Source of the DNA: Prochlorococcus sp. AG-388-A04
GTDB taxonomy: Bacteria > Cyanobacteriota > Cyanobacteriia > PCC-6307 > Cyanobiaceae
Assembly: GCA_003279935.1 (NCBI GenBank)
Contig: QCGL01000006.1
Coordinates: 1-64,000 of the forward strand
Length of the DNA: 64,000 nt
Reading direction: 5' to 3'
In this document: piece after piece, positions 1 to 64,000 of the stretch
Position numbering within the stretch: the stretch's first letter is position 1
Layout of the letters: each line of letters begins with the position of its first letter
Made by a program: the position numbers and the translations under genes
The notes under the pieces: model-generated
Database searches by the model: none
What the model was told of the DNA's origin: nothing
What the model saw: only the letters and a program-made list of their open reading frames with translations

Positions 1-1190
1 TAAGATTAGTAGAAATCTGTAATGCCCTTAAAAAAGTTATTTCAAAGGAATCATATAAAGAAGAATTTATTTTTGTAAGTAGAGGTGATTCCACTCTTCG
101 TGGTCATAATTTTTTAGAGCCTAAAATTATGAATGATTGTCTAGGACCTTTTGATGCTACCTTCCATATTCCAGCATTTATTGAAGGTAAAAGAATAACA
201 ATTGATGGAGACCATTTTGTTGATAATGTTCCTGTAAGTCAAACGATTTTTGCCAAAGATAAAATTTTTGGATACAAAACAAGTAATGTCAAACAATTAT
301 TATTTCAGAAATGTAAATCTCAAATTAAATTTAATGATATTCAAAATTTAAAAATATCCGAATTAAAAGTTCTTGAAAGTAAAGATAGAAATATTGTTTT
401 TAATAAGATCAAAAATTTTAAAGAAAATTCTCATGTAATTGTTGATATTGAGAATTATACACAACTTAAAAAGTTTTCATTATCAATAAAAAAATTAATT
501 AAACAAAAGAAATTTCTCTTTAGGACCGCTGCAAGTTTTATAAGTTCAATTTCTGCTATAAAAGATAATCCTAAAGAACCATTTTTTTACTCCCTTATTA
601 GAAGAAAAAATCGTGAAAAAAAATTTCTTCCAGGATTTTTAGTAATTGGATCTTATGTAGAACTTTCAACAATTCAACTAAAGGAATTCTTAGAAATAAG
701 TGACTGTATACCAATAGAATTGGATGTTTTTGAATTTCTCAGAATTTTCAAATTAAAAAGTAATCAGGATCAATTGGTTTTGTTTAAAAACAAATTATTA
801 TCGCAAATCAGATTTATATTAAAGCAAGAAAATACTCCTGTTTTGTTTACCTCAAGAAAAGAAGTTTTTCTAGGTAACAACGATGAGCAAGTGAATTTTT
901 ATAATTCTCTTGCTCATTTTATTTCTGAATTAGTTTCAGGTTTGAAAAATGAAATAGGGTATTTAGTATCTAAAGGGGGAATCACATCAAATGTAATTCT
1001 CAGTAATGGATTTAAAGCAAATTATGTTTATTTGCAAGGACAAATAATTACTGGGGTTTCTTTAGTTACTTTCAAACTTGAAAATGATGAGAATCTTCCA
1101 ATCGTGACATTTCCTGGAAATTTTGGTAACCAAGATTCATTGGTAAAAGTATGGAGAATTTTAGAAAATAAAAACAATTCTTCCAATTAA
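1..1190 (+). CDS. Four-carbon acid sugar kinase family protein (DUF1537), 5'-truncated by window edge
   Basis: The reading frame is open from the first base of the window, so the true start lies upstream; the first in-window ATG (129) sits after a conserved motif and is not the start. The motif SRGDSTLRGH (about 26-35 of the visible residues) matches the substrate-binding N domain of the DUF1537/OtnK-DtnK-DenK kinases, and VSKGGITSN near the C-terminus matches the nucleotide-binding C domain. Characterised members phosphorylate four-carbon sugar acids such as erythronate or threonate. The substrate here cannot be read from sequence, and no partner aldolase or dehydrogenase is in the window. 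The stop overlaps the convergent icd stop by 4 bases. Confidence 0.75.
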   Translation, partial: RLVEICNALKKVISKESYKEEFIFVSRGDSTLRGHNFLEPKIMNDCLGPFDATFHIPAFIEGKRITIDGDHFVDNVPVSQTIFAKDKIFGYKTSNVKQLLFQKCKSQIKFNDIQNLKISELKVLESKDRNIVFNKIKNFKENSHVIVDIENYTQLKKFSLSIKKLIKQKKFLFRTAASFISSISAIKDNPKEPFFYSLIRRKNREKKFLPGFLVIGSYVELSTIQLKEFLEISDCIPIELDVFEFLRIFKLKSNQDQLVLFKNKLLSQIRFILKQENTPVLFTSRKEVFLGNNDEQVNFYNSLAHFISELVSGLKNEIGYLVSKGGITSNVILSNGFKANYVYLQGQIITGVSLVTFKLENDENLPIVTFPGNFGNQDSLVKVWRILENKNNSSN

Positions 1191-2611
1191 AAATTTGAGA
1201 TAATTGCTTCAGCAAAACCACTACAGGATAGTGGCGCTACATTTGGTTCCATTAAGCGTGCTAGATCATAGGTGACTTTTTTTTCTTCAATAGCTTTACT
1301 AATTCCAGAAGTCACCAGATTCGCTGCTTCATTCCAACCAAAATATTCAAGCATCATTACTCCACTAAGAATTACCGAACCTGGATTAATTTTGTTTAAA
1401 CCTGCATGTTTTGGAGCTGTTCCATGTGTCGCTTCAAAAATTGCGGAATGATCTCCAATATTAGCTCCTGGAGCCATGCCTAGGCCTCCCACGATTGCGG
1501 CAGCGGCATCAGAAACATAATCTCCGTTTAAGTTCAAGGTCGCAAGAATAGAATATTCTTGAGGCCTTGTTTGAATTTGTTGGAAAATACTGTCTGCTAT
1601 TCGATCATCAACCATAATGAGTTCTTTCCATTTGTTATTTCCATGAGAATTTGATATTGAAGCTATTACTTCTTTAATTTCTTCACAAATAAATGCTTTT
1701 TTATTACTTGTTAGCTTGTCATAGCCTGGCTCTATCTTTCTGGCATTATTTTCGATTGTAATTTCTGGATTTTTGTGAATATTATCTAAAATCCAGCTTT
1801 CTCTTTCCGTAATGCAGTCTGCTCTGAATTCATTTACGGCTAATTCATATCCCCAATCTCTAAAGGCACCTTCTGTATATTTCATGATATTGCCTTTATG
1901 AACTAGAGTTACATGCTTTTTATTTCCTGATAATCTTTTTGCATGTTCTATGGCCTTTCTTATATGCCTTTGACTTCCTAACTTACTTACGGGTTTTATC
2001 CCAATACCTGAACCGTCGGGTATTGATCTATTTTTTAAATTTTTACTATTTGGAATGACGACATTATTTAGATGATTAATTAAATCTATGCATGTATGAT
2101 CATCGGCTTCCCATTCAATACCCATATAAATATCTTCTGTATTTTCTCTGTAAACAATTACGTCTAAATTTTGGGGATTTTTATGAGGACTAGGAGTTCC
2201 TGAATAGTATTTGCAAGGTCTAACACAGCTATATAAGTCAAAAATTTGTCTTAATGCGACATTTAAAGATCTAATTCCCCCTCCTATAGGAGTTGTTAAT
2301 GGGCCTTTAATTGCTACTCCAAAGTGTCTTATGGCTTCAATAGTATCCTGTGGTAAATAGTTGTAAGTTCCATATATTTCACAAGCTTCGTCTCCAGCAT
2401 AGACTTTGAACCAATTTATTTTCCTTTCATCTCCATAACTTTTTTTTATTGCTTCATCAAGAACAAGTTGAGTAGCTGGCCAAATATCTACCCCAGTACC
2501 GTCTCCTCTTATATAAGGGACAATAGGATTATTAGGAACATAAGGCTTACCTTGATTAAAAGTAATTAACTCTCCTTCTGTGGGTAAATTTAATTTTTCA
2601 AATTTAGGCAT
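1187..2611 (-). CDS. icd: NADP-dependent isocitrate dehydrogenase
   Basis: 474 residues. It oxidatively decarboxylates isocitrate to 2-oxoglutarate, which in cyanobacteria is the carbon skeleton for ammonium assimilation and the signal of nitrogen status. Visible signatures are RGDGTGVDIWPATQ (about 35-48), the substrate loop GGGIRSLNVALRQ (about 110-122), YRENTEDIYMGIEW (about 155-168), the nucleotide-site stretch GGLGMAPGANIGD (about 375-387) and EATHGTAPKHAG (about 390-401). It is longer than the E. coli enzyme (about 416) because of an insert around 270-330, which is usual in cyanobacteria. It is divergent from the next gene across 185 bases. I found no convincing GTA-N8-TAC NtcA site in that gap. 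Confidence 0.95.
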   Translation of the reverse strand: MPKFEKLNLPTEGELITFNQGKPYVPNNPIVPYIRGDGTGVDIWPATQLVLDEAIKKSYGDERKINWFKVYAGDEACEIYGTYNYLPQDTIEAIRHFGVAIKGPLTTPIGGGIRSLNVALRQIFDLYSCVRPCKYYSGTPSPHKNPQNLDVIVYRENTEDIYMGIEWEADDHTCIDLINHLNNVVIPNSKNLKNRSIPDGSGIGIKPVSKLGSQRHIRKAIEHAKRLSGNKKHVTLVHKGNIMKYTEGAFRDWGYELAVNEFRADCITERESWILDNIHKNPEITIENNARKIEPGYDKLTSNKKAFICEEIKEVIASISNSHGNNKWKELIMVDDRIADSIFQQIQTRPQEYSILATLNLNGDYVSDAAAAIVGGLGMAPGANIGDHSAIFEATHGTAPKHAGLNKINPGSVILSGVMMLEYFGWNEAANLVTSGISKAIEEKKVTYDLARLMEPNVAPLSCSGFAEAIISNF

Positions 2612-2796
2612 AGCACTTGATTGAATAGTAAAAAAGTCAATTAATATAGTATTTTTGTATCTTAAATAGAAATTAAGGATATTCTTTAAAAACTAGAAAT
2701 TAATTATTCAAATGTGAATAGATAATAGTTTGTTAATCAGCATTTCAACATCTTTGTTAAAAGAAAAAGAATTAAATAAGCAATGTTGAAGAAATT

Positions 2797-3261
2797 ATGT
2801 CAACTTCAATCAAAGGTTTATTACCGCTTATGAATGCAAGTTCAAATGTTAGCAATCTTGAAATAGCTAATAAGGTGGCTTCTACCGCTGCATTATTTCG
2901 TAAATATTTCCCAGATGCGAGTGTTAATTTTAGTCCTTGGGATAATGTAAATGATAGAGATTGGTTTGATACGCTTGATTTTTCTTTCCATTTTCCAGGT
3001 TGGAGTCCAAGTATAGAATGCAGAGCAGTTTTACTTCAATTGAGAATTGAAAATAATTGTGAAAATGGAGTACCCAAGTTGTTGGGAATAATAATGCGCG
3101 GAATGATAATTCCTGCCGAAAGATGGAGAGTAGCTACTATTGGAGAGTGGGAGATGACAGGGACTCATTTACCTCAGAAGGAACAAAAGGATAATCTTTT
3201 TTTAGTTTGTAAAGAACTTTACAATTTATTCTCTACAACATCCACTGGTAACAAAAATTAG
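2797..3261 (+). CDS. Conserved hypothetical protein upstream of ho1
   Basis: 154 residues with no signal peptide or membrane segment. It is rich in Trp/Phe in the centre (WDNVNDRDWFDTLDFSFHF, about 49-67), which looks like a folded soluble domain. I do not recognise a family. It has its own gap upstream (divergent from icd) and lies 57 bases before ho1 on the same strand, so it could be co-transcribed with the bilin genes. The composition matches its neighbours, which supports a real coding gene. Function unknown. Confidence 0.7.
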   Translation: MSTSIKGLLPLMNASSNVSNLEIANKVASTAALFRKYFPDASVNFSPWDNVNDRDWFDTLDFSFHFPGWSPSIECRAVLLQLRIENNCENGVPKLLGIIMRGMIIPAERWRVATIGEWEMTGTHLPQKEQKDNLFLVCKELYNLFSTTSTGNKN

Positions 3262-3318
3262 CTGTTTTATATATTTTTCTTGTAGATTAAATATATGTAC
3301 AATTCTGAAAATAAATAA

Positions 3319-4745
<1,427 letters not shown>

Positions 4746-5519
4746 ATGCTAATTCAAAATACTATTTTTTACAGCCAAGAATGGCGATGGGCTAAATTTA
4801 TAAAATTCTTAATTTCTCAGTTAGCTAAATATCATTGCGTAGAATATAAAATACCTTCTGATTTTTCTTACAAAGAGTCAACCTATGGCTCAAAAAAATC
4901 AAAAAATAATATAAATCTTTTCACATGGGGAGCAACTCACCAGAAAAGAATTAACTTCGCGAGAGCTGTATGTATTAATAGTCCAAATTATTCTGTTTTG
5001 AATTTTTTAATTATCCCAAATACTTCTTATAACATTCCATTCCTTGGTGTAGATTTTGTTTCTTTACCTAAAAGTCATTTATTAGTTTTAGATTTTCAAC
5101 CATCTTTGAAAGTCGAAAATCAGTTTAGTTCGGAATTACTAGAACAACTAATAAAACTTAAAAAATCATGTCATTCATCTCTACCTATAGCTGAAACAAT
5201 GTCTGAGGATGTAGCAAAATTTTTTTCCCCAGGATTGATTTGGTCAAGATTATCAAAGCAACAAGATAGCGATAATTTGATAGAAAATCAGCTTTATGAT
5301 TCATTCAAAGAATATTTGAATTTGTATCTAAAAACTCTTTTTGAAAGTGAGGAAGTTGAGAAAGGTTTACAACAAGAGTTAATTAATGGTCAAAATAATT
5401 ATTTGAACTATAGAAGGGATAAAGACCCAGCAAGGCCAATGTTATCTAGTTTATTTGGTAAGGATTTTACAGAATCCTTAATTAATAAAGTATTATTTTC
5501 TACTAATAAAGTTTTATAA
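4746..5519 (+). CDS. pebB: Phycoerythrobilin:ferredoxin oxidoreductase
   Basis: 257 residues, the second bilin reductase. It takes 15,16-dihydrobiliverdin from PebA and reduces the A-ring to give 3Z-phycoerythrobilin. [21 protein letters not shown] (from about 99) contains the conserved active-site Asp (about 103), and [10 protein letters not shown] (about 225-234) contains the C-terminal DPA signature with the second acidic residue. Its ATG abuts the pebA stop with no intervening base. The paired order pebA-pebB, rather than a single fused-function pebS, shows the host-type two-enzyme route and not the phage-type single enzyme. Confidence 0.92.
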
Positions 5520-5539
5520 TTTTGGATATTTTAGATTAG

Positions 5540-6013
5540 ATGAAAAAACAATCAGTTCTTTTTGTATGTTTAGGTAATATTTGTAGGTCTCCTGCTGCCG
5601 AAGCTATATTTCTAGATTTAATTAATAAAAAAGGATTTAGTGATAGTTTTATTGTTGATTCTGCAGGGACTGGTAGTTGGCATATAGGGAAGAAGGCTGA
5701 TACTAGAATGAGAATAGCGTCACAAAAAAGGGGCGTAGAAATCTTAAGTGTGGCTAGACAAATAAAGTCTAATGATTTTGCAAAATTTAACTATATAGTT
5801 GCTATGGATGATTCAAATTATGAAAATATTATTGATATGAAATCTCGAAAATCATTATCTGATTTTGCATCAATAAAAAAGATACAAAATTTCAGATCAA
5901 TTTTTCAAGAGATAGAAGTCCCGGATCCTTACTTTGGTGGAGATGAGGGATTTGATAATGTCCTTGATATTTTAGAAGACTCTGTCAGTGGTTTTCTAGA
6001 TACTATTTGTTAA
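5540..6013 (+). CDS. Low-molecular-weight protein tyrosine phosphatase family protein
   Basis: 157 residues, the typical length. The N-terminal phosphate-binding loop VCLGNICRS (9-17) gives the C-X5-R motif, with nucleophile Cys10 and Arg16. VPDPYFGGDEGF near residue 128 supplies the general-acid Asp-Pro. In bacteria such enzymes usually act on tyrosine-phosphorylated BY-kinases or on phosphoarginine. The target here is unknown, and the nearest polysaccharide co-polymerase in the window (60-61.8 kb) lacks kinase motifs. The gene is 20 bases after pebB and may be co-transcribed with the bilin operon. It converges with panC/cmk 1 base away. Confidence 0.88.
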   Translation: MKKQSVLFVCLGNICRSPAAEAIFLDLINKKGFSDSFIVDSAGTGSWHIGKKADTRMRIASQKRGVEILSVARQIKSNDFAKFNYIVAMDDSNYENIIDMKSRKSLSDFASIKKIQNFRSIFQEIEVPDPYFGGDEGFDNVLDILEDSVSGFLDTIC

Positions 6014-6014
6014 T

Positions 6015-7547
6015 TTATTCGAGTTGAATCTCTTTAGGAATGTTTAAATTGTAGATGGTAACAATTTTTTCTACTACTTCATTAATTGAATATCCGTCAG
6101 TAAGAATTTCAATTGCGTCGTTTGCTTTTTTGAGAGGAGAAATTTTTCTTGTTGAATCCTCAAAATCTCTTTTTCTTATAAGTTCTCTTAATTGATTGAA
6201 GTCTATTTTTTCAGTTCCTCTTAATTCTAATTCTGACTTTCTTCTTTTAGCTCTTTCGTTAATACTAGCTGTTAGAAATATTTTAAGTTCTGCATCTGGA
6301 AAAACTGTTGTTCCTATGTCTCTCCCTTCAGCCACCAAGCCTCCAGATTGGCCAATCTTTCTTTGCTCATTAACCAAAAATTCCCTCACTTTTTTTATTG
6401 ATGAAATTCGAGAAACAATAGAACTTATTTCTTGTGAACGAATTTCTTCAGTTACACAAAAATTATTTATAAATACATCTTGCTGAGAAATAGAGTTTGA
6501 CTTAAAAATAATAGAAATATTATTAAGTATTTTTTTTAATTCTGACTCTTTAGCATAATCAATCTTTTCTTTTTTAAAGAGCCAACTTATTGCTCTATAC
6601 ATTGCTCCAGTATCTAAATATAAAAGATTTAACTCTTTGGCAATTAACTTTGTTATGGTACTTTTCCCTGAACCAGCTGGCCCATCAATTGCAATAATTG
6701 GCTTTCTTTTCATAAGAAAAACGTGATCAATTAATCTTGTTTTTCCACATTTTATCGCACCTGCTAAAATTGAAATATTATCGTTTGCTTGAACTTTTTT
6801 CAAGGTGTAGGGTTGTAAATGTTCTAAATATTCAATTGAAATATTGTTTGATTTGAGTTTGTTTGTTAGTTGTTTTAAGTCAATCTTTTTATCCTTTTTA
6901 AAAATTATTTTTGCATTTTTTAGTTCATTTGAGAATAATTTTAGAGTTTTCCTTTCATTTTTAGATAAATTCTTATTACGCGAACTAAATGGGACCCCAT
7001 CAGAATCTCTTTGAGTAGGAACAGGGATAATTTTGATGTTAAGTTTTTTTTCTTCTATAAGGTTTTTTATGATTAATAGTTGTTGCCAATCTTTTTCTCC
7101 TAAAAAAAGATTTTTGGGTTGTATAAGTTTCAGTAATCTATAAACAACAGTGCAAACCCCATCAAAATGGCCCACTCTTGTAATCCCACATAATGCTGAG
7201 GATAATTCTTTAGGGGCTTTCAAATAACTTATGCTTTTATTATTTTCAGGATAGATATCAATTATATTTGGAACAAAAATTGCATCTGCCCCATTAGAAA
7301 AAGCAATTTCAATATCTTTGTCAACAGTTTTGGGGTAGCTTTTAAGGTCTTCTTTGCTATTAAATTGAAGTGGATTAACAAAAATACTTAATAAGTTTGT
7401 ATTTCTATTTGAACTTTTTGCAGTTGATATTAATTTTTGATGGCCATCATGAAGATTACCCATAGTTGGGATAAAGTTAATATCACTTTTTAGATTTCGT
7501 CTCCATTCTTTAAGTTCTTCTGTTTTTCTTATTATTATCTTGTTCAC
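6015..7547 (-). CDS. panC/cmk: Bifunctional pantoate ligase / cytidylate kinase
   Basis: 510 residues in two fused enzymes. Residues 1 to about 278 are pantothenate synthetase (PanC), which joins pantoate and beta-alanine using ATP; FIPTMGNLHDGHQKL (25-39) holds the HxGH-type nucleotide motif. From about 283 to the end is CMP/dCMP kinase, with P-loop IDGPAGSGKSTIT, the GLVAEGRDIGTTVFPDA stretch and the lid-region Arg residues (KRDFEDSTRK). The PanC-Cmk fusion is a known cyanobacterial arrangement, so the join is not an assembly artefact. It is divergent from purM across 97 bases. Confidence 0.95.
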   Translation of the reverse strand: MNKIIIRKTEELKEWRRNLKSDINFIPTMGNLHDGHQKLISTAKSSNRNTNLLSIFVNPLQFNSKEDLKSYPKTVDKDIEIAFSNGADAIFVPNIIDIYPENNKSISYLKAPKELSSALCGITRVGHFDGVCTVVYRLLKLIQPKNLFLGEKDWQQLLIIKNLIEEKKLNIKIIPVPTQRDSDGVPFSSRNKNLSKNERKTLKLFSNELKNAKIIFKKDKKIDLKQLTNKLKSNNISIEYLEHLQPYTLKKVQANDNISILAGAIKCGKTRLIDHVFLMKRKPIIAIDGPAGSGKSTITKLIAKELNLLYLDTGAMYRAISWLFKKEKIDYAKESELKKILNNISIIFKSNSISQQDVFINNFCVTEEIRSQEISSIVSRISSIKKVREFLVNEQRKIGQSGGLVAEGRDIGTTVFPDAELKIFLTASINERAKRRKSELELRGTEKIDFNQLRELIRKRDFEDSTRKISPLKKANDAIEILTDGYSINEVVEKIVTIYNLNIPKEIQLE

Positions 7548-7644
7548 TTTGTTTTAAAAAATAAATCTATTTAATAAATAATTACTGGACAAAAGCAATC
7601 TTCGGAGGAATATCTATATAAGGGAAGTCTATCATTTTTATTTT

Positions 7645-8688
7645 ATGGATTACAAAACATCAGGAGTTGACATAAAAGCTGGAAGAGAATTTGTCTCAGA
7701 AATAAAGCAAGCTGTCGAATCAACATATTCATCTAATGTAATGGAGGGGATTGGAGGATTCGGCGGTTTATTTAAAATCCCTCTTGAGGGTGTAAAAAAA
7801 CCTGTCTTAGTATCAGGGACTGATGGTGTTGGTACAAAATTGGAATTAGCGCAAATCAAAAACTTTCATTTTGAAGTTGGGATTGATTTAGTAGCAATGT
7901 GTATGAACGACATTATTACAACTGGGGCAAAACCGCTATTTTTTCTTGATTATATTGCTACCGGCAAGCTTGATAAAAATCAGTTATTAGAAGTTGTTAA
8001 AGGTATTGCGCATAGTTGTCGAGAAAATAACTGCTCCATACTTGGAGGAGAAACTGCAGAGATGCCAGGATTTTACTCAAAGAATAAGTATGATTTGGCA
8101 GGATTTTGTGTTGGAATCGTTGACGAAGAGAAATTAATTAATGGCAAGAAAATATCTGAAAATGATTTGATAATTGCAATGCAAAGTAATGGAATCCATA
8201 GTAATGGATTTAGTTTAGTAAGAAAAATAATTGAAAATAATAATCAAATTGATAAGCAATTTGAAAAAAAATATAACTTAGATTTTTATGATCAATTATT
8301 AAAACCTACAAAAATTTATTTTAAAATTGTAAATCAAATTTTATCTCAGAATATTCAAATAAAGGGAATGTCTCATATCACTGGAGGAGGAATTCCTGAA
8401 AATTTGCCTAGGTGTATGTCTCCTGATTTTATTCCTTATATAAATACGAAATCTTGGAAGATTCCTGTTTTGTTTGAATTTTTAAAGGAGGTCGGTCAGA
8501 TTCCTGAAAAAGATTTCTGGAATACTTTTAATCTTGGGGTTGGATTTTGTTTAATAATTGATAAGAAATATAAGGATGAGATTTTAAATATTTGTGATTC
8601 TTTTGATATATCTAGTTGGGTCTTAGGGAAGGTTCTTAAGAAAGATAATTCAAAAAAGAATAATTTTTTGCCTGAAATAATAATTTAA
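7645..8688 (+). CDS. purM: Phosphoribosylformylglycinamidine cyclo-ligase (AIR synthetase)
   Basis: 347 residues. It closes the imidazole ring of purines (FGAM + ATP to AIR). Signatures are VSGTDGVGTKLELA (57-70), the CMNDIITTGAKPLFFLDY stretch (about 91-108), LGGETAEMPGFY (about 133-144), the HSNGFSLVRK motif and HITGGGIPENLPR (about 245-257). It is full length and preceded by a purine-rich AGGAGGAATA run about 40 bases upstream, which is too far to be its ribosome site. It is monocistronic in appearance, with 134 bases to the next gene. Confidence 0.95.
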   Translation: MDYKTSGVDIKAGREFVSEIKQAVESTYSSNVMEGIGGFGGLFKIPLEGVKKPVLVSGTDGVGTKLELAQIKNFHFEVGIDLVAMCMNDIITTGAKPLFFLDYIATGKLDKNQLLEVVKGIAHSCRENNCSILGGETAEMPGFYSKNKYDLAGFCVGIVDEEKLINGKKISENDLIIAMQSNGIHSNGFSLVRKIIENNNQIDKQFEKKYNLDFYDQLLKPTKIYFKIVNQILSQNIQIKGMSHITGGGIPENLPRCMSPDFIPYINTKSWKIPVLFEFLKEVGQIPEKDFWNTFNLGVGFCLIIDKKYKDEILNICDSFDISSWVLGKVLKKDNSKKNNFLPEIII

Positions 8689-8822
8689 ATCGTTTGAATA
8701 GAATTTTATTGAGAAATTACAAATTAAATTTATCTACACAAATGAAAAAGTTATGTGTAATATAATAAAAATACCGCCGAGTTATATCGGAGATTTAAGT
8801 AAGTAGATTTAACTTTAATTCA

Positions 8823-9437
8823 ATGCCCTTTGAAAATAATCAAAGAATTACACGTAGACGTAGCTCAGCTGGACCTACACCTCCTAAAAGACCAATAGGT
8901 AATAATTCAGATTTTAACGGGCGTCAAAATCAAGGCCCCCGTCCAACTTTTTTAACTTTAAGGGATCATGGAAAGGTTTTTGTTGCTGATTTACCAAATC
9001 TATCTGACGGACAATTAGCTCATATAAGTAAAGAAGCTAATGAGGTTTTAAATAGTCTTGAGAAAAGGCTAAGTGATCTTGAGAATGACTCAAGTTCTAC
9101 AAATTCTGAAAATGATACTTTGATAAAAGCGTCTACTAAAAGAGATGTAACACTAAGATTTATCAAATCAATAGAAGAAGAACAAGATCATAGAAAGAAT
9201 AATCCTGCGTTAAGAGATGCTGCTTCTGAATCATTACCAAGAACTTTTCTTGAGGTCGCAAGACATAGATTACCTGGAGCGACTTTTGATTCCCTTCTTA
9301 GAGAAGCCCTAGAGGCTTGCGCGGTAGATGAGAATCCTAAGGAAAGCGAAGTTATTGATGAACCCAAACAATCTGTAAAGATTATGGATATACCCTCTTC
9401 TAACGCTAATCCTTCTTTTGTTGTTAATATCGAATAA
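8823..9437 (+). CDS. Conserved hypothetical protein with basic N-terminus and acidic middle
   Basis: 204 residues. The N-terminus is basic and proline-rich (RITRRRSSAGPTPPKRP). It is followed by a folded segment, FLTLRDHGKVFVADLPNLS (about 43-61), a helical stretch with a Ser/Asp-rich acidic linker, and a C-terminal helical part (LPRTFLEVARHRLPGATFD, about 138-156). I do not recognise a family; it reads like a picocyanobacterial lineage protein. Upstream lies a TATAAT-like -10 at 8761-8766 and a small CCGA/TCGG hairpin (8777-8790) in what would be the leader. The end is Ser/Asn-rich and probably disordered. Confidence 0.65.
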   Translation: MPFENNQRITRRRSSAGPTPPKRPIGNNSDFNGRQNQGPRPTFLTLRDHGKVFVADLPNLSDGQLAHISKEANEVLNSLEKRLSDLENDSSSTNSENDTLIKASTKRDVTLRFIKSIEEEQDHRKNNPALRDAASESLPRTFLEVARHRLPGATFDSLLREALEACAVDENPKESEVIDEPKQSVKIMDIPSSNANPSFVVNIE

Positions 9438-9453
9438 AGACAAAAATAAGATA

Positions 9454-9615
9454 ATGGAAGCTTATGAGCTTAACCATAATTTGATAAGTGATAAAACCAA
9501 AAAAGGATCTCGAGTTTCTCTAGATAAAGAGAAGATTTTGTGTAATCACTGTAAAAGAACAGCTTCTAATGGGATACGTTGTTTAGGTATATGTGTTGCT
9601 GATAATGACTATTAG
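9454..9615 (+). CDS. Small four-cysteine protein, unassigned
   Basis: 53 residues from the ATG at 9454. The frame can be opened upstream to 9418, inside the preceding gene, but the sequence that would add does not look coding. The C-terminus holds two cysteine pairs, CNHCKRTASNGIRCLGIC (about residues 30-47), in a C-X2-C-X10-C-X3-C arrangement that could bind a zinc ion. The first half is polar and basic. Prochlorococcus genomes carry many such small proteins of unknown role. It lies 16 bases after the preceding gene on the same strand. Confidence 0.5.
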   Translation: MEAYELNHNLISDKTKKGSRVSLDKEKILCNHCKRTASNGIRCLGICVADNDY

Positions 9616-9674
9616 AAAGATTAACTTAAAAAAAAACGATTACTAAATTCTCTTGTTTGTAAAAGAAATAAGGT

Positions 9675-9857
9675 TCAGTCGCAATAAATTAAACAATTCT
9701 GATTAGTTGGATTTTCTCTACATTCTTTATCCCAGAAGGTTTGAAATTCTAGAGTGTATTCCTCAAGTTCTTTTGGAGTTTCATTTAGATTTAACCCCGC
9801 ATAGTTAAACGCCGTCAAGTATTTTGGAAGGACATTGAATTGATTGAATAGTTTCAT
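9675..9857 (-). CDS. Small soluble protein, unassigned (60 aa; start set by a Shine-Dalgarno)
   Basis: The frame can start at 9875 (66 residues), but a strong AGGAGG on this strand (complement of 9862-9867) lies 4 bases before the second ATG at 9857. I therefore place the start there, giving a 60-residue product. The same bases would encode a Gly-Gly in the longer form. The protein is aromatic and acidic, with a central LNETPKELEEYTLEF helix and a C-terminal cysteine pair in NCLIYC. It looks like a conserved small picocyanobacterial protein of unknown function. It converges with the preceding small gene. Confidence 0.55.
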   Translation of the reverse strand: MKLFNQFNVLPKYLTAFNYAGLNLNETPKELEEYTLEFQTFWDKECRENPTNQNCLIYCD

Positions 9858-10066
9858 AAAACCTCCTTGATCCATACTTTATTTTCCTTCAATAAATTTA
9901 AAAATCATAGAGTATTTTACCTTAAATAAGTTCTTTTATTTCTTAAATAATATTAAATGAACCCTATAAAATGTCGGATCTAATGAGGGATATAGCTTCC
10001 TCTTTAGTCAGCAAGTTTGATTATGAATTCATAACAAATATTTTTTAATGAAAATGTGGTTTACTT

Positions 10067-10187
10067 GCCGACCCGTAATTCCACTAAATTCCACATATAA
10101 AATGTATGCAAAACTTAAGGTATTAGAAGAGTTTATAGGTAATCTAGGATCTAATTTGAAAAAGGCGGCACCCAGCCGAACAGGTGA
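10067..10187. repeat. Degraded direct repeat of the tRNA-Cys 3' end and flank (att-like copy A)
   Basis: Positions 10108-10175 align without gaps to 12384-12451, about 51 of 68 bases identical by my count. The last 20 bases (10156-10175, compared with 12432-12451) are all identical and include the first 13 bases of the tRNA-Cys 3' end. Beyond 10175 the tRNA T-arm continues in decayed form to about 10187. To the left, ACTTGCCGACCCGTAATT (10073-10090) matches ACTTGCTGTCCGTAATTT before copy B. A tRNA 3'-end duplicate at this spacing is the usual trace of site-specific integration. Confidence 0.75.
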
Positions 10188-10240
10188 TATTCTTTTGTGA
10201 AGTAAGCTATTACTAACTTTTTAAGAGTTTTATCTACAAG

Positions 10241-10260
10241 TTGCTGTCTGGTTGCTGTCC
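10241..10260 (+). repeat. Tandem TTGCTGTC motif, copy 1
   Basis: Two TTGCTGTC octamers with an 11-base period. The same 20-base block, with 2 differences, recurs at 12331-12350 just outside the intact tRNA-Cys. It may be an arm-type recombinase site or the left edge of another att unit; the sequence alone cannot say which. Confidence 0.55.
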
Positions 10261-10359
10261 AGAAAACTGATGATTTATACTTTAAATTTACTATGGTATT
10301 TAAGACTTATATTGCTGTAGAAAGGAACGTAATTTATACAAGAATGATTAGTATTTAAA

Positions 10360-10500
10360 TCAAATATTTTTAAGTTTTTTAATTAAAATTTTTTCAATAT
10401 ATTTATAAACTGAAATCCCTTCTTTTTTTGCACTTTCAATTAACTTAACTTTAAAATTTGTGGAGAGTTCTAAATTTATATTTGCTAACTTTTTTTGAGT
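10360..10500 (-). pseudogene. Remnant of a ribbon-helix-helix (Arc/antitoxin-like) gene
   Basis: On the minus strand a 46-codon frame ends at 10360-10362 and reads LANINLELSTNFKVKLIESA followed by KKEGISVYKYIEKIL. This is a beta-strand followed by two helices, as in small ribbon-helix-helix DNA-binding proteins. A stop codon lies immediately upstream with no ATG, GTG or TTG after it, so the start is lost. It resembles the intact neighbour at 10640-10909 in layout but lies on the opposite strand. I infer that it is a decayed regulator or antitoxin gene of the mobile segment. Confidence 0.45.
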
Positions 10501-10639
10501 CTATAAGGGTTAATTAATTTTTTAGAATGTTAATCTAAATTTAGAATTCTATAAAACTATTTTTAAAGTTTTCTATATATTTAAAAACTTAAAGTGTATA
10601 TTTGAATATTTTCTTTATTATTTAGAGGTTTTAAAAATA

Positions 10640-10909
10640 ATGATTAAATGTTATAAAATAGATGATATGGATAATGAAAAGCGTACTCAATTAAATATTA
10701 ATATTAATGCAAAATTGCTAAAGTCTTTAAAGCTAAAATCAATCATTGAAGATAAAACACTTTCTGAGTATATAGTTAATATTTTAGAATCTCATGAAAA
10801 TGATAATCATTCTTCTAATTCTAGTTCTTATGAAGATAAACTTATTGACTTAGAATCTAGAATTGCAGAAGTTGAAGAGGTAATAAATCGTAAAAAATTA
10901 ACTTTATAA
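10640..10909 (+). CDS. Small ribbon-helix-helix-like protein with C-terminal coiled coil
   Basis: 89 residues (80 if it starts at the second ATG, 10667). The segment TQLNININAKLLKSLKLKS, with IIEDKTLSEYIVNIL after it, fits a beta-strand/helix/helix ribbon-helix-helix fold. After a Ser/Asn linker, the segment EDKLIDLESRIAEVEEVINR has heptad spacing typical of a coiled coil. AGAGG lies 11 bases before the first ATG, which is a weak ribosome site. It sits inside the tRNA-Cys-linked accessory segment, 143 bases before the export gene. A role as a local transcription regulator is inference; no toxin partner is visible. Confidence 0.5.
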   Translation: MIKCYKIDDMDNEKRTQLNININAKLLKSLKLKSIIEDKTLSEYIVNILESHENDNHSSNSSSYEDKLIDLESRIAEVEEVINRKKLTL

Positions 10910-11052
10910 CTGAACCTACTAAGATATAAATTTAACTTAATAGATAATTATTTAAATAGTAATTGTAGTATAAGTTTTTTGTAGAATTAATAATTAACTT
11001 TTTAAATTCTTGGTTTCTAAATTTTACTTTAGGACTATAATTTTTATGATCA

Positions 11053-12240
11053 ATGGCTTTCCGAATTAATTCAAAATTATTATTAATCTTTAATTTTCTA
11101 TTTTTATTTCTATTATTTGATATATCTAAAGCAGATACTAATTTCACTAATAACAAAAATAATCAAATTGAACTTGAATATTTAGAATCAAAAAATGAGT
11201 TAGAGGATTACATAATTGATACTGGGGACTCAATTTCTCTAGAATTTTTTCCTGCGGATGAATTAAGTGGAGTTTTTCCAGTTAATGAAGAAGGAGAAAT
11301 ATTGTTACCAAGGTTAGATGAAACTTATGTAAGAGGACTAACAACTTTCGAATTAAAAGGTTTATTGGAACAAAGATACTCAGAATTTCTAATTGATCCA
11401 GATATCAAGGTAAGGATCGCTGTATTTAAAGTTATTCGAGTATTAGCAAGAGGAGAGTTAAGAAATCCTGGGTTTCTTAAATTTCCCCCCTATAAATCAG
11501 GTTCATTTAAACTTATAGATAAGGAAGATTCATCTGAGGAATTAAATAATTCGCAATTAGAAATAGGTCAAAATACAAAATTAAATAATCAATCTTTAGA
11601 CAATATAAACGTCAAAAGATCAGATGAAAATCTTACTACCATTTCCGATGTTATTAGGAAAGCTGGTGGTATAACTTCTGCAACTGATTTATCTCGCATT
11701 GAAGTTATAAGATATGTTCCAATTGGAAAAGGGGGAGGTAAAAAGAGAGCTTTTATAAATCTCAATTCATATTTAAACGAATCAGACCCTACTAACGATA
11801 TACGTATATTTGATGGAGATAGTTTGTTTTTCCCTAAGTTAAGTAAGGGTGATCCAAAACAAGTTCCAAAGTCTGTTTTAGCAGGTATTTCTCCAAGATT
11901 TATCTCAGTAAATCTTTTTGGTAGAGTGAATACTCCTGGAGTTGTAAAACTTCCCCTTGAAGCTTCCTTATCCGATGCGATTGATATAACTGGACCAATT
12001 AAACCTCTTTCTGGACAAATTGTTTTGATAAGGTACGAGAAAGATGGAACAGTAATAAAGAAAAATATTTCTTACTCAGCAAGGGCAAAAAAAGGATCCA
12101 AAAGAAATCCCTACCTAAAAGAAGATGATCTCATAAGTGTAAAAAATAGTTTTTTAGGAAAAAGTTCTGGTGTAATAAAAGATATTACTGCTCCGTTTTC
12201 TGGAATATATTCTACAAAAAAACTAATTGAAGATTTTTAA
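11053..12240 (+). CDS. Polysaccharide export protein (Poly_export/SLBB, Wza-like)
   Basis: 395 residues. A hydrophobic segment (about 8-23) followed by SKADTN looks like a signal peptide. LEDYIIDTGDSISLEF (50-65) and VNEEGEILLPRLDETYVRGL (77-96) form the Poly_export plug module. GELRNPGFLKFPP begins an SLBB beta-grasp region, and a second (VNLFGRVNTPGVVKLP) lies near residue 300. Such proteins form the outer-membrane exit channel for capsular or exopolysaccharide. It stands alone, with no Wzz, glycosyltransferase or flippase next to it, inside the tRNA-Cys segment. Its N- and C-termini closely match the larger paralogue at 61851-63578. Confidence 0.85.
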   Translation: MAFRINSKLLLIFNFLFLFLLFDISKADTNFTNNKNNQIELEYLESKNELEDYIIDTGDSISLEFFPADELSGVFPVNEEGEILLPRLDETYVRGLTTFELKGLLEQRYSEFLIDPDIKVRIAVFKVIRVLARGELRNPGFLKFPPYKSGSFKLIDKEDSSEELNNSQLEIGQNTKLNNQSLDNINVKRSDENLTTISDVIRKAGGITSATDLSRIEVIRYVPIGKGGGKKRAFINLNSYLNESDPTNDIRIFDGDSLFFPKLSKGDPKQVPKSVLAGISPRFISVNLFGRVNTPGVVKLPLEASLSDAIDITGPIKPLSGQIVLIRYEKDGTVIKKNISYSARAKKGSKRNPYLKEDDLISVKNSFLGKSSGVIKDITAPFSGIYSTKKLIEDF

Positions 12241-12257
12241 CTTAGCTCCATTCTCAT

Positions 12258-12286
12258 AATATCTTTGTAAAGATATTATTTTGTTT
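12258..12286 (+). terminator. Probable intrinsic terminator after the export gene
   Basis: AATATCTT (12258-12265) and AAGATATT (12270-12277) pair perfectly around a 4-base loop, followed by the T-rich run ATTTTGTTT. It lies 18 bases after the export gene stop. The stem is short and A/T-rich, so termination strength is uncertain. Confidence 0.5.
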
Positions 12287-12330
12287 AAGTAATAGGTAAT
12301 AGTATTAAGATATTAAAAAAATTAACAAAC

Positions 12331-12350
12331 TTGCTGTCTACTTGCTGTCC
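12331..12350 (+). repeat. Tandem TTGCTGTC motif, copy 2
   Basis: Second copy of the 20-base block found at 10241-10260. It has two TTGCTGTC octamers with an 11-base period and lies about 90 bases outside the 3' end of the intact tRNA-Cys gene. Confidence 0.55.
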
Positions 12351-12383
12351 GTAATTTGAGTCACAGATATGAATAACAGATAC

Positions 12384-12451
12384 GCAAAACTTCTTGTATT
12401 GGAAAGGTTTATAGAGAAATATGCTACAAAATTGAAAAAGGCGGCACCCAG
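12384..12451. repeat. Direct repeat at the tRNA-Cys 3' end (att-like copy B)
   Basis: Partner of the degraded copy at 10108-10175. It runs from the flank into the first 13 bases of the 3' end of the intact tRNA-Cys gene (minus strand). In both copies the plus strand reads YAKL-x-VLE-x-FI and then LKKAAP, suggesting that each flank also preserves the end of an ancient coding frame, possibly of the lost recombinase. That last point is inference. Confidence 0.7.
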
Positions 12452-12509
12452 ATTCGAACTGGGGATAAAGGATTTGCAATCCTCTGCCTTACCACTTGGC
12501 CATGCCGCC
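12439..12509 (-). tRNA. tRNA-Cys (GCA)
   Basis: 71 bases. The acceptor GGCGGCA pairs with TGCCGCC, the discriminator is U, the anticodon loop is TTGCAAA (anticodon GCA), and the T-loop is TTCGAAT. No CCA is encoded. Its 3' end faces the accessory segment and is duplicated at 10163-10187. The plus strand through it is an open frame that joins the next gene, which is fortuitous. Confidence 0.95.
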
Positions 12510-12518
12510 GATAGAGAT

Positions 12519-13781
12519 ATGATTGAATCACATAATGATCCTAGCAGTAACGCGTCTCATTCTCTATTAATTATATGTAATGGACATGGGGAAGATGTTA
12601 TCGCATTAGAAATAATAAAAAGATTCTTAAAAAAAATAACAATTAAAAAAGTTGAAGTTATGCCATTGGTTGGAAATGGTAAAATTTTTGATTGCATAAA
12701 ATCCAAGAATTTTAGCAAAATTGGTTATCTCAAGGAATTACCAAGTGGAGGTTTCAGTAATCAAAGCTTAAAAGGATTTTTACTTGATTTTTTTGAAGGG
12801 TTTATAGTAGATACTTTTAAAAACTTTTTAATTGTAAGAGGCAAGTCAAAAGATAATTATAAAATTATTGCCGTGGGTGATTTGTTGCCTTTATTTTTTG
12901 CTTGGATTTCAAAATGCGAATTTAGTTTTGTCGGCATGCCTAAAAGTGATCATACATGGAGTAATGGACCTGGATGGGCAGTGAGTGATTTTTATCATAA
13001 ATTTAAAGGCTCTGAATGGGACCCTTGGGAAATTTTTCTAATGAGGTCTACCAGATGTAAAAGTTTAATAATGCGAGATGAAATTACAGCAAATAATTTA
13101 AATAAAAAAAAGATTAGTGCTAAATATTTTGGGAACCCAATGATGGATTTTGTAGATACAAAAAATGAAAAAATTTCTAATATTATTATGTTTAACAGGT
13201 TAATTTTAATAATAGGAAGTCGATTCCCTGAAGCTCTAAATAATCTTGATATTTTTTTAAAATGTTTAGAAGATGTAAAAATATCAAATGATTTAATTAT
13301 TCTTTTGCCTCTAAGTATTAATGCAAATGTTTTTACAATTAAGCGTCATCTATCTAATAATGGTTATTTGGAAGAAAATAATATGAATTTTTTGGTTGGT
13401 GAAGATTCAGTGTGGAAAAATAAAGATAAATATATTTTGTTAGGCAAAAGTACTTTTAATCAGTGGGCTAATATGGCCTGTGTTGGATTGTCAAATGCAG
13501 GCACTGCTACAGAACAAATAACTGGGCTTGGTGTACCTTCTATTTCTCTTCCCGGCGCTGGCCCTCAATTCACAAAATCATTTGCAAAAAGACAGTCTAG
13601 ATTATTAGGAGGAAGTGTATTAGTTTGTGATAATAAAAAAACTCTTATTGATAATTTAGAGGTTTTACTAAATAAAAAAGATTACAGATTAAAACAAGTA
13701 AAAATCGGAATGAAAAGAATGGGTAAAAGGGGGGCTAGTAAAAAAATTGTGGATCATATAAATTTAAATTTGTTAACTTGA
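12519..13781 (+). CDS. Lipid-A-disaccharide synthase-related protein
   Basis: 420 residues from the ATG at 12519. The frame extends upstream to 12369, but that part is antisense to tRNA-Cys, so I reject the longer form. LLIICNGHGEDVIALEII (about 15-32) and the C-terminal GLSNAGTATEQITGLGVPS stretch, with ISLPGAGPQF after it, resemble the GT-B fold of LpxB and MurG. The protein belongs to the cyanobacterial lipid-A-disaccharide-synthase-like group, which is not shown to make lipid A disaccharide. It is probably a glycosyltransferase; the substrate is unknown. It starts 9 bases past the tRNA, leaving almost no room for a promoter outside the tRNA. Confidence 0.75.
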   Translation: MIESHNDPSSNASHSLLIICNGHGEDVIALEIIKRFLKKITIKKVEVMPLVGNGKIFDCIKSKNFSKIGYLKELPSGGFSNQSLKGFLLDFFEGFIVDTFKNFLIVRGKSKDNYKIIAVGDLLPLFFAWISKCEFSFVGMPKSDHTWSNGPGWAVSDFYHKFKGSEWDPWEIFLMRSTRCKSLIMRDEITANNLNKKKISAKYFGNPMMDFVDTKNEKISNIIMFNRLILIIGSRFPEALNNLDIFLKCLEDVKISNDLIILLPLSINANVFTIKRHLSNNGYLEENNMNFLVGEDSVWKNKDKYILLGKSTFNQWANMACVGLSNAGTATEQITGLGVPSISLPGAGPQFTKSFAKRQSRLLGGSVLVCDNKKTLIDNLEVLLNKKDYRLKQVKIGMKRMGKRGASKKIVDHINLNLLT

Positions 13782-13816
13782 TCAAGTAATATTTAGAAAG
13801 GTTTTATAAATTTTTT

Positions 13817-14083
13817 ATGTATCCTATTAATGATCGCCAATATATAGCAACATGTTCTGAGATAGCTAAGTTACTCAGTGTAAGTTTGTCCTCAGCAAAA
13901 AAAAAAGTAGAAATTCAAATTGCAAAAAAAGGTTCTAAAACTATTGAAGAAAAAAGACAAGTTGCACAAGATCTTTTGAAAACATGTGAAAAGGATATTG
14001 GAAACAAACTAAGTTCATCTAAAATACTAGATAAACTTATGTCGAGTCTAGAAAATGAAGATAATTTTATAACTGAAGATTAA
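13817..14083 (+). CDS. Conserved hypothetical protein (88 aa)
   Basis: 88 residues, basic, with three predicted helices and no cysteines or membrane segment. The region CSEIAKLLSVSLSSAKKKVE (14-33) resembles a helix-turn-helix-like helix pair, but the similarity is weak. It lies 35 bases after the LpxB-related gene and meets the RNase D-like gene tail to tail with no gap. I recall no function for it. Confidence 0.6.
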   Translation: MYPINDRQYIATCSEIAKLLSVSLSSAKKKVEIQIAKKGSKTIEEKRQVAQDLLKTCEKDIGNKLSSSKILDKLMSSLENEDNFITED

Positions 14084-14725
14084 TTAATGTTCAAAAATAT
14101 TTGAAAATTTTAATATATCTAATTCAGAATAAACTGGAATAGTCTGAAAACATTTTTGAGCCAACTCATATCTTCCTTCTCTATCAAGAATCACCTTTAA
14201 TTTGTGCATTGCCTCAATTAAATATTTAACGTCGTTGGTAGCATATTCAATTTGCTTATTAGATAAATCTTCAGAGCTTCCCCAATCACTACTTTGCGAA
14301 CTTTTATCTAATTCTACTTCTAGTAATTCATTGATTAAATCCTTTAAGCCATGTTTATTTGTGTATGTTCTTGCTAATTTACTGGCTATTTTTGTACAGA
14401 AAATATTTCTTGTATTAATTCCAAGATTACATCTTAGAGCTGCTACATCAAATCTGGCATAATGAAATATTTTCATTATGTTTTTATCTTCAAATAATTT
14501 TTTTATATTGGGTGACTCTGAGTTGTTAAGTTCTATTTTTATGCATGCAGTCAAGTTTAATTCATTACATATTTGTATTAAACAAAGCCTATCTCTTCCA
14601 TGTATCAATCCCATTGCCTCAGTATCTACAGCTAAATAAGAAGAGTCCTTATATAAATGATATAAATCAGTATTTATATCATTATGGGAAAAAGTTATTT
14701 TTTTATTTTTTTCATCATTACTCAT
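14084..14725 (-). CDS. RNase D-like 3'-5' exonuclease domain protein
   Basis: 213 residues. YLAVDTEAMGLIHGRDRLCLIQI (from about 31) is Exo I of the DEDD nuclease superfamily (Asp-x-Glu), HYARFDVAALRCNLGI is Exo II, and EYATNDVKYLIEAMHKL is Exo III with the Tyr-x4-Asp arrangement. The nuclease domain fills the chain. The HRDC domains of full-length RNase D (about 375 residues) are absent, so it is a single-domain relative. Likely roles are trimming of tRNA or other RNA 3' ends. A minus-strand gap of 168 bases to the next gene holds the shared promoter region. Confidence 0.85.
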   Translation of the reverse strand: MSNDEKNKKITFSHNDINTDLYHLYKDSSYLAVDTEAMGLIHGRDRLCLIQICNELNLTACIKIELNNSESPNIKKLFEDKNIMKIFHYARFDVAALRCNLGINTRNIFCTKIASKLARTYTNKHGLKDLINELLEVELDKSSQSSDWGSSEDLSNKQIEYATNDVKYLIEAMHKLKVILDREGRYELAQKCFQTIPVYSELDILKFSNIFEH

Positions 14726-14893
14726 AAGTATTAACGATAATTTATTTCAATTTTTACTTTACATTATTTTCTAAGTTTGTGATTAAAGTTTTTCCAAGGA
14801 TTTGAAGTTAATTTTTAATCGTAAAAAATTTAAATTTATATTATGATAAATTTCTAATTAGACAAAATAGTTAATAATATTAAATTTATATAA

Positions 14894-15454
14894 ATGACTT
14901 ATTCTATTAATTCAACATTATTACTTACAATTCTTCTTGCAATAGGTTTATTTTTTTTCCTAAGAGCTTCAAGTAAGGATAGAACAACAATAGTTGAAAT
15001 AACTTCTTCTCAAAAACCTATAGAAGTTTTAAAAGTTATGTACGAATGGCTCGATTTAAGAGGTTGGAACCAGACAGGTGGAGATTTTGATCAAAGAATT
15101 TTAATATTTAAAGGCCAAGTTGTATCTAGCAAATTGTTAGCAATTTTTTTAGCTTTGCTTGGTGGGTTTGGATCCTGTGCTTTAGGGTTAGTAATTATTC
15201 AAATTTATCCAACTTTGGGATGGTGGCCTATTCTTTTAGGTCTAATTGGAGGTCCTTTATCAGGAATGATTTATTTTAAGAAGTCAGCTAGGGAAGAAAA
15301 ATTTGAATTGAGATTGATAAGTAATGAAGATAATGAAGAAATTACGTTAATTAGATTAAGAGCTCATAGAGATGAATTAATATCTTTAGAAAATGAATTA
15401 AGCGATAGGCTCGAATTAAAAAGTGATGGTTCTTTGTTTAAAACACCAATTTAG
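14894..15454 (+). CDS. CCB1-type cofactor assembly protein of cytochrome b6f (complex C subunit B)
   Basis: 186 residues. An N-terminal membrane helix (about 9-23, LLTILLAIGLFFFL) is followed by the ASSKDRTTIVEITS motif. Two further hydrophobic helices span about 78-100 and 110-126, and the tail is soluble and charged. This layout matches the cyanobacterial/plastid CCB1 family, needed for covalent attachment of heme c-i to cytochrome b6. I assign it from recalled family features, not from a catalytic motif. It is convergent with hemF 29 bases away. Confidence 0.65.
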   Translation: MTYSINSTLLLTILLAIGLFFFLRASSKDRTTIVEITSSQKPIEVLKVMYEWLDLRGWNQTGGDFDQRILIFKGQVVSSKLLAIFLALLGGFGSCALGLVIIQIYPTLGWWPILLGLIGGPLSGMIYFKKSAREEKFELRLISNEDNEEITLIRLRAHRDELISLENELSDRLELKSDGSLFKTPI

Positions 15455-15483
15455 TAAAATTTTCTAAATAAGTTTCAAGCAAA

Positions 15484-16512
15484 TTAATCAAACATATTAT
15501 TTTCCATACAAAATTTTTCTAAATTTTTATCATTTTTCCAATCCTGAGGTTTTGTGAAAATTTTTGTGAGATAGTCTTCTTTTGAGCTTTTTTGGGCTTT
15601 ATACCCATATTCCCATCTAGCCAATGGTGGTAATGACATTAATATAGATTCAGTTCTACCATTTGTTTGTAATCCAAAAATTGTTCCTCTGTCCCAAACT
15701 AAATTGAATTCAACGTATCTTCCTCGTCTATATAGTTGAAATTCTCTCTGCTCTTTTGTGTAGTTTTGGTTAACTCTTTTTTCAATTATTGGCTGATACG
15801 AATCTAGGAATGCTCCACCGCAATTTTCTGCTAATGAAAATAAATTATTCCAATTTAAGTTTATTTCTCCAATATTAATAGATTCTTTATAGGCCTTACT
15901 CTCTTTATTATCACCTTTATAAATTCTGCCAGAACCATCTTGATAATCATAAAAGATTCCTCCAACACCTCGAGATTCATTCCTATGTTTTAAAAAGAAA
16001 TATTCATCACACCATGGCTTAAATACCTTGTGGAGATTTTTATTAACTTTTTCACAGGCATTACAATGTTCTTTATGAAAATTTCTTACGTCAGTTAAAT
16101 ATGGATAATATGGTGTTAGGTCGGCACCTCCACCAAACCACCAAACTGGTCCTGCTTCAAAATAACGATAATTAAGATGTACTGTAGGTATAAATGGATT
16201 TTTAGGGTGTAATACCATAGAAGTGCCCGTAGCAAACCATTCATGGCCTTTAGCTTCTGGTCTTTGTGAGATTATCGATTGAGGTAGTTCTTTCCCATGT
16301 ACTTCTGAGAAATTCACTCCAGCTTGCTCAAAAATTGAGCCGTTTTTTAAAACTCTTGACCTTCCCCCTCCACCTTCTTTTCTAAGCCAAGATTCTTCAG
16401 TAAATTTAGCTTTCCCATCAATATTTTCCAGCCCTTTGCAAATATTATCTTGTAACTTGAGTAAGAGATTCTTCGTTTTCTCTCTTGAATTCTTAGGTGG
16501 TTCTTTAGACAT
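15484..16512 (-). CDS. hemF: Oxygen-dependent coproporphyrinogen III oxidase
   Basis: 342 residues. It converts coproporphyrinogen III to protoporphyrinogen IX with O2 on the path to heme and chlorophyll. Signatures are [17 protein letters not shown] (about 43-59), [20 protein letters not shown] (about 112-131), the conserved [13 protein letters not shown] (about 181-193), and [20 protein letters not shown] (about 265-284). The length is normal. The gene is monocistronic, with 158 bases to the divergent mrp start. A plus-strand-independent shadow frame at its 5' end is not coding. Confidence 0.95.
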
Positions 16513-16670
16513 TTATTTAACTTGATATTTGAAGAATAAGATTTTTGGTTAATTAGTAGTTTCCCTTTATAATTTCGTTTAAGGGGGTGGTAATTTCTTA
16601 TTATTCGATAGTTCGACATAGTTCTTAATCTTTTAAAGAGTCGACTAACCTATAAAAACATTTAAAAATT

Positions 16671-17741
16671 TTGATGACTACAGTCGAAGATGCGAATTAT
16701 TCATTATCAAAGATTCTAGATTCTGGATCAAAGAAAAACCTTATTGAACTTGCCTGGATTAAGAATGTTAGAGTAATCTTACCCAGAATAATAATCACAC
16801 TATCTTTACCTTCATTTGCAAATTCTCAGAGAGAGCGAATAGTAAAAGAGGTTAAAAATATACTCCTTAAATTTGAGGATGTTAATGATGTACAAATAGA
16901 AATTGATAATAACTTATCTCAATCTAATTCCACAAAAGAAAATAATGTACCTGAGTTGAAGAACATTAAAGGTATAAAACATATTATTGCTATAAGTAGT
17001 GGTAAGGGAGGAGTCGGTAAAAGTACAATTGCAGTTAATATCGCATGCTCGTTAGCTAAATTAGGTTTAAAAACTGGTTTATTAGATGCTGATATTTATG
17101 GGCCTAATACACCTTCAATGCTGGGAGTTACCGAAGAAAATCCAAAAGTAACTGAGGGTAGCGGTAATGATCAAAGATTAATTCCAATTAATAAATATGG
17201 TATCTCATTAGTCTCAATGGGTTTTTTGATAGAAGAAGGACAACCAGTTATATGGAGAGGACCAATGTTAAATAGCATAATAAAGCAATTTCTTTATCAA
17301 GTTGAATGGAATAATCTTGACTTCTTAGTTATTGATTTACCTCCTGGTACAGGTGATGCTCAAATATCTTTATCTCAATCTGTTCCTATTTCTGGAGCAA
17401 TTGTTGTAACGACGCCTCAAAAGGTATCTTTGCAAGATGCAAGAAGAGGGTTAGCAATGTTTAAGCAACTTGGTGTTCCATTATTGGGTGTTGTAGAAAA
17501 TATGTCAGTGTTTATTCCACCAGATATGCCTAATAAAAAATATGAAATTTTTGGTAAAGGTGGTGGAAAAATCTTAGCTGGTGAAAATAATTTACCATTA
17601 CTTGCTCAAATTCCTATCGAAATAAAACTTGTCAATGATAGTAATAAGGGTGTTCCAATTTCAATAAGTGAACCAGATAAAGAAAGTTCAATTAGATTTA
17701 AAGAGTTAGCTCAATTGATTAAAAAAGAATTTATTAATTAG
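16671..17741 (+). CDS. mrp: Mrp/ApbC-type iron-sulfur carrier P-loop ATPase
   Basis: 356 residues. The N-terminal DUF59/MIP18-like part (1 to about 90) is followed by the ParA/MinD-type ATPase domain with deviant Walker A SGKGGVGKST (about 110-119) and DADIYGPNTPSMLG (about 139-152). DLPPGTGDAQISLSQ is the Walker B-side motif. Canonical Mrp/ApbC has a C-P-x-C pair after ENMSxF; here the sequence reads ENMSVFIPPDMPNKKYEIFG, so that pair is missing. The ATP-dependent Fe-S carrier role is known for the family, but the ligands here must differ. It is followed 5 bases later by rodA. Confidence 0.9.
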   Translation: MMTTVEDANYSLSKILDSGSKKNLIELAWIKNVRVILPRIIITLSLPSFANSQRERIVKEVKNILLKFEDVNDVQIEIDNNLSQSNSTKENNVPELKNIKGIKHIIAISSGKGGVGKSTIAVNIACSLAKLGLKTGLLDADIYGPNTPSMLGVTEENPKVTEGSGNDQRLIPINKYGISLVSMGFLIEEGQPVIWRGPMLNSIIKQFLYQVEWNNLDFLVIDLPPGTGDAQISLSQSVPISGAIVVTTPQKVSLQDARRGLAMFKQLGVPLLGVVENMSVFIPPDMPNKKYEIFGKGGGKILAGENNLPLLAQIPIEIKLVNDSNKGVPISISEPDKESSIRFKELAQLIKKEFIN

Positions 17742-17746
17742 TATTA

Positions 17747-19015
17747 ATGTTCAAGGAAATTTCTCTAAAAAAGAAAAAGAGATTTTTTGAAAAAAAACAT
17801 AAAATTAATCGAAAAATTATTTTTTCACCTTTACTTGTTATCCCTTTAGCGTTAGTTTTTATCTCAAGTATTTTAATAAAAAGTGTACAAAGAGAATTCT
17901 TACAATCAGATTTTTTAAATCATCTTTTCACAGGCTTATTAGGTTATTTTTTAGCTATTTTTATTTCATATATACCAATAGAAAGATTTAAAAAATATTT
18001 GACTCTTTTTTATTTTTGTTCTTTACTTTCATTACTTTTCATCTATTTTTTTGGGATTTCAATTTATGGTGCTCAAAGATGGTTGAGCTTGGGGATTTTT
18101 TCTTTTCAACCTTCCGAAGTCGCAAAATTGAGTACTATATTAACTCTTGCTTTAGTGCTAGAAAGAAAATCTATTTCTTCGATAAAAGATCTGTTATCAC
18201 CTTTTTTAATTGTCATTGTTCCTTGGTTATTAATATTTTTTCAACCTGATTTAGGAACTTCTCTAGTTTTAATTGTATTTACTGTTGTAATGCTTTATTG
18301 GTCCCAAATGCCAATAGAATGGTTACTCATTTTAGGCTGCTTTATTTTTACATCAATATTTTATCTAGTTTCTCCAAACCTACTTATTTTTTGGCTTCCT
18401 TTTGTGGTGTATTTAGCTTATAGATCCTCGCAAAAAAAAATTATCTTCTCGATGTTGATATTAGCTCTTCATTCATTAGTTATAAAGTTGACACCTTTTA
18501 TTTGGGAATTTGGCTTAAAAGATTATCAAAAAGATAGATTAATTTTGTTCCTAGATCCCAATAGGGATCCATTAGGTGGAGGATATCATCTATTGCAAAG
18601 TAAAATAGCGATAGGTTCTGGGGGCCTCTTTGGTACGGGTTTATTAAATGGTAAACTGACAAACTTACAATTTATACCTGAACAACATACAGATTTCATA
18701 TTTAGTGCGCTAGGCGAGGAATTAGGTTTTTTAGGATGTATTTTGGTTCTTTTTTTGTTTTTTGTGTTAATTAATTGTCTTGTTAAGGTATCAAAAAATG
18801 CCAGAACTCATTTTGAGTCATTAATAATTATTGGAATAGCTTCAACATTCTTATTTCAGATCATTATTAACCTATTCATGACTATTGGATTAGGACCCGT
18901 AACTGGAATCCCGCTACCTTTTATGAGTTATGGGAGGACTTCTTTATTGGTTAATTTTATATGCATTGGTCTGGCATTATCTACTTTAAATCGCTCAAGA
19001 TCATTAAAAAATTAA
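17747..19015 (+). CDS. rodA: SEDS-family peptidoglycan glycosyltransferase (RodA/FtsW type)
   Basis: 422 residues with about ten hydrophobic membrane segments. It polymerises lipid II for wall elongation. YGAQRWLSLGIFSFQPSEVAKL (from about 107) is the conserved cytoplasmic loop with the SEDS Gln-Pro-Ser-Glu. FFQPDLGTSLVL carries the catalytic Asp region, and GPVTGIPLPFMSYGRTSLLVN is the C-terminal signature. The exact RodA/FtsW split is inferred from the Gly-rich LLNGKLTNLQFIPEQHTDFI loop. Its stop overlaps the next gene's ATG by one base (TAATG), implying coupled translation. Confidence 0.88.
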   Translation: MFKEISLKKKKRFFEKKHKINRKIIFSPLLVIPLALVFISSILIKSVQREFLQSDFLNHLFTGLLGYFLAIFISYIPIERFKKYLTLFYFCSLLSLLFIYFFGISIYGAQRWLSLGIFSFQPSEVAKLSTILTLALVLERKSISSIKDLLSPFLIVIVPWLLIFFQPDLGTSLVLIVFTVVMLYWSQMPIEWLLILGCFIFTSIFYLVSPNLLIFWLPFVVYLAYRSSQKKIIFSMLILALHSLVIKLTPFIWEFGLKDYQKDRLILFLDPNRDPLGGGYHLLQSKIAIGSGGLFGTGLLNGKLTNLQFIPEQHTDFIFSALGEELGFLGCILVLFLFFVLINCLVKVSKNARTHFESLIIIGIASTFLFQIIINLFMTIGLGPVTGIPLPFMSYGRTSLLVNFICIGLALSTLNRSRSLKN

Positions 19016-20385
19016 TGAACTCTCTGATAACTATAAAAAATATTCAAGATTTACTTCTGCAAGGATTAAACACTTCATATGTTGATGATGAAACTTCTAG
19101 GCGAATGTGGTGGGCCTCTTTAGAAGTTGTTCAAAAAGAGTTCCTTTCCCATTCCTCTCAAGAAGGAGGATTTTGGGTTGCTTCTCCTTTGCCTGCTCTC
19201 ACAGATAAAAAATGTCTAACAAAAATGAAAGGTTGGTTATGGTCTCCAGAAGGTTTTCCATATTTTCAGATGGGTAATGCTGGTTTCCTACCAGTAGATC
19301 ATTCCATAAAAATTAAAGAAGATAGTAATTTTGTTAGGAATTACAAAGTCTTAAATTTAAATACTAAAGATGGTTATGAACCTTTTTTACTAATTATTAC
19401 TACTAATTTTCAATGTCTTTTAACAATCGCAGGAGAAAAAGACAAGAGAACTTTACTTATGAGATGCGATGAAAACAGCCTAAAAACTGCAATTGAATTG
19501 ATTGATGCAAAATTGAATCAAGAAAATTATGAAGAGGCAATTAATTTTCGTAATGCAATTAAAAATTTAGGAGATCTTAATATCAATAATCAATTTGAAA
19601 ACAGTTTTTGGCCTAGTTTATCAACTAAGTTGGCAAATTTAATCCCTAAATTAAGTGTTCAGAATGCAGTTAAAAATGATGATAAGAATGATCAATTAAC
19701 GGAGGCAAAGTTATTACAAGCAATTTCTCATGAAGTCAGAACTCCTTTAGCAACTATAAGGACTTTAATAAGCTCTACTCTCAGGAAATATAAGATGGAC
19801 GAATCAATGAGAAACCGTTTAATTCAAATTGATAATGAGTGTAATGAGCAAATAGATAGATTTGGTCTTATTTTTAATGCTGCGGAACTTGTGAGTAACG
19901 ATATTTCCCCCCTCAATCAGTTGGCAAGAATAAATTTAGGGGAGATTTTATATAAATTATCACCTGTTTGGAGTAAACAATTAAAGCGACGTGGAATTTC
20001 GATAAAAATTGATATACCCAAACAACTTCCCGAAATTTTGAGTGATTCTGAAAAACTAGATTTAATGTTAAGAGGGCTAATCGATAAAAATACGAGAGGA
20101 TTAAGAGAAGGTAGTAGTTTAATCTTAGAGTTACGGCCCGCGGGACAAAAATTAAAACTTCAATTAAAAGTCAAAAAATTTGATACGGGTAAAAATGATA
20201 TTTCTAATACAGAAAATGGTTCTGATATTGGTCCAGTACTAAATTGGAATCCTCAAACAGGAAGTCTACAATTAAGTCAAGTTGCAACTCAAAAATTATT
20301 AGCGAGTTTAGGAGGTCACGTTACACAAAGAAGGGATACTGGCTTGACAGTATTTTTCCCAATTGCAGATATAGATAATATTTAA
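19015..20385 (+). CDS. Sensor histidine kinase with degenerate ATP-binding domain
   Basis: 456 residues from the ATG at 19015, which overlaps the rodA stop by one base; the longer frame to 18961 runs inside rodA and is rejected. Residues 1 to about 210 form a soluble sensor region, with no membrane helix, that I cannot name. LLQAISHEVRTPLATIRTLI (about 233-252) is a good H-box with the phospho-acceptor His. The C-terminal catalytic half keeps an N-box-like LRGLIDKNTRG but lacks a recognisable D-x-G-x-G loop, reading instead GSDIGPVLNWNPQTGSLQL. No response regulator is adjacent. It may be a cytoplasmic sensor or a pseudokinase. Confidence 0.75.
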   Translation: MNSLITIKNIQDLLLQGLNTSYVDDETSRRMWWASLEVVQKEFLSHSSQEGGFWVASPLPALTDKKCLTKMKGWLWSPEGFPYFQMGNAGFLPVDHSIKIKEDSNFVRNYKVLNLNTKDGYEPFLLIITTNFQCLLTIAGEKDKRTLLMRCDENSLKTAIELIDAKLNQENYEEAINFRNAIKNLGDLNINNQFENSFWPSLSTKLANLIPKLSVQNAVKNDDKNDQLTEAKLLQAISHEVRTPLATIRTLISSTLRKYKMDESMRNRLIQIDNECNEQIDRFGLIFNAAELVSNDISPLNQLARINLGEILYKLSPVWSKQLKRRGISIKIDIPKQLPEILSDSEKLDLMLRGLIDKNTRGLREGSSLILELRPAGQKLKLQLKVKKFDTGKNDISNTENGSDIGPVLNWNPQTGSLQLSQVATQKLLASLGGHVTQRRDTGLTVFFPIADIDNI

Positions 20386-20496
20386 ATTAATATTTATTTT
20401 GTACATTTATTAAATAATGTAGAAACTTTTTAAATAATTAAGAAATTTGTAAAACATGAATGCTAGTTTCTTATAAGAAATAACTTCAAAATTAGG

Positions 20497-20919
20497 ATGA
20501 CTGAAACTTTAGTTGGTCAATTTCCAAAGCATATAGGTAGTACTGGGGGTTTATTAAACTCTGCAGAAACTGAAGAAAAATATGCGATTTCATGGAATAG
20601 CTCCAAGGAACAAGCATTTGAATTGCCAACTGGGGGAGCCGCTGTTATGCACGAGGGCGATAATTTAATGTACTTTGCAAGAAAAGAACAATGTCTTGCT
20701 CTTGGGACACAATTAAGGGGTTTTAAACCTAGGATTGAAAATTTTAAAATTTATAGAATTTTCCCTGGCGGAGATATTGAATTCTTACATCCTAAGGATG
20801 GAGTATTCTCCGAGAAAGTTAATGAAGGTAGAGAGAAAGTTGGTCATAATCCAAGAAGAATAGGAGAGAATCCGAATCCTGCCGGTTTAAAATTTACTAC
20901 TAAAGAAACTTTTGAATAA
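20497..20919 (+). CDS. psaD: Photosystem I reaction centre subunit II
   Basis: 140 residues, the normal cyanobacterial length. PsaD sits on the stromal face of photosystem I and docks ferredoxin. Signatures are [16 protein letters not shown] (9-24), [19 protein letters not shown] seen here as [19 protein letters not shown] (31-49), and the basic ferredoxin-docking stretch [25 protein letters not shown] lies directly before the ATG, closer than usual for a ribosome site. A 14-base palindrome lies 16 bases upstream (20467-20480). It is followed by trpE 59 bases later. Confidence 0.96.
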
Positions 20920-20978
20920 ATTATCAAAAGTTGATATAAGAAACAAACATAATTATAATTTGGACTGAATTAACTAGT

Positions 20979-22499
20979 ATGATCAGTTCTCAAAAAGATA
21001 GTTTTTTAAAGGCTTATAAAGAAGGTAAAAATTTTATACCTATTCTCAAAACTTGGCCTGCTGATTTAGAAACACCATTATCAATATGGCTTAAATTATC
21101 AAATAAAGATTCTCATGGTGTCTTTTTTGAATCTGTCGAAGGTGGGGAAAATTTAGGCAGATGGAGTATTGTTGCTACTAATCCTCTTTGGGAAGCAGTT
21201 TGTCGTGGAGAAGAAACTATTAAGACTTGGAGTAGTGGAAAAAGTGAAAAATATAAAGGAGATCCTTTTGATTTATTAAGAACTTGGACCGAAGAATATA
21301 AGTCATATAGTATCGATAATTTACCTTATGTTGGTCAATTATATGGTTCTTGGGGTTATGAATTAATCAATCGCATAGAGCCTAATGTGCCTATCAATTC
21401 TCTAGAAGATAATGATATACCCTATGGATCTTGGATGTTTTTTGATCAACTAGTAATATTTGATCAAATGAAAAGATGTATCACTGTAGTTGTATATGCT
21501 GACACTACCAATGCATCAGAAACTCATGTTGAAGAAATTTATCAAGATTCGATTTTAAGAATTAATAGAATCAGAGATTTAATGAGTGCTCCAATTAATG
21601 AAAAACATTCTTTTAACTGGGATGAACAAAAAGATTTGAATATTGCAATTTCAAGTAATTGGAAAAGAAAAGAGTTTGAAGAAGCTGTTGTTTCTGCAAA
21701 AGAATATATAAGAAAAGGAGATATTTTTCAAATTGTTATTAGCCAAAAATTTCAATCAAAAGTTAAAAGCGATCCCTTTAATTTGTATAGGAGTTTAAGG
21801 ATTGTTAATCCTTCACCTTATATGGCTTTTTTTGATTTTGGATCATGGTACTTAATAGGTTCTAGTCCTGAAGTAATGGTCAAAGCAGAGAAGAATAAAA
21901 CTAATCAAATTATTGCAAGCTTAAGACCGATAGCTGGCACAAGGCCAAGAGGTAAAGATGCTGAACAAGATTTAAAATTTGAGAAAGATTTATTAAAAGA
22001 TCCTAAAGAGATATCAGAACATGTAATGCTTATTGATCTGGGGAGAAATGATTTAGGAAGAGTATGTGAAACAGGTACAGTAGAGGTAAAAGATTTGATG
22101 ATAATTGAAAAATATTCACACGTTATGCACATAGTTAGTGAAGTTGAAGGTATCTTAAAAAGTAATACTGGAGTATGGGATTTACTAAAAGCATGTTTTC
22201 CTGCTGGTACAGTAACTGGGGCTCCAAAAATTAGAGCTATGCAATTAATTAATGACTTTGAGAAAGATGCTAGAGGGCCTTATGCTGGAGTTTATGGGTC
22301 TATAGATATAAATGGTGCACTTAATACTGCGATAACAATACGCACAATGATAGCGCAGCCTTCAAATGATGGTGAATATATAGTTTCTGTTCAGGCTGGT
22401 GCTGGGATAGTTGCAGATTCCTCTCCTGCGAATGAATATCAAGAGACTATTAATAAAGCTAAAGGTATATTAATGGCATTGGCTTGTTTGGATAGATAA
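20979..22499 (+). CDS. trpE: Anthranilate synthase component I
   Basis: 506 residues. It converts chorismate plus glutamine-derived ammonia to anthranilate, the first step of tryptophan synthesis. The feedback region HGVFFESVEGGENLGRWS (about 46-63) resembles the LLES tryptophan site. The chorismate-binding signatures are present: RPIAGTRPRGKD, ELSxHxMLxDLGRNDLGR seen here as EISEHVMLIDLGRNDLGRV, and FPAGTVTGAPKIRAM. The C-terminal VQAGAGIVADSSPANEYQE closes the domain. No trpG is adjacent. The stop abuts the gshA ATG with no gap. Confidence 0.95.
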   Translation: MISSQKDSFLKAYKEGKNFIPILKTWPADLETPLSIWLKLSNKDSHGVFFESVEGGENLGRWSIVATNPLWEAVCRGEETIKTWSSGKSEKYKGDPFDLLRTWTEEYKSYSIDNLPYVGQLYGSWGYELINRIEPNVPINSLEDNDIPYGSWMFFDQLVIFDQMKRCITVVVYADTTNASETHVEEIYQDSILRINRIRDLMSAPINEKHSFNWDEQKDLNIAISSNWKRKEFEEAVVSAKEYIRKGDIFQIVISQKFQSKVKSDPFNLYRSLRIVNPSPYMAFFDFGSWYLIGSSPEVMVKAEKNKTNQIIASLRPIAGTRPRGKDAEQDLKFEKDLLKDPKEISEHVMLIDLGRNDLGRVCETGTVEVKDLMIIEKYSHVMHIVSEVEGILKSNTGVWDLLKACFPAGTVTGAPKIRAMQLINDFEKDARGPYAGVYGSIDINGALNTAITIRTMIAQPSNDGEYIVSVQAGAGIVADSSPANEYQETINKAKGILMALACLDR

Positions 22500-23618
22500 A
22501 TGAATAATGATAATTTATATAAAGGCTTTGAAGTAGAACTCTTTACAGGTTCTCAAAATAATCATGTTGGAGTTTCCGATGATATAGAAAAAACGTTTCC
22601 GAATTTTGTCAAAGAGCCTGATAACAGAAATGTTGAATATATTACGAATCCAGAAAAAGACTATAAAGTCAGTTATAAAAATTTATTAGAACCTAGAATA
22701 AATTTAAGAAAATGGTTAAAAAAAAGAGATTTAACAATAATCCCTTCATCTACATTATGTTTTAAACATAAAAATCAGTTTCAACCTTCTGATAAAAATA
22801 ATGTTTATCATCAATTTATTCAAAATAACTATGGTATATCAATCGCTACATCCAGTGTTCATATAAATTTAGGTATTGATAACTTAGATAAACTTTTTGC
22901 TGCTATTCGACTTGTAAGGTGTGAGGCTTCTTTGTATTTATCAATAAGTGCAAGCTCTCCTTTTTTAAATAATAAACTTACTAATAATCATTCACAGAGA
23001 TGGATTCAATTCCCTAAAACACCAAATAAGGTTCCTTTTTTTTACAACCATGATAACTATACAAAATGGATTGAAGAAAATATTAATAATGGAAATATGT
23101 TCAATATTAGACATTTTTGGTCTTCTATTCGCCCAAATGGACCTCAAAGGCCTCATGTTTTAGATCGTCTTGAATTAAGAATTTGCGACTACGTTTCTGA
23201 TATTAAGTTATTATTGGCAATAACAGCTTTACTTGAACTGAGAGTCATTTATTTATTCGAAAATCTGAAGACTTTAGATCCCTTAATAACCAGTAACTTT
23301 TCTATGGATGAATTAACAAAAATATGTGATCAAAACGAAATTAAAGCTGCCCAAGGGAGTTTAGATGCTGAATTGACTCATTGGAGAGATGGGAAGAAAA
23401 TGATTTGCAGAGAATGGATAAAAAATGTATTAGCTGAATTATCTTTAACTGCAGAAAAGTTAAAGATGGTTGATCTTTTGGAACCTATTTATAAAGTTCT
23501 TGAGGAAGGAAATCAATCTATGAAATGGATAAAACAATATAAAGAAGGATTGTCCATTGAGGATATTATGAAATATTCTGTTCAGGATATGATTCAAAGT
23601 GAAGAAGAAAGAATTTAA
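22500..23618 (+). CDS. gshA: Glutamate-cysteine ligase, cyanobacterial type
   Basis: 372 residues of the cyanobacterial GCS2-like family. It performs the first step of glutathione synthesis, joining glutamate and cysteine with ATP. The N-terminal YKGFEVELFTG (8-18) holds the acidic metal/glutamate residues. ATSSVHINLGIDNLDKLFAA is the His-x-Asn core, and the RPNGPQRPHVLDRLELRICD stretch (about 203-222) carries the Arg and Glu that define this group. It starts directly after the trpE stop, and the trpE-gshA pair is shared by picocyanobacteria as far as I recall. Confidence 0.85.
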   Translation: MNNDNLYKGFEVELFTGSQNNHVGVSDDIEKTFPNFVKEPDNRNVEYITNPEKDYKVSYKNLLEPRINLRKWLKKRDLTIIPSSTLCFKHKNQFQPSDKNNVYHQFIQNNYGISIATSSVHINLGIDNLDKLFAAIRLVRCEASLYLSISASSPFLNNKLTNNHSQRWIQFPKTPNKVPFFYNHDNYTKWIEENINNGNMFNIRHFWSSIRPNGPQRPHVLDRLELRICDYVSDIKLLLAITALLELRVIYLFENLKTLDPLITSNFSMDELTKICDQNEIKAAQGSLDAELTHWRDGKKMICREWIKNVLAELSLTAEKLKMVDLLEPIYKVLEEGNQSMKWIKQYKEGLSIEDIMKYSVQDMIQSEEERI

Positions 23619-23671
23619 TAATATAAACAAATATTTGATCCCAATATATTTACATATGACATAATAATTAT

Positions 23672-26641
23672 ATGGAATCTATGAAACAGTTTAAAAATAA
23701 TCATGTGGATCTTATAAGCAACAATGATCCGTTGGATAAAAATCGTGCATTGATAGAAGATTTGTGGGAATCTGTATTAAGGGAAGAGTGTCCTGATGAT
23801 CAAGCAAATCGTTTAATACAGCTGAAGGAATTAAGTTATTCAAATCAAGTTGAAGAGTATAGTTCAAAAAATTTTAAAAATGAAATAGTTGATATTGTTA
23901 ATTCTATGGATTTAGCTGAATCAATTTCTGCAGCCAGAGCTTTTTCATTATATTTCCAGCTAGTTAATATTTTGGAACAAAGAGTGGAGGAAGATAGATA
24001 TATCCATAGCTTTACTAATCAGAATGTTCAAAAATCACAAGATAATCTAGATCCATTTGCACCTCCTTTAGCAAGGCAAAATGCTCCAGTAACATTTAAA
24101 GAATTATTCTTTAGGCTTAGAAGATTAAATGTTCCTCCAGGAAAACTAGAGGAATTATTACAAGAAATGGATATCCGCTTAGTTTTTACCGCACATCCTA
24201 CAGAGATAGTTAGACATACAATTAGGCATAAGCAAACAAGAGTAGCTAATCTGCTCCAAAAAATACAAGTTGAAAAATTTTTAACAGTTGAAGATATTAA
24301 ATCTCTCAAAATACAATTAAAAGAAGAGATAAGACTTTGGTGGAGAACAGATGAGTTACATCAATTCAAGCCATCAGTAATAGATGAAGTTGATTATGCA
24401 CTACATTATTTTCAGCAAGTGCTCTTTGATGCAATGCCTCAGTTAAGAGGGAGAATTTCTTCAGCCCTTACTGAAAATTATCCAGACGTTCAGATGCCAA
24501 CTGAATCTTTTTGTACATTTGGATCTTGGGTAGGCTCTGATAGAGATGGGAATCCATCAGTTACTCCTGAAATTACTTGGAGGACTGCCTGTTACCAAAG
24601 ACAATTAATGTTAGAGAGATATATCAAAGCGACCTCTAATCTTAGAGATCAACTAAGTGTCTCAATGCAATGGAGCCAAGTAAGCTCATCTCTTTTGGAA
24701 TCACTAGAAATAGATAGGGTTAAGTTTCCTGAAATTTATGAAGCGAGGGCAACAAGATATAGATCAGAGCCTTATAGATTAAAATTGAGTTATATTTTAG
24801 AAAAATTAAGATTGACACATGAACGAAATGATTTACTAGCTGAAGGCGGATGGAAGTTATCTTTAGAAAGGGAATCTGAAAACAAAAATTTAGAGTTAGT
24901 TGAAAAATTACATTACAAGTCTGTTGATGAATTTACTTATGATCTAGAATTAATAAAAAATAGTCTTAATAGTACAGATTTAACCTGTGAGGCAGTAAAT
25001 AAATTATTAACTCAGGTACATATTTTCGGCTTTTCTTTAGCAAGTTTGGATATACGTCAGGAGAGTACGAGACATAGTGACGCAATACAAGAATTAACTA
25101 ATTACCTTGAGATGTCAAAACAATACGATCAAATGTCTGAAGAAGAGAGAATGGAATGGCTTACTGAGGAATTAAATACAAAAAGGCCCTTGATTCCCTC
25201 TGAAGTTAACTGGAATAAAAGTACAGAAGAAACGTTCTCAGTGTTTAAAATGGTCAAAAGATTGCAAGAAGAATTTGGAAGTCGTATTTGTCATTCATAT
25301 GTCATTTCAATGAGTCATAGTGCATCTGATTTGCTTGAAGTCCTTCTTTTGGCAAAAGAGATGGGACTGATTGATCAAGGTTCTCAGAAATCGCCATTAA
25401 TGATCGTCCCTCTTTTTGAAACAGTTGAAGATCTGCAAAGAGCTCCGGAAGTAATGGAGCAATTATTTCAATTAGATTTTTATAAATCACTATTACCAAA
25501 AGTTGGAGAAAGTTTTAAACCTCTCCAGGAATTAATGTTAGGTTATTCAGATAGCAATAAAGATTCAGGATTCTTATCTAGTAATTGGGAAATTCATAGA
25601 GCTCAAATTGCTCTTCAAAATCTTTCAAGCAAAAATAATATACTTTTAAGACTTTTTCATGGAAGAGGAGGTTCTGTAGGAAGAGGAGGAGGTCCTGCGT
25701 ATCAAGCGATATTGGCTCAACCAAGTGGGACACTCAAAGGTAGAATAAAAATTACAGAACAAGGGGAGGTTTTAGCTTCTAAATATAGTCTTCCTGAATT
25801 GGCTTTATATAATTTGGAGACTGTTACAACAGCAGTTATTCAGAACAGTTTGGTTATCAACAGACTTGATGCTACCCCAGAATGGAATGACTTAATGACT
25901 AGGTTGGCAGAAACATCAAGAATTCAATACAGAAAATTAGTACATGAGAATCCAAATTTGCTAACTTTTTTTCAAGAGGTCACTCCAATCGAAGAAATTA
26001 GTAAATTACAAATATCAAGTAGACCCGCAAGAAGAAAAAAAGGCGCAAAGGATTTATCAAGTTTAAGAGCAATCCCCTGGGTATTTGGATGGACACAGAG
26101 TAGATTTCTTTTGCCAAGTTGGTTTGGAGTGGGCACGGCTTTATCCGTCGAATTAAAATCAGATCCCGAGCAAATTGAATTACTAAGAGTACTTCATCAA
26201 AGGTGGCCCTTTTTTAGAATGCTCATATCCAAGGTAGAAATGACATTATCTAAAGTTGATTTAGAAGTAGCGAAATATTACGTTGACACACTTGGGAGTA
26301 AAGAAAATTCAAATTCGTTTGAAGAGATTTTTGATGTTATCTCTATAGAATATAATCTTACTAAATCCTTAGTTCTTGAAATAACTGGCAAAAATAAGCT
26401 TCTAGAATCTGATAAAGACTTAAGATCATCTGTTAACTTAAGAAATAAAACTATTATTCCTTTGGGATTTTTACAAGTCTCACTTTTAAGGAGACTTCGA
26501 GATCAAACAAGACAACCTCCAATTAGCGAGTTTCTGGAGGATAGGATTGAGTCTAAAAGAGCTTATAGTCGTAGTGAATTATTAAGAGGAGCACTTTTAA
26601 CAATTAATGGAATTGCGGCAGGGATGAGAAATACAGGATAA
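23672..26641 (+). CDS. ppc: Phosphoenolpyruvate carboxylase
   Basis: 989 residues, full length. It adds bicarbonate to PEP to form oxaloacetate, refilling the incomplete TCA pathway. [17 protein letters not shown] (from about 171) contains the catalytic His. [18 protein letters not shown], the [15 protein letters not shown] core and [19 protein letters not shown] (about 668-686) with the mobile Gly-rich loop are all intact. The C-terminus ends in RNTG, the usual terminal residues for allosteric regulation by aspartate. It is monocistronic or leads into the small downstream gene, 3 bases away. Confidence 0.97.
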
Positions 26642-26644
26642 TCA

Positions 26645-27091
26645 TTGCAATATTTTTCCACAAACAAACTAATTCTTCCAGAGGGTTATTTTATAAATTC
26701 TACACAAGTTCCAACTGCTAAGGATTTAAATAGACTTTTGATAAATAGTGGTTGTGAGTCATTTCCTACGCAAAAGATATCTCTTGCTATTGAGAATAGT
26801 AATTTTTTCTACACTATTCAAAACGAATCTAAAAATAAACTCTATGGTTTTGTAAGGGTCACATCAGATCGAGGACTCAACGCTAACTTATGGAATCTAA
26901 GCGCTGAAAAAGGCAATAATCAAAATCTTTTTTACTCAATATTACTTAAAGTGACTCTTGAAAAAATAAATAGGGAAATGCCAGGATGTAGTATTTCTGT
27001 TCAAGCTCCAGTATCTGCATTTAAAAGTTTAGAAGAAAGTGGATTTATTCTAGATCCAAATGGTATTAGGGTAATGGGCTTTAAACTTTAG
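26645..27091 (+). CDS. GNAT-like acetyltransferase fold protein, unassigned
   Basis: 148 residues from a TTG 3 bases after the ppc stop. NKLYGFVRVTSDRGLNANLW (about 63-82), followed by LLKVTLEKINREMPGCSISV and then FKSLEESGFIL, has the strand-strand-helix-strand order and the C-terminal 'ESGF' ending typical of GNAT N-acetyltransferases. The acetyl-CoA loop (R/Q-x-x-G-x-G/A) is not clearly present, so activity is uncertain. Tight spacing to ppc suggests coupling, but no link to PEP carboxylase acetylation is known. Confidence 0.6.
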   Translation: MQYFSTNKLILPEGYFINSTQVPTAKDLNRLLINSGCESFPTQKISLAIENSNFFYTIQNESKNKLYGFVRVTSDRGLNANLWNLSAEKGNNQNLFYSILLKVTLEKINREMPGCSISVQAPVSAFKSLEESGFILDPNGIRVMGFKL

Positions 27092-27102
27092 ATCTTTTAT
27101 TA

Positions 27103-27176
27103 CGAGCATGGAGGGAGTCGAACCCCCGACTCTCAGAACCGGAATCTGATGCTCTATCCAACTGAGCTACATGCTC
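27103..27176 (-). tRNA. tRNA-Arg (CCG)
   Basis: 74 bases. The acceptor GAGCATG pairs with CATGCTC, the D-arm is GCTC-AGTTGGATA-GAGC, the anticodon loop is TTCCGGT (anticodon CCG, reading CGG), the T-loop is TTCGACT, and the discriminator is G. No CCA is encoded. It lies between the GNAT-like gene and recF on the opposite strand. Confidence 0.95.
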
Positions 27177-27228
27177 TTAATTTTTCAATTTCTTTAGAAA
27201 AATTCTAAATACTTTAAATCTAGCTAAT

Positions 27229-28341
27229 TTGACTAAGGAATGCACTAAAAAAATTTTTTTAAATAACTTAAAAATTAATAATTTTCGAAATCATAAAAGT
27301 TTTGAGATCGACCTTAGTGAGCAAAGAGCTATTGTTCTTGGTTCTAATGGTGTTGGTAAGTCAAATTTACTTGAATCTGTCGAAGTTCTTAGTCAATTAA
27401 AATCTAATAGAGCATTAAGTGATAAAGATTTAATAGAAAACGATAGCCAAATGGCAGCTATTTTTGGTCAAATTGATTTCACTGATAATTTGAAAGTGAA
27501 TTTATTTAGGAAAGGAGCTAAAAAGATTTATGTTAATGATTCTTTATTGAAAAAACAGACTGAAATACAAAATTATATTAGGAGTGTATGTTTCTGTTCT
27601 AATGATATTTATATTGTCAAAAGTGAACCTGGTTTCAGAAGATCTTGGATTGATAAAGTTGTATCTCAGCTTGAACCAGTATATGTAGAGCTGATTCATA
27701 GATTTAATAGACTTTTAAAACAACGAAGTCATTTTTGGCGTTCAGAAAGCTTTCAAAAAGATATATCTTCAGAAGTCATTGAAAGTTTTGATTTTCAAAT
27801 GTCATTAATTAGTACAAGAATTTTTAGAAGGAGAAGGAGAGCTCTATCAAAAATCAAACCATATGTCGAATATTGGCATAATCATTTAAGTAAATCCAAA
27901 GAGCAAATTGGTATAAAGTATCTTTCTGGTTTAGAAAATATCAATCAAGAAGAAGAAGAAGAAGTCATAAGTAAGAAAATAGTGGAACAACTACAAAAGC
28001 AGAGGTCAATAGAGGCGGTGACTGGTAAATGTAATTTTGGTCCTCATCGTGATGATATAGAGTTTTTGATTAATAATATCTCCATAAGAAAGTATGGCTC
28101 ATCTGGTCAGCAAAGGACTTTTATTTTGGCTTTAAAAATGGCCGAGCTGGATTTATTACGTAATATGATTAATTTACCTCCTCTTCTTATATTAGATGAC
28201 GTTTTGGCTGAGCTTGATATCACTAGACAAAATTTATTACTGAATTCGGTAGGAAAAGATAGTCAATGTTTTATAAGTGCAACCCATTTGGATAAATTCA
28301 ATCAATCTTTTTTAAGCTCTTCGCAAATGATATACTTATAA
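27229..28341 (+). CDS. recF: DNA replication and repair protein RecF
   Basis: 370 residues from a TTG start; no ATG lies near the conserved beginning. RecF is an SMC-like ATPase that loads RecA at single-strand gaps with RecO and RecR. FRNHKSFEIDLSEQ (about 18-31), Walker A LGSNGVGKSNLLE (about 37-49), the signature YGSSGQQRTFILALKMAE (about 287-304) and Walker B PPLLILDDVLAELD (about 314-327) are all present in order. It is isolated from dnaN/gyrB, as in other picocyanobacteria. Confidence 0.93.
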   Translation: MTKECTKKIFLNNLKINNFRNHKSFEIDLSEQRAIVLGSNGVGKSNLLESVEVLSQLKSNRALSDKDLIENDSQMAAIFGQIDFTDNLKVNLFRKGAKKIYVNDSLLKKQTEIQNYIRSVCFCSNDIYIVKSEPGFRRSWIDKVVSQLEPVYVELIHRFNRLLKQRSHFWRSESFQKDISSEVIESFDFQMSLISTRIFRRRRRALSKIKPYVEYWHNHLSKSKEQIGIKYLSGLENINQEEEEEVISKKIVEQLQKQRSIEAVTGKCNFGPHRDDIEFLINNISIRKYGSSGQQRTFILALKMAELDLLRNMINLPPLLILDDVLAELDITRQNLLLNSVGKDSQCFISATHLDKFNQSFLSSSQMIYL

Positions 28342-28401
28342 TTAAAATTAGTAATTTTTAATTAATCTATAATTCAAATACAATTCAAATACAATTGATT
28401 A

Positions 28402-28830
28402 ATGGAAGTTCCCAAAAAAATTCAAACTTTCAAAGCATTAAATGATCAGAAGAAATTAGTTAATAATAGTAAGCATTTTTTGTTAGAACTTTATAGATGT
28501 GATTATGAAAAATTAAATGACGAATCTTTTTTGCGTTGTATGTTAAATAATGCTGCCAAATTAGCTAACGCAACAGTTTTGAATCTAATAAGTAATAAAT
28601 TTGAACCTCAGGGAGTTACAGCAATTGCTTTACTAGCTGAATCTCATATTTCAATACATACATGGCCTGAAGCACATTATTCGGCAGTTGATATTTTTAC
28701 ATGTGGTCAAAATATGAAGCCAGAAATATCGTGTAAATACTTAATTCAAGCTTTAATAGCTAAAGAACATCTCTTGCGCATAATTGATAGAAATCCACTT
28801 TCAGAAGTCTATAGTCAAATAAAAAAATAA
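28402..28830 (+). CDS. speD: S-adenosylmethionine decarboxylase proenzyme
   Basis: 142 residues, a class-1 prokaryotic SpeD. It makes decarboxylated SAM, the aminopropyl donor for spermidine. ESHISIHTWPEAHYSAVDIF (about 74-93) contains the Glu-Ser cleavage site that generates the pyruvoyl group, followed by the catalytic His in HTWPE and the Cys in FTCG. The start is set by an ATG 60 bases after recF. It meets larE tail to tail with 14 bases between, so termination must be shared or weak. Confidence 0.93.
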   Translation: MEVPKKIQTFKALNDQKKLVNNSKHFLLELYRCDYEKLNDESFLRCMLNNAAKLANATVLNLISNKFEPQGVTAIALLAESHISIHTWPEAHYSAVDIFTCGQNMKPEISCKYLIQALIAKEHLLRIIDRNPLSEVYSQIKK

Positions 28831-28844
28831 ATAAATTTTGAAAC

Positions 28845-29669
28845 TTATCTATTTAGCTTGCCGCTTATTAAACCCTCAAGATCCAAGCTTGTGCAATTGA
28901 ATCCTAGATTAGAAAAATAGTTAACTATTTCATTAAAATCATATTCTTTACAAAATATTTGTAATTCATTTTTGGGAATTTCAATTCTTGCTGTTGAACC
29001 ATGACATCTAACTCTGACTTCTGATATGCTCCCTTTCTTAATATATTCTTCAGCTTTTTCTACCATGTTCAGTCTTTCATTTGTTATTTGGTTCCCATAA
29101 GGAAATCTTGATGATAAACAAGGTTGAGCAGGTTTATCCCACCAAGGGAACCCCAATGCTCTTGATACATCCCTTATATCTTTTTTTGTAAACTTAAATA
29201 ACGCTAAGGGAGATAAAACTCCTGCTTCTTTAGCTGCTTGAATCCCAGGCCTGTAATCGTTAAGATCGTCAACATTAACTCCGTCACAGACAATTTTGTA
29301 ATTAAGTTTTTTAGATAAAAATGTAGTGTGTTTGTGAAGCTCTTTTTTGCAAGCAAAACATCTATTTTTAGGATTTTCACTATAACTTGATTGATCTAAT
29401 TCTGAAGTCTCAATTTCTAAATGTTGTATGCCAATCCATCTTGCTTGAGTTTTTGCCTCTTCAAGTAATGTTTTAGCTAATGCGGGTGAAACTCCTGTAA
29501 TTGCAATTGCTTTGCGTCCTAATTGTTCAAATGCCAAAGAGGCTACCAATGTACTATCCACTCCGCCTGAATAAGCCACACAAACGCTAGTGAGATTTTT
29601 AATAAAATTTCTAATTTCCTTGAGTTTTTCATTTTGTTCATCCGAGAGGATTTCAAGTTGATAGAACAT
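28845..29669 (-). CDS. larE: ATP-dependent sacrificial sulfur transferase LarE family
   Basis: 274 residues. The N-terminal VCVAYSGGVDSTLVAS (about 30-45) is the PP-loop of the N-type ATP pyrophosphatases. NRCFACKKELH (about 100-110) carries a cysteine pair, and PAQPCLSSRFPYG (about 170-182) contains the LarE Cys that in characterised enzymes gives up its sulfur. LarE makes the thiolated nickel-pincer cofactor with LarB and LarC, but no larB, larC or larA is in this window. The cofactor role is therefore family knowledge only. Confidence 0.85.
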   Translation of the reverse strand: MFYQLEILSDEQNEKLKEIRNFIKNLTSVCVAYSGGVDSTLVASLAFEQLGRKAIAITGVSPALAKTLLEEAKTQARWIGIQHLEIETSELDQSSYSENPKNRCFACKKELHKHTTFLSKKLNYKIVCDGVNVDDLNDYRPGIQAAKEAGVLSPLALFKFTKKDIRDVSRALGFPWWDKPAQPCLSSRFPYGNQITNERLNMVEKAEEYIKKGSISEVRVRCHGSTARIEIPKNELQIFCKEYDFNEIVNYFSNLGFNCTSLDLEGLISGKLNR

Positions 29670-29778
29670 ATGACTGTTTTAAAAATTTAAATTAAGATAT
29701 GAATAGTTTGAGTTTATTATTAAAGTTTTAATAATATTATTAACTATATCCTAGATTAAATTTTCTCACTTTTCTCAA

Positions 29779-30939
29779 TTGACAAACACTGGTAGAAATA
29801 GAGGTATTGGAATTGTTACCGCAAGTGACAGTCAAGAAAGATCCAAAGGTCAATTACATATTTACGATGGGGAAGGAAAAGGAAAAAGTCAGGCTGCTTT
29901 GGGAGTGGTACTTAGAACAATAGGTTTAGGGATATGCGAAAAGAAACAGTCTAGAGTTTTATTGCTTAGATTCTTAAAAGGACCTGAGAGGTCATATGAT
30001 GAAGATTCTGCAATAGAAGCATTACAAAGAGGGTTCCCTCACTTAATAGATCATGTAAGGACTGGGAGATCTGAATTTTTTAATGCTGATCAAGTAACAA
30101 AATCTGATATTGCTGAGGCCGAGAGAGGTTGGAATATTGCGAAAGGAGCAATTGCTAGTTCCCTTTATTCAGTAGTTGTTCTTGATGAATTGAATCCTGT
30201 TTTAGATTTAGGGATGCTTAATATTGAGGAAGTGGTTAATTCACTTCAGAATCGACCTGATGATTTGGAAATAATTATTACAGGAAGAGCAGCACCCTCT
30301 TCATTGATATGCATATCTCAACTTCATTCAGAAATGAGATCACGCTTAAGAGGGGATTTCAATAAATCTCCTAGAAAAATGAACAATTCTGGTGGTATTG
30401 AAGTTTATACTGGCGAGGGTAAAGGTAAATCCACAAGTGCATTGGGTAAAGCTCTGCAAGCTATTGGTAAGGGAATCTCTCAAGATAAAAGTCATAGAGT
30501 TTTAATATTACAATGGCTAAAAGGTGGTAAGGGATATACCGAAGATGCTGCGATAGAAGCTTTGAGAGAGAGTTACCCACATTTAGTCGACCACCTACGT
30601 TCTGGGAGAGATGCCATAGTATGGAGGGGGCAACAACAGCCAATTGATTATGTTGAAGCTGAACGAGCCTGGGAAATTGCAAAAGCGGCTATTTTGAGTG
30701 GTTTGTATAAAACTATTATTTTGGATGAATTAAATCCAACTGTTGATTTAGAACTTTTACCTGTTGAATCGATATATCAAACTCTCATAAAAAAACCTGC
30801 AGATACCGAAGTTGTTATTACTGGGAGATGTAAAAATGAACCATCATACTTTCAACTAGCGGATGTATATTCTGAAATGGTTTGTCATAAGCATTACGCA
30901 AATGTTGGAGTTGATTTAAAGAGAGGGGTGGATTATTAA
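29779..30939 (+). CDS. Tandem corrinoid adenosyltransferase-like P-loop protein (CobO/BtuR repeat)
   Basis: 386 residues. The chain is two homologous halves. The first (about 24-205) has P-loop YDGEGKGKSQAALG and VVLDELNPVLDLG. The second (about 211-386) has P-loop YTGEGKGKSTSALG and IILDELNPTVDLE. Both match the CobO/BtuR family, which transfers adenosyl from ATP to cob(I)alamin. Usual family members are single-domain, about 180-230 residues, so this is a fused duplicate. It starts with TTG. Catalysis in each half is unproven; one may be regulatory. It could also be a P-loop paralogue unrelated to B12. Confidence 0.7.
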   Translation: MTNTGRNRGIGIVTASDSQERSKGQLHIYDGEGKGKSQAALGVVLRTIGLGICEKKQSRVLLLRFLKGPERSYDEDSAIEALQRGFPHLIDHVRTGRSEFFNADQVTKSDIAEAERGWNIAKGAIASSLYSVVVLDELNPVLDLGMLNIEEVVNSLQNRPDDLEIIITGRAAPSSLICISQLHSEMRSRLRGDFNKSPRKMNNSGGIEVYTGEGKGKSTSALGKALQAIGKGISQDKSHRVLILQWLKGGKGYTEDAAIEALRESYPHLVDHLRSGRDAIVWRGQQQPIDYVEAERAWEIAKAAILSGLYKTIILDELNPTVDLELLPVESIYQTLIKKPADTEVVITGRCKNEPSYFQLADVYSEMVCHKHYANVGVDLKRGVDY

Positions 30940-30954
30940 ATTTTCTTTAAATAA

Positions 30955-32103
30955 TTAACCTATTAGTATTTGATTGATTTTTTTTATTCCCCCTTCTATA
31001 GATTTTGAGGGAATTCTAAATTTCATTAAAATCTTTGATGCTTTTTCTGAACGTTTTCCTAATTGGCACAATGTAAAAATTTCTTTTACTAAACTTTCTT
31101 GTTTAATAAATTCTAGGTGAGACTTTTGTTCGAGATTATTGATGGGTATAGATATCGAACCTTTTATAGAGCATTTATTAAACTCTTCTTTTTCTCTAAC
31201 ATCAATTAGAAGTATTTTATTTAATTTTGTTTTGTATAGAGTATTAAATTCTTCAGCGTTAATTTTCTTGATTTTAATATTATCTTGGCATTCTATATCT
31301 TTGTAAAAATCTCTAAATTGAGAAAGGTTTTTAATATTTTTATTTAACTTGTCAGATTTTAAATTTAAAGTTTTTATTTTCATATTTAGTAGATCAAAAA
31401 TCATAATCTTGCCGTCAAGAATCTCTCCTTTCTTTAGAATAATTTTTATTATCTCATTGACTTGTAAAATCCCTATAAGACCAGTTGAAACGCCCACAAC
31501 TCCAAACTCTTCACAGCTTGGAATATTATTTTCTACAGGCGATTCTGGTAGTAAGTCTCTTAAATTAGGACTCTTTTTATTTAGATTAAAGACACTTATT
31601 TGGCCCTCAAAACCCTGAACACTTCCAAAAACTAAAGCCTTTTTAAGAATTAAACAGGCATCGTTTATTAAATATCGAGTACCAAAGTTATCTGAACAAT
31701 CACAAATGATATCAAAGTCTTTAATGATTTTAATAACATTTTCGGAGTTTATTCTTTCACTAAACGTTAATACTTCAATATTAGGATTAAATCTTTTAAT
31801 TCTTTCTTGGGCAGAATTAATTTTTAAATTTCCAACCGTATTTGTTTCATGAATTATTTGTCTTTGTAGATTCGACTTCTCAACTTGATCATTATCAACT
31901 ATTCCAATTCTTCCTATTCCTGCAGCGGCAAGATAAAGTAAAACTGAAGAACCCAGCCCGCCTGCTCCAATACATAATACTGAACTATTTTTTAGTTTTA
32001 ATTGTCCTTTAAATCCTATTTCTTTTAATGTTAAATGCTTTTTGTATCTTTCCTTTTCATCTAAAGATAAGAAATCAGAATTTAGATCAGCTGATATTGT
32101 CAT
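30955..32103 (-). CDS. moeB: MoeB/ThiF-family E1-like adenylating protein with C-terminal rhodanese
   Basis: 382 residues. The N-terminal Rossmann core has VLCIGAGGLGSSVLLYLAA (about 42-60), and the ATP/Mg site IICDCSDNFGTRYLINDA follows. PSCEEFGVVGVSTGLIG (about 194-210) is the activation-cysteine loop. The usual CxxC zinc pair before it is replaced (SPNLRDLLPE), as in other cyanobacterial members. The C-terminal rhodanese domain (about 285-382) has LIDVREKEEF and active loop LCQLGKRSEKA. It adenylates a sulfur-carrier protein (MoaD/ThiS type) for molybdopterin or thiazole synthesis. It converges with the CobO-like gene. Confidence 0.88.
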   Translation of the reverse strand: MTISADLNSDFLSLDEKERYKKHLTLKEIGFKGQLKLKNSSVLCIGAGGLGSSVLLYLAAAGIGRIGIVDNDQVEKSNLQRQIIHETNTVGNLKINSAQERIKRFNPNIEVLTFSERINSENVIKIIKDFDIICDCSDNFGTRYLINDACLILKKALVFGSVQGFEGQISVFNLNKKSPNLRDLLPESPVENNIPSCEEFGVVGVSTGLIGILQVNEIIKIILKKGEILDGKIMIFDLLNMKIKTLNLKSDKLNKNIKNLSQFRDFYKDIECQDNIKIKKINAEEFNTLYKTKLNKILLIDVREKEEFNKCSIKGSISIPINNLEQKSHLEFIKQESLVKEIFTLCQLGKRSEKASKILMKFRIPSKSIEGGIKKINQILIG

Positions 32104-32219
32104 TTTTTATTACAAAGAATAATCTATGAAAATATAATAATTTAAATAATAATCTTAGTCTTTTTATTTTTTATGTTGATGAAGTTTTTAAGTGTTTTTT
32201 GTTAGAACAAGATGATATT

Positions 32220-32268
32220 GTGAAGTTTTTATAAATAAAATTTTGGGCGAAATATCTTAAAACTTCAC
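32220..32268. promoter_or_regulatory. 10-bp perfect inverted repeat upstream of the CAAD-domain gene
   Basis: GTGAAGTTTT (32220-32229) and AAAACTTCAC (32259-32268) are exact complements with 29 bases between. It lies 122 bases before the probable ATG of the membrane protein, in the 286-base divergent gap with moeB. It could be a hairpin in the leader RNA or a dimeric operator. No known motif matches. Confidence 0.4.
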
Positions 32269-32389
32269 TATTATCAATACATATTGCAGAATACAAAATG
32301 TTTCGGTTCGGAATTATGCATAACAAAAAGGTAGTCAACAGACAATTTTTCCGATACCGTCTGGTTCATATATTAAGTTGACTGAATTC

Positions 32390-32755
32390 ATGAGTGATAA
32401 CACTCCTGAGTCAAATCAAGACTCCGGCTCCGAAACAAACTCAGAAAGTAAAAGCTTTTCAGAGAAGTATTCTGATGTAATGGGAAAAATCAATGAAACT
32501 CTTGGAACTATTGATTGGACCCAAATGGGAAAATATGGTAAAGCAGCAGGCATAATTGCTGTTGTAGTTATCGCTCAAATAATAATTAAAGTTATTATTG
32601 ACACGATTAATTTTTTCCCAATCCTACCTGGCCTATTAGAATTACTAGGGGTAGTGGTTGTAGGTCAATGGAGTTGGCAAAATCTCCGTACAAGTGAAAA
32701 TCGCGAAGCTGTTCTAGAAAAGGTTCAAAATCTCAAAAAAACATATTTAGGATAA
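32390..32755 (+). CDS. CAAD/CURT-like thylakoid membrane protein
   Basis: 121 residues from the ATG at 32390; a TTG at 32378 is possible but adds only four residues. The N-terminus is acidic and Ser-rich. Two hydrophobic helices follow (KAAGIIAVVVIAQIIIKVII and FFPILPGLLELLGVVVVGQW), separated by a short amphipathic turn, then an ENREAVLEKVQNLKK amphipathic helix. This layout matches the cyanobacterial CAAD domain, found at the ends of some aminoacyl-tRNA synthetases and in CURT1-type curvature proteins. A role in thylakoid membrane shape or anchoring is inferred. Confidence 0.75.
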   Translation: MSDNTPESNQDSGSETNSESKSFSEKYSDVMGKINETLGTIDWTQMGKYGKAAGIIAVVVIAQIIIKVIIDTINFFPILPGLLELLGVVVVGQWSWQNLRTSENREAVLEKVQNLKKTYLG

Positions 32756-32762
32756 AGTAAGT

Positions 32763-33641
32763 TTACATATTTAATATATTCCTGATGTAGCTTTGGACTT
32801 GATGACAATATGAACCACCAAACATATTGGCATGATTTAATATGTGGTAAAAATTATAAATAATAGTTCTTTTTTCAAAACCTTTTTTAATTGGAATAAT
32901 TTTATGATAATTTTCATAAAATTCATTTCGAAAATTACCAAATAATCTTGTCATAGCAATATCTACTTCGCAATCTGCCCACCAAGATGCAGGGTCAAAT
33001 ATTACACCTTTATTCATATTATTTACACCGATATTTCCCGCCCATAAATCACCATGAACAAGTGATTTCATTGGTTCATGGTCAAGTAGTACGGATTCGA
33101 TTTTTGACTTTATTTTATTTTTAATATCAATTTCTAAAAAATCTTTTTCAAAGATTGCTAATTGAGGTTCAATTCTTAAATTTATAAAACATGTAATCCA
33201 ATTCTTTTCCCATCCTTTTATTTGATTTGTGGTTCCAATATAACCATGAATCGGATATCCAAAACTTGGTTGATTAAATTTATTTGATTCAATGTGCATT
33301 TCTCCTAAACCTCTTCCTAATTTTTCCTGATCACTATTCTTCATATCGATCCATTCCAATAATAAAAGTTCTACATTATTAACCTCTAAGTAAGACATTA
33401 TTTTAGGAACTATTAAGTTTTCATAATTAATAAATTTTTGTAGATTTTTAAGGCAAGATTTTTCAAATTCTAGAAATCTTCCTTCTCTTGCATTTCTTTT
33501 AAGAAAGAATTTAGCATTTTTAAATTCTATTTGCCACGACTCATGAATATCTCCCCCAAAAACTTGTTTTATACTTTTTGGTGATCCTTCACCTAATTGA
33601 CAACAAATTTCGTTAAGTTCGATATGTGGTATTTTTTGCAT
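32763..33641 (-). CDS. Fructosamine/ketosamine-3-kinase family protein
   Basis: 292 residues, the usual length. SLVHGDLWAGNIGVNN (about 197-212) is the aminoglycoside-kinase-like catalytic loop with the base Asp, and VIFDPASWWADCEVDIAMT (about 218-236) is the Asp-Pro metal-binding motif plus the family signature. FLEFEKSCLKNLQKF lies in the N-lobe. Members phosphorylate ketosamines to deglycate proteins; the true substrate here is unknown. The start codon is only 4 bases from the divergent crtD start. Confidence 0.85.
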   Translation of the reverse strand: MQKIPHIELNEICCQLGEGSPKSIKQVFGGDIHESWQIEFKNAKFFLKRNAREGRFLEFEKSCLKNLQKFINYENLIVPKIMSYLEVNNVELLLLEWIDMKNSDQEKLGRGLGEMHIESNKFNQPSFGYPIHGYIGTTNQIKGWEKNWITCFINLRIEPQLAIFEKDFLEIDIKNKIKSKIESVLLDHEPMKSLVHGDLWAGNIGVNNMNKGVIFDPASWWADCEVDIAMTRLFGNFRNEFYENYHKIIPIKKGFEKRTIIYNFYHILNHANMFGGSYCHQVQSYIRNILNM

Positions 33642-33645
33642 TTTA

Positions 33646-35151
33646 ATGTCAAGGACTGAAATTGTTGTTGTTGGTGCTGGTATAGCAGGGTTAACTTCCG
33701 CAGCAATTTTATCAAAATTAGGGCTTTCAGTGACTTTGATTGAGTCGCATACTCAATCTGGAGGTTGTGCAGGAACCTTTAAAAGAAAAAGATATATCTT
33801 TGATGTTGGAGCAACTCAAGTCGCCGGTTTGGAAGAAGGCGGAATACACTCTAAGATTTTTAAATTTTTAGATATTCCTCTTCCTGAAGCCTCCATCTTA
33901 AATCCAGCTTGCATAGTTGATTTAAAAGATGGCAGCAAGCCAATATCTATTTGGTATGACAAAAATGAATGGATTAAGGAGAGGGAGAAGCAGTTCCCAG
34001 GTAGTCGTCAATTTTGGCAAATTTGTAATTTAATTCATCAGAGTAATTGGACTTTTGCTAATAATAACCCTGTAATACCCGTCAAGAATTTTTGGGATTT
34101 TTCGCAACTTCTTAAAGCATTAGTGCCAACGAATTTAGTTACAGGAATATTGATTAAATCTACTATCTTTGATCTTTTACGTTTTTGTGGATTATCTAAT
34201 GATAAAAGATTAATTAAGTTTCTAAATTTGCAATTAAAACTTTATTCACAAGAAGATGTCTATAACACTGCAGCTCTATATGGTTCTACAGTGTTGCAAA
34301 TGTGTCAAAAACCACATGGTTTATGGCATTTAAAAAAATCAATGCAGGCTTTAAGTGATGCATTAGAAGATTCATTAAAAAAAAGGGGAGTTAATATTGT
34401 TTTCGGGCAAAAAGTAAATTCTATTAATTTTGATGATGTAAAAAAGAGTTGGAAAGTTTGTGCAACATCTAAGCTAGAGAAGATGGTTTACTTCGCCGAT
34501 GATGTAATTTATACACCTCCTCCACAATCTCTTTTGAAACATCTAGAAAATCCTCTAGATAATAATCATAATTATAAAAAAAGAATACAAAGTCTTCCTA
34601 ATCCAAGCGGTGCGCTGGTCTTTTATTCAGCTTTAAAAAAAGAACATATTAAAGTAATCTCTTCCAATCATTATCAGTTTGTTTCAAATGAATTAGGGTC
34701 ACTTTTTGTATCCATAAGTGAGGAGGGAGACGGAAGAGCTCCAAAAGGTGAGATTACCTTGATAGCCAGTCTTTTTACAAAAACAAACGTCTGGTTTAGT
34801 TTAGATAAATATGACTATATAAAGAAAAAAAAGGAGTATTTACAAAAAATATCAATGGTACTTGAAAAACAATTTGATATTGCGTCAGAAAATTGGCTTC
34901 ATAAGGAATTGGCTACCCCATTAGGATTTGAAAGGTGGACTAATAGGCCAAATGGGATAGTAGGTGGTCTAGGTCAAAATCCTGATATTTTTGGATTATT
35001 TGGGTTATCAAGTAGAACTCCTTTTAAAGGTTTATGGTTATGTGGCGATTCTATTTATCCTGGAGAAGGGACAGCAGGTGTTAGTCAGTCAGCAGTAATG
35101 GTTTCAAAGCAAATTTTAGCTTCTAAAGGAATTAATGATTTTTATTTATAA
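33646..35151 (+). CDS. crtD: Carotenoid desaturase/isomerase family protein, probably C-3',4' desaturase
   Basis: 501 residues. VVVGAGIAGLTSAAILSKLG (7-26) is the FAD Rossmann motif, followed by the GGCAGTFKRKRYIFDVGAT substrate/FAD loop. GLWLCGDSIYPGEGTAGVSQ (from about 463) is the C-terminal FAD signature of the CrtI/CrtD/CrtH group. The neighbouring fructosamine kinase and tyrA recur with CrtD in picocyanobacteria as I remember it, which favours CrtD over CrtH. A firm choice would need a tree. Myxoxanthophyll-type pigments are not prominent in Prochlorococcus, so its substrate may differ. Confidence 0.75.
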   Translation: MSRTEIVVVGAGIAGLTSAAILSKLGLSVTLIESHTQSGGCAGTFKRKRYIFDVGATQVAGLEEGGIHSKIFKFLDIPLPEASILNPACIVDLKDGSKPISIWYDKNEWIKEREKQFPGSRQFWQICNLIHQSNWTFANNNPVIPVKNFWDFSQLLKALVPTNLVTGILIKSTIFDLLRFCGLSNDKRLIKFLNLQLKLYSQEDVYNTAALYGSTVLQMCQKPHGLWHLKKSMQALSDALEDSLKKRGVNIVFGQKVNSINFDDVKKSWKVCATSKLEKMVYFADDVIYTPPPQSLLKHLENPLDNNHNYKKRIQSLPNPSGALVFYSALKKEHIKVISSNHYQFVSNELGSLFVSISEEGDGRAPKGEITLIASLFTKTNVWFSLDKYDYIKKKKEYLQKISMVLEKQFDIASENWLHKELATPLGFERWTNRPNGIVGGLGQNPDIFGLFGLSSRTPFKGLWLCGDSIYPGEGTAGVSQSAVMVSKQILASKGINDFYL

Positions 35152-35157
35152 GATTTT

Positions 35158-35997
35158 TTAATTTGTAAAACTTGATCTTATTTCTATCGATTTTGTAAGT
35201 TTTTCAGATAACAATTCCCACTTATTGTTTTTGATTAGAGATTCGATTTCATTAATATTTTTTTTAAATTCTTTAATTGCTTTTAAGATATTCGTCTGAT
35301 TATTTATAGCCAAATCCAAACCTAAATTCGGATTACCACCTCCTACTCTTGTTGTATCCGCATATCCTGTAGCAGCAAGTCTTTGAGTTAGAGCCAACAG
35401 CGATTTATTTTTCTCTGCATTGGCAGTTTTTATTAATGAAGAAGCAACAAATATCGGTAAATGAGATATTAAAGAAACTGCTACATCATGATCTTTTGGT
35501 GATGCTTTATAAATCTTACATTGCATAGAAGTTATTAATTTACTTAGTGTTTTTAATGAATGTGAATTGGTTTTTGTAGTAGGAGTGATAATCCATTTTG
35601 CATTTTCTAATAAACTTTCGAAACCTGATTCAACTCCTTTTTCTTCTGTGCCTGCCATTGGATGTGAACCAATAAATAATGGATGTATTTCCCCCCATGT
35701 GTTAATTATTGGTTCTTTTATAGAACCGACATCGGTTACTATCGCATCTTTTGGAATCGCATTTATTAGATCGTTAGAGGGATGTATTAGATCTTTAATC
35801 GGTAATGCCAATATAATTAGAGAACATTCTTTTAGGATGCCTAAATCGCAACTAACAACGTTTGCAAGATTTCTCTCAATTGCCTTTTTTTTATTAAGAT
35901 TATTGTTCGTGACTCCGTAAATAGTGTGTTTTAATTTTTGGAGTTTTAATCCTATTGAACCACCAATAAGTCCTAGACCTACAATTCCAATATTCAT
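35158..35997 (-). CDS. tyrA: Prephenate/arogenate dehydrogenase
   Basis: 279 residues. It oxidatively decarboxylates prephenate or arogenate for tyrosine. IGIVGLGLIGGSIGLKLQ (3-20) is the NAD(P)-binding motif. GSHPMAGTEEKGVESG (about 111-126) is the His/substrate motif, and DHDVAVSLISHLPIFVASSL (about 167-186) carries the second catalytic His region. No ACT or chorismate mutase domain is attached. It converges with crtD 6 bases away; the 92-base gap to the DinG-like gene is the divergent promoter region. Confidence 0.92.
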   Translation of the reverse strand: MNIGIVGLGLIGGSIGLKLQKLKHTIYGVTNNNLNKKKAIERNLANVVSCDLGILKECSLIILALPIKDLIHPSNDLINAIPKDAIVTDVGSIKEPIINTWGEIHPLFIGSHPMAGTEEKGVESGFESLLENAKWIITPTTKTNSHSLKTLSKLITSMQCKIYKASPKDHDVAVSLISHLPIFVASSLIKTANAEKNKSLLALTQRLAATGYADTTRVGGGNPNLGLDLAINNQTNILKAIKEFKKNINEIESLIKNNKWELLSEKLTKSIEIRSSFTN

Positions 35998-36089
35998 TGA
36001 TTTTTTTATTTGAGTTTTTTTTATATTGATACCAATTTTTTGTATATTAAGATCATGTTTTTTTAATTTGATATTATTAAAATTATATA

Positions 36090-37538
36090 ATGCTTGAAAT
36101 TTTAAGTCATCAGTACTTAAAAAGATTTATTAGATCCCATGAGACAGATTGGGATCATATTTATTCTTTCGGGAGAATAATTTCAAAGTGTCTTCAAACA
36201 AATCAAACTTATCTGATTAACTCAGAAATTTTTTCTACTAATATTTGGCTACCCGCTCTGTTGATTTCTTTATCTTTATACGAAGAAAATTCGACTTTTG
36301 TTTTATCTCAAGACAAAATAGAATTTTTAAAAAATAATTACTTAGGAGAATTAAAAAGTCTTGGGTTAAATTTTATTTTAGAAAATGATCAAATAATATT
36401 TTCAAATCATCGAGTTTGTTTTATCTCTCTGGAAAAACTGCTAGGTGATGGAAATATTTTTAATAATAGAAATCATCGCATTATTTTTTCTGGGATTGAA
36501 AATATAAAAGAAGATTTAAAAAAATATTTTAGAATTTCATTTTTGAAAAAAAATTGGTTTCATAAATTTGAACAATCATCATCTAAAAGTCAAAAGATAA
36601 TTAGTACGTACAACCTATTTAAAAAGAAGTTTTTCTTGAGAAAAGTTTTAGATAGTGGGATTATTTTTTTAGATAAAGAAGAAATAAATTTTTTTTCTAA
36701 TTTCTTTTTTGAAAACTCTTCATATTCTGATCAATTTTTGAGGGTAAGCAATGCTTTTTCTGCAGGTTGGGCATGCTGGGTAACTTTAGATGATATAAAT
36801 TTTGAGTGGAATTTTTATTTAGAACCTATAGATGAACTATCTCAGATAAAACATTTACTAATTAATAATAAATTTGTTTTTTTGTCAGCATTAAGAGAAG
36901 ATAATTTTTTTCAAAAGTATCTCAAGAAAGAAAGTTTAAACATTGATTTGGTAATGAACTTTAGGAGTAATTTTATTGAAAATAAAATCTTAGTATACGT
37001 TCCGCCTAGACAAATGCTTCCAAATAACCCAATGTTTTCAAAAAGTATTTTAGATAAGTCTAAAAAATTAATAATGTTCTCAAAAGGTCTGACTTTATTT
37101 TTATCTGATGACTTTGATTTGAAGCTTAAATTTGCTACAGAATTAGCCTCTATCTATGGAAAGCGAGTTTTGCTTGAGAATATTCCATTATTTAATAATG
37201 AAATTCTATGTGCTAGCTATACCTGGTGGATTAATAATTCTCATTGTATAAAAAGTCCAGAACAAATAATTATTCCATTACTACCAATCCCAAGCATTGA
37301 AGAGCCTATCAATGCATTGACTGTTTCTCATAAAAGAAATCTTTCTAAAGATTGGTTTCGAGAATTTTTACTTCCTGAGGCAATACAAAAATTAGAAAGG
37401 TCCATTTCACCTTTAAGAAAAAATGCTGGTAAATTAATAATTCTTGATGGAAGAGCACACAAAAGAAAATGGGGTAGATTAATTCTAAAAAGTATTCAAC
37501 CTTCAAAACAAATCAACTATATGCTTCCTTATGATTAG
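36090..37538 (+). CDS. Degenerate DinG/Rad3-like helicase family protein
   Basis: 482 residues. The C-terminal part SKDWFREFLLPEAIQKLERS (about 415-434), followed by SPLRKNAGKLIILDGRAHKRK and WGRLILKS, matches the last helicase block of DinG-type XPD helicases (Q/x-R-x2-GR-x2-R plus the 'LDxR' ending). The N-terminal half should hold the Walker A (G-x-G-K-T) and DEAH box, but I see neither; LINSEIFSTNIWLPALLISL sits where the P-loop would be. The cysteines of the Fe-S domain are also absent. The frame is intact, so it is a decayed or repurposed protein rather than a pseudogene by truncation. Confidence 0.6.
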   Translation: MLEILSHQYLKRFIRSHETDWDHIYSFGRIISKCLQTNQTYLINSEIFSTNIWLPALLISLSLYEENSTFVLSQDKIEFLKNNYLGELKSLGLNFILENDQIIFSNHRVCFISLEKLLGDGNIFNNRNHRIIFSGIENIKEDLKKYFRISFLKKNWFHKFEQSSSKSQKIISTYNLFKKKFFLRKVLDSGIIFLDKEEINFFSNFFFENSSYSDQFLRVSNAFSAGWACWVTLDDINFEWNFYLEPIDELSQIKHLLINNKFVFLSALREDNFFQKYLKKESLNIDLVMNFRSNFIENKILVYVPPRQMLPNNPMFSKSILDKSKKLIMFSKGLTLFLSDDFDLKLKFATELASIYGKRVLLENIPLFNNEILCASYTWWINNSHCIKSPEQIIIPLLPIPSIEEPINALTVSHKRNLSKDWFREFLLPEAIQKLERSISPLRKNAGKLIILDGRAHKRKWGRLILKSIQPSKQINYMLPYD

Positions 37539-37565
37539 GTTATTATTTAGGAAATATCTTTAAAT

Positions 37566-37811
37566 ATGGGAGAAGCAAAAAGGAGAAAATCATTAGGTCT
37601 TCCTCCTAAACAAAACAATACTAAATCTAAATCAGACGAATCACCTAGAATATTTGATTGGCTACCTCTTACTATTAATCAGAGAGACAGTTTAATGAAA
37701 TTAAGTATAAAAGCTAGTTGGTATGGAATTGGAGGTTTAGTTATCTTGTGGGTAATTGTTAGATTTATTGGACCAGCTGCAGGTTGGTGGACTCCAGCTG
37801 ATTCATTATGA
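37566..37811 (+). CDS. DUF2839 family small membrane protein
   Basis: 81 residues. MGEAKRRKSLGLPPKQ (1-16) is the characteristic basic start, followed by a Ser/Lys linker. The single membrane helix GIGGLVILWVIVRFIG lies at about 55-70 and the end is Trp-rich (AAGWWTPADSL). It is found next to recA in picocyanobacteria; the function is unknown. It converges with recA 2 bases away. Confidence 0.75.
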   Translation: MGEAKRRKSLGLPPKQNNTKSKSDESPRIFDWLPLTINQRDSLMKLSIKASWYGIGGLVILWVIVRFIGPAAGWWTPADSL

Positions 37812-37813
37812 AT

Positions 37814-38926
37814 CTAAGCTATTTTCTTGATGTTATTAGCAATCACAGCATTTTTTGGATTATTATTTAATGCTTTCATCGAATTAGAACTTACTTCAGT
37901 ACCTTCTGTTAGTTTCGTTTTGACAATAGATTCTACTTTATTCTTTATTTCTAAGTTCTGATCCAACCAAATAATTGTGTTATCTCTTCCTTGTCCAATA
38001 TTTTCTCCTTCGTAACTATACCAAGCACCTCTCCTAATTATTATATTAGTCTCTTCTGCTAAATCTAATAAACATCCTGTCGTACTTATCCCTTTGCCGA
38101 ATAGTATATCAAATTCTGCAATTCTAAATGGAGGGGCTACTTTATTTTTTGCTACTTTTACCTTTGCTCTTATTCCATATTCTTCTGTACCTCTTTTAAG
38201 AGTCTGAATTCTCCTAATGTCAAGTCTTACTGAAGCATAAAACTTTAATGCATTACCTCCTGTAGTTGTCTCTGGATTTCCATATGTAACTCCGATTTTT
38301 AAGCGTAATTGATTGAGGAATATCACTGTACAGCCTGATTTACCAATATTCCCAGTTATTTTTCTCATTGCTTGACTCATTAGTCTTGCCTGGCTTCCTA
38401 TAACGTGATCTCCCATTTCACCTTCTATTTCTGCTCTAGGAGTTAATGCTGCTACTGAGTCAACAACAACAAGATCTACGGCAGTTGATCTTATGAGTTG
38501 ATCAACTATTTCTAAAGCCATTTCACCTGTATCTGGCTGCGAAACTAGTAAATTTTCGACATCTACTCCTAGAGAGGCGGCATAGACTGGATCTAAAGCA
38601 TGTTCAGCATCAACAAATGCTGCTATACCTCCATTTTTCTGTACTTCTGCTATTGCGTGAAGAGTTAGGGTTGTTTTTCCTGAACTTTCCGGCCCGTAAA
38701 CTTCAACCACTCTTCCCTTAGGATATCCTCCTCCTAATGCTAAGTCTAATGTAAGAGCTCCTGTAGATATTGTTTCCACTTTCATTCTGGAGGCATCTCC
38801 AAGCCTCATTATTGATCCTCTACCAAAGTTTCGTTCTATTTGTCCTAAGACTAGGTTTAATGCTTTGTTTTTCTCTTCAGATGAGGACTCTTTTGAATCC
38901 TTTTTTTTTCTTTCTTCCAAAGTCAT
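37814..38926 (-). CDS. recA: Recombinase A
   Basis: 370 residues. RecA forms the filament for strand exchange and triggers LexA self-cleavage. Walker [15 protein letters not shown] (about 78-91), Walker [21 protein letters not shown] (about 149-168), the L2 loop [20 protein letters not shown] and the C-terminal domain are all normal. A cyanobacterial LexA-type site lies 82 bases upstream of the start (39008-39021), so SOS control is likely. The N-terminus has an extra 20 basic/acidic residues, common in marine picocyanobacteria. Confidence 0.97.
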
Positions 38927-39007
38927 TTTTATTTATTGATAAGTTCTCATAATTATTTTTAAATCTATAATTTTTAAATAAATCTAAAATTAATAATTAC
39001 AATTCAT

Positions 39008-39021
39008 AGTACATGTGTACT
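39008..39021. promoter_or_regulatory. LexA/SOS-type operator upstream of recA
   Basis: AGTACATGTGTACT fits the consensus RGTAC-N3-D-GTWC-B described for cyanobacterial LexA at every position, with symmetrical AGTAC/GTACT half-sites. It lies 82 bases upstream of the recA start codon, in the gap before the co-directional HAD gene, where an operator would be expected. Placement plus match makes SOS control of recA the simplest reading. Confidence 0.7.
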
Positions 39022-39035
39022 TTAGCCGAAGATAA

Positions 39036-39812
39036 CTAAATTGCAAGTAAATCTTCTAAACTTTTCAACTTTAATAATTTAATTTCATGCGGCAAATTAA
39101 GTCTATCTATATTTTTTAAATAGCCCCAATCAGCTAAGTAGCAAGGAATGTTACTTGTCACGGGGTTTTGCTTTATATCAAGAAGTGTATCTCTTCTATC
39201 TTCAATGAAGCCGATTATTTCATATTCTCTCCTGAGTTCTGAAATAATCTCAACTTTTGTTCCCGCTTCGTAGCCAAAAATTAATTCTGGGAAAATATTT
39301 AATTTTTCAAGAATTTTGCCTGCAAATATTTTTCCTTTCGTTGTTATGATTCCCGTCTTGACTTTTTCTTTCTTTAATTTTTCTATAAAAACTATAACTT
39401 CATAAAATGGGCGATGTAATCTGATCCAATCGTCAAAATCATTATCTATTTGATATTTTCTTGCTTTATCAAGACCTTTTTGTAAATCTTCAGCCACCCA
39501 ATAATTTTCTAATAAAACTTTCTGACAATTTTGATGATATTTATTTAGGAAATTGATTTTGTTTTGATTGGTTAGTGGATCTTCACTTTTGATAATTTGG
39601 TGGACAATGATTAACATCTCCCATCCATATTTAACCCAGGGCCTCATTTCTATGAAAGTATTTGAAATATGTTTGTAAAGATTTTGATCAATTAAGATTT
39701 TTGGAGAATTTATAAATTTTTCAAAAGCTAATAATGAACTGTGCCAGTATTCATTCATTCCATCAACAATAACCCCATCAAAATCAAATAGAAATAATTT
39801 ATGAGAGCTCAC
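39036..39812 (-). CDS. HAD-superfamily hydrolase
   Basis: 258 residues. LFLFDFDGVIVDGM (6-19) is motif I with the nucleophile Asp and acid/base Asp. TGIITTKGKIFAGKILEKL (about 151-169) is the Thr/Lys region, and GFIEDRRDTLLDI (about 206-218) is motif IV with the metal-binding acids. A helical cap lies between motifs I and II (about 25-130). It resembles phosphoglycolate-phosphatase-like members, but the substrate cannot be predicted. It lies between tRNA-Gln and recA. Confidence 0.8.
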   Translation of the reverse strand: MSSHKLFLFDFDGVIVDGMNEYWHSSLLAFEKFINSPKILIDQNLYKHISNTFIEMRPWVKYGWEMLIIVHQIIKSEDPLTNQNKINFLNKYHQNCQKVLLENYWVAEDLQKGLDKARKYQIDNDFDDWIRLHRPFYEVIVFIEKLKKEKVKTGIITTKGKIFAGKILEKLNIFPELIFGYEAGTKVEIISELRREYEIIGFIEDRRDTLLDIKQNPVTSNIPCYLADWGYLKNIDRLNLPHEIKLLKLKSLEDLLAI

Positions 39813-39829
39813 TCAACTAAGTTTTAGAA

Positions 39830-39901
39830 CTGGGCCGCTAGGATTCGAACCTAGGAATGTCGAGACCAAAACCCGATGCCTTACCACTTGGCGACGGCCC
39901 A
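39830..39901 (-). tRNA. tRNA-Gln (UUG)
   Basis: 72 bases. The acceptor TGGGCCG pairs with CGGCCCA, the discriminator is G, the anticodon loop is TTTTGGT (anticodon TTG), the T-loop is TTCGAAT, and no CCA is encoded. It lies 17 bases before the HAD gene on the same strand, and may provide its upstream processing point. Confidence 0.95.
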
Positions 39902-40006
39902 ATGAAATTTTATTTTAATACATTACTAGATTTTTTTCTATCAAAAATATAAATTTTTATTCTAGATTTTCTGAAATTGTTTTTTAATTTACTTAAGAAG
40001 GGGGGA

Positions 40007-41017
40007 TTAGCTGATTTTCCATGGGTTAAGCAATTTTTGTGCTTTTTTTATTGCTAAATCCATTTTTTCTGGATATTCATATAATTTTTTATTATTTTTG
40101 CTGGCATCTTCTATAAGTGGTTGCATTATTTTTCTAGCAGAACTCCCAAAGGCAATTCCATCAGGAAAATTATTTATTTTCAAAAATTCATGAGTTTTCC
40201 CATTTGTTCCTCCTGCTAGTTGAATTAAACCTGGGGGAAGATGAGATCCTATATTATTCCATAATTTAACTGTATCCTTACCTGTTGCTGGAGCTAGATC
40301 CCCAGACATAGGCCTTCCATCTAGTTGCCAAATAAGCGGCACATTATGTTCGACAAGAATTTCATATCTTTCCCAGAGAGCTTTTAAAAGATCTTTTGGA
40401 CCTTTTTGGGATTGATTTAATCCACAACTTACAGATATTTTTTTTAATTCTATCCCTGAAGTTTTGAGAATATTTGCAACTTGTATAAAAGAATCTAGTC
40501 GATTGATTTCCGTATGAATTTCTACTGCATCAGGTTTTATTGTTTGTAGAGTTTGTGGTAAGTCATTATTTGACAATTTATATTCATATTCAGAAATTAA
40601 ATTTAGGGGACAACTATTTATACATCTTCCACATCCATAACATTTATTTTCTTTTACCCCAGAGTAGTCAATTGCAAAGGTAGGGCAAATCCTTTCGCAT
40701 GGCCTAGGACAATTAGAGGGGCATTTCAGTGGATCAAATTTAGCTTTGCGAAAATGTATATCCTTTCCATCACTAATGCTTATCATCAATCCTGGAGAGG
40801 CACCATAGAGTTTCTTGGCCCACTTAATACCATTTCTCGCTGCTTCAACTATAGATTCGTCAGCAGCAACATCAATATAGTCAACTCCAGCAGCAGAATA
40901 AATAGCACTTAAATCTTCTATGGCAACGATATCTTCATTGCTCGCCCCGCAAATTAATTTAACCCATTTATCAGATCCCTCTTTATTTTTTTTAAACAAC
41001 TCAATTTCAGAATTCAT
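40007..41017 (-). CDS. ldpA: Light-dependent period protein LdpA (iron-sulfur)
   Basis: 336 residues. [14 protein letters not shown] (about 99-112) and [19 protein letters not shown] (about 123-141) provide two sets of cysteines for Fe-S clusters. In Synechococcus elongatus LdpA feeds cellular redox state to the circadian clock. Its start overlaps the end of ndhN by 11 bases, so the two are translationally linked. The ndhN-ldpA pair next to the ribosomal cluster is a conserved cyanobacterial arrangement, as I recall it. The sequence alone does not show a clock role in Prochlorococcus, which has a reduced clock lacking kaiA. Confidence 0.88.
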
Positions 41018-41477
41018 TCAATATGTATTCATTTAAAGATTTCCATTCAAGTTTTCTAGACCCACCCATTTCAACAACAATTTTTAATTTATTATCTGAA
41101 GTACAGATTTTAATTAAGCTTTCTAGCTCAGATTGTGACAAGACTTGACCTTCCAATAGCCATAATAATTTATCCTTATCATCCTCATTAAATAGTTCAG
41201 ACGCTTGAGGGATTACTTGCTGAACTTCTCCAAGAGCACCATTTCTGCCAATGCTTTGATGACCGAGATGAGGTGGCCTTATACCATGTAATTTTAGTAA
41301 AAATACTTCAGGATCACCTAATCCTCTAGCAGAGGTAATGTAAGTTTTAAAACCTTTAGCCCGCATTCTTCTTAAAAGACGAGTTTCATACCCCCCCTCC
41401 AAAGGGGCAAACATAGCTAAGCATTTGTTTTTATTTAAATCATTATGAAACTTTTTTCCTGTCAGAAGTAATGGCAT
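41007..41477 (-). CDS. ndhN: NAD(P)H-quinone oxidoreductase subunit N
   Basis: 156 residues, a typical length for NdhN, the cyanobacterial/plastid-specific subunit of the NDH-1 hydrophilic arm. [20 protein letters not shown] (22-41), [18 protein letters not shown] (about 47-64) and [20 protein letters not shown] are family blocks. NDH-1 with ferredoxin drives cyclic electron flow and respiration. It overlaps ldpA by 11 bases and is divergent from rplC across 298 bases, which hold a structured element. Confidence 0.93.
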
Positions 41478-41775
41478 AAAGATTCTCTTTAACTATATAT
41501 TATTTCATTTTATGGTACTTGATGATGTACAATTTATATTCGGTGAATTTTTTTATGCTCGCAAGCTAGCCGAGCCTCTGGAATATTCACGTTTTTTAGC
41601 GTTTCGTTAAAGAAATATGGGATGGGTTGAATTGAACCCGATGAGAAACTTTCTAATTTTAGAAAAGTCTTACTCCCACAATTAAATTTAATTTTTGATT
41701 AATAAAGTTGTTGAAACTTTTAAGAGTTTTGACAATTAATCAAAAATTATTTACGAGCTAGCCTACTCAAGTCTT
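41478..41775. promoter_or_regulatory. Structured divergent leader between ndhN and rplC
   Basis: This 298-base gap has two structures. GCTCG/CGAGC (41557-41561 with 41571-41575) encloses a palindromic AAGCTAGC loop. A long hairpin lies at 41690-41748: 13 perfect base pairs, then a 5-base bulge (41703-41707), then 11 more pairs with 2 G-U wobbles, and a 6-base loop (41719-41724). It ends 27 bases before the rplC ATG. A second CGAGC-TAGCC copy at 41754-41762 could compete with the first hairpin. This looks like a regulatory leader of the ribosomal operon. Confidence 0.5.
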
Positions 41776-42429
41776 ATGTCTATAGGAATTTTAGGAAAAA
41801 AATTGGGCATGTCTCAATTATTCGATAAGGATGGGAATGCAGTACCGGTTACTCTTATAGAGGCTGGCCCATGTCGAGTCACCCAATTAAAAACTCAACC
41901 TTTGGATGGTTATACAGCTATTCAAATTGGTTATGGAATATCAAAGGATAAGCATTTGAGTAAGCCTGAGAAAGGACATCTATTAAAATCAGGTGAAATA
42001 CTTTTAAAACATTTAAAGGAATACAGAGTCGAGGAGAATTCCTCTTATGAGATTGGAAATGAAATAACTGTTACAAATTTTGAGGTTGGTCAGAAAGTTG
42101 ATATTAGTGGGAAATCAATGGGTAGAGGTTTCTCTGGATATCAAAAAAGACATGGTTTTAGTAGAGGTCCTATGAGTCATGGTTCCAAAAATCATAGAGC
42201 TCCCGGATCGACAGGTGCTGGAACAACTCCAGGGAGAATTTATCCTGGTAAAAGGATGGCAGGAAGATATGGAGGTAAAAAAATCACGACAAAGGGTTTA
42301 CTAGTGGTCAAAATTGATGATCAAAAAAATTTACTTGTTGTAAAAGGTTCTGTACCAGGCAAACCAGGCTCGATAGTAAATATAAAGCCTAATAATGTTG
42401 TAGGTAACAAGGGAGGAGCAAAATCATGA
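41776..42429 (+). CDS. rplC: 50S ribosomal protein L3
   Basis: 217 residues. It is the first gene of the S10-type operon here, because rpsJ lies elsewhere in cyanobacteria. [20 protein letters not shown] (3-22) and the central [20 protein letters not shown] stretch (about 126-145), with its loop entering the peptidyl-transferase centre, are intact. The gene overlaps rplD by 4 bases (ATGA). It is preceded by the long leader hairpin described above. Confidence 0.97.
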
Positions 42430-43058
42430 CAACCTTAGAAACTTTAAAATGGGATGGTAAAAAAGCTGGTAAGGTCTCAATTGATTTAAAAGTTGCCAAA
42501 GAGACTTCTTCTGCCGATTTAATCCATAGAGCTGTTCTTAGACAATTAGCTAACAAAAGACAGGGAACTGCATCTACTTTGACAAGATCTGAAGTTCGTG
42601 GAGGAGGCAGGAAGCCATATAAGCAAAAGGGTACGGGTAGAGCTCGTCAAGGATCAATTAGGACACCATTAAGGCCAGGAGGAGGGGTAATTTTTGGTCC
42701 TAAACCACGTTCGTATAACTTAGATATGAACCGAAAAGAAAGAAGATTAGCACTTAGAACAGCCTTAATGTCTAGGATTGATGATTTCAAAACTGTTGAA
42801 GATTTTGGGTCAACATTAAACCAACCAAAAACTAGTGAGATAATTAATGGTCTTTCTAGATTAGGAATAGAAAAAACAGAAAAGGTTTTAGTGATTCTTG
42901 ACGATCCCTCTGATGTCATTAAAAAATCTATTAACAACATTGAAAAGGTAAAATTAATTGCTGCTGATCAATTAAATGTTTTTGATATTCTCAATGCTAA
43001 TAAGTTAGTTATTGGTCAATCAGCAATCAATAAAATTCAGGAGGTTTATGGATCATGA
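42426..43058 (+). CDS. rplD: 50S ribosomal protein L4
   Basis: 210 residues. [20 protein letters not shown] (about 60-79) is the extended exit-tunnel loop of L4. In other bacteria L4 represses its own S10 operon by binding the leader RNA, so it is the natural candidate to bind the hairpin before rplC (inference). It overlaps rplC and rplW by 4 bases each. Confidence 0.97.
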
Positions 43059-43357
43059 GTAGATTATTTGATTCTCGTTTAGCAGATATAATTCGTAAAC
43101 CTGTAATTACAGAAAAAGCGACAAATGCGCTTGATCTTAACCAATACACTTTTGAGGTAGATCATAGGGCCGCAAAGCCTCAGATAAAGGCAGCAATTGA
43201 GGCCTTGTTTAGTGTTAAAGTTATAGGAATAAACACTATGAATCCTCCAAGGAGAACAAGAAGAGTCGGTAAATTCTCCGGGAAACGTTCTCAAATTAAA
43301 AAGGCAATTGTCCGTCTTGCTGAAGGAGACAAAATTCAACTATTCCCAGAATCTTAA
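43055..43357 (+). CDS. rplW: 50S ribosomal protein L23
   Basis: 100 residues. [24 protein letters not shown] (from about 13) is the family block, and the [21 protein letters not shown] basic loop contacts 23S RNA. L23 lies at the tunnel exit and docks trigger factor and SRP. It overlaps rplD by 4 bases. Confidence 0.97.
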
Positions 43358-43369
43358 AGAGTATTTATT

Positions 43370-44233
43370 ATGGCTATTCGTAAATTCAAACCCTATACAC
43401 CTGGGACTAGACAAAGAGTTGTTACAGACTTTAGTGAGATTACAGGTTCAAAACCAGAAAGATCATTAATAGTTTCTAAGCATAGGAATAAAGGTAGAAA
43501 TAATAGAGGAGTTATCACCTGTCGTCACAGAGGAGGCGGACATAAAAGACAATACAGATTAGTAGATTTCAGAAGAGACAAAAAAAATATTAATGCGAAG
43601 GTTGCAGCTATTCATTATGATCCTCATAGAAATGCGAGACTTGCACTTTTATTTTATGAAGACGGAGAGAAAAGATATATAATCGCGCCAGCGGGAATAA
43701 AAGTTGGTCAAAATGTAATTTCTGGTGAAGGTGTCCCAATTGAAGAAGGGAATGCGATGCCCCTATCCTCCATGCCATTAGGATCGAGTGTTCACTGCGT
43801 AGAATTATATGCTGGTAGAGGTGCTCAAATGGTCAGATCTGCAGGAGCTAGTGCACAACTAATGGCGAAAGAAGGAGAGTATGTCGCTTTAAAACTCCCA
43901 TCTACTGAGGTTAGACTGGTGCGCAAGGAATGTTATGCAACTTTAGGTGAAGTGGGTAATTCTGAAATACGTAATACTAGCTTAGGAAAAGCAGGCAGAA
44001 GAAGATGGTTAGGTAGAAGATCTCAAGTTAGAGGTAGTGTTATGAACCCATGTGATCATCCACATGGAGGAGGAGAGGGAAAAGCTCCGATTGGTAGGGC
44101 AGGCCCTGTAACTCCTTGGGGTAAGCCAGCACTTGGATTAAAGACGCGTAAGAAAAACAAACCAAGTAACAAATTAGTTGTACGAAGACGTCGTCGTGTT
44201 TCCAAGAGAAGTAGAGGAGGAAGAGATTCTTGA
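43370..44233 (+). CDS. rplB: 50S ribosomal protein L2
   Basis: 287 residues. [20 protein letters not shown] and the C-terminal block [18 protein letters not shown], with its conserved His needed for peptidyl-transferase activity, are intact. It lies 12 bases after rplW and is followed by 44 bases that contain the CTATTT microsatellite. Confidence 0.98.
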
Positions 44234-44239
44234 TTACTA

Positions 44240-44269
44240 CTATTTCTATTTCTATTTCTATTTCTATTT
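44240..44269 (+). repeat. CTATTT hexanucleotide repeat, five copies
   Basis: Five perfect tandem copies of CTATTT between the rplB stop and the rpsS start, ending 8 bases before the rpsS ATG. It lies within the operon where the rpsS ribosome site should be. No Shine-Dalgarno is seen. Copy number is expected to vary by slippage. Confidence 0.9.
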
Positions 44270-44277
44270 TATAAATT

Positions 44278-44553
44278 ATGGGACGTTCATTAAAAAAAGG
44301 ACCTTTTATAGCAGATAGTTTGCTTAAAAAGGTAGAAAAACAAAATACTGATAATGATAAATCAGTCATCAAAACATGGTCTAGATCTTCGACTATCCTT
44401 CCTGTTATGATTGGCCATACAATTGCTGTTCACAATGGTAAGGCCCATATACCAGTATTTATAACTGAACAAATGATTGGCCATAAATTAGGTGAATTTG
44501 CTCCCACAAGAACCTATCGTGGTCACTTAAGAGATAAGAAGGGGGCAAGATAA
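44278..44553 (+). CDS. rpsS: 30S ribosomal protein S19
   Basis: 91 residues. [20 protein letters not shown] (1-20), [21 protein letters not shown] (from about 38) and [15 protein letters not shown] (about 71-85) define S19, in the 30S head near S13. It begins 8 bases after the microsatellite and its stop abuts rplV. Confidence 0.97.
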
Positions 44554-44940
44554 ATGACAAAAACACCTGAAATGACAAAAACTGCTATTGCTCACGGTAA
44601 GTACATTCGTGGTTCTGCATCAAAAGTAAGAAGAGTTCTCGATCAAATTAGAGGTAAATCTTACAGAGATGCACTTATTATGTTGGAATTTATGCCATAT
44701 AGATCTACTGATCCTATTACTAAGGTTTTAAGATCTGCAGTAGCTAATGCAGAACATAACTTGGGTATGGAACCCTCCTCCCTAATAATATCTTCAGCTT
44801 CGGCAGATAACGGCCCAGTGATGAAAAGGTTCAGACCAAGAGCTCAAGGTAGAGCTTTCTCCATAAAAAAACAGACTTGCCATATAAGTATTTCTGTTGA
44901 ATCTGCTCCTAATCAAATTAATACGGAGGCACAAAACTAA
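44554..44940 (+). CDS. rplV: 50S ribosomal protein L22
   Basis: 128 residues. [18 protein letters not shown] (about 24-41) and the tunnel beta-hairpin region [20 protein letters not shown] (from about 90) are intact. Macrolide contacts lie in this hairpin. The last base overlaps the rpsC ATG. Confidence 0.97.
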
Positions 44941-45671
44941 TGGGTAATAAAATTAATCCAACAGGGTTTAGATTAGGCATCACACAAGAACACCGTTCAA
45001 AATGGTTCGCTAACTCTAAAACTTATCCAACTCTTCTTCAAGAAGATGATAAAATTCGTACTTTTATCCAAAAGAAATATAGTTCAGCTGGAATCAGTGA
45101 TGTACTAATTGCTAGAAAAGCCGATCAGTTAGAACTTGAATTGAAAACAGCTAGACCTGGTGTAATTGTAGGAAGGCAAGGAAGTGGTATTGAAGAATTA
45201 AGGTCAGGTATACAAAAAACTATAGGAGATAGAACCAGGCAAGTTCGAATTAATGTAGTTGAAGTTGAGAGAGTTGATGCAGATGCATATTTACTTGCTG
45301 AATATATAGCACAACAATTAGAAAAAAGAGTTGCCTTTAGAAGAACTATAAGGATGGCTTTGCAAAGAGCACAAAGGGCTGGTGTCCTAGGCTTGAAAGT
45401 ACAAGTAGGAGGAAGACTCAATGGTGCAGAAATAGCTAGAACAGAGTGGACTAGAGAAGGTAGGGTTCCTCTTCATACTTTGAGAGCTGAGGTTGATTAT
45501 GCACTGCGCGAAGCAAATACAACTTATGGTGTATTAGGAATTAAAGTTTGGGTTTTTAAAGGGGAGGTTCTTCCCAAAGAAGAACAAACTATTCCTGTTG
45601 GTGCTATTCCAAGAAGGAAAGGTAGTCGAAAACCTCAGCAATTTGAGGATCGTTCAAATGAGAATTCATAG
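44940..45671 (+). CDS. rpsC: 30S ribosomal protein S3
   Basis: 243 residues. The N-terminal [20 protein letters not shown] (3-22), the KH-domain motif [14 protein letters not shown] (about 75-88) and the C-terminal [17 protein letters not shown] block are normal. It binds the mRNA entry region. It shares one base with rplV and is followed 11 bases later by rplP, with GGAGG before that start. Confidence 0.97.
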
Positions 45672-45682
45672 GAGGTATAACA

Positions 45683-46165
45683 ATGCTTAGTCCAAAACGT
45701 ACTAAATTCCGAAAACAGCATAGAGGTAGAATGAAAGGTATTGCCTCGAAGGGTAATACTATTGCATTTGGTCAGTTTGCACTCCAAGCACAAGATTGTG
45801 GTTGGGTAACTGCTCGACAGATTGAAGCAAGTAGAAGAGCAATGACAAGATATGTTAAACGCGGTGGAAAAATATGGATTCGTATTTTCCCAGACAAACC
45901 AGTCACCATGAGACCAGCTGAAACTAGGATGGGATCAGGAAAAGGTAATCCAGAGTTTTGGGTAGCTGTTGTAAAACCTGGAAGAATATTATTTGAAATG
46001 GGTGGTGAAGAGATTACAGAAGAAATCGCAAAAGAAGCTATGCGTTTAGCCCAATATAAATTACCAGTAAAAACAAAATTTATTTCTAGTGATATAAATC
46101 TAAGTAGTGATTCATCAGTAGAAGCTAAGACAGGGAAAGATTCAAAAGAGGAGGTTAAAAAATGA
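45683..46165 (+). CDS. rplP: 50S ribosomal protein L16
   Basis: 160 residues; the core is the usual ~136 plus a Ser/Asp/Lys-rich extension of about 20 residues at the C-terminus. [20 protein letters not shown] (1-20) and [20 protein letters not shown] (about 73-92) define it. AGGAGG lies 8 bases before the ATG, one of the clearest ribosome sites in the cluster. It overlaps rpmC by 4 bases. Confidence 0.96.
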
Positions 46166-46380
46166 AAAATTCAGAATCTATAAAAGAATTTAAAAAGTTA
46201 AATTCTTCTCAAATTACTGAAAAAATTGATCAACTTAGAAAAGATCTCTTCGACTTGAGATTCAAACAGGCAACAAGACAGCTTAATGAAACTCATCAAT
46301 TTAAAATCATTAAGAAACAAGTTGCACAATTACTTACTCTTAGTAAAAGTCAATCCACTTCTCAAAAACCCGCTGATTAA
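46162..46380 (+). CDS. rpmC: 50S ribosomal protein L29
   Basis: 72 residues, an all-helical protein. [20 protein letters not shown] (17-36) is the family core. An extended Ser-rich tail follows. The AGGAGG inside the end of rplP serves its start, and the two genes overlap by 4 bases. Confidence 0.94.
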
Positions 46381-46388
46381 TTATTGCT

Positions 46389-46655
46389 ATGGCACTTAAA
46401 GAAAGAATTGGTACTGTTGTAAGCGACAAAATGGACAAAACAGTTGTTGTTGCCGTAATCAATAGATACCCACATCCAACTTATAAAAAGATTGTAAGTA
46501 AAACTACTCGCTACAAGGCACATGATCCAGAAAACACATGTGTTTTGGGAGATCGAGTTAAAATCAAAGAAACAAGACCACTAAGTGCTCATAAAAGATG
46601 GGCAATAGAGGAAATTCTTAATAAAACAATAACGAGTAAGGAGGATAAAAAATGA
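46389..46655 (+). CDS. rpsQ: 30S ribosomal protein S17
   Basis: 88 residues. [20 protein letters not shown] (2-21) and [18 protein letters not shown] (about 54-71) are the S17 signatures of its OB fold. It overlaps rplN by 4 bases and lies 8 bases after rpmC. Confidence 0.96.
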
Positions 46656-47017
46656 TTCAACAAGAAACTTATTTAACTGTTGCTGATAACAGTGGAGCTA
46701 AAAGACTTCAATGTATAAGAGTTCTGGGTTCAAATAGAAGATATGCACATGTGGGAGATGTTGTAGTTGCATCAGTAAAAGACGCTTTGCCAAATATGGG
46801 GGTTAAAAAATCAGATGTCGTTAAAGCAGTTATTGTTAGGACAAAGCATACTTTAAGAAGAAATACAGGTAACTCCATTCGTTTCGATGATAATGCAGCC
46901 GTTTTGATTAATGAAGATAAAAATCCAAAAGGTACAAGAGTTTTCGGCCCAGTAGCAAGGGAATTACGCGATAAGAATTTTACAAAGATAGTTTCTTTAG
47001 CTCCGGAGGTTATTTAA
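46652..47017 (+). CDS. rplN: 50S ribosomal protein L14
   Basis: 121 residues. [20 protein letters not shown] (1-20), and [20 protein letters not shown] near residue 76, are the L14 blocks. It binds at the subunit interface near L19. AAGGAGG lies about 6 bases before the ATG inside rpsQ. The rplX start follows directly after its stop. Confidence 0.97.
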
Positions 47018-47374
47018 ATGTTGGACTCACTTAAACAAAAGAAAAACTTCAAACGAATAAAAATGAGAATAAAAACAGGAGACTTAGTCAAAGTTATTAA
47101 CGGTAAAGAAAAGGGTAAGACTGGTGAAGTATTAAAAACTATCCCCCTTGAAAATAGAGTAGTGGTTAAGGGAGTAAATCTTAGAACAAAACATGTAAAA
47201 CCTAATCAAGAAGGTGAAAGTGGGAGAATATTGACAGAAGAAGCATCATTACACGCTTCTAATGTAATGTTTTTTTCAAAGGATAAAAATCTAATAAGTA
47301 AAATAGAATATTTTATTGACAAAGAGGGAGTTAAAAAAAGGAGATTAAAAAAAACTGGTGAACTAATTGATTAA
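47018..47374 (+). CDS. rplX: 50S ribosomal protein L24
   Basis: 118 residues. The KOW motif is in [20 protein letters not shown] (16-35). The N-terminal 15 residues ([15 protein letters not shown]) are an extension also present in related picocyanobacteria as I recall. CGGAGG lies 6-7 bases before the ATG, supporting this start rather than the internal Met16. A 75-base gap to rplE holds a hairpin. Confidence 0.93.
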
Positions 47375-47414
47375 ATTCTTCATCAAAAACGAGATTCCAA
47401 TTTTCTTATTACAC

Positions 47415-47436
47415 AATTCTGACAAAGACCAGAATT
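47415..47436 (+). promoter_or_regulatory. Hairpin in the rplX-rplE gap
   Basis: AATTCTG (47415-47421) pairs with CAGAATT (47430-47436) around an 8-base loop, 13 bases before the rplE ATG. This is the widest gap inside the spc part of the operon. It has no following T-run, so it is not a standard terminator. It may be a processing or translational-control site. Confidence 0.4.
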
Positions 47437-47449
47437 AATTACAAAAATC

Positions 47450-47986
47450 ATGACTCTTAAAACTCGCTACAAAGAAGCAATAAGACCAAAGCTTTTAAAA
47501 GAACTTGGCCTTAAAAATATTCATCAAGTACCCAAGGTTATTAAAGTTAACGTAAATAGAGGTCTTGGAGAAGCTGCTTCAAATTCAAAGGCTTTAGAGG
47601 CCTCTTTAAATGAAATGGCAACTATTACGGGACAAAAAGCTTTAGTTACAAGATCCAAAAAAGCAATTGCTGGCTTTAAAATAAGAGAAGGAATGGCAAT
47701 TGGCTGTACTGTTACCCTTAGGGGAGATAGAATGTATTCCTTTTTAGAAAGATTTATAAATCTAGCCTTACCAAGAATTAGAGACTTTAGAGGTGTTAAT
47801 CCAAAAAGCTTTGATGGAAGAGGTAATTATACTTTAGGAGTAAAAGAACAATTGATATTTCCTGAAATTTCATTTGATAAAATAGATTCCATTAGAGGAA
47901 TGGACATAACAATCGTAACCAGCGCCTCAAACGATCAAGAGGGTAAAGCTCTCTTGAAAGAGCTAGGAATGCCTTTTAGTAATTAA
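47450..47986 (+). CDS. rplE: 50S ribosomal protein L5
   Basis: 178 residues. [20 protein letters not shown] (27-46), [20 protein letters not shown] (about 74-93) and the [21 protein letters not shown]-site loop are intact. It binds 5S rRNA. It is followed by rpsH 10 bases later. Confidence 0.97.
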
Positions 47987-47996
47987 CCTTATAAAC

Positions 47997-48398
47997 ATGT
48001 CAAATCACGATCCTATTTCAGATATGCTTACTCGTATAAGAAATGCGAGTCAAAAAAAGCATACATCCACCGCAATCCCAGCTTCTAAAATGTCTCTAAG
48101 CATAGCTAAAGTTCTGCAGAAAGAAGGCTTCATAACTGATATTAATGAGGAAGGTGAAGGTTACAAGTCTCAAATCGTTTTAGGACTTAAATATAGTGGT
48201 AAAAATAAATTTCCTACTATCAGATCAATGCAAAGAGTAAGTAAGCCTGGATTGAGAGTTTATAAAAATACAAAGGGCTTACCAAAAGTGCTTGGGGGTC
48301 TTGGAGTTGCTATAGTATCAACTTCAAAGGGCGTAATGAGTGACCGTGACGCAAGGAAACAAGGCATCGGTGGCGAAGTTCTTTGTTACGTTTATTAA
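47997..48398 (+). CDS. rpsH: 30S ribosomal protein S8
   Basis: 133 residues. [20 protein letters not shown] (4-23) and the C-terminal [20 protein letters not shown] stretch, with [11 protein letters not shown] at the end, are family blocks. In E. coli S8 represses the spc operon by binding mRNA near rplE. The hairpin at 47415-47436 lies in the equivalent spot, which is suggestive only. Confidence 0.97.
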
Positions 48399-48410
48399 GG
48401 GGTATTAATT

Positions 48411-48950
48411 ATGTCAAGAATAGGAAAATCTCCAGTACAAATACCAGAAAAGGTAACTGTTGATATTAATGGATTAAGCATTACTGTAAAAGGTCCAAAA
48501 GGGGTACTCAAAAGACTTATGCCAGAAGGTGTAAATTTTGATCAGAAAGAAAATCAGATCGTTGTTACTCCAGCAACTACGAAAAGATATTCACGGGAAA
48601 GGCATGGTCTTTGTAGAACATTGATTTCAAATATGGTTCAGGGAGTTACTGAAGGCTACTCAAAGAAACTGGAAATAGTAGGTGTTGGATCTAGGGCTCA
48701 AGTTAAAGGAAAAAATTTAGTAGTAAGTGCTGGATATAGTCATCCAGTAGAAATGAGTCCCCCCGATGGTATAACATACAAAGTTGAAAGTAATACAAAT
48801 GTAACTGTATCTGGAATTGATAAAGAAATTGTTGGAAATGAAGCCGCAAAAATCAGATCAATCAGACCTCCAGAACCCTATAAAGGTAAAGGTATCAAAT
48901 ACCAAGATGAGAGAATCATCAGAAAAGCTGGCAAATCCGGCAAAAAATAA
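48411..48950 (+). CDS. rplF: 50S ribosomal protein L6
   Basis: 179 residues. [20 protein letters not shown] (1-20) and the C-terminal signature [20 protein letters not shown] (about 154-173) are intact; the two-domain L6 fold is complete. GGGG-rich spacing (AAGGGG) precedes the ATG. Confidence 0.97.
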
Positions 48951-48964
48951 TTGCTTTAAAAATC

Positions 48965-49333
48965 ATGGCTAAAATTTCAAGGAAACTTCAAACTCAAAAA
49001 AGGCATAAAAGATTAAGGCGTTACTTAATCGGTAGTAGCGCACGCCCAAGATTAGCTGTTTTCCGTTCAAATAATCATATTTATGCCCAAGTTATTGACG
49101 ACGATGCACAACAAACTATATGTTCAGCATCTACCATAGATAAAGAACTTAAGGAAGATAAAGAAAAACTCTCCTCTAACTGCAGCTCTTCTTCAATTGT
49201 TGGTAAGTTATTAGCTAAAAGAGCAATTAAGAAAGGTGTTAAACAAGTAATTTTTGATCGAGGTGGGAATCTATACCATGGGAGAGTTAAGGCTCTAGCA
49301 GATGCGGCCCGTGATGCAGGCTTGAATTTCTAA
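48965..49333 (+). CDS. rplR: 50S ribosomal protein L18
   Basis: 122 residues. [20 protein letters not shown] (27-46) and [20 protein letters not shown] (about 91-110) define L18, the 5S rRNA-binding protein. It lies 14 bases after rplF. Confidence 0.97.
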
Positions 49334-49345
49334 ATATTTATTATC

Positions 49346-49966
49346 ATGACAGACACTCCAACAAAAAAAGAAAATCAGTCTAAGACTGAGAATGCACCCT
49401 CATCTAATGCTAATGAGCAGAGGAGAGGTAATCGGAATAATGATAGGAAAAGAAATCGAAGAGGTGACTCTAAAAATGAGAGAGATTCCGAGTGGCAAGA
49501 AAGAGTTGTTCAAATTAGAAGAGTATCTAAAACAGTAAAAGGTGGAAAAAAAATGAGTTTTAGAGCAATTGTTGTTGTGGGGAACGAGAAAGGACAAGTA
49601 GGAGTAGGAGTAGGGAAGGCAGGAGATGTTATTGGAGCAGTAAGGAAGGGAGTCTCAGACGGTAAAAAACATCTTGTTAGAGTACCTTTAACTCCAAATA
49701 ATTCTATCCCTACCTTATCAAAAGGGAGAGATGGAGCAGCGAATGTACTAATTAGACCTGCTGCACCTGGTACGGGTGTAATTGCTGGTGGTTCAATTAG
49801 GACAGTTTTAGAATTAGCAGGTATAAAAAACGTCTTAGCTAAAAGATTAGGTAGTAAAACTCCCTTAAATAATGCGAGAGCTGCAATGGTGGCTCTTTCC
49901 CAATTAAGAACCCACAAATCTGCCTCTAGAGAGAGAGGTATTTCTCTTGAACAGCTTTACTCTTAA
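49346..49966 (+). CDS. rpsE: 30S ribosomal protein S5
   Basis: 206 residues. An Asn/Arg-rich N-terminal extension (about 1-48, [20 protein letters not shown]) precedes the core, with [20 protein letters not shown] and [13 protein letters not shown]-like [20 protein letters not shown]. Decoding-fidelity residues lie in the first domain. The extension is longer than in E. coli and typical of cyanobacteria. rplO follows 4 bases after the stop. Confidence 0.96.
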
Positions 49967-49970
49967 AATT

Positions 49971-50429
49971 ATGACTTCAAATTTAAATACACTTAAATCA
50001 AACACTGGTTCAAGAAAGAAAAAATTAAGAAAAGGTAGAGGTATCGCAGCAGGGCAGGGAGCCTCTTGTGGTTTTGGTATGAGAGGACAGAAATCTCGAT
50101 CCGGGAGACCTACACGACCTGGATTTGAAGGTGGTCAAATGCCTCTCTACAGAAGAGTTCCTAAGTTAAAGCATTTTGAAATTATTAATCAAAAAAATTT
50201 TTCAATAGTTAATCTAAGCAAATTAAGTGAATTCAAAGAAAGTGAAATTGTCAATATAGATTCACTTGTGAAAAAAAAGTTGTTATTTAAACCGAAATTT
50301 CCTCTCAAAATTTTAGGTAATGGAGAAGTTAAAGTGAAATTAAAAGTTCAAGCTCATGCATTTACTAAAGTTGCCAAGGAAAAAATAGAAGCTGCAGGTG
50401 GATCTTGCGAAATTATTAATAATAAATAA
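49971..50429 (+). CDS. rplO: 50S ribosomal protein L15
   Basis: 152 residues from the ATG at 49971. A longer frame from 49947 would overlap rpsE by 20 bases and add eight residues with no family match, so the second ATG is used. [20 protein letters not shown] (about 21-40) and [20 protein letters not shown] (about 50-69) are the L15 signatures. Confidence 0.95.
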
Positions 50430-50459
50430 ATTTACTTATAAATTTAATTTCACTTGCCG

Positions 50460-51779
50460 ATGTTAATTAACAAAAGTAGAAATCCTAGTGCTTCAGAAAT
50501 AGTCACTCAATTATTTTTAAATAAAGAGTTAAGGAATAGAGTTTTAACAACTTTAGGTCTTCTACTTTTGGTTCGACTGGGCATTTATATACCAATGCCT
50601 GGAATTGATAGAGTTGCGTTTAAAAGTTTTATTGACCAGGGTGGTCAATTAATTGGTTTTCTTGATATTTTTACTGGAGGAGGAATCTCAACCTTAGGAA
50701 TATTTGCACTTGGAATTTTACCATTTATAAATGCTTCAATTATTATTCAACTTTTGACTGCTTCATTACCTGTCCTTGAAGATTTGCAAAAAAATGAGGG
50801 TGAAGCAGGTAGAAGAAAAATCGCTCAGATTACCAGATATGTTTCTTTGGGATGGGGTTTTTTACAAAGTATCATATTCTCGTTAATTCTTAGACAGTAT
50901 GCAATCGAGGGTATAAGTGAAACCGCTTTTGTTTTGCAAACATCAATTGCACTTGTGACAGGCTCAATGATAGTAATGTGGTTTAGTGAAATTATTACGG
51001 AGAAAGGAATAGGCCAAGGAGCCTCATTGGTGATCTTCTTAAATATTGTTGCAACCTTGCCAAAAGCTTTGAGTTCAACTATTGAAAAAGCACAAACAGG
51101 CGATCGTGGAGATGTTCTTGGGATAGCCGTTTTACTTGGAGTCTTTTTACTAACAATTGTAGGAATAATTTTTGTTCAAGAAGGAGCAAGACGAATACCA
51201 ATTGTTAGTGCAAAAAGACAGATTGGTAATTCTTCATTACTTCCAACAAGACAAAGTTATTTGCCATTAAAGTTGAATGCTGGAGGAGTTATGCCAATTA
51301 TCTTTGCATCTGCCTTGATTTTTTTACCAATAACAATTGCAAATGTTACCGGTAATCCAATTCTAATTAAATTAGCTGGGAGTTTAAATCCGGGTTCTTC
51401 CAATCCATGGCCATATGCCTTAACATTTTTTGCTTTAATTTTAGGTTTCTCATACTTTTATGCTTCTCTCACCATTAATCCAGTAGATGTCGCATCTAAT
51501 TTAAAAAAGGGGGGAGTTGCTATTCCTGGAGTAAGACCTGGTTCTAATACAGCAAATTACTTGTCAGGTATTCAGAATAGGTTGACACTATTAGGAGGAT
51601 TATTTTTAGGTTCAGTAGCTATAATTCCTGCGGCTGTAGAAAGAGCAACTAATGTTCAAACTTTTCAAGGTTTAGGAGCCACTTCTCTATTAATTCTGGT
51701 AGGAGTTGCTATCGATACGGCTAAACAAATTCAAACTTATGTTATTTCTCAGAGGTATGAGGGATTAGTTAATAATTAA
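50460..51779 (+). CDS. secY: Preprotein translocase subunit SecY
   Basis: 439 residues from the ATG at 50460; a TTG six bases earlier (50454) adds only Met-Pro. Ten membrane segments are visible. [20 protein letters not shown] and [20 protein letters not shown] contain the plug and lateral-gate region, and [20 protein letters not shown] and [13 protein letters not shown] are further signatures. SecY with SecE/SecG is the protein-export channel for plasma and thylakoid membranes. Its stop overlaps the adk ATG by one base. Confidence 0.97.
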
Positions 51780-52327
51780 TGAAAAAACATTTACTATTTT
51801 TAGGACCACCTGGAGCAGGTAAAGGAACTCAAGCTGCCCTTTTGAGTGAAGCTAACTCTTATTTACATTTATCTACTGGAGAATTGTTGAGAAAAGAAAT
51901 TGATTTGGATTCTGATTTGGGTAAACAAGTAAAAGATACTATGAATAAGGGGGAACTTGTAAGTGATCAATTAGTTTTAGAAATTGTTAAAAGAAATTTG
52001 GATAAAGATAATAATGGTTGGATTTTAGATGGTTATCCTAGAAATTTGTCACAAGTGCATTCTCTTAATGATGTATTGATTAATATAAATCAACCTTTAG
52101 AGATCGTATTTTATTTAGATATACCAGACGAAGTTTTAATAAAGCGTTTACTTATTAGGGGTAGAAAAGATGATAATGAAAAAACTATTAAAACAAGATT
52201 AAAAATTTATAAGGAAACTACAGAGCCATTGATTGAATACTATAAAGATCTCTCCTTATTAGAAAATATCAAGGCTGATGGAGATCTAAAAACAATTTCT
52301 GCTGATATAAAACAAAAAATGGCTTGA
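51779..52327 (+). CDS. adk: Adenylate kinase
   Basis: 182 residues, the short form lacking the full LID domain. [20 protein letters not shown] (6-25) is the P-loop, [12 protein letters not shown] follows, and [13 protein letters not shown] (about 80-92) is the AMP-site block. [19 protein letters not shown] carries the shortened LID with Arg residues. It converts ATP + AMP to 2 ADP. It shares one base with secY, as in other cyanobacteria. Confidence 0.95.
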
Positions 52328-52371
52328 TGATGATGTAGAATATGTAATTAACATTTTAATGAGAAAACCTT

Positions 52372-52488
52372 ATGAAGGTTAGAGCCTCAGTAAAAAAAAT
52401 GTGTGACAAATGTCGTGTTATTCGTAGACATGGCAGGGTAATGGTTATTTGCACCGCTAGCCCTAGACACAAACAGCGTCAAGGTTAA
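52372..52488 (+). CDS. rpmJ: 50S ribosomal protein L36
   Basis: 38 residues. The sequence begins [20 protein letters not shown] and ends [11 protein letters not shown]-x2-C plus the later Cys and His form the L36 zinc site. It lies between adk and rpsM, its standard place. Confidence 0.96.
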
Positions 52489-52534
52489 TCTTTGACTATA
52501 TTAAATTAAAAAACCTTTTACTAATTCGAAACAA

Positions 52535-52900
52535 GTGGCCAGGATTGCAGGAATTGACATACCTCGTGAAAAACGAGTTGAAATTGCACTTACATACATC
52601 TATGGAGTTGGTCTAACAAGATCAAAATTAATCCTTTCAAATACAGGAGTTAATCCTGATACTCGGGTCAAAGATTTATCAGATAGTGATGTACAGAAAT
52701 TGAGAGTTGCTACAGAAGACTTTACTGTAGAGGGTGATTTACGTAGGAAAGAGGGTATGGCGATGAAACGCTTGCAAGATATTGGTTGTGTTAGAGGGAG
52801 AAGGCATAGAATGAGTCTTCCTGTAAGAGGTCAGAGAACAAGAACAAATGCTAGAACGAGAAGAGGCTCAAGAAAAACAGTTGCTGGAAGAAAAAAATAA
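52535..52900 (+). CDS. rpsM: 30S ribosomal protein S13
   Basis: 121 residues from a GTG start. [20 protein letters not shown] (1-20) and the C-terminal block [20 protein letters not shown] (about 91-110) are normal. It contacts S19 and the P-site tRNA in the 30S head. It is 46 bases after rpmJ and 47 before rpsK. Confidence 0.97.
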
Positions 52901-52947
52901 TTAATTAACTATAAAAAATGACACTAAATTTATTTATCTAAATTGTT

Positions 52948-53340
52948 ATGGCAGCTCCAGTTAAAAAAACAGGTTCAAAGAAATCAAAGAAAAATGTACC
53001 AAATGGCGTAGTACATATTCAAAGTACCTTTAATAACACTATCGTATCTATCACTGATACTTCGGGTCATGTAATTTCTTGGTCTTCTGCAGGAGCAAGT
53101 GGATTCAAAGGTGCTCGAAAAGGGACTCCATTCGCTGCTCAAACAGCTGCCGAAGCTGCGGCTAAAAGAGCTCTTGATCAAGGCATGAGACAAATAGAAG
53201 TATTAGTTAGAGGCCCTGGCTCAGGTAGGGAAACCGCCATAAGAGCTTTACAAGTGGCCGGTTTAGAAATAACTCTAATAAGAGATGTAACTCCATTACC
53301 TCACAATGGATGCAGAAGACCTAAACGTAGACGCGTTTAG
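52948..53340 (+). CDS. rpsK: 30S ribosomal protein S11
   Basis: 130 residues. [20 protein letters not shown] (20-39) and the C-terminal [18 protein letters not shown] are the S11 signatures. The internal alanine-rich [15 protein letters not shown] helix is intact. It is followed by the C11 and T9 tracts before rpoA. Confidence 0.97.
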
Positions 53341-53350
53341 AACCTAACCA

Positions 53351-53382
53351 CCCCCCCCCCCAAACTTTAAACCTTTTTTTTT
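53351..53382 (+). repeat. C11 and T9 homopolymer tracts before rpoA
   Basis: Eleven C in a row (53351-53361), then 12 mixed bases, then nine T in a row (53374-53382), ending 2 bases before the rpoA GTG. An eleven-C run is exceptional in so A/T-rich a genome. Such runs are prone to replication slippage and to sequencing length error. Confidence 0.9.
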
Positions 53383-53384
53383 CC

Positions 53385-54323
53385 GTGTTGCAATACCAGA
53401 TTGACAGAATCAATCATCAAATATCAGATGATCGCTCCCAAACAGGAACATTTTTAATTGGTCCCTTAGAAAGAGGACAAGCTACCACCCTCGGTAATTC
53501 TTTAAGAAGAGTTCTTATGGGAGGACTTGAAGGAAGTGCTGTTACTGCTGTAAGAATTGCAGGAATTAATCATGAATATGCCACTATCCCAGGAGTTAGA
53601 GAAGACGTTCTAGATATTCTTTTAAATTGTAAGCAACTCTCTATTAATAGTTCCAACCCAGAGACTGAGATTGGGAGATTAGTAGTAAATGGTCCAATGG
53701 AAGTAAAGGCAAATGACATACAATTTTCTTCTCAAGTTGAAATAGTTGATGGTGAAAAACCTATTGCAACTATTCAAGAGGGACACAATCTAGAACTAGA
53801 AATTCATGTAGAAAGAGGTGTTGGATATAGACCTGTAGATCGAAGAAATCAAGAAACTACAGCTATAGACTTGCTTCAGATTGATGCTGTTTTTATGCCT
53901 GTAAAAAGAGTTAATTTCACAATAGATGAAACTGCTGTTGCAGAAGGAGCAACAGGTAGAGAAAGATTAACAATGGAAGTTGTTACAGATGGGTCAACAA
54001 GTCCTGACGATGCAATTGCTGAAGCTGCAAACCAGTTAATTGAACTCTTTCAGCCCCTAGCAACCGTTACAATGGTTGAAGAAATACCTGAAGAACCAGA
54101 ACCTTCTCCTGAAGCTCAAATTCCATTAGAAGAACTAAACTTGTCCGTTAGAGCGTATAATTGCTTGAAAAGAGCACAAGTTAATTCTGTTTCGGATTTA
54201 ATGGGATTCAGTTACGAAGATCTTTTAGAAATTAAGAACTTCGGCTCGAAATCTGCAGATGAGGTTATTGAAGCTCTTGAACGAATAGGAATTTCAATTC
54301 CACAAAGCAGGACATCTGTTTAA
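53385..54323 (+). CDS. rpoA: DNA-directed RNA polymerase subunit alpha
   Basis: 312 residues from a GTG start. The N-terminal dimer domain (about 1-230) holds [20 protein letters not shown] and [14 protein letters not shown] proline/glutamate linker ([16 protein letters not shown]) leads to the C-terminal helix-hairpin-helix domain with [20 protein letters not shown] and [20 protein letters not shown]. It is the assembly platform of RNA polymerase and binds regulators and UP elements. It is preceded by the homopolymer tracts and no clear Shine-Dalgarno. Confidence 0.97.
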
Positions 54324-54338
54324 CAAACTATTTAGATT

Positions 54339-54689
54339 ATGAGACATCAACTTAGAGTTCCTCTTTTAAGTAAACCAGCTGATCAAAGAAAAGCTCTTCT
54401 TAGAGCTTTAACTACGCAACTTATTCGAGAAGGTAGAATAACTACTACCAGAGCAAGAGCGAAAGCTTTAAGAAATGAGGCAGAAAGAATGATCTCCTTA
54501 GCAAAGGAGGGTACTTTATCTGCTAGAAGAAGAGCTCTTGGTTATATTTATGATAAAAAGTTAGTTCACTCACTATTTGAAAAAGCTCAAGAAAGATATG
54601 GAGAGAGAAACGGTGGTTATACCAGAATTGTTAGAACTGTTGCTAGAAAAGGTGATAATGCCCAAATGGCTATCATTGAACTAGTTTGA
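54339..54689 (+). CDS. rplQ: 50S ribosomal protein L17
   Basis: 116 residues. [20 protein letters not shown] (3-22), followed by [20 protein letters not shown], and [20 protein letters not shown] are family blocks. It lies 15 bases after rpoA and closes the alpha part of the cluster. Confidence 0.97.
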
Positions 54690-54727
54690 AGATAGAAAAA
54701 TAAAACTTGAAAATATAAAAATAACTT

Positions 54728-55534
54728 TTGAAAAGAGTAGCTTTAGTTATCCAATATGATGGATCTTATTATTCAGGTTGGCAAAGACAGAAAAATGCAA
54801 TAAGTGTTCAAGAGACGATAGAAAATTGCCTATTTAAAATATCTAATCAAATTATAAAAACATTTGCTTCAGGAAGAACAGATGCTGGAGTCCATGCTTC
54901 TGGTCAAGTAATTCATTTTGATATTGATTTCTTAATACCAATTGATCGTTATGCAGATGTACTAAATAGTAGATTACCTCATACTATTAGAATTTTAGAA
55001 TCAGTTGAAGTAAAAAGTAGCTGGCATGCTTGCTATTCTGCAGTTTATAGACATTATCGATACGTAATTAATAATAGTAAGATACCTAATTTGTTTTTAA
55101 ATAAGTGGTCATGGCATAGATATCAGAAATATCTTGATGAGTGTTCAATGTCACTTGCCTTAGATGGAATGATTGGAGAGCATGATTTTTTTGCTTTTCA
55201 AAAGAGTGGAAGTAATAGATCAACTTCAGTGACAACAATAAAATATATAAAATTAAGAAGGACTGAGGATTTGATATTGATAGATATAAAAGCTACAGGG
55301 TTTCTTTATGGAATGGTCCGTTCAATAGTGGGTCAACTTGTTTTAGTCGGAGAAAAGAAAATAACACCAGATATTTTTAAAGATAGATGGGTTTTGAAAA
55401 AGAAAGATGATGTTCGAGAATCAGCGCCAGCCAAAGGTTTATGTTTTGTAAATTCTGTCTACGAAGAAAATATTTTTAAAAGGATCAATAAAAATGATCT
55501 TTTTCCTAAATTTGTAATTAGAGGTTACTCTTAG
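54728..55534 (+). CDS. truA: tRNA pseudouridine(38-40) synthase TruA
   Basis: 268 residues from a TTG start, the first codon of the conserved core; the ATG codons lie further inside. VALVIQYDGSYYSGWQRQKN (4-23), ASGRTDAGVHASGQV (with catalytic Asp, about 47-61) and TGFLYGMVRSIVGQLVLVG near residue 195 are the TruA blocks. It modifies the anticodon stem-loop of tRNAs. It is 38 bases after rplQ. Confidence 0.94.
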   Translation: MKRVALVIQYDGSYYSGWQRQKNAISVQETIENCLFKISNQIIKTFASGRTDAGVHASGQVIHFDIDFLIPIDRYADVLNSRLPHTIRILESVEVKSSWHACYSAVYRHYRYVINNSKIPNLFLNKWSWHRYQKYLDECSMSLALDGMIGEHDFFAFQKSGSNRSTSVTTIKYIKLRRTEDLILIDIKATGFLYGMVRSIVGQLVLVGEKKITPDIFKDRWVLKKKDDVRESAPAKGLCFVNSVYEENIFKRINKNDLFPKFVIRGYS

Positions 55535-55582
55535 CTTGGAAGATTTATAAACTTAAATAATATATTTAAATAATCAAAATAA

Positions 55583-55612
55583 TTGTTTATTCCTCCTTCA
55601 ATAAGGTAGAAT
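55583..55612 (+). promoter_or_regulatory. Possible sigma-70-type promoter for rplM-rpsI-rpmE
   Basis: TTGTTT (55583-55588) and TAGAAT (55607-55612) are separated by 18 bases and lie 40 bases upstream of the rplM ATG, in a 117-base gap after truA. The match is moderate and A/T-rich DNA gives frequent chance matches. Confidence 0.35.
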
Positions 55613-55651
55613 TTAAAATTGATTAAAATTTATTTTTAGTAAAATTAATAA

Positions 55652-56083
55652 ATGAATAAAACTATTACTCCCTCTATAGAAACTATCGAAAGAAATTGGT
55701 TTTTAGTTGATGCTAAAGATAAGACACTTGGCAGGCTTTCTACAGAGATAGCTGCCGTTTTGAGAGGAAAGAATAAACCAACATTTACCCCTCATTTAGA
55801 CACTGGCGATTTTGTAATTGTTGTTAATGCTGAAAAAGTAGAGGTAACAGGTAAAAAAGCATCACAGAAATTATACAGAAGGCATTCTGGTAGACCAGGA
55901 GGAATGAAAGTTGAAAAATTTGAATCGCTTCAAGAAAGAATTCCTGAGAGAATAATTGAGCAAGCTGTTAAAGGAATGCTTCCTCATAATTCATTGGGAA
56001 GACAGCAATTCAAGAAATTAAAAGTATATAAAGGTTCAGATCATCCTCATGCTGCACAAAATCCTGTATTATTAAATAGTTAA
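55652..56083 (+). CDS. rplM: 50S ribosomal protein L13
   Basis: 143 residues. [20 protein letters not shown] (16-35), [20 protein letters not shown] and [20 protein letters not shown] (about 111-130) are intact. It lies directly before rpsI (9 bases), as in most bacteria. Confidence 0.97.
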
Positions 56084-56092
56084 CCTTTACTA

Positions 56093-56503
56093 ATGAATAG
56101 TCAAATAAAAAACAAAGCAGTTTACTGGGGTACCGGAAGAAGAAAAACTTCTGTAGCAAGGGTTCGTTTAATTCCAGGCAATGGACAAATTAAAATAAAT
56201 GGTCGTTCTGGTGATGATTACTTAAACTTTAACCCATCACACTTAAATTCAGTTAAAGCACCTTTGCTAACTTTAGGCCTTGAAAATTCATACGATATTT
56301 TTGTAAATGTTTTTGGTGGTGGTTTAACAGGGCAGGCAGATGCAATCAAGCAAGGCGCAGCTAGAGCTCTTTGTGGTTTATCTCCTGATAACAGGAAGCC
56401 TTTAAAAACAGAAGGTCACCTTAGTAGAGATCCTAGATCTAAAGAAAGAAAAAAATATGGTCTTAAAAAAGCTAGGAAAGCTGGTCAATTCTCTAAACGT
56501 TAA
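56093..56503 (+). CDS. rpsI: 30S ribosomal protein S9
   Basis: 136 residues. [20 protein letters not shown] (11-30), [19 protein letters not shown] and the conserved C-terminal [20 protein letters not shown], with KR at the P-site end, are all present. rpmE follows 13 bases later. Confidence 0.97.
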
Positions 56504-56516
56504 AACATCTTTTATT

Positions 56517-56768
56517 ATGCCTAAATCAGAAATTCATCCTAAATGGTATCCAGATGCAAAAGTTATTTGTAATGGAGAAGTCGTAATGACTACAGGTTCA
56601 ACCAAGCCTGAATTACATGTTGATGTTTGGAGTGGGAATCATCCTTTCTTTACTGGGACGCAAAAAATACTTGATACTGAAGGTAGAGTTGATAGATTTA
56701 TGAAAAAATATGGAATGGGTTCAGCCGATTCAGCTACTTCAAAAGAATCTAAAGAGTCAGATAAATAA
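56517..56768 (+). CDS. rpmE: 50S ribosomal protein L31
   Basis: 83 residues from the ATG at 56517. The frame is open from 56457, but that part overlaps rpsI in another frame and is rejected. MPKSEIHPKWYPDAKVICNG (1-20), SGNHPFFTGTQKILDTEGRV (about 42-61) and MKKYGM are L31 signatures. Only the single Cys in VICNG is present, so it is the cysteine-poor L31 form. The end is Ser/Lys-rich. Confidence 0.94.
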   Translation: MPKSEIHPKWYPDAKVICNGEVVMTTGSTKPELHVDVWSGNHPFFTGTQKILDTEGRVDRFMKKYGMGSADSATSKESKESDK

Positions 56769-56802
56769 AAATTTACTAATCAAAAACTAAGCTAATCTTC
56801 AA

Positions 56803-57897
56803 TTGGAATATACAACATTAATTGCAAGGTTAAAAAATGCTTCAGAAAGTTTTGTCAATTTGGAAATGCAGTTAGCTGATCCCGATATTGCAAATAATCC
56901 TAAGAAACTAGAATCAATAGCACGAGAAAGAGCCAAGCTAGAACCTTTAGTTCTAGATTTCAATCAATTGCTTAATACCGATAAAGAAATTGGTGACTCC
57001 AAACAATTACTTAAAGATAATAGAAATGATAAAGATATGGAATCATTGATTAATGAAGAGTTATTCAGTCTAGAAGATCTTAAGAATAAGCTAATTGAAA
57101 AATTAACAATTGCTTTATTACCAAAAGATCCACGAGATGAAAGAAGTGTAATGTTGGAAATTAGAGCTGGAGCAGGAGGAAATGAAGCTTGTATCTGGGC
57201 TGGTGATTTAGCAAGAATGTATGAAAGATATGGACAAAAAATTGGTTGGTCAGTAAAACCTATTAGTGCTTCTGAATCAGATATGGGAGGATTTAAAGAA
57301 TTAGTTATTTCTGTAAAAGGAGATTCTGTTTATAGTCAATTGAAATTTGAGGCAGGCGTTCATAGAGTTCAAAGAGTTCCAGCAACTGAATCTCAAGGCA
57401 GAGTTCATACTTCTACTGCAACAGTAGCGGTTATGCCTGAGGCTGATCCAGTAGAAGTTAAGATTGATCCAACTGAGATAGAAATTGGTACAGCTAGATC
57501 AGGTGGTGCTGGAGGTCAAAATGTTAATAAGGTAGAGACTGCAATTGATCTAATTCATAAGCCAACAGGTATCAGAGTATTTTGTACTCAAGAAAGATCT
57601 CAGCTACAAAATCGTGAGCGAGCTATGGAAATTCTAAGAGCTAAATTATATGAGATACAATTAAAAGAAGCTAATGCTAAGGAGAGGTCACAAAGGTTAA
57701 TGCAAGTTGGAAGTGGAGATAGAAGCGAAAAAATTAGAACTTATAATTTTAAGGATAATAGAACTACTGATCATAGGCTGGGATCCAATTTTTCGTTAGA
57801 GCCAATTCTGGCAGGACAATTAGATGAAGTTATTGATGCTTGTTTAGCACAGGAACAAAAAAGGATGTTAGAAGATTTTAATGAGAGTGAAAATTAA
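56803..57897 (+). CDS. prfA: Peptide chain release factor 1
   Basis: 364 residues from a TTG start. GGQ motif in [18 protein letters not shown] (about 228-245) catalyses peptide release. [20 protein letters not shown] (about 185-204) contains the PAT anticodon-like tripeptide that recognises UAA and UAG. It lies 34 bases after rpmE and ends the conserved cluster. It is convergent with the HNH gene, 6 bases away. Confidence 0.95.
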
Positions 57898-57903
57898 TTT
57901 ATT

Positions 57904-58410
57904 TTAAACAGCTAAACCAATCACATATTTACTCCATTCTTTGTGTTTCCCAGAGTCTATTTGCCTTGTAGCTTCAAAATTTAGATTACTTAATGGACGA
58001 TAGGGCTTTCGTTTTAAAGGCATATTTGCTTCTTGAGGGGTCCTATTACCTTTTTGGACATTACATCGAAGGCATGCAGTTGTTACATTTTCCCAGTTGT
58101 CAGTTCCACCTCTGCTTCTTGGTAAAACATGATCTATTGATAAATCACTACCTCTATGGTTACAGTATTGACATGAGTTATTATCTCTAAGAAGTATATT
58201 TTTTCTTGTAAGTGATACTTCCCGAAAGGGGACTTTAACGTAGTAGCGAAGCCTAATAACAGTAGGAAGATTATGCCCAGAATGTATGGCATATGATTGA
58301 TCTTCTTCTAAACTTTCAGCTTTACCTTTGATCATTAAAATTACAGCTCTTCGCCAAGAAGTAATGTTTAAAGGTTCATAAGATGCATTTAAAACAAGTG
58401 TCTGGCCCAT
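57904..58410 (-). CDS. HNH endonuclease domain protein
   Basis: 168 residues from the ATG at 58410, giving the usual MGQTLVLNASYEPLNITSWR start. A longer frame to 58473 adds 21 residues with no family match. NNSCQYCNHRGSDLSIDHVL (about 77-96), followed by PRSRGGTDNWENVTTACLRC, is the HNH fold with four zinc-binding Cys and the catalytic His-Asn-His series. The family is near-universal in cyanobacteria as a stand-alone gene. Its biological role is not established; it is not part of a recognisable restriction or homing system here. Confidence 0.85.
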   Translation of the reverse strand: MGQTLVLNASYEPLNITSWRRAVILMIKGKAESLEEDQSYAIHSGHNLPTVIRLRYYVKVPFREVSLTRKNILLRDNNSCQYCNHRGSDLSIDHVLPRSRGGTDNWENVTTACLRCNVQKGNRTPQEANMPLKRKPYRPLSNLNFEATRQIDSGKHKEWSKYVIGLAV

Positions 58411-58490
58411 GCCAAAAATCAATTTACATGTCATGCTAGCGGTATATTTAAATAAGCGCATATAATCGCGCAATCATTAATTCCAATCCT

Positions 58491-59678
58491 TTGAATAATC
58501 GAAAAAATAATTTTGATACTCTTCCAAGTTTTGAAGGAGAAATAGATCCAACTCAAAGAGCGTGGATAGAAGTAAGTGGTAAAGCAATAGAGTCAAACGT
58601 AAGGCAATTAAGATCAAAATTAAAAAATAATTGTGAATTCATGGCAGTTGTTAAGGCTGATGGATATGGACATGATGCAAAAGTAGTATCTGAAAATGCT
58701 ATTAAAGGTGGCGCTTCTCAATTAGGAGTAGCAACCTTAAAGGAGGGTATAAAGCTTCGTTCTTTTGGAATAAATGCCCCAATTCTTGTGCTTGGTAATC
58801 TTTATACAAAAAAAGATCTATTAATATGTTTTAGAAATGATTTGATGCCAACCGTTAGTACTATCAGGGAGTGCTTGATTTGTAATAACATTGGAGAGAG
58901 TAATAATTTTAAATTCTCGTTGCATCTAAAAGTTGATACTGGGATGTCAAGATTAGGATTTGAATGTGATCAGTTTGTTCAACAATTTAATAATATTAAA
59001 TCACTTGAAAATATTTCTATTAAGGGAATATATAGTCATCTAGCCTGCGCAGATGAAAAGAATGTATTAAATCCCAAAAGCAGTACCCAATTACAAAGAG
59101 AAAAATTTCAAGAATTATTGAAACTTATAAATGTTGATAATACACAAAATATAAAAATTCATCTTGCTAATTCTGCTGGCATGATACTGGGCAAGAATTT
59201 TCAATTTGATATGGTACGTGTTGGCTTGTCAATGTATGGCTATGAACCATTAGTAGAGATAAATGAAAAGTTATTTCTTAAACCTGCTTTATTTTTAAAG
59301 GCTAAAGTTACCTTTGTTCGTACTATTGAAAAAGGTATTGGAGTTAGTTATGGAAATAAATTTGTTAGTGATAGAAAAACAAAGTTAGCAGTTTTAAGTA
59401 TTGGTTATGCTGATGGCATCATTAGAAATCTTTCTGGCAAAATAAGTGTGATTCATAATAAAAAACTTTATCCTCAAGTTGGATCTATCACAATGGATCA
59501 AATGATGGTAGATATTACAGATTCTAATGATATTAATGTTGGGAGTACCATGCTATTACTAGGGTCTGAGGGAGACAAATCAATTTCTCCGATTGACTGG
59601 GCAGACAAATGTAATAGCATTCCTTGGGAAATTCTTTGCTCTTTTAAAAATAGATTGCCAAGAGTACAAGTTGATTAG
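58491..59678 (+). CDS. alr: Alanine racemase
   Basis: 395 residues from a TTG start; the first 20 residues are not part of the family core. MAVVKADGYGHDAKVVSENA (about 50-69) carries the PLP-binding Lys. RVGLSMYGYEP (about 243-253), VSYGNKFVSDRKTKLAVLSI and the catalytic Tyr region DQMMVDITD follow. It makes D-alanine for peptidoglycan. It is the last core gene before tRNA-Ser and the accessory region. Confidence 0.93.
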   Translation: MNNRKNNFDTLPSFEGEIDPTQRAWIEVSGKAIESNVRQLRSKLKNNCEFMAVVKADGYGHDAKVVSENAIKGGASQLGVATLKEGIKLRSFGINAPILVLGNLYTKKDLLICFRNDLMPTVSTIRECLICNNIGESNNFKFSLHLKVDTGMSRLGFECDQFVQQFNNIKSLENISIKGIYSHLACADEKNVLNPKSSTQLQREKFQELLKLINVDNTQNIKIHLANSAGMILGKNFQFDMVRVGLSMYGYEPLVEINEKLFLKPALFLKAKVTFVRTIEKGIGVSYGNKFVSDRKTKLAVLSIGYADGIIRNLSGKISVIHNKKLYPQVGSITMDQMMVDITDSNDINVGSTMLLLGSEGDKSISPIDWADKCNSIPWEILCSFKNRLPRVQVD

Positions 59679-59739
59679 ACATTTCGATTAAATAACTAAT
59701 TTTGAATGTTTGCTTAAAAATTGATAATGTATAAGAACT

Positions 59740-59828
59740 GGAGAGGTGGCTGAGTGGTTGAAAGCGGCTCCCTGCTAAGGAGTTACAGGAGGTAACTTTT
59801 GTCGAGGGTTCGAATCCCTCCCTCTCCG
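59740..59828 (+). tRNA. tRNA-Ser (GCU)
   Basis: 89 bases with the long class II variable arm. The acceptor GGAGAGG pairs with CCTCTCC, the discriminator is G, the anticodon loop is CTGCTAA (anticodon GCT, reading AGC/AGU), and the T-loop is TTCGAAT. No CCA is encoded. Core genes lie to the left and surface-polysaccharide genes to the right, so it marks an island boundary. Confidence 0.95.
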
Positions 59829-60059
59829 TGTTCTTGGAAAAGCATTGTAGTTTATAATGTTCCAGAAGCGAGTCATACTATGATTTTTGCAAATTTAGGA
59901 AGATCAGAAAAACTTTCAATTATCTTTCTATTTAGTACAAAAAACAAGTATCTTAAGTTGTAATTTCTAGCCAAAATTTGCCTAAATCGTTTGATACTAC
60001 AAACTTAAAGTAAAGGAATACTCTATTAAAAATTAAATTTTAATGAAATATATCAATTA

Positions 60060-61772
60060 TTAATATAAAACTACCAAACCATTAAAGTTATTTTCAAGAA
60101 ATTCAAGACGTTTTTTCAGAATAGAAACATCAGAATAATTTATACAACCTAATTTTAAAATTAAATAATTAGAGTAATCTTTAGTTTCATCTTCATTAGA
60201 AGAAAATTTAATGTCTTTTGTAAATTTTTCTTTGATTAAAGACTCTTTAAGGTTGGCTAATTCTTTTTCTTCGATATTTCCAATAGGCATAAAATTAACT
60301 ACACTATTTGATTTTTTATTCAGTAAATCTTTAATAAATAATAAATTCTGAGTCTCAAGATCTATCTTAGATAAATTAATTTGTGATATTAATTTTATTG
60401 GAATTAATCTCTTTATTTCTGCAAAATCATATATTATGCCTGATTTTTTTTCCTTAAGCATAGTAATTACAATACCCAAAATAAATCCCATTATTCCACT
60501 CAATAAAGCTATTCTTTTTCTGTTAGGTGAAACTCGTTTTTCTAATAATGTAGGCTTAGTAATTAATTCCCAAGGATCTTCTTGACTTGCTAAATCTAAG
60601 TTGGATAAAATAAATTTATCCTCAAGTTGGATCAAGGTTTGTTCGTTTCTTTGCGCTTCTCTAATAAGCTCCTTATATTTTAATAAGACGCCTTTAGGTC
60701 TCATTGCAGCTTTCATAGTAGCTTCAGCATCTAATTTTTGGACCTCTAAATATTTAATAGTTCTATTCTTTAGCAAATCTATTGCTAAGTTTCTTTTTTT
60801 AATTAAATTTACAATCACAATATCTTTATCGGTATATTTTAATCTTTCTTCTAAAAGAGCTGCTTCGATATCGCTTAAAGCTTTGGGTAAGCCTTCATCA
60901 ACTAAAGTAGGAATTGTTGAACTAATATAATGAAGCTCTTCAGAATCATTTAATTCTTTAATCTTCATGAGCTGCAAATTAATTTTTCTAATTTGATTAG
61001 CTGCTTTTACACGAGCATTTTCTATCCCAATATTTGGTGCTTGAAGAGGATTATTACGAATAAATTGATCAGGATTTTTGTTTATATTATTTTGAGTTTC
61101 TTTTTCTAAATCGTAGAAAACGAGATCTTGATCGATAGCATATTCTTGAGCAGCCCTTAAGGAGTTAGCACTATTCTTTTTAAAAAGTGAAATTTGCTCC
61201 TTTAAAGAATTATTTGTTAATTCCTGACTTCTTCTTTTATTTTTCCCTGAATATTGTTGATATGAAATACTCATTTTATTTAAAACAGGAATTATTGTAT
61301 TTTTATTTGTATTTTTATAAGAAATATTTAAGATTGAAGTATTTTGTTCTAATTGAATATTAAGGTTGCTTTTTTTCCAAGATGAAAACCGCAAATTCTT
61401 TGAAAGAGATTGATCTTTTTGTAATTTTGCGAACTCAAAGACAGGCATCAAAACTGAAGGACTTTTTAAAATACCTACTTCAGTCTTTAATTCATTCCCT
61501 TTGCTTTGAGTTATTCCTGCAAGATTTGCTAATGGAGAATCAATTCCAAGTGTATTAGAATTGTCTGTTAAAACTATTTGAAATTGACCTTCCCAAACTT
61601 CTTTAAGCGTAAATGAATATAAAATTCCAAAAATAAAAGTTATAAAAGAGATTAAACCAATAAATGATTTATTTCTTAAAAGAAAATTTAATATTAATCT
61701 GAAATCTATTTCATCGTTAATCTCCTCTTTTATTTGAGAATCTGCAATATTTTGGGTTGAATTTTCAATCAT
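60060..61772 (-). CDS. Wzz/GumC-like polysaccharide co-polymerase with degenerate BY-kinase-like end
   Basis: 570 residues. The first membrane helix (about 37-56, FIGLISFITFIFGILYSFTL) and second (about 418-437, IALLSGIMGFILGIVITML) bracket a large periplasmic coiled-coil region (about 190-400). This is the layout of chain-length regulators. The cytoplasmic C-terminus (about 440-570) has the strand order of a BY-kinase, but no Walker A, A' or B motif and no Tyr cluster. It therefore cannot bind ATP in the usual way. It lies 78 bases downstream of the SLBB export gene on the same strand, forming a transport pair. Confidence 0.75.
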   Translation of the reverse strand: MIENSTQNIADSQIKEEINDEIDFRLILNFLLRNKSFIGLISFITFIFGILYSFTLKEVWEGQFQIVLTDNSNTLGIDSPLANLAGITQSKGNELKTEVGILKSPSVLMPVFEFAKLQKDQSLSKNLRFSSWKKSNLNIQLEQNTSILNISYKNTNKNTIIPVLNKMSISYQQYSGKNKRRSQELTNNSLKEQISLFKKNSANSLRAAQEYAIDQDLVFYDLEKETQNNINKNPDQFIRNNPLQAPNIGIENARVKAANQIRKINLQLMKIKELNDSEELHYISSTIPTLVDEGLPKALSDIEAALLEERLKYTDKDIVIVNLIKKRNLAIDLLKNRTIKYLEVQKLDAEATMKAAMRPKGVLLKYKELIREAQRNEQTLIQLEDKFILSNLDLASQEDPWELITKPTLLEKRVSPNRKRIALLSGIMGFILGIVITMLKEKKSGIIYDFAEIKRLIPIKLISQINLSKIDLETQNLLFIKDLLNKKSNSVVNFMPIGNIEEKELANLKESLIKEKFTKDIKFSSNEDETKDYSNYLILKLGCINYSDVSILKKRLEFLENNFNGLVVLY

Positions 61773-61850
61773 TTTATTTAATTTTATGATGGTTTAGATA
61801 GTCCATATATAGAAAAATTTCGGAGGATAATTAGGCAAGAGAAGTAGTAA

Positions 61851-63578
61851 TTAATCATTAAAACCTTCAATTAATTCTTTGGTTGAATAAATCCCAACAA
61901 ATGGGGCTGTAAATTCACCAATAATTCCTGTACTTTTTCCTAAAAAACTATTTTTTACAGATATTAAATCTCCTTCTCTTACAAAAGGATTCCTTTTTGA
62001 ACCTTTTTTTGCTCTAGCAGAATAAGAAATATTTTTCTTTATAATTGTCCCATCTGCTTCATATCTAATTAAAACTATCTTTCCTGATAAAGGTCTTATT
62101 GGCCCACTCAAATCAATCGCATCTGATAATGTAGCTTCTAAAGGTAATATTAAATTTCCAGGATTTTCAACTCGACCAAAAATATTTACTGTTATGAATT
62201 TTGGAGAAAGACCAGTTAAAATAGATTTTGGAATTTGTTTTGCATAAGACTTACTTAATTCTGGAAAAAATATTCTATCTCCATCAAATAATCTTATATC
62301 GTTGGTAGGATCACTATTATTTATAAATGAAGTAAAGTCGACTACTGCTCTTTGCTTTCCACCTCCTTTACCAATAGGTATATCTCTTATGATTTCGATG
62401 CGAGATAAATCAGTTTTAGAAGTTATTCCTCCAGCTTTTCTAATTGCATTTGAGATAGTAGTAAAATTTTGGGATGGTCTTTTTATTTGAAAATCTTGCC
62501 TACTAATATTGTTCTGAGCATTTTGATTTAAAGATGTATTTGATTCTCTTATATTCAATTGCCCTTTAGTCATATTATCGCCATCAATTTCTTTTGAAAT
62601 AGAGTTTGCAGCATCATTTTCCATTTCTCCTTTTTGAGAAGTATCATCATTTAAATTTTTTATTGAAAGAAACTCTCCAGAACTATAACCTGAGAATTTA
62701 TAGACTCCAGGATTTCTTATTTCGCCAGATATTAAGATTCTTTGGGGTTTAAAGTTAGCTATTCTAACTTCTACTTCTGAAGAAATATATTCCGAATTTA
62801 AATATTTTTTACTTAATAAATTAGATATTTCATTTGTAGTTAACCCCCTAACGTAAGTTTCTTTAAGGAGTGGGAGCATGAGCTCTCCTTCGTTATTAAT
62901 GGAATATATTCCAGAACCCATAAATCTAAAGCTTGAAATTCGGATTTCAATTTCAGGATCAATAAGGAATTCTTTATATTTTTCTTTTAACAATTTTTTT
63001 AATTGATATATATTGAGACCCTTTACATAAGTTGCTTTCAAACGAGAAAGATATATTTCTCCTTCCTGATCAATTTTCTGGTTAACGTTTAGCTCCGGAG
63101 TTTTTGAAAATTTAATCGCTAAAGTATCTCCCTCATCTAATTTGTAATTTCTTAAGTCATTTCTAGGGTTCAAATAGGATATATTTTCTGGATCATATTC
63201 CCATTCAATTAATCCCAAACCTCTTGGTTTATTTTTAAATTCAATTAATAGAGAATCTCCAGTATCAACAATGTAGTCCTCCAATTCATTTTTTGGATTT
63301 GAATAATCAATATCAATCTCAGTTCTATTTTTTGCATTTTCAAGAGTTAGTTCAATAATTTCTGAATCAAGATTGAGGTCTTCTAATTTACTTCTTGAAT
63401 CTGAATAATCTACTGCAAGCTCTGCATTACTCTTCAAAGTTGTATTATCACTGTCTGCCTTGGCGAGGTCAAATATAAAAACAGATATTAAAAAATTAAC
63501 AATAAAAAGCAATTTAAAATTACTTTTAAATGAAAGTAATCCAAAAAATTTTTCAGGAATATTTTCTTGAACTCTCAA
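61851..63578 (-). CDS. Polysaccharide export protein with tandem plug modules (Poly_export/SLBB)
   Basis: 575 residues. A hydrophobic segment (about 22-38) followed by LAKADSD looks like a signal peptide. Three short repeats, YS-x(2)-R/K-x-x-LxD/N-Y type, occur at about 57-70, 91-112 and 134-157. The plug module appears twice: IDQEGEIYLSRLKATYVKGL (169-188) and INNEGELMLPLLKETYVRGL (227-246). SLBB domains follow (GEIRNPGVYKF; FGRVENPGNLILPL). It is the probable outer-membrane export channel for the polysaccharide made with the downstream Wzz. It is paralogous to 11053-12240, which has a single plug module. Confidence 0.85.
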   Translation of the reverse strand: MRVQENIPEKFFGLLSFKSNFKLLFIVNFLISVFIFDLAKADSDNTTLKSNAELAVDYSDSRSKLEDLNLDSEIIELTLENAKNRTEIDIDYSNPKNELEDYIVDTGDSLLIEFKNKPRGLGLIEWEYDPENISYLNPRNDLRNYKLDEGDTLAIKFSKTPELNVNQKIDQEGEIYLSRLKATYVKGLNIYQLKKLLKEKYKEFLIDPEIEIRISSFRFMGSGIYSINNEGELMLPLLKETYVRGLTTNEISNLLSKKYLNSEYISSEVEVRIANFKPQRILISGEIRNPGVYKFSGYSSGEFLSIKNLNDDTSQKGEMENDAANSISKEIDGDNMTKGQLNIRESNTSLNQNAQNNISRQDFQIKRPSQNFTTISNAIRKAGGITSKTDLSRIEIIRDIPIGKGGGKQRAVVDFTSFINNSDPTNDIRLFDGDRIFFPELSKSYAKQIPKSILTGLSPKFITVNIFGRVENPGNLILPLEATLSDAIDLSGPIRPLSGKIVLIRYEADGTIIKKNISYSARAKKGSKRNPFVREGDLISVKNSFLGKSTGIIGEFTAPFVGIYSTKELIEGFND

Positions 63579-63706
63579 AAATCATAAATCAACTAGATTC
63601 TAGTATACTAGCTTTTAGGTCTATAGTTATCTAGCTAAAATATTTTATTCTTTTCTTGAAGCTGATCAAAGAACACTTTGAATAAGGTTAATCTTTTTTA
63701 TTCCCA

Positions 63707-64000
63707 TTACAAGTGTAAGTCCCATAGTGAAGGGTCTGAATCTCCAGATGATCTATGCATCCATAAGAATTTCCATTGATGATCAATTTTTTTTATTATC
63801 GAGGTAACAGTAGCTAAATCACTATTTTGAATGTCTTTGTATACGAAGCTAGATCTCAAGGTGAAAACACACATAGCAACATCTTTTAAAAGAAATTCTA
63901 ATTTATGAATTTTTTGAACATCCGTATATCCATCGAAAGATAAGTCACCAGAAGTTCTCATTTCGATTAAACCTGAAGCATCTATTGGATTACCACTTGG
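63707..64000 (-). CDS. C-terminal part of a DUF1588/DUF1585-like protein, 5'-truncated by window edge
   Basis: The frame is open to the window end; 97 residues are visible. It begins PSGNPIDASGLIE and continues DLSFDGYTDVQKI, then LLKDVAMCVFTLRSSFVYKD. The 'PIDASG ... FDG' spacing followed by 'V-x-x-C-V-x-T' and a helix resembles the end of DUF1588 and the start of DUF1585 in the large heme- or DUF1592-linked proteins of planctomycetes and myxobacteria. The match is by eye only. The start and N-terminal domains are outside the window. Confidence 0.4.
   Translation of the reverse strand, partial: PSGNPIDASGLIEMRTSGDLSFDGYTDVQKIHKLEFLLKDVAMCVFTLRSSFVYKDIQNSDLATVTSIIKKIDHQWKFLWMHRSSGDSDPSLWDLHL

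Follow-up and report, generated by a model that had tools for sequence, protein, structure and literature searches.

The 5' leader of rplC in Prochlorococcus sp. AG-388-A04 very probably carries an operator for ribosomal protein S8, through which free S8 would act at the first gene of a fused S10-spc cluster to lower the expression of the whole. In E. coli, the control of ribosomal genes by S8 is well established. In the window, which is the whole 64,000-nt stretch of DNA that was analysed (contig QCGL01000006.1, positions 1 to 64,000 of the forward strand), a short S8-like element, hereafter the core, lies about 100 nt upstream of rplC. The core is conserved, its stems covary, its letters agree with the positions contacted by S8, and it stands before S8-encoding genes in three genomic arrangements. 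Binding of S8 to the core and the consequent translational repression are what we infer from these sequences. The features of the leader and the two genes concerned are as follows.

41526..41533, plus strand: -10-like element TGTACAAT, from conservation; predicted transcript start near 41540
41543..41590, plus strand: hairpin P1, from folding; found in 138/138 distinct leaders of the family
41557-41561/41571-41575, plus strand: inner stem of P1, GCTCG/CGAGC, with a 9-nt loop (41562-41570) ending in GCTAGC (41565-41570)
41592..41615, plus strand: hairpin P2, TTTTTTAGCG-TTT-CGTTAAAGAAA, from folding and conservation seen in alignments
41618..41678, plus strand: P3, a three-way junction, from folding; similar layout seen in relatives
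41618-41622/41674-41678, plus strand: outer helix of P3, which with a side hairpin (41624-41639) and the S8-like core makes up the junction, from folding
41641..41673, plus strand: S8-like core GAGAAACT..AAAGTCTT, from the model R1 described below (31.1 bits, E 2.8e-7), covariation and contacts
41646, 41647, 41648, 41649 and 41650, plus strand: core equivalents of A640, N641, A642, C643 and U644 of 16S rRNA
41665, 41666 and 41667, plus strand: core equivalents of A595, A596 and G597
41689..41749, plus strand: hairpin flagged by a first-pass annotation of the same DNA, between the core and the start-proximal element, from repeat search and folding
41757..41762, plus strand: start-proximal element GCTAGC, 19 nt upstream of the rplC ATG; its letters can pair with those of the P1 loop (41565-41570)
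41776..42429, plus strand: rplC (L3), first gene of the cluster, from ORF and Pfam L3
47997..48398, plus strand: rpsH (S8), proposed repressor and 14th gene of the cluster, Pfam Ribosomal_S8 E 2.9e-49

The cluster runs rplC-rplD-rplW-rplB-rpsS-rplV-rpsC-rplP-rpmC-rpsQ-rplN-rplX-rplE-rpsH-rplF-rplR-rpsE-rplO, most of the other gene names being assigned from the look of the sequences. Its spacers range from -4 to 75 nt with four 4-nt overlaps, and the opposite strand has a divergent ORF starting at 41477. The corresponding Synechocystis operon is described as one unit (PMC3925133).

Conservation and covariation of the core

The core was searched for with the pattern RGAWACT-N4..60-AAGTCY (RGAWACU...AAGUCY in the RNA). 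In its strict form, this pattern occurs before rplC in 92 of the 95 distinct upstream regions of main-clade Prochlorococcus (L001-L129 after removal of duplicates and of loci whose upstream DNA was too short), in 37 of 40 further leaders of the window's family (L130-L169; 37 from other genera and three from divergent Prochlorococcus) and in 37 of 40 genomes from 23 other families (L170-L209), which were hand-chosen from 128 with rplC. Shuffled sequences matched in 3/1200, 1/800 and 5/800 cases, respectively. After addition of three more divergent genomes (L215, from the same genome as L151, was left out), the set outside the main clade consists of 37 leaders from other genera and six from divergent Prochlorococcus, and the strict count becomes 40/43. 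A relaxed form, which allows C as the first A of AAGTC (the position of A595) and was introduced after misses had been seen, occurs in 95/95, 43/43 and 37/40 leaders of the main clade, the rest of the family and the other families, with 7/950, 3/430 and 5/400 among shuffles. For the window's family as a whole, the core is present in 138/138 distinct leaders by the relaxed and 132/138 by the strict pattern, and six family leaders carry C at the A595 equivalent. The closing R-Y pair, the combination of which is left free by the pattern, is A-U, G-C or G-U in all 175 cases and never A-C.

Among the three misses in the 40 genomes of other families, L208 has the core before rplV instead (L276), and L192 has it 642 nt upstream of rplC, past the fetched stretch. 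In the third (L183, genome G478), the rplC upstream lacks the core, and the best R1 match in the genome has an E of 0.15; a variant, GGAAACTGAGAGG...CTTGTGTCC, is seen in place of the core there.

For structural comparison, 35 of 52 segments were taken into an alignment of cores. The proportion of paired cells in these 35 is 91.6%, compared with 24-54% when the structure is slid along the alignment, and 97 cells show double-sided change versus 32.8 (sd 5.6) in shuffles, none of 500 being as high; counted by pairs in which at least one such change occurs, the result (8) is not above that in shuffles (7.5). Because the cores were picked with a pattern demanding the fixed letters, the invariance of these letters in the alignment reflects the way of choosing, and independent support lies in the occurrence counts and the stems only. 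A single-sequence fold pairs the core slightly differently, with an AAC bulge. From the 35 aligned cores a model, R1, was built, to which 41641-41673 is the only clear match in the window, the next one scoring 12.1 bits. At the gathering score, Rfam recognizes only four tRNAs in the window and nothing in 18 leader loci.

Below, the handles f1, f41 and f12 stand for families that we take to be Cyanobiaceae, Melainabacteria/Gastranaerophilales and Gloeobacter, respectively.

Resemblance to the S8 site of 16S rRNA

In helix 21 of 16S rRNA, the S8 site is formed by an internal loop that contains the triples A595-(A596-U644) and (G597-C643)-U641; A642 is invariant there and contacted at its base, and the first triple of the spc mRNA is A+80-(A+81-U+11) (PMC4176348). 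In the leader core, the letters fixed by the pattern correspond to A595 A596 G597 U598 C599 of one strand and G639 A640 A642 C643 U644 of the other. Among these, U598, C599, G639 and A640 lie beyond the positions given in that paper, and their numbers are those that we assume. The S8 core with unpaired N641-A642 is present in the window at 41646-41650 and 41665-41669.

The strand order GAAACU...AAGUC is common to the leader core and the E. coli spc mRNA, MG1655 rplE having CGAAACT at +5 to +11 and AAGTCC from +80. The 16S genes of the window's own genome and eight other cyanobacterial genomes read AAGTCT...GGAAACT, in rRNA order. In five further SSU loci of the phylum, the motif search gave no match or one elsewhere; when helix 21 was located by BLAST, four of them read AAGTC...GATACT. 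Two of these four, both from f41, have GGATACT, which is also the reading of most f41 leaders, and the f41 locus L257 has a deviant helix 21. At the equivalent of position 641, A is found in 93/95 main-clade leaders and 39/43 other leaders of the family, as in its own 16S; U is found there in 34/37 other cyanobacterial leaders, yet the eight other cyanobacterial 16S sequences examined have A. Applied with filters off to the E. coli spc region, R1 gave no match at the operator (best 8.2 bits, elsewhere). Since R1 misses this operator, the strands of which are 68 nt apart, the E. coli match rests on the published positions. As for the protein, an alignment of the window's S8 to that of E. coli (1s03) shows that both the STSKGVM segment and the Tyr of PGLR.Y are retained; the roles of the RNA-contacting residues are those given in PMC4176348. 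Together, the covariation, the S8 contact letters and the location of the core before rpsH or rplV...rpsH elsewhere indicate that the ligand is most likely S8, not L3 or L4.

Position of the core in other genomes

R1 matches were found at E<=1 in 86 of 116 genomes of the class. Of the 63 matches at E<=1e-3, 58 sit 90-642 nt upstream of rplC, two lie before an rplV operon, and one precedes, by 204 nt, an rplC that is truncated where the contig ends. The remaining two have none of the 19 tested cluster genes nearby. These two (L242:201-227 and L243:219-244, from G428:C316 and G441:C332) are good core matches, which might represent chance or another target.

Among 146 genomes sampled across the phylum, matches at E<=1e-3 were obtained in 14 from family f41, which belongs to another class and has genomes of 1.7-2.3 Mb; further f41 genomes match more weakly or not at all. 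In all of the 13 f41 sites that were fetched out of these 14, the rpsH start follows the core by 9-55 nt, and rplF follows rpsH in 12 of them; in L246, no cluster gene other than rpsH was found in the stretch. Downstream of rpsH and rplF, four f41 loci (L230, L232, L233 and L237) show ORFs of about 100 aa that open like MKVSFSGIYDIRYPYG. Three Gloeobacter-like genomes have the core 83-86 nt before rplV, namely G415, G433 and, at E 0.012, G445; the longer stretches of G415 and G445 read rplV-rpsC-rplP-rpmC-rpsQ-rplN-rplX-rplE-rpsH-rplF-rplR-rpsE-rplO. In the loci L275 and L276, the core stands upstream of rplV...rpsH. Pfam agrees with the S8 and L22 names for the gene fragments tested. Of the ribosomal proteins encoded near the core in all of the arrangements that were followed far enough, S8 is the one known as a binder of such a site.

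Leader architecture and a possible relay to translation

Of the 138 distinct leaders of the window's family, 129 have a -10-like TGTANNNT ahead of P1 and nine have TANNNT; in 125 of the 129, TGTANNNT is 21-24 nt from the P1 stem. This conserved spacing before the first hairpin predicts a transcript start near 41540 in the window. A consensus scan for promoters does not list the element at 41526-41533. The inferred length of the leader is 207-384 nt in the 129 with TGTANNNT; in Synechocystis, the operon start has been placed 337 nt upstream of rpl3 (PMC3925133). The third pair of the P1 stem is UA in 100 leaders, CG in 35 and CA (unpaired) in three, a compensatory change.

A repeat search revealed that an element before the start codon, AGCTAGCC, repeats the P1 loop. 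The last six bases of this loop are fully complementary, with G-U allowed, to the start-proximal element in 138/138 distinct leaders of the family, where the partner begins 17-22 nt before the rplC start; the same complementarity occurs in 18/1380 shuffled leaders. The first pair of this putative pseudoknot is GC in 122 leaders, GU in 10 and AU in six, the third is UA in 102 and UG in 36, and the fourth is AU in 137 and GU in one. Outside the main clade, 35 of the 43 leaders could form a seventh pair, as could one of the 95 within it. In six genomes having A in the loop (L149, L150, L151, L212, L213 and L214), U is opposite in both the start-proximal and the mid-leader elements in 6/6. GCUAGC as a simple direct repeat can thus be rejected, since it would predict ACUAGC in the partners of these ACUAGC-loop genomes, which instead have GCUAGU or GCUGGU. 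The leaders are related, so that leader counts are not counts of independent events; the variation in the pseudoknot is small, and the change in the loop probably represents one or a few events.

A third, mid-leader element complementary to the loop (G-U allowed) occurs in 43/43 leaders outside the main Prochlorococcus clade and 0/95 within it, a search that is weak alone, as 110/430 shuffled leaders are also positive. The exact form GCTAG[CT], which is the better evidence, is present in 42 of these 43 leaders, the other one having GCTGGT. It is conceivable, at somewhat less than even chances, that the P1 loop pairs with either the mid-leader or the start-proximal element, S8 deciding between the two states. 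On this reading, all that is left of the two-state switch in the streamlined lineage would be its repressing half, and the S8 operator itself would be ancient and common to the phylum as a whole, the presumably non-photosynthetic class included.

The following mechanism is proposed. The core (41641-41673) would reproduce on the mRNA the site that S8 binds in 16S helix 21, with the strands arranged as in spc. When rRNA is short, free S8 made from the 14th gene would bind the core. With 90-642 nt between the core and the start of rplC, repression requires a relay, and the proposed pseudoknot between the P1 loop and the start-proximal element may transmit S8 binding to translation: in the window's family, S8 on the core would favour pairing of the loop GCUAGC with this element, which, at 19 nt from the start codon, would be beneath the initiating ribosome, and the ribosome site would be covered. 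The hairpin flagged by the first-pass annotation might serve as a variable spacer, returning the start-proximal element to the vicinity of P1. The short or overlapping gene junctions, including the four 4-nt overlaps, would pass the block along by translational coupling, and S8 in excess can probably turn the whole cluster down in this way. In f41, the core would be near enough to rpsH for direct occlusion.

Alternatively, a copy of the S8 site might have been retained in the core for the storage or titration of S8, or for stabilizing the 5' end of the mRNA, with rplC translation unregulated. The long distance from the core to the start codon is in line with this, and among the core-bearing leaders outside the window's family no relay was identified. 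On the other hand, the core of all 13 fetched f41 sites is placed where binding could block initiation at rpsH, and the start-proximal partner is kept in every one of the 138 leaders of the window's family. This alternative is considered improbable relative to an S8 operator.

Relation to known regulatory systems

The leader site shares with the spc operator of E. coli its core letters, the strand order (GAAACU at the 5' side and AAGUC at the 3' side) and the encoding of S8 in the operon that would be regulated. The spc operator sits at the translation start of rplE, whereas the cyanobacterial site is in the 5' UTR of rplC, 90-642 nt from the start; it would command a fused S10-spc cluster, and the window's family adds the proposed pseudoknot relay. 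No R1 site overlaps the rplE start in the window, although R1 would miss strands that are far apart, as it does in E. coli. With its location differing from the rplE start, the leader site is regarded as a variant of S8 operators and not as an E. coli-type spc operator. At 75 nt, the rplX/rplE spacer (47375-47449) is longer than any other in the cluster; it corresponds to the location of the S8 operator in E. coli, yet contains no R1 site. The likeness to 16S helix 21 consists in A595, A596, G597, A642, C643 and U644; compared with the rRNA, the leader core has the reversed strand order (a circular permutation) and a variable loop cap.

The first-pass annotation had suggested a leader for autogenous control by L3 or L4, while stating that the usual S10 leader could not apply. 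Such control by L4 (or L3), in which L4 encoded by the second gene would bind and cause attenuation and translational repression as in the E. coli S10 operon, is consistent with the structured 5' UTR that precedes the S10 genes in the cluster, and Axmann et al. (2005) set the region beside the E. coli S10 r-operon, by prediction (PMC1242208 Table 1). However, the first gene differs from that of the E. coli S10 operon, a simple consensus scan of 40400-43000 found no terminator-like site, and the core occurs before rpsH in f41 or rplV in Gloeobacter-like genomes with neither rplC nor rplD in the fetched stretches. The core letters are S8 contact positions. For mimicry of an L4 or L3 site, an rDNA motif search, run without a control, gave as its best 23S match in leader order one with one substitution that is not a helix, and this candidate was dropped. 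Hence the dismissal of an E. coli-type S10 leader is borne out, and autogenous control by the leader remains probable, but with S8 in place of L3 or L4, which are very improbable ligands.

The same genomic place has been noted before. Axmann et al. (2005) described an 'rplCD operon leader' (cluster 5) with predicted structural conservation in SS120, MIT 9313 and WH 8102, with no sequence counted for MED4; the S8 core, its phylum-wide range and the pseudoknot are not part of the description in the relevant sections (PMC1242208). S8 has been suggested as a possible autogenous regulator of the rpl3...rpl15 operon of Synechocystis 6803, the proposed target being the rpl5-rps8 spacer and not the rpl3 leader (PMC3925133). 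A 2009 paper (PMC2662882) lists other ribosomal leaders, with rplC unnamed in its text. The 20 new leaders in section 5 of Eckert and Weinberg (2020; PMC7247131) include none from cyanobacteria and none for S8, and section 2.6 of a 2024 review states that phylogenetic studies of S8 control 'have not been advanced' (PMC10931766). An S8 operator before rplC was not found in the open papers searched, while an earlier description in subscription papers or supplements is possible. A phylum-wide S8 site commanding a fused 18-gene S10-spc cluster would explain how photosynthetic cells of very high abundance keep much of their ribosome in balance through one site. The same operator would then be used at different operon heads, namely rplC, rplV and rpsH, and the leader is directly testable in genetically tractable cyanobacteria.

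The hairpin adjacent to rplC

The first-pass annotation had described a hairpin immediately before rplC, with 13 pairs, a 5-nt bulge, 11 further pairs and a 6-nt loop, ending 27 nt before the gene. It does lie there, with perfect 15-nt arms at 41689-41703/41735-41749 according to a repeat search of the window, although its end is 26 nt, not 27 nt, from the ATG at 41776. In the MFE fold of 41680-41790, the 13 pairs and the 5-nt bulge are retained, and the inner part becomes 13 pairs with a 4-nt loop. None of 200 dinucleotide shuffles folds as well (-25 kcal/mol, z -4.2). The whole region 41520-41780 is unusually structured too (z -4.3). When the 95 distinct main-clade upstreams were folded singly, a hairpin appeared at the same place with a median z of -2.0 (z < -2 in 47/95 and < -3 in 13/95), and the window's own copy (L081) was the most extreme with z -7.2. 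Thus, a hairpin at this place is ordinary for the clade, and the length of the present one is peculiar to the window.

Covariation, which had been proposed as a check of the hairpin, proved strong in the adjacent core and weak in the flagged stems. In an alignment of 38 hand-chosen relatives, RNAalifold gives no consensus pairs for the hairpin. The window's structure laid on these relatives has 72.7% paired cells versus 70.6 in shuffles, with 0/500 as high, and 42-62% when slid; the outer helix is paired at 89% and the inner one at 61%. Double-sided change is little above that in shuffles, both for pairs (7 vs 6.0; 156/500 as high) and for cells (22 vs 16.3; 21/500 as high), and the covariation score is reached by 7/500 shuffles. 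In aligned upstream regions of relatives, conserved parts of the leader flank the hairpin on both sides, and by eye the hairpin itself is the least conserved stretch. From these comparisons, the flagged hairpin is a minor neighbour of the S8-like site and not the conserved element. A function of the hairpin itself, as an attenuator or a binding site, is the least credible of the alternatives: its high stability in the window, its recurrence in relatives and the paired cells exceeding all 500 shuffles are in its favour, but the consensus fold has no pairs, double-sided change is weak, the sequence is poorly conserved within the leader, and no terminator was called at this hairpin.

Some features near the start codon were also seen. 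No Shine-Dalgarno-like GGAGG is present in 41763-41775 ahead of the rplC start; by eye, CCTCC stands just before the ATG in several relatives of the family, and GGGAG-like letters are found in many genomes of other families. In three leaders (L133, L137 and L131), a hairpin with a U-rich run just before the start-proximal element looks terminator-like by eye, and attenuation would be possible there.
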